Of a DNA stretch of 5,026 bases, positions 1 through 5,026 are shown in pieces. A program made the position numbers and the translations under genes. Origin of the DNA: Actinomycetota bacterium (GTDB lineage Bacteria > Actinomycetota > Acidimicrobiia > Acidimicrobiales > UBA8592); contig PAYW01000006.1 in the NCBI GenBank assembly GCA_002715425.1, forward strand, positions 5,206 through 10,231, read 5' to 3'. Positions within the stretch are counted from its first letter, which is position 1, and every line of letters starts with the position of its first letter. The notes beneath the pieces were generated by a model. The model searched no databases. It was given only the letters and a program-made list of their open reading frames with translations, and was not told the origin of the DNA.

Positions 1-738
1 CGGTCAATTCCGTACCTTGCTGCTGTCTGTGCATACGTTGTCGCAGCTCTACTGCTCCTGACTATTGGGTCAATGCCTATTAAGCGACTAGAGACATCTG
101 GTACTCGGCAGGCTTTTCGTGATGCGCTAGAAGGTTTACGGTTTGTTCGCTCCAAGCCTGTCCTGTTTGGGGCAATCTCACTTGATCTTATCGCAGTACT
201 ACTTGGCGGAGCGGTTGCGTTGCTTCCCGCCATCGCAGAAGACAGGCTTGGGGTCGGGGCGGTTGGGTTAGGTTGGTTACGTGCTGCTGTAGGTATAGGT
301 GCAACAGTTGTAGCAGTTCGCCTTTCAATACGGCCATTGAAAACGCATATAGGCCGTTCGTTATTTGTCTCGGTAGGGATCTTTGGGATTGGAACAATCG
401 TCCTAGGACTAACCACAAACTTCACGCTTGCCTTTTTAGCATTGATGGTTCTAGCAGGAGCAGATGCTGTTTCGGTGTATATTCGAGCAAGTTTGGTTCC
501 TCTTGCTACTCCTGAGCGGATGCGGGGCCGTGTTCTAGCAGTTGAAGGAGTTTTTATAGGGGCGTCCAACGAACTAGGAGCTGTAGAGTCCGGTCTTACC
601 GCTGCAGCATTTGGCCTTGTAGGTGCAATTCTATTTGGGGGAATTGGGACGTTAGCTGTTGTAGTCGTATGGTGGCGTTTCTTCCCTGCTTTGAGGAACG
701 TCGAACGGCTGATAGACGTCAAACCTGACACTAGCTAG
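1..738 (+). CDS. MFS exporter, EntS/MFS_3-like, C-terminal part (5' partial)
   Basis: The reading frame is open from base 1, and 24 codons precede the first ATG (73). Those codons encode a hydrophobic helix, so the true start lies upstream and the ATG at 73 is internal. About 245 residues are visible; families of this type usually have about 400-420, so roughly the C-terminal 60% is here. Counting from the first visible residue, hydrophobic segments lie near 4-24, 54-78, 86-107, 119-138, 140-160, 180-200 and 205-226, consistent with the end of TM6 through TM12. The segment LDLIAVLLGGAVALLP and the loop TPERMRGRV followed by VFIGASNELGAVESG are hallmarks I know from the MFS_3/enterobactin-exporter (EntS)-like group. 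By analogy it is an inner-membrane proton-driven exporter; the substrate cannot be read from sequence. It ends with TAG, and no terminator hairpin is evident after it. Confidence 0.9.
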   Translation, partial: RSIPYLAAVCAYVVAALLLLTIGSMPIKRLETSGTRQAFRDALEGLRFVRSKPVLFGAISLDLIAVLLGGAVALLPAIAEDRLGVGAVGLGWLRAAVGIGATVVAVRLSIRPLKTHIGRSLFVSVGIFGIGTIVLGLTTNFTLAFLALMVLAGADAVSVYIRASLVPLATPERMRGRVLAVEGVFIGASNELGAVESGLTAAAFGLVGAILFGGIGTLAVVVVWWRFFPALRNVERLIDVKPDTS

Positions 739-770
739 CCAGTTTCTCTCCCCACTATGTCCAAAAATGG

Positions 771-795
771 CATACTCTAGTGGCACACTTAACGT
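771..795 (+). promoter_or_regulatory. Possible -10 region and leaderless start for the 184-aa gene
   Basis: The 57-nt gap after the MFS stop contains CATACT (771-776), a partial match to TATAAT, about 20 nt before ATG 796. No good -35 is visible, and no purine-rich ribosome binding site lies in the last 15 nt before the ATG. This would suit a short or absent leader, as is common in actinobacteria. The match is weak, and read-through from the MFS gene is equally possible. Confidence 0.2.
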
Positions 796-1350
796 ATGGA
801 TGACACTCCTCTTCATCAATCAGGGCAACCGCCATTGACACAATCTGAGATGTGGTCGTTTTTTGTTCAGGAACTTTCAGACGAGGAACTTAGCAAGTTA
901 GGTGTTTCTATTTTTGAAGAACAACGACAACGCGCAATTGATGGAGGTGATCAGGAGGAAATTATTACCAAGGCTTTCGAAGCTGGATTTGAACGCTCCG
1001 GTCTTGGGGTCATGCCATGGATAGAAGGATCCTTACTTGTCTGCCCCGGTGCGTTAATATCAAAAAGTCAGGGATCTCATCGTTGCCGATTCGTCAGTAT
1101 TAATCAAGAATGGGTTTGGCAGTCAAGCATGCTCATAACTGAATCCAAAAGACCGGGACAAGGCTCTGACAAAGGATTCCGAGCGATAGCGCTTCTTCCT
1201 GTTATTGAAGGAACAGCAGTTGATATTGTCAGCGGACGTTTGCAATCCGGCGAACACAGAGCGCAGAAGGTGGTATCTCTTGAAGTCCGTGATGGGAAAT
1301 TACTTCAAGTAGACACTCGCGTGATTTCTAACGGCGGCCATCATCACTAA
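796..1350 (+). CDS. Conserved-looking soluble protein of unknown function, 184 aa
   Basis: I do not recognise this protein. In-frame stops TAG (778-780) and TAA (790-792) just upstream make ATG 796 the first possible start. No Shine-Dalgarno motif precedes it, so translation may be leaderless or weakly initiated. There is no signal peptide or membrane helix. Residues about 15-70 are charged and look helical (DEELSKLGVSIFEEQRQRA). From about 71 the chain becomes strand-rich, starting with GVMPWIEGSLLVCPG, then a central W-rich stretch (QEWVWQSS), and a basic C-terminal third that alternates hydrophobic and polar residues. There are two cysteines (83 and 97) and no obvious catalytic signature. 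The tail is GGHHH, a natural tri-histidine end. It lies 57 nt after the MFS gene on the same strand and is convergent with the selenoprotein gene, 15 nt from its stop. Coding status rests on length, in-frame start and composition; the function is unknown. Confidence 0.72.
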   Translation: MDDTPLHQSGQPPLTQSEMWSFFVQELSDEELSKLGVSIFEEQRQRAIDGGDQEEIITKAFEAGFERSGLGVMPWIEGSLLVCPGALISKSQGSHRCRFVSINQEWVWQSSMLITESKRPGQGSDKGFRAIALLPVIEGTAVDIVSGRLQSGEHRAQKVVSLEVRDGKLLQVDTRVISNGGHHH

Positions 1351-1365
1351 TTATTAACTGCGCTA

Positions 1366-2394
1366 CTAAGCCCTTGGAATCCCATGGTACGGGGATCCCG
1401 CATCTTGGAACTGCTGATACAACTCAAAGAATTCTTCTCCAAATGGGTCGCCACCTCGTAAAGGCATACTTGCCCGCACAATAGTGAAATCAAGTGGAGT
1501 GAGTTCAGCAGCCGCGTTGAAGTGGTGCTCTGCCTCTTCTGCATGTCCGTTTCTTCGAAGATGAGCAGCGGTCTTGAAATGCAGCCTGGCTTGAACCTCA
1601 TCTTCTGATAAATCGGGGACGGAGTATGAAGCGTCATTTGGTAGCGAACCTTCGTGGACCCAGTCGCGTACCTGCTGCATATGGGTTTCGCGACTTATTC
1701 CAGTAATTTCCGTAAAGGTATCGGTACCGAATTCCGCAGCTGCCGGTCTAGCAATCATGTTGTTCTCATCAATCCAAACGACTGATGGAACGTTACTAAT
1801 TGCGTAGAGTTCTGTGAGGAGATGGTCTTGATCCATAAGTACTGGGTAGGTAGTCCCAGTTGCTAATTCACTTACTGCTGTTGTGTTCTCATCGATTGCA
1901 ACTGCAATAATCTGGAAATTATCTTCCTTAAGCTCTTCGAACAGTTCCTGCCACCCTGGCAGATCAAATGCGCAACCTCACCAACTTGAAAAAGCTACAA
2001 GAAGTCGTTTTTTCCCTGCCCAGTCAGATAAGGCTCGGTCAACTCCTGAGATATCCGGAAGGGAGAAATCTGGAGCAATTCGCTGCGTCAAGGCATCAGA
2101 CCTGACATTGTAAGGTTGACCAACTGCTACTATGCCGGCAGCTTCATCGGTCAGTGATGGGCGGCCCACAAGACTAGCGAGTTCGCTGAGATTAAAGGCT
2201 CCCTGACTGTTGGAATTGACGTTATCACTCAGAGGTATGCACGCATCGCCCTTACACAATCCTTCAGTTTTAAGTTCCCAACCGAGGACTCCTTCTATGT
2301 CCTTAGCGTGGAGATATGGAGCTCCATCAAACCATGAGCCTTCAATCACAACCGTACGGTCAGATAAAACGGTTATTTCACATAAAGTTGTCAT
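1366..2394 (-). CDS. ResA/TlpA-like thioredoxin-fold selenoprotein with in-frame UGA (Sec139), 342 aa
   Basis: This is one reading frame from ATG (2394-2392) to TAG (1368-1366), interrupted only by TGA at 1980-1978, codon 139. The 138 codons before and 203 after are in the same frame, and the protein similarity runs straight across, so the TGA is read as selenocysteine. Residues 1-60 form an N-terminal domain with EGLCKGDACIPL (Cys47, Cys52). Residues about 105-250 are a redoxin/thioredoxin fold: IAPDFSLPDISG, then LLVAFSSW-U-GC with Sec139 and Cys141, then IIAVAIDE, TYPVLMDQ and the cis-proline loop SNVPSVVWID (Pro203). Residues about 262-300 look like a TPR-type helical pair (AHLRRNGHAEEAEHHFNAAAE). 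From memory this matches the family NCBI names ResA-like WAxxUGC motif-containing (seleno)protein; here the first residues are F and S instead of W and A. No signal peptide is seen, so it is probably cytoplasmic. It is expected to act as a thiol/disulfide or peroxide oxidoreductase; the substrate is unknown. A loss-of-function nonsense mutation is the main alternative, but the UGA position and hairpin argue against it. Confidence 0.9.
1948..1962 (-). promoter_or_regulatory. Candidate bacterial SECIS hairpin
   Basis: On the minus strand the bases are CTGCCA-GGG-TGGCAG: a perfect 6-bp stem (four G-C and two A-U pairs) closing a 3-nt loop made only of G. A flanking U-G wobble could add a seventh pair. 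The stem begins 15 nt after the UGA and the loop 21 nt after it. This fits the published bacterial SECIS pattern as I recall it: a short stem, the loop roughly 16-37 nt from UGA, and a G in the first two loop positions. The hairpin lies inside the coding sequence and encodes residues 145-149 (LPGWQ). SelB would bind this loop and bring Sec-tRNA to the UGA. Confidence 0.85.
1978..1980 (-). other. Selenocysteine codon UGA (Sec139)
   Basis: This in-frame TGA lies between the codons for Trp138 and Gly140, at the place of the nucleophilic cysteine in ResA/TlpA-type proteins (W-C-G-x-C). TGA also serves as a normal stop in the window (84-aa gene, 4637-4639), so wholesale reassignment of TGA is unlikely. 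Confidence 0.88.
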
Positions 2395-2396
2395 GT

Positions 2397-4193
2397 TTAT
2401 CTCCGAAGAGTAGAGGAATCGATAGCAAAGAGAGAAGCGGCTCCGCTTGTCACTGATGGAAGTAAGCCAGCAACTTGCGGTAGTATTTGCTGGGCGTAAA
2501 AAGTTGCTGTTTCTATTTTAGCTTCAAGAAATTCAGAATTTTCAGTATTATCTGCAAGTAAACTCTGGGCTGATAGTGCTGCTTTGCCTAGAAGCCATCC
2601 TCCTACAGTCGTTCCAAACATACGCAGATACGGAGTAGCGCCAGCAAGACCGGCGTCGGTGCTACCTCCTCCATTCTCTAGTAGCCAAGTACTAGCGGCT
2701 TTTAGGCTTTCGTTAGCTGATTGTAATGGGGTTCCTATATCGTTAAGGTCGTTAGCAGATAGCTCGGCGACTGTATCGTCAATGTCGGCAAGTAGTTCGC
2801 TTACAGCTGCGCCATTTCTCATACTGAGCTTTCTTCCCACAAGGTCAATTGCCTGAATCCCGTTTGTGCCTTCGTAAATACCTGCGATGCGTATATCTCT
2901 GTAATGTTGAGCTGCTCCCGTTTCTTCAACAAAACCCATGCCTCCATGAATTTGTATTCCGAGGCTAGTCAATTCATTGCCAAGATCTGTACACCATCCT
3001 TTTGATAGTGGTGTCAGCAGATCTGTGAGTTCTTCACCGTATTGTCGTTTTGTTTCATCAGGGTGGTTGTGAGCTATGTCGATTGCTTTTGCATTCAGAT
3101 ATATCAAACAGCGCATGGCTTCTATATAGGCCTTCATCGTCATTAGCATGCGTCGAACATCTGGATGTTCCATGATCAACGCTGACTCTCCCTTAGGGGT
3201 ATCTGATCTCCTTCCCTGGCGTCTTTCTAGGGCGTATTCAATGGCTTGTTGGTATGCCCGATCGGCAACGGCAAGGCCTTCAAGGCCAACAGCTAATCTG
3301 GCTTGGTTCATCATGGTGAACATATATCTCATTCCAGAATTCTCTTCTCCGACTAGGTATCCTTTGGCCCCTCCATTGTCACCAAATTGTAAAACGCATG
3401 TGGGTGAAGCATGTATGCCCAGTTTGTGTTCTAGTGAAATGCACTTGATATCGTTGGCTTCCCCGATATTGCCCTTTTCGTCAACCATATACTTCGGGAC
3501 TATAAATAAACTTATTCCCTTTGTTCCAACCGGCGCATCAGGAGTTCGGGCCAAAACTAGATGGATGATGTTGTCAGTTAAGTTGTGCTCTCCCCAAGTT
3601 ATATAAATTTTTTGACCGGTAATGAGGTAAGAGCCATCTTCTTGCAGTTCAGCTTTTGTAGTTAAGGCACCTACATCTGAACCAGCTTGAGGTTCGGTTA
3701 AGTTCATTGTCCCAGCCCATTCGCCAGTGATTAATTTAGGAAGCCATTTGAGTTTTTGGTCGGTATCTCCATGGGCGGTAAGTGCGTGTATAGACCCTTG
3801 CGTGAGCATAGGGTTCAGCGATAATGCCATGTTTGCAGCGGTCAGCATTTCAGTTACAGCTATACCTACAAGCCAGGGAAATCCACCACCTCCATATTCG
3901 GGGTCAAAACTTATTGCTCCCCATCCAGCTTCTACATATTGGCTATAGGCTTCAACAAACCCATCAGGGGTCGTAACTGACCCATCCGAGTTTAAGGAGC
4001 TTCCTTGAAGGTCCCCTGTTCTATTCGTAGGAGAAATAACTTGCGAAAAGAATTTACCAGCTTCGTCAAGTAAATCTTCTAGGGATTCAAGGCCGACACT
4101 TTTGAAAGAAGGGAAATCTTCAAGGGACTTAATATCTACTACTTCTTTAAGTGTGAATTTCATATCTTCCAACGGGGGAGTGTACTCACTCAT
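2397..4193 (-). CDS. Long-form acyl-CoA dehydrogenase, DmdC/FadE-like, 598 aa
   Basis: This is an FAD-dependent acyl-CoA dehydrogenase, which introduces an alpha,beta double bond into an acyl-CoA and passes electrons to ETF. The order of parts is typical of the ~600-residue DmdC-like class. A short N-terminal extension (about 1-35) precedes a helical N domain (about 36-160) with the PEYGGGGFP turn (98-106). The beta-barrel middle domain holds LTEPQAGSDVG (165-175) and ITGQKIYITWGEHN (191-204). The C-terminal four-helix domain holds QARLAVGLEGLA (297-308) and the flavin/substrate region IHGGMGFVEETG (415-426). The catalytic base is Glu441 in GIYEGTNGIQ, equivalent to the catalytic Glu of IYEGT in DmdC. 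An additional C-terminal domain (about 460-598) is characteristic of the class. The start ATG has an AAAGGGA-type site just upstream. Family members act on 3-methylmercaptopropionyl-CoA or on ordinary acyl-CoAs, and the sequence alone does not decide the substrate. It is the first gene of a pair with the selenoprotein, separated by 2 nt. Confidence 0.95.
   Translation of the reverse strand: MSEYTPPLEDMKFTLKEVVDIKSLEDFPSFKSVGLESLEDLLDEAGKFFSQVISPTNRTGDLQGSSLNSDGSVTTPDGFVEAYSQYVEAGWGAISFDPEYGGGGFPWLVGIAVTEMLTAANMALSLNPMLTQGSIHALTAHGDTDQKLKWLPKLITGEWAGTMNLTEPQAGSDVGALTTKAELQEDGSYLITGQKIYITWGEHNLTDNIIHLVLARTPDAPVGTKGISLFIVPKYMVDEKGNIGEANDIKCISLEHKLGIHASPTCVLQFGDNGGAKGYLVGEENSGMRYMFTMMNQARLAVGLEGLAVADRAYQQAIEYALERRQGRRSDTPKGESALIMEHPDVRRMLMTMKAYIEAMRCLIYLNAKAIDIAHNHPDETKRQYGEELTDLLTPLSKGWCTDLGNELTSLGIQIHGGMGFVEETGAAQHYRDIRIAGIYEGTNGIQAIDLVGRKLSMRNGAAVSELLADIDDTVAELSANDLNDIGTPLQSANESLKAASTWLLENGGGSTDAGLAGATPYLRMFGTTVGGWLLGKAALSAQSLLADNTENSEFLEAKIETATFYAQQILPQVAGLLPSVTSGAASLFAIDSSTLRR
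2400..2405 (-). promoter_or_regulatory. Ribosome binding site of the selenoprotein gene, inside the dehydrogenase end
   Basis: On the minus strand CGGAGA includes GGAG (2404-2401), 6 nt before ATG 2394. It overlaps the last codons of the acyl-CoA dehydrogenase, whose TAA stop (2399-2397) lies between the site and the ATG. The arrangement TAA-AC-ATG supports this start and suggests translational coupling. Confidence 0.75.
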
Positions 4194-4197
4194 GTAT

Positions 4198-4204
4198 TCC
4201 CTTT
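4198..4204 (-). promoter_or_regulatory. Ribosome binding site of the acyl-CoA dehydrogenase gene
   Basis: On the minus strand AAAGGGA precedes ATG 4193 with about 4 nt between. It is a moderate Shine-Dalgarno match (GGGA rather than GGAG) that supports the chosen start. Confidence 0.5.
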
Positions 4205-4285
4205 CATCTTCTTTAGTTACAACAACATAGTTCTTTCACGATGCTACCCATACCTATAGGGCCCCGACTCGCTCAGAGGACAATT

Positions 4286-4299
4286 TCTTGATCTCAAGA
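4286..4299. repeat. Short inverted repeat, possible operator
   Basis: TCTTGA-TC-TCAAGA has two perfect 6-bp arms around a 2-bp centre. It lies 10 nt downstream of the TTGACA box when read toward the dehydrogenase, where a repressor would block RNA polymerase. A regulator binding here would be a plausible control of the dehydrogenase-selenoprotein pair. Repeats of this length also arise by chance in AT-rich spacer DNA, so this is only a candidate. Confidence 0.25.
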
Positions 4300-4384
4300 C
4301 AAAAGAAAATGTCAATTAGTAGGTATAAAAATAAGTCGAAAGTTTCGGCAGAGCAACTTTTGAAATAAGTTTGATCATGTTCAT

Positions 4385-4639
4385 ATGGAAGATGCTTCAC
4401 GAAATAACCAGATCCAGGACGTAAAAGTCTATTTTTCTGGGAATTTTCTCGGACGCCTTACAGTTTCCATAGAAAGAAGCAAGCAGACAACCAATCCAAC
4501 CTGGGAAGGGCAAATTCTAGGTTCTGATTACTTGGTATGGGGCTTGAATCACAAGAAAGTAAATCTCCAATTTGAAGATGGATCAGGGTTCGATGTTATT
4601 GTCCGCCCAGGTGGAAAAATCTTTCGGACCCCAGAATGA
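4385..4639 (+). CDS. Small protein of unknown function, 84 aa
   Basis: I do not recognise this protein. An in-frame TGA at 4361-4363 and the absence of other start codons between it and 4385 make this ATG the only sensible start. No clear Shine-Dalgarno site precedes it, so the mRNA may be leaderless. After a polar N-terminus (MEDASRNNQ) the chain looks almost entirely strand-forming: DVKVYFSGNFLGRLTVSIE, WEGQILG, YLVWGL, KVNLQFEDGSGFDVIV. This suggests a small beta-sandwich or barrel. It has no cysteine, signal peptide or membrane helix. The TGA stop is followed directly by the stop of the opposing MeaB gene, with no gap. Coding is supported by the alternation of hydrophobic residues and by how exactly it fills the space between its neighbours; the function is unknown. 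Confidence 0.6.
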   Translation: MEDASRNNQIQDVKVYFSGNFLGRLTVSIERSKQTTNPTWEGQILGSDYLVWGLNHKKVNLQFEDGSGFDVIVRPGGKIFRTPE

Positions 4640-5026
4640 CTAACTCAAATCTCTGATGGTCGATGAAGCAATAGATTTTGCAGCTTCAGAAGGCGATATG
4701 TTTCGGTTAAGGACCTCACCCAGAATTAATTTCCCTGATTCGCTCTGGAGAGCGGAATTTGACGCTTTGCCGATAAGTAATTCAAGACGGTTTTGGATCT
4801 CCATCAGAGTTCTCTGTTCCTGACGAATTTGAAAAGACCCAGATTCAGCTAAGTGATTCCTATGGTCTTCTAGCGCCATAAGGATCTCTTCCGCTCCTTC
4901 TCCTTCAAGAGAGTTTGCCATGATTATCGGCGGCCTATACCCGGTTTTTTCTTCGAGGCCAGAGACATGACCTAGGTCAAGCATCAGATCAAGATCCCTC
5001 CGAGTGTCATTCGCTCCTGGCCGATC
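4640..5026 (-). CDS. meaB: MeaB/ArgK-type GTPase, C-terminal part (5' partial)
   Basis: The frame is open to the right edge of the window, and 14 codons precede the first internal ATG (4984), so the N-terminal G domain lies beyond 5026. The 128 visible residues start with DRPGANDTRRDLDLMLDLG, which in MeaB proteins follows directly on the NKAD guanine-recognition motif. Next come YRPPIIMANSLEGEGAEEIL, the end of the G domain with the conserved GEG turn, and ALEDHRNHLAESG, the start of the C-terminal helical dimerisation arm. Family members are about 300-330 residues long. They are metallochaperones that protect or load B12-dependent acyl-CoA mutases such as methylmalonyl-CoA mutase. The mutase is not in the window but often lies next to meaB. 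The gene runs away from the dehydrogenase operon's promoter region and ends exactly against the 84-aa gene. The visible end (SNSALQSESGKLILGEVLNRNISPSEAA) is a usual MeaB tail. Confidence 0.85.
   Translation of the reverse strand, partial: DRPGANDTRRDLDLMLDLGHVSGLEEKTGYRPPIIMANSLEGEGAEEILMALEDHRNHLAESGSFQIRQEQRTLMEIQNRLELLIGKASNSALQSESGKLILGEVLNRNISPSEAAKSIASSTIRDLS

Follow-up and report, generated by a model that had tools for sequence, protein, structure and literature searches.

A single gene on the minus strand of the DNA analysed here, a 5,026-nucleotide stretch of contig PAYW01000006.1 from an Actinomycetota bacterium (hereafter, the window), almost certainly encodes a 342-residue redox protein in which UGA at codon 139 would be decoded as selenocysteine (Sec). 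Judging from its sequence and from those of its relatives, it is very probably a real selenoprotein gene, decoded as such. The gene occupies positions 1366..2394, an assignment based on the frame, on domain matches and on relatives, and its product is a ResA/TlpA-like redoxin. Positions 2394-1366 (minus strand) form one frame of 342 codons whose sole internal stop is the TGA at codon 139 (1978..1980, minus strand), the U of a U-G-C motif, which was recognized by the pattern of TGA and Cys codons across relatives. A mechanical listing of open reading frames (ORFs) splits the gene into pieces of 138 aa (2394-1978) and 156 aa (1836-1366), exactly those that a preliminary description of this DNA had joined into one frame.

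When the read-through protein was compared with nucleotide sequences by tblastn, relatives aligned in one frame on both sides of codon 139, and the alignment spanned residues 1-341 or 1-342 in seven of the eight top loci; with the recurrence of the TGA among relatives (see below), this speaks against a fortuitous frame. A GGAG read from the sequence at 2401..2404 (minus strand), 6 nt 5' of the ATG and within the end of the upstream gene, is a likely ribosome-binding site; together with several relatives aligning from residue 1, it makes a start at 2394 plausible. A promoter scan of positions 1300-4500 returned no site (shuffled sequences gave 5.3 on average), the same scan returned two terminator-like sites (3.1 in shuffles), and the two Rfam matches on the window were both far under their gathering scores.

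With regard to domain organization, alignment and predicted structure delimited a beta-rich N-terminal domain (approximately residues 1-103; 2086..2394, minus strand) with a near-invariant C47-x4-C52, which is the CX4C motif claimed previously; the N-terminal piece had no Pfam match at E-values up to 10, in searches whose HMMER filters drop weak matches. Pfam, fold and alignment identified a ResA/TlpA-like thioredoxin-fold domain in the central part (approximately residues 106-245; 1660..2079, minus strand), containing U139, C141 and an invariant P203. The best Pfam match of the selenoprotein was AhpC-TSA (PF00578; 51.3 bits, cut-off 26; E 1.4e-13), so that both this match and the fold bear out the redoxin domain of the preliminary description. 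The C-terminal helical repeat proposed there is upheld by the fold as a helical, TPR-like tail (approximately residues 249-342; 1369..1650, minus strand), but as a repeat it is weakly matched, since TPR PF07719 scored 20.4 bits (E 5e-4), below its 27-bit cut-off. The active site of the window protein reads F-S-S-W-U followed by G-C, and Sec139 aligned with the N-terminal Cys of CxxC in ResA, in agreement with the earlier placement of the TGA (S-S-W-U-G-C) at the position of the ResA/TlpA nucleophile. Similarly, P203, invariant in 52 sequences, aligned with a Pro of ResA. The protein differs from the ResA/TlpA/CcmG thiol-disulfide oxidoreductases in its U-x-C motif, one residue shorter than their C-x-x-C, in its extra N- and C-terminal domains, and in that no signal peptide or anchor was evident by eye.

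The alternative that survives best concerns mechanism and not decoding, namely a peroxiredoxin function instead of that of a ResA/TlpA-like disulfide oxidoreductase, which we regard as rather unlikely. AhpC-TSA is the best Pfam match, peroxiredoxins appear among the fold matches, and many sources name the homologues accordingly. However, the sequence ranking was led by a thioredoxin-family protein and ResA chains, and the fold ranking by a ResA or DsbE-type chain. Furthermore, peroxiredoxins carry the motif PxxxTxxC, in which the window protein has Leu for Pro and Ser for Thr, and a further redox residue two places after the first departs from their usual pattern.

Querying 5.8 billion proteins, the TGA being translated as Cys, yielded 626 matches, and 120 of them were listed. 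Residue 139 corresponded to Cys in all 117 full-length homologues among these 120, and the remaining three (P0052, P0077 and P0102) were pieces beginning after the TGA, which showed the highest identity among the matches listed (74-81%, compared with at most 53% for the others). Ordinary gene callers split the gene, and databases therefore hold such post-UGA pieces. The same matches bear on the idea that UGA also works as a stop, the 138-aa N-terminal piece being a second product: this piece contains a whole domain with the CX4C motif, and Sec insertion generally competes with termination, but the part after the UGA is well conserved in the nearest fragments, as given by the identities above, and the Cys-type homologues among the matches listed have the long form only, which makes a dual product improbable.

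In contigs from one genome per species, 188 stretches encoded relatives, and the best 80 of these 188 were used; one of them (L049) starts past codon 139, leaving 79 loci that cover the site. The codon there was TGA in 65, TGC in 10 and TGT in 4 loci. The preliminary description had pointed to Cys or Sec at residue 139 of homologues as a check, and these codons, together with the protein matches, show both. The nearest relative among the best 80 (L001) was 90% identical, and relatives as distant as 44% identity retained the TGA within a frame that is intact to either side. Since 65 other records share the identical TGA, a sequencing error for TGC or TGT, a concern raised earlier, is very unlikely. 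The relatives are mostly labelled as Acidimicrobiia or other actinobacterial groups, and a few just as 'bacterium' or 'marine group bacterium'; two labelled otherwise (L036, Euryarchaeota; L056, Acidobacteria) are perhaps misbinned. Judged by these relatives, the gene itself would come from a member of the Acidimicrobiia. A viral or mobile origin was also considered and discarded, as a single weak match to a phage record was found (41% of the query covered, at 30.5% identity) and none was confirmed in viral contigs.

On a quick, unrooted maximum-likelihood tree, built leaving out the site and the 13 following codons, in which 23 forks stayed open and L056 with L062 drew a long-branch warning, at least two changes between Sec and Cys were required; because the tree is unrooted, gain and loss of Sec are indistinguishable on it. 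The Cys loci were L040, L059, L061, L063, L064, L066, L069, L071, L074, L075, L076, L077, L078 and L080. From isolate names (palsa, bog, Kiruna, Umea), our impression is that several of the Cys-type loci may be of peat or freshwater origin.

We also searched 50 of the relatives' genomes for the Sec machinery, comprising those of 36 of the 65 TGA loci (L001-L030, L042, L048, L051, L058, L062 and L072) and of all 14 Cys loci; counts rely on curated cut-offs, and single absences may reflect missing contigs. Over the cut-off, tRNA-Sec was found in 28, SelA in 30, SelB in 29 and SelD in 29 of the 36 TGA genomes, and none of the four in any of the 14 Cys genomes. At least one component was present in 35 of the 36 TGA genomes compared with 0 of the 14 Cys genomes, and all four were present in 21 of the former (Fisher's p 4e-8 to 3e-7 per component and 1.6e-11 for any, kinship being ignored). 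The preliminary description had named a lack of Sec machinery as an outcome that would refute it; as judged from these relatives' genomes, neither this nor its other refuting conditions went against the reading. The TGA genome devoid of a component over the cut-off (G014) has, where one contig begins, a SelB-like fragment scoring 204 bits. In the genome of the closest relative (G001), tRNA-Sec was the only one of the four components, while the next-closest genomes, G002 and G003, had three and four, respectively.

Scores for tRNA-Sec ranged from 63 to 69 bits in the 28 TGA genomes and were at most 46 in the 14 Cys genomes (cut-off 47). Matches to tRNA-Sec and SelB below the cut-off occurred in all 50 genomes and, judged by score, we take them to be other tRNAs and GTPases. 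Among the 14 named control genomes, five passed the cut-off for tRNA-Sec, two for SelB, two for SelD and one for SelA (given as counts, not by genome), and therefore tRNA-Sec alone may overcall. At each of four loci submitted to ARAGORN, including one in the L001 genome, a tRNA-Sec with anticodon TCA was predicted. As a separate observation, 29 genomes passed the cut-off for SelD, and in 27 of these (G002, G003, G005 and others) the SelD gene has a single in-frame TGA of its own; SelD is therefore probably itself a selenoprotein in those genomes.

Two further readings of the TGA carry very little probability. A pseudogene or sequencing error, with a Cys-type gene cut short by the TGA, would take one base change from TGC or TGT, and the machinery evidence does come from relatives' genomes, but a TGA shared by 65 of 79 relatives, with both flanks in frame, that tracks the Sec machinery makes it highly improbable. 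Decoding of the TGA as another residue (e.g., Trp or Cys), through suppression or a changed genetic code, would leave the frame equally open, yet TGA terminates 22 of 89 ORFs of at least 150 aa around the gene in the window's clade, every relative lacking the TGA has a Cys codon instead (14 of 14 loci) and close relatives possess a tRNA-Sec with anticodon TCA, so that it is equally remote.

The selenocysteine reading is accompanied by a putative SECIS hairpin at 1947..1963 (minus strand), recognized by folding and comparison, with six Watson-Crick pairs plus an outer G-U and a GGG triloop at 1956-1954. It begins 14 nt past the UGA, with 21 nt from UGA to loop, and the 21-nt stretch, taken by itself, has a folding energy of -8.6 kcal/mol. 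The accessible part of PMC13188914 gives limits for bacterial SECIS elements of 3-9 nt for the loop, 4-16 bp, a G within the first two loop positions, 16-37 nt and an MFE of at most -7.5, and the window hairpin lies within these. The mean energy of the Sec genes was -10.0 compared with -5.4 in synonymous shuffles, and that of the Cys genes -7.8 compared with -5.9; the shuffle z-scores of the two groups differed (Mann-Whitney p 6e-4), constraint being stronger in Sec genes. Among Sec genes, 42% reached a synonymous-shuffle p of 0.1, compared with 21% among Cys genes (window, p 0.08); -7.5 kcal/mol was reached by 63 of 66 Sec genes, also by 7 of 14 Cys genes. A 44-nt stretch of the window showed no added stability relative to dinucleotide shuffles (z 0.52), and in two of the Sec relatives, L008 and L013, the stem contains a mismatched pair.

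The hairpin is partly imposed by the L-P-G-W-Q coding; D-L-P-G-W-Q coding favours a hairpin anyway, and Sec genes were therefore compared with Cys genes at the codon level. The Leu codon had G as its third base in 64 of 66 Sec genes, including the window, versus 8 of 14 Cys genes. All 66 Sec genes, versus 2 of 14 Cys genes, obeyed a Pro/Gly codon rule under which CCA tolerates every Gly codon and CCC pairs with GGG alone; this rule was first spotted and then counted in the same data. Elsewhere in the Sec genes, GGG made up 15% of Gly codons, and CCA plus CCC 52% of Pro codons. On the tree, no more than three independent Sec/Cys pairs back the codon rule, each of them a concerted switch (sign test p 0.25).

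Taken as a mechanism, SelB and tRNA-Sec would decode UGA 139 as selenocysteine, directed by the putative hairpin 14 nt downstream, a step supported by comparison among relatives. Sec139 would take the place of the nucleophilic Cys that opens the CxxC of ResA, and Cys141 would be the likely resolving residue, hence the motif U-x-C. The Sec139 selenolate would attack a disulfide, a peroxide or a similar substrate, and Cys141 would then close a selenenylsulfide with Sec139; these roles of U139 and C141 are somewhat favoured. A thiol donor would restore the active site, perhaps relayed via the N-terminal C47/C52, although we hold the CX4C relay to be doubtful. The TPR-like tail might serve as a docking site for a partner, and in relatives without the Sec machinery residue 139 is Cys. 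We offer only tentatively the broader proposal of an undescribed, Acidimicrobiia-wide subfamily with a cytosolic Sec139-Gly-Cys141/CX4C two-stage relay, interchangeable SECIS loops of the form A-GGN-U or C-GGG-U, and Cys wherever a lineage gave up selenocysteine.

The kind to which the gene belongs, that of UGC selenoproteins, is already described. A row of the Global Ocean Sampling selenoproteome, in the part of PMC2398784 available to us, reads 'Prx-like (UGC-containing)', pfam00578, with the numbers 46, 15 and 855, of which we take 46 and 855 to be Sec and Cys counts. Prx-like UGC-containing selenoproteins are listed too in the available part of PMC9312934, and a 2026 review lists, in its accessible portion, a 'UGC-containing TlpA disulfide reductase family protein' (PMC13188914). 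As far as these portions go, the described proteins share with the present one a redoxin of pfam00578 type or TlpA type (cd02966) with Sec in U-G-C. They occur in ocean metagenomes (PMC2398784) and are characterized there by domain, motif, counts and accessions, and they may include the present branch. The literature covered, itself partial, held nothing on the present subfamily under its own name; 'UGC' did not occur in the accessible part of PMC5029168, nor did the terms searched in that of PMC12013277.

The closest curated model was NCBIfam NF041054 (WAxxUGC_long, ResA-like WAxxUGC motif-containing protein), of similar length and likewise with U-G-C. Its alignment with the window protein (profile 9-203) covered the N-terminal and redoxin parts and scored 205.9 bits (E 1.1e-60), under the cut-off of 300. 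At position -4 from U, all 66 Sec genes of the present subfamily have Phe, in contrast to the Trp in the name of NF041054, and at position -3 Sec genes have Ser or Ala. Four of the 50 genomes (G032-G035; L097-L100) contained NF041054 members over the cut-off, separate from the present gene: five genes, two of them in G032, of 433-550 bits and with one TGA each, compared with 146-203 bits, best stretch, for the present-subfamily gene in those genomes. Given that four genomes carry both forms and that the score falls below the NF041054 cut-off, the gene is assigned, by sequence comparison, to a sister subfamily of NF041054 inside the kind already described. We also observed a third, intermediate group in G019, G026 and G031, with 254-259 bits against NF041054, below the cut-off, and one TGA. 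A model for the sister subfamily would repair annotation, for instance in the 65 TGA-carrying genomes. Owing to the clean association of Sec with its machinery, and of Cys with its absence, the subfamily is a good natural experiment on the gain or loss of selenocysteine.

Finally, the acyl-CoA dehydrogenase gene 2 nt upstream (2397..4193, minus strand), with a PF12806 C-terminal domain, is possibly cotranscribed with the selenoprotein gene. This pair occurred in the window and in 13 of 79 relatives, all of them close, some contigs (e.g., that of L011) ending before it; the largest neighbour cluster comprised 26 of 80 loci including the window, at scattered positions. A functional connection between the two genes of the pair was considered and set aside, and in view of these counts the neighbourhood was not used to assign function. 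ORF and profile searches defined two further genes on the plus strand that had no Pfam or NCBIfam match: a convergent 184-aa gene (796-1350), found in the same place across the close clade, and an 84-aa gene (4385-4639) kept in the close clade, which abuts a MeaB-like gene tail to tail with zero gap.
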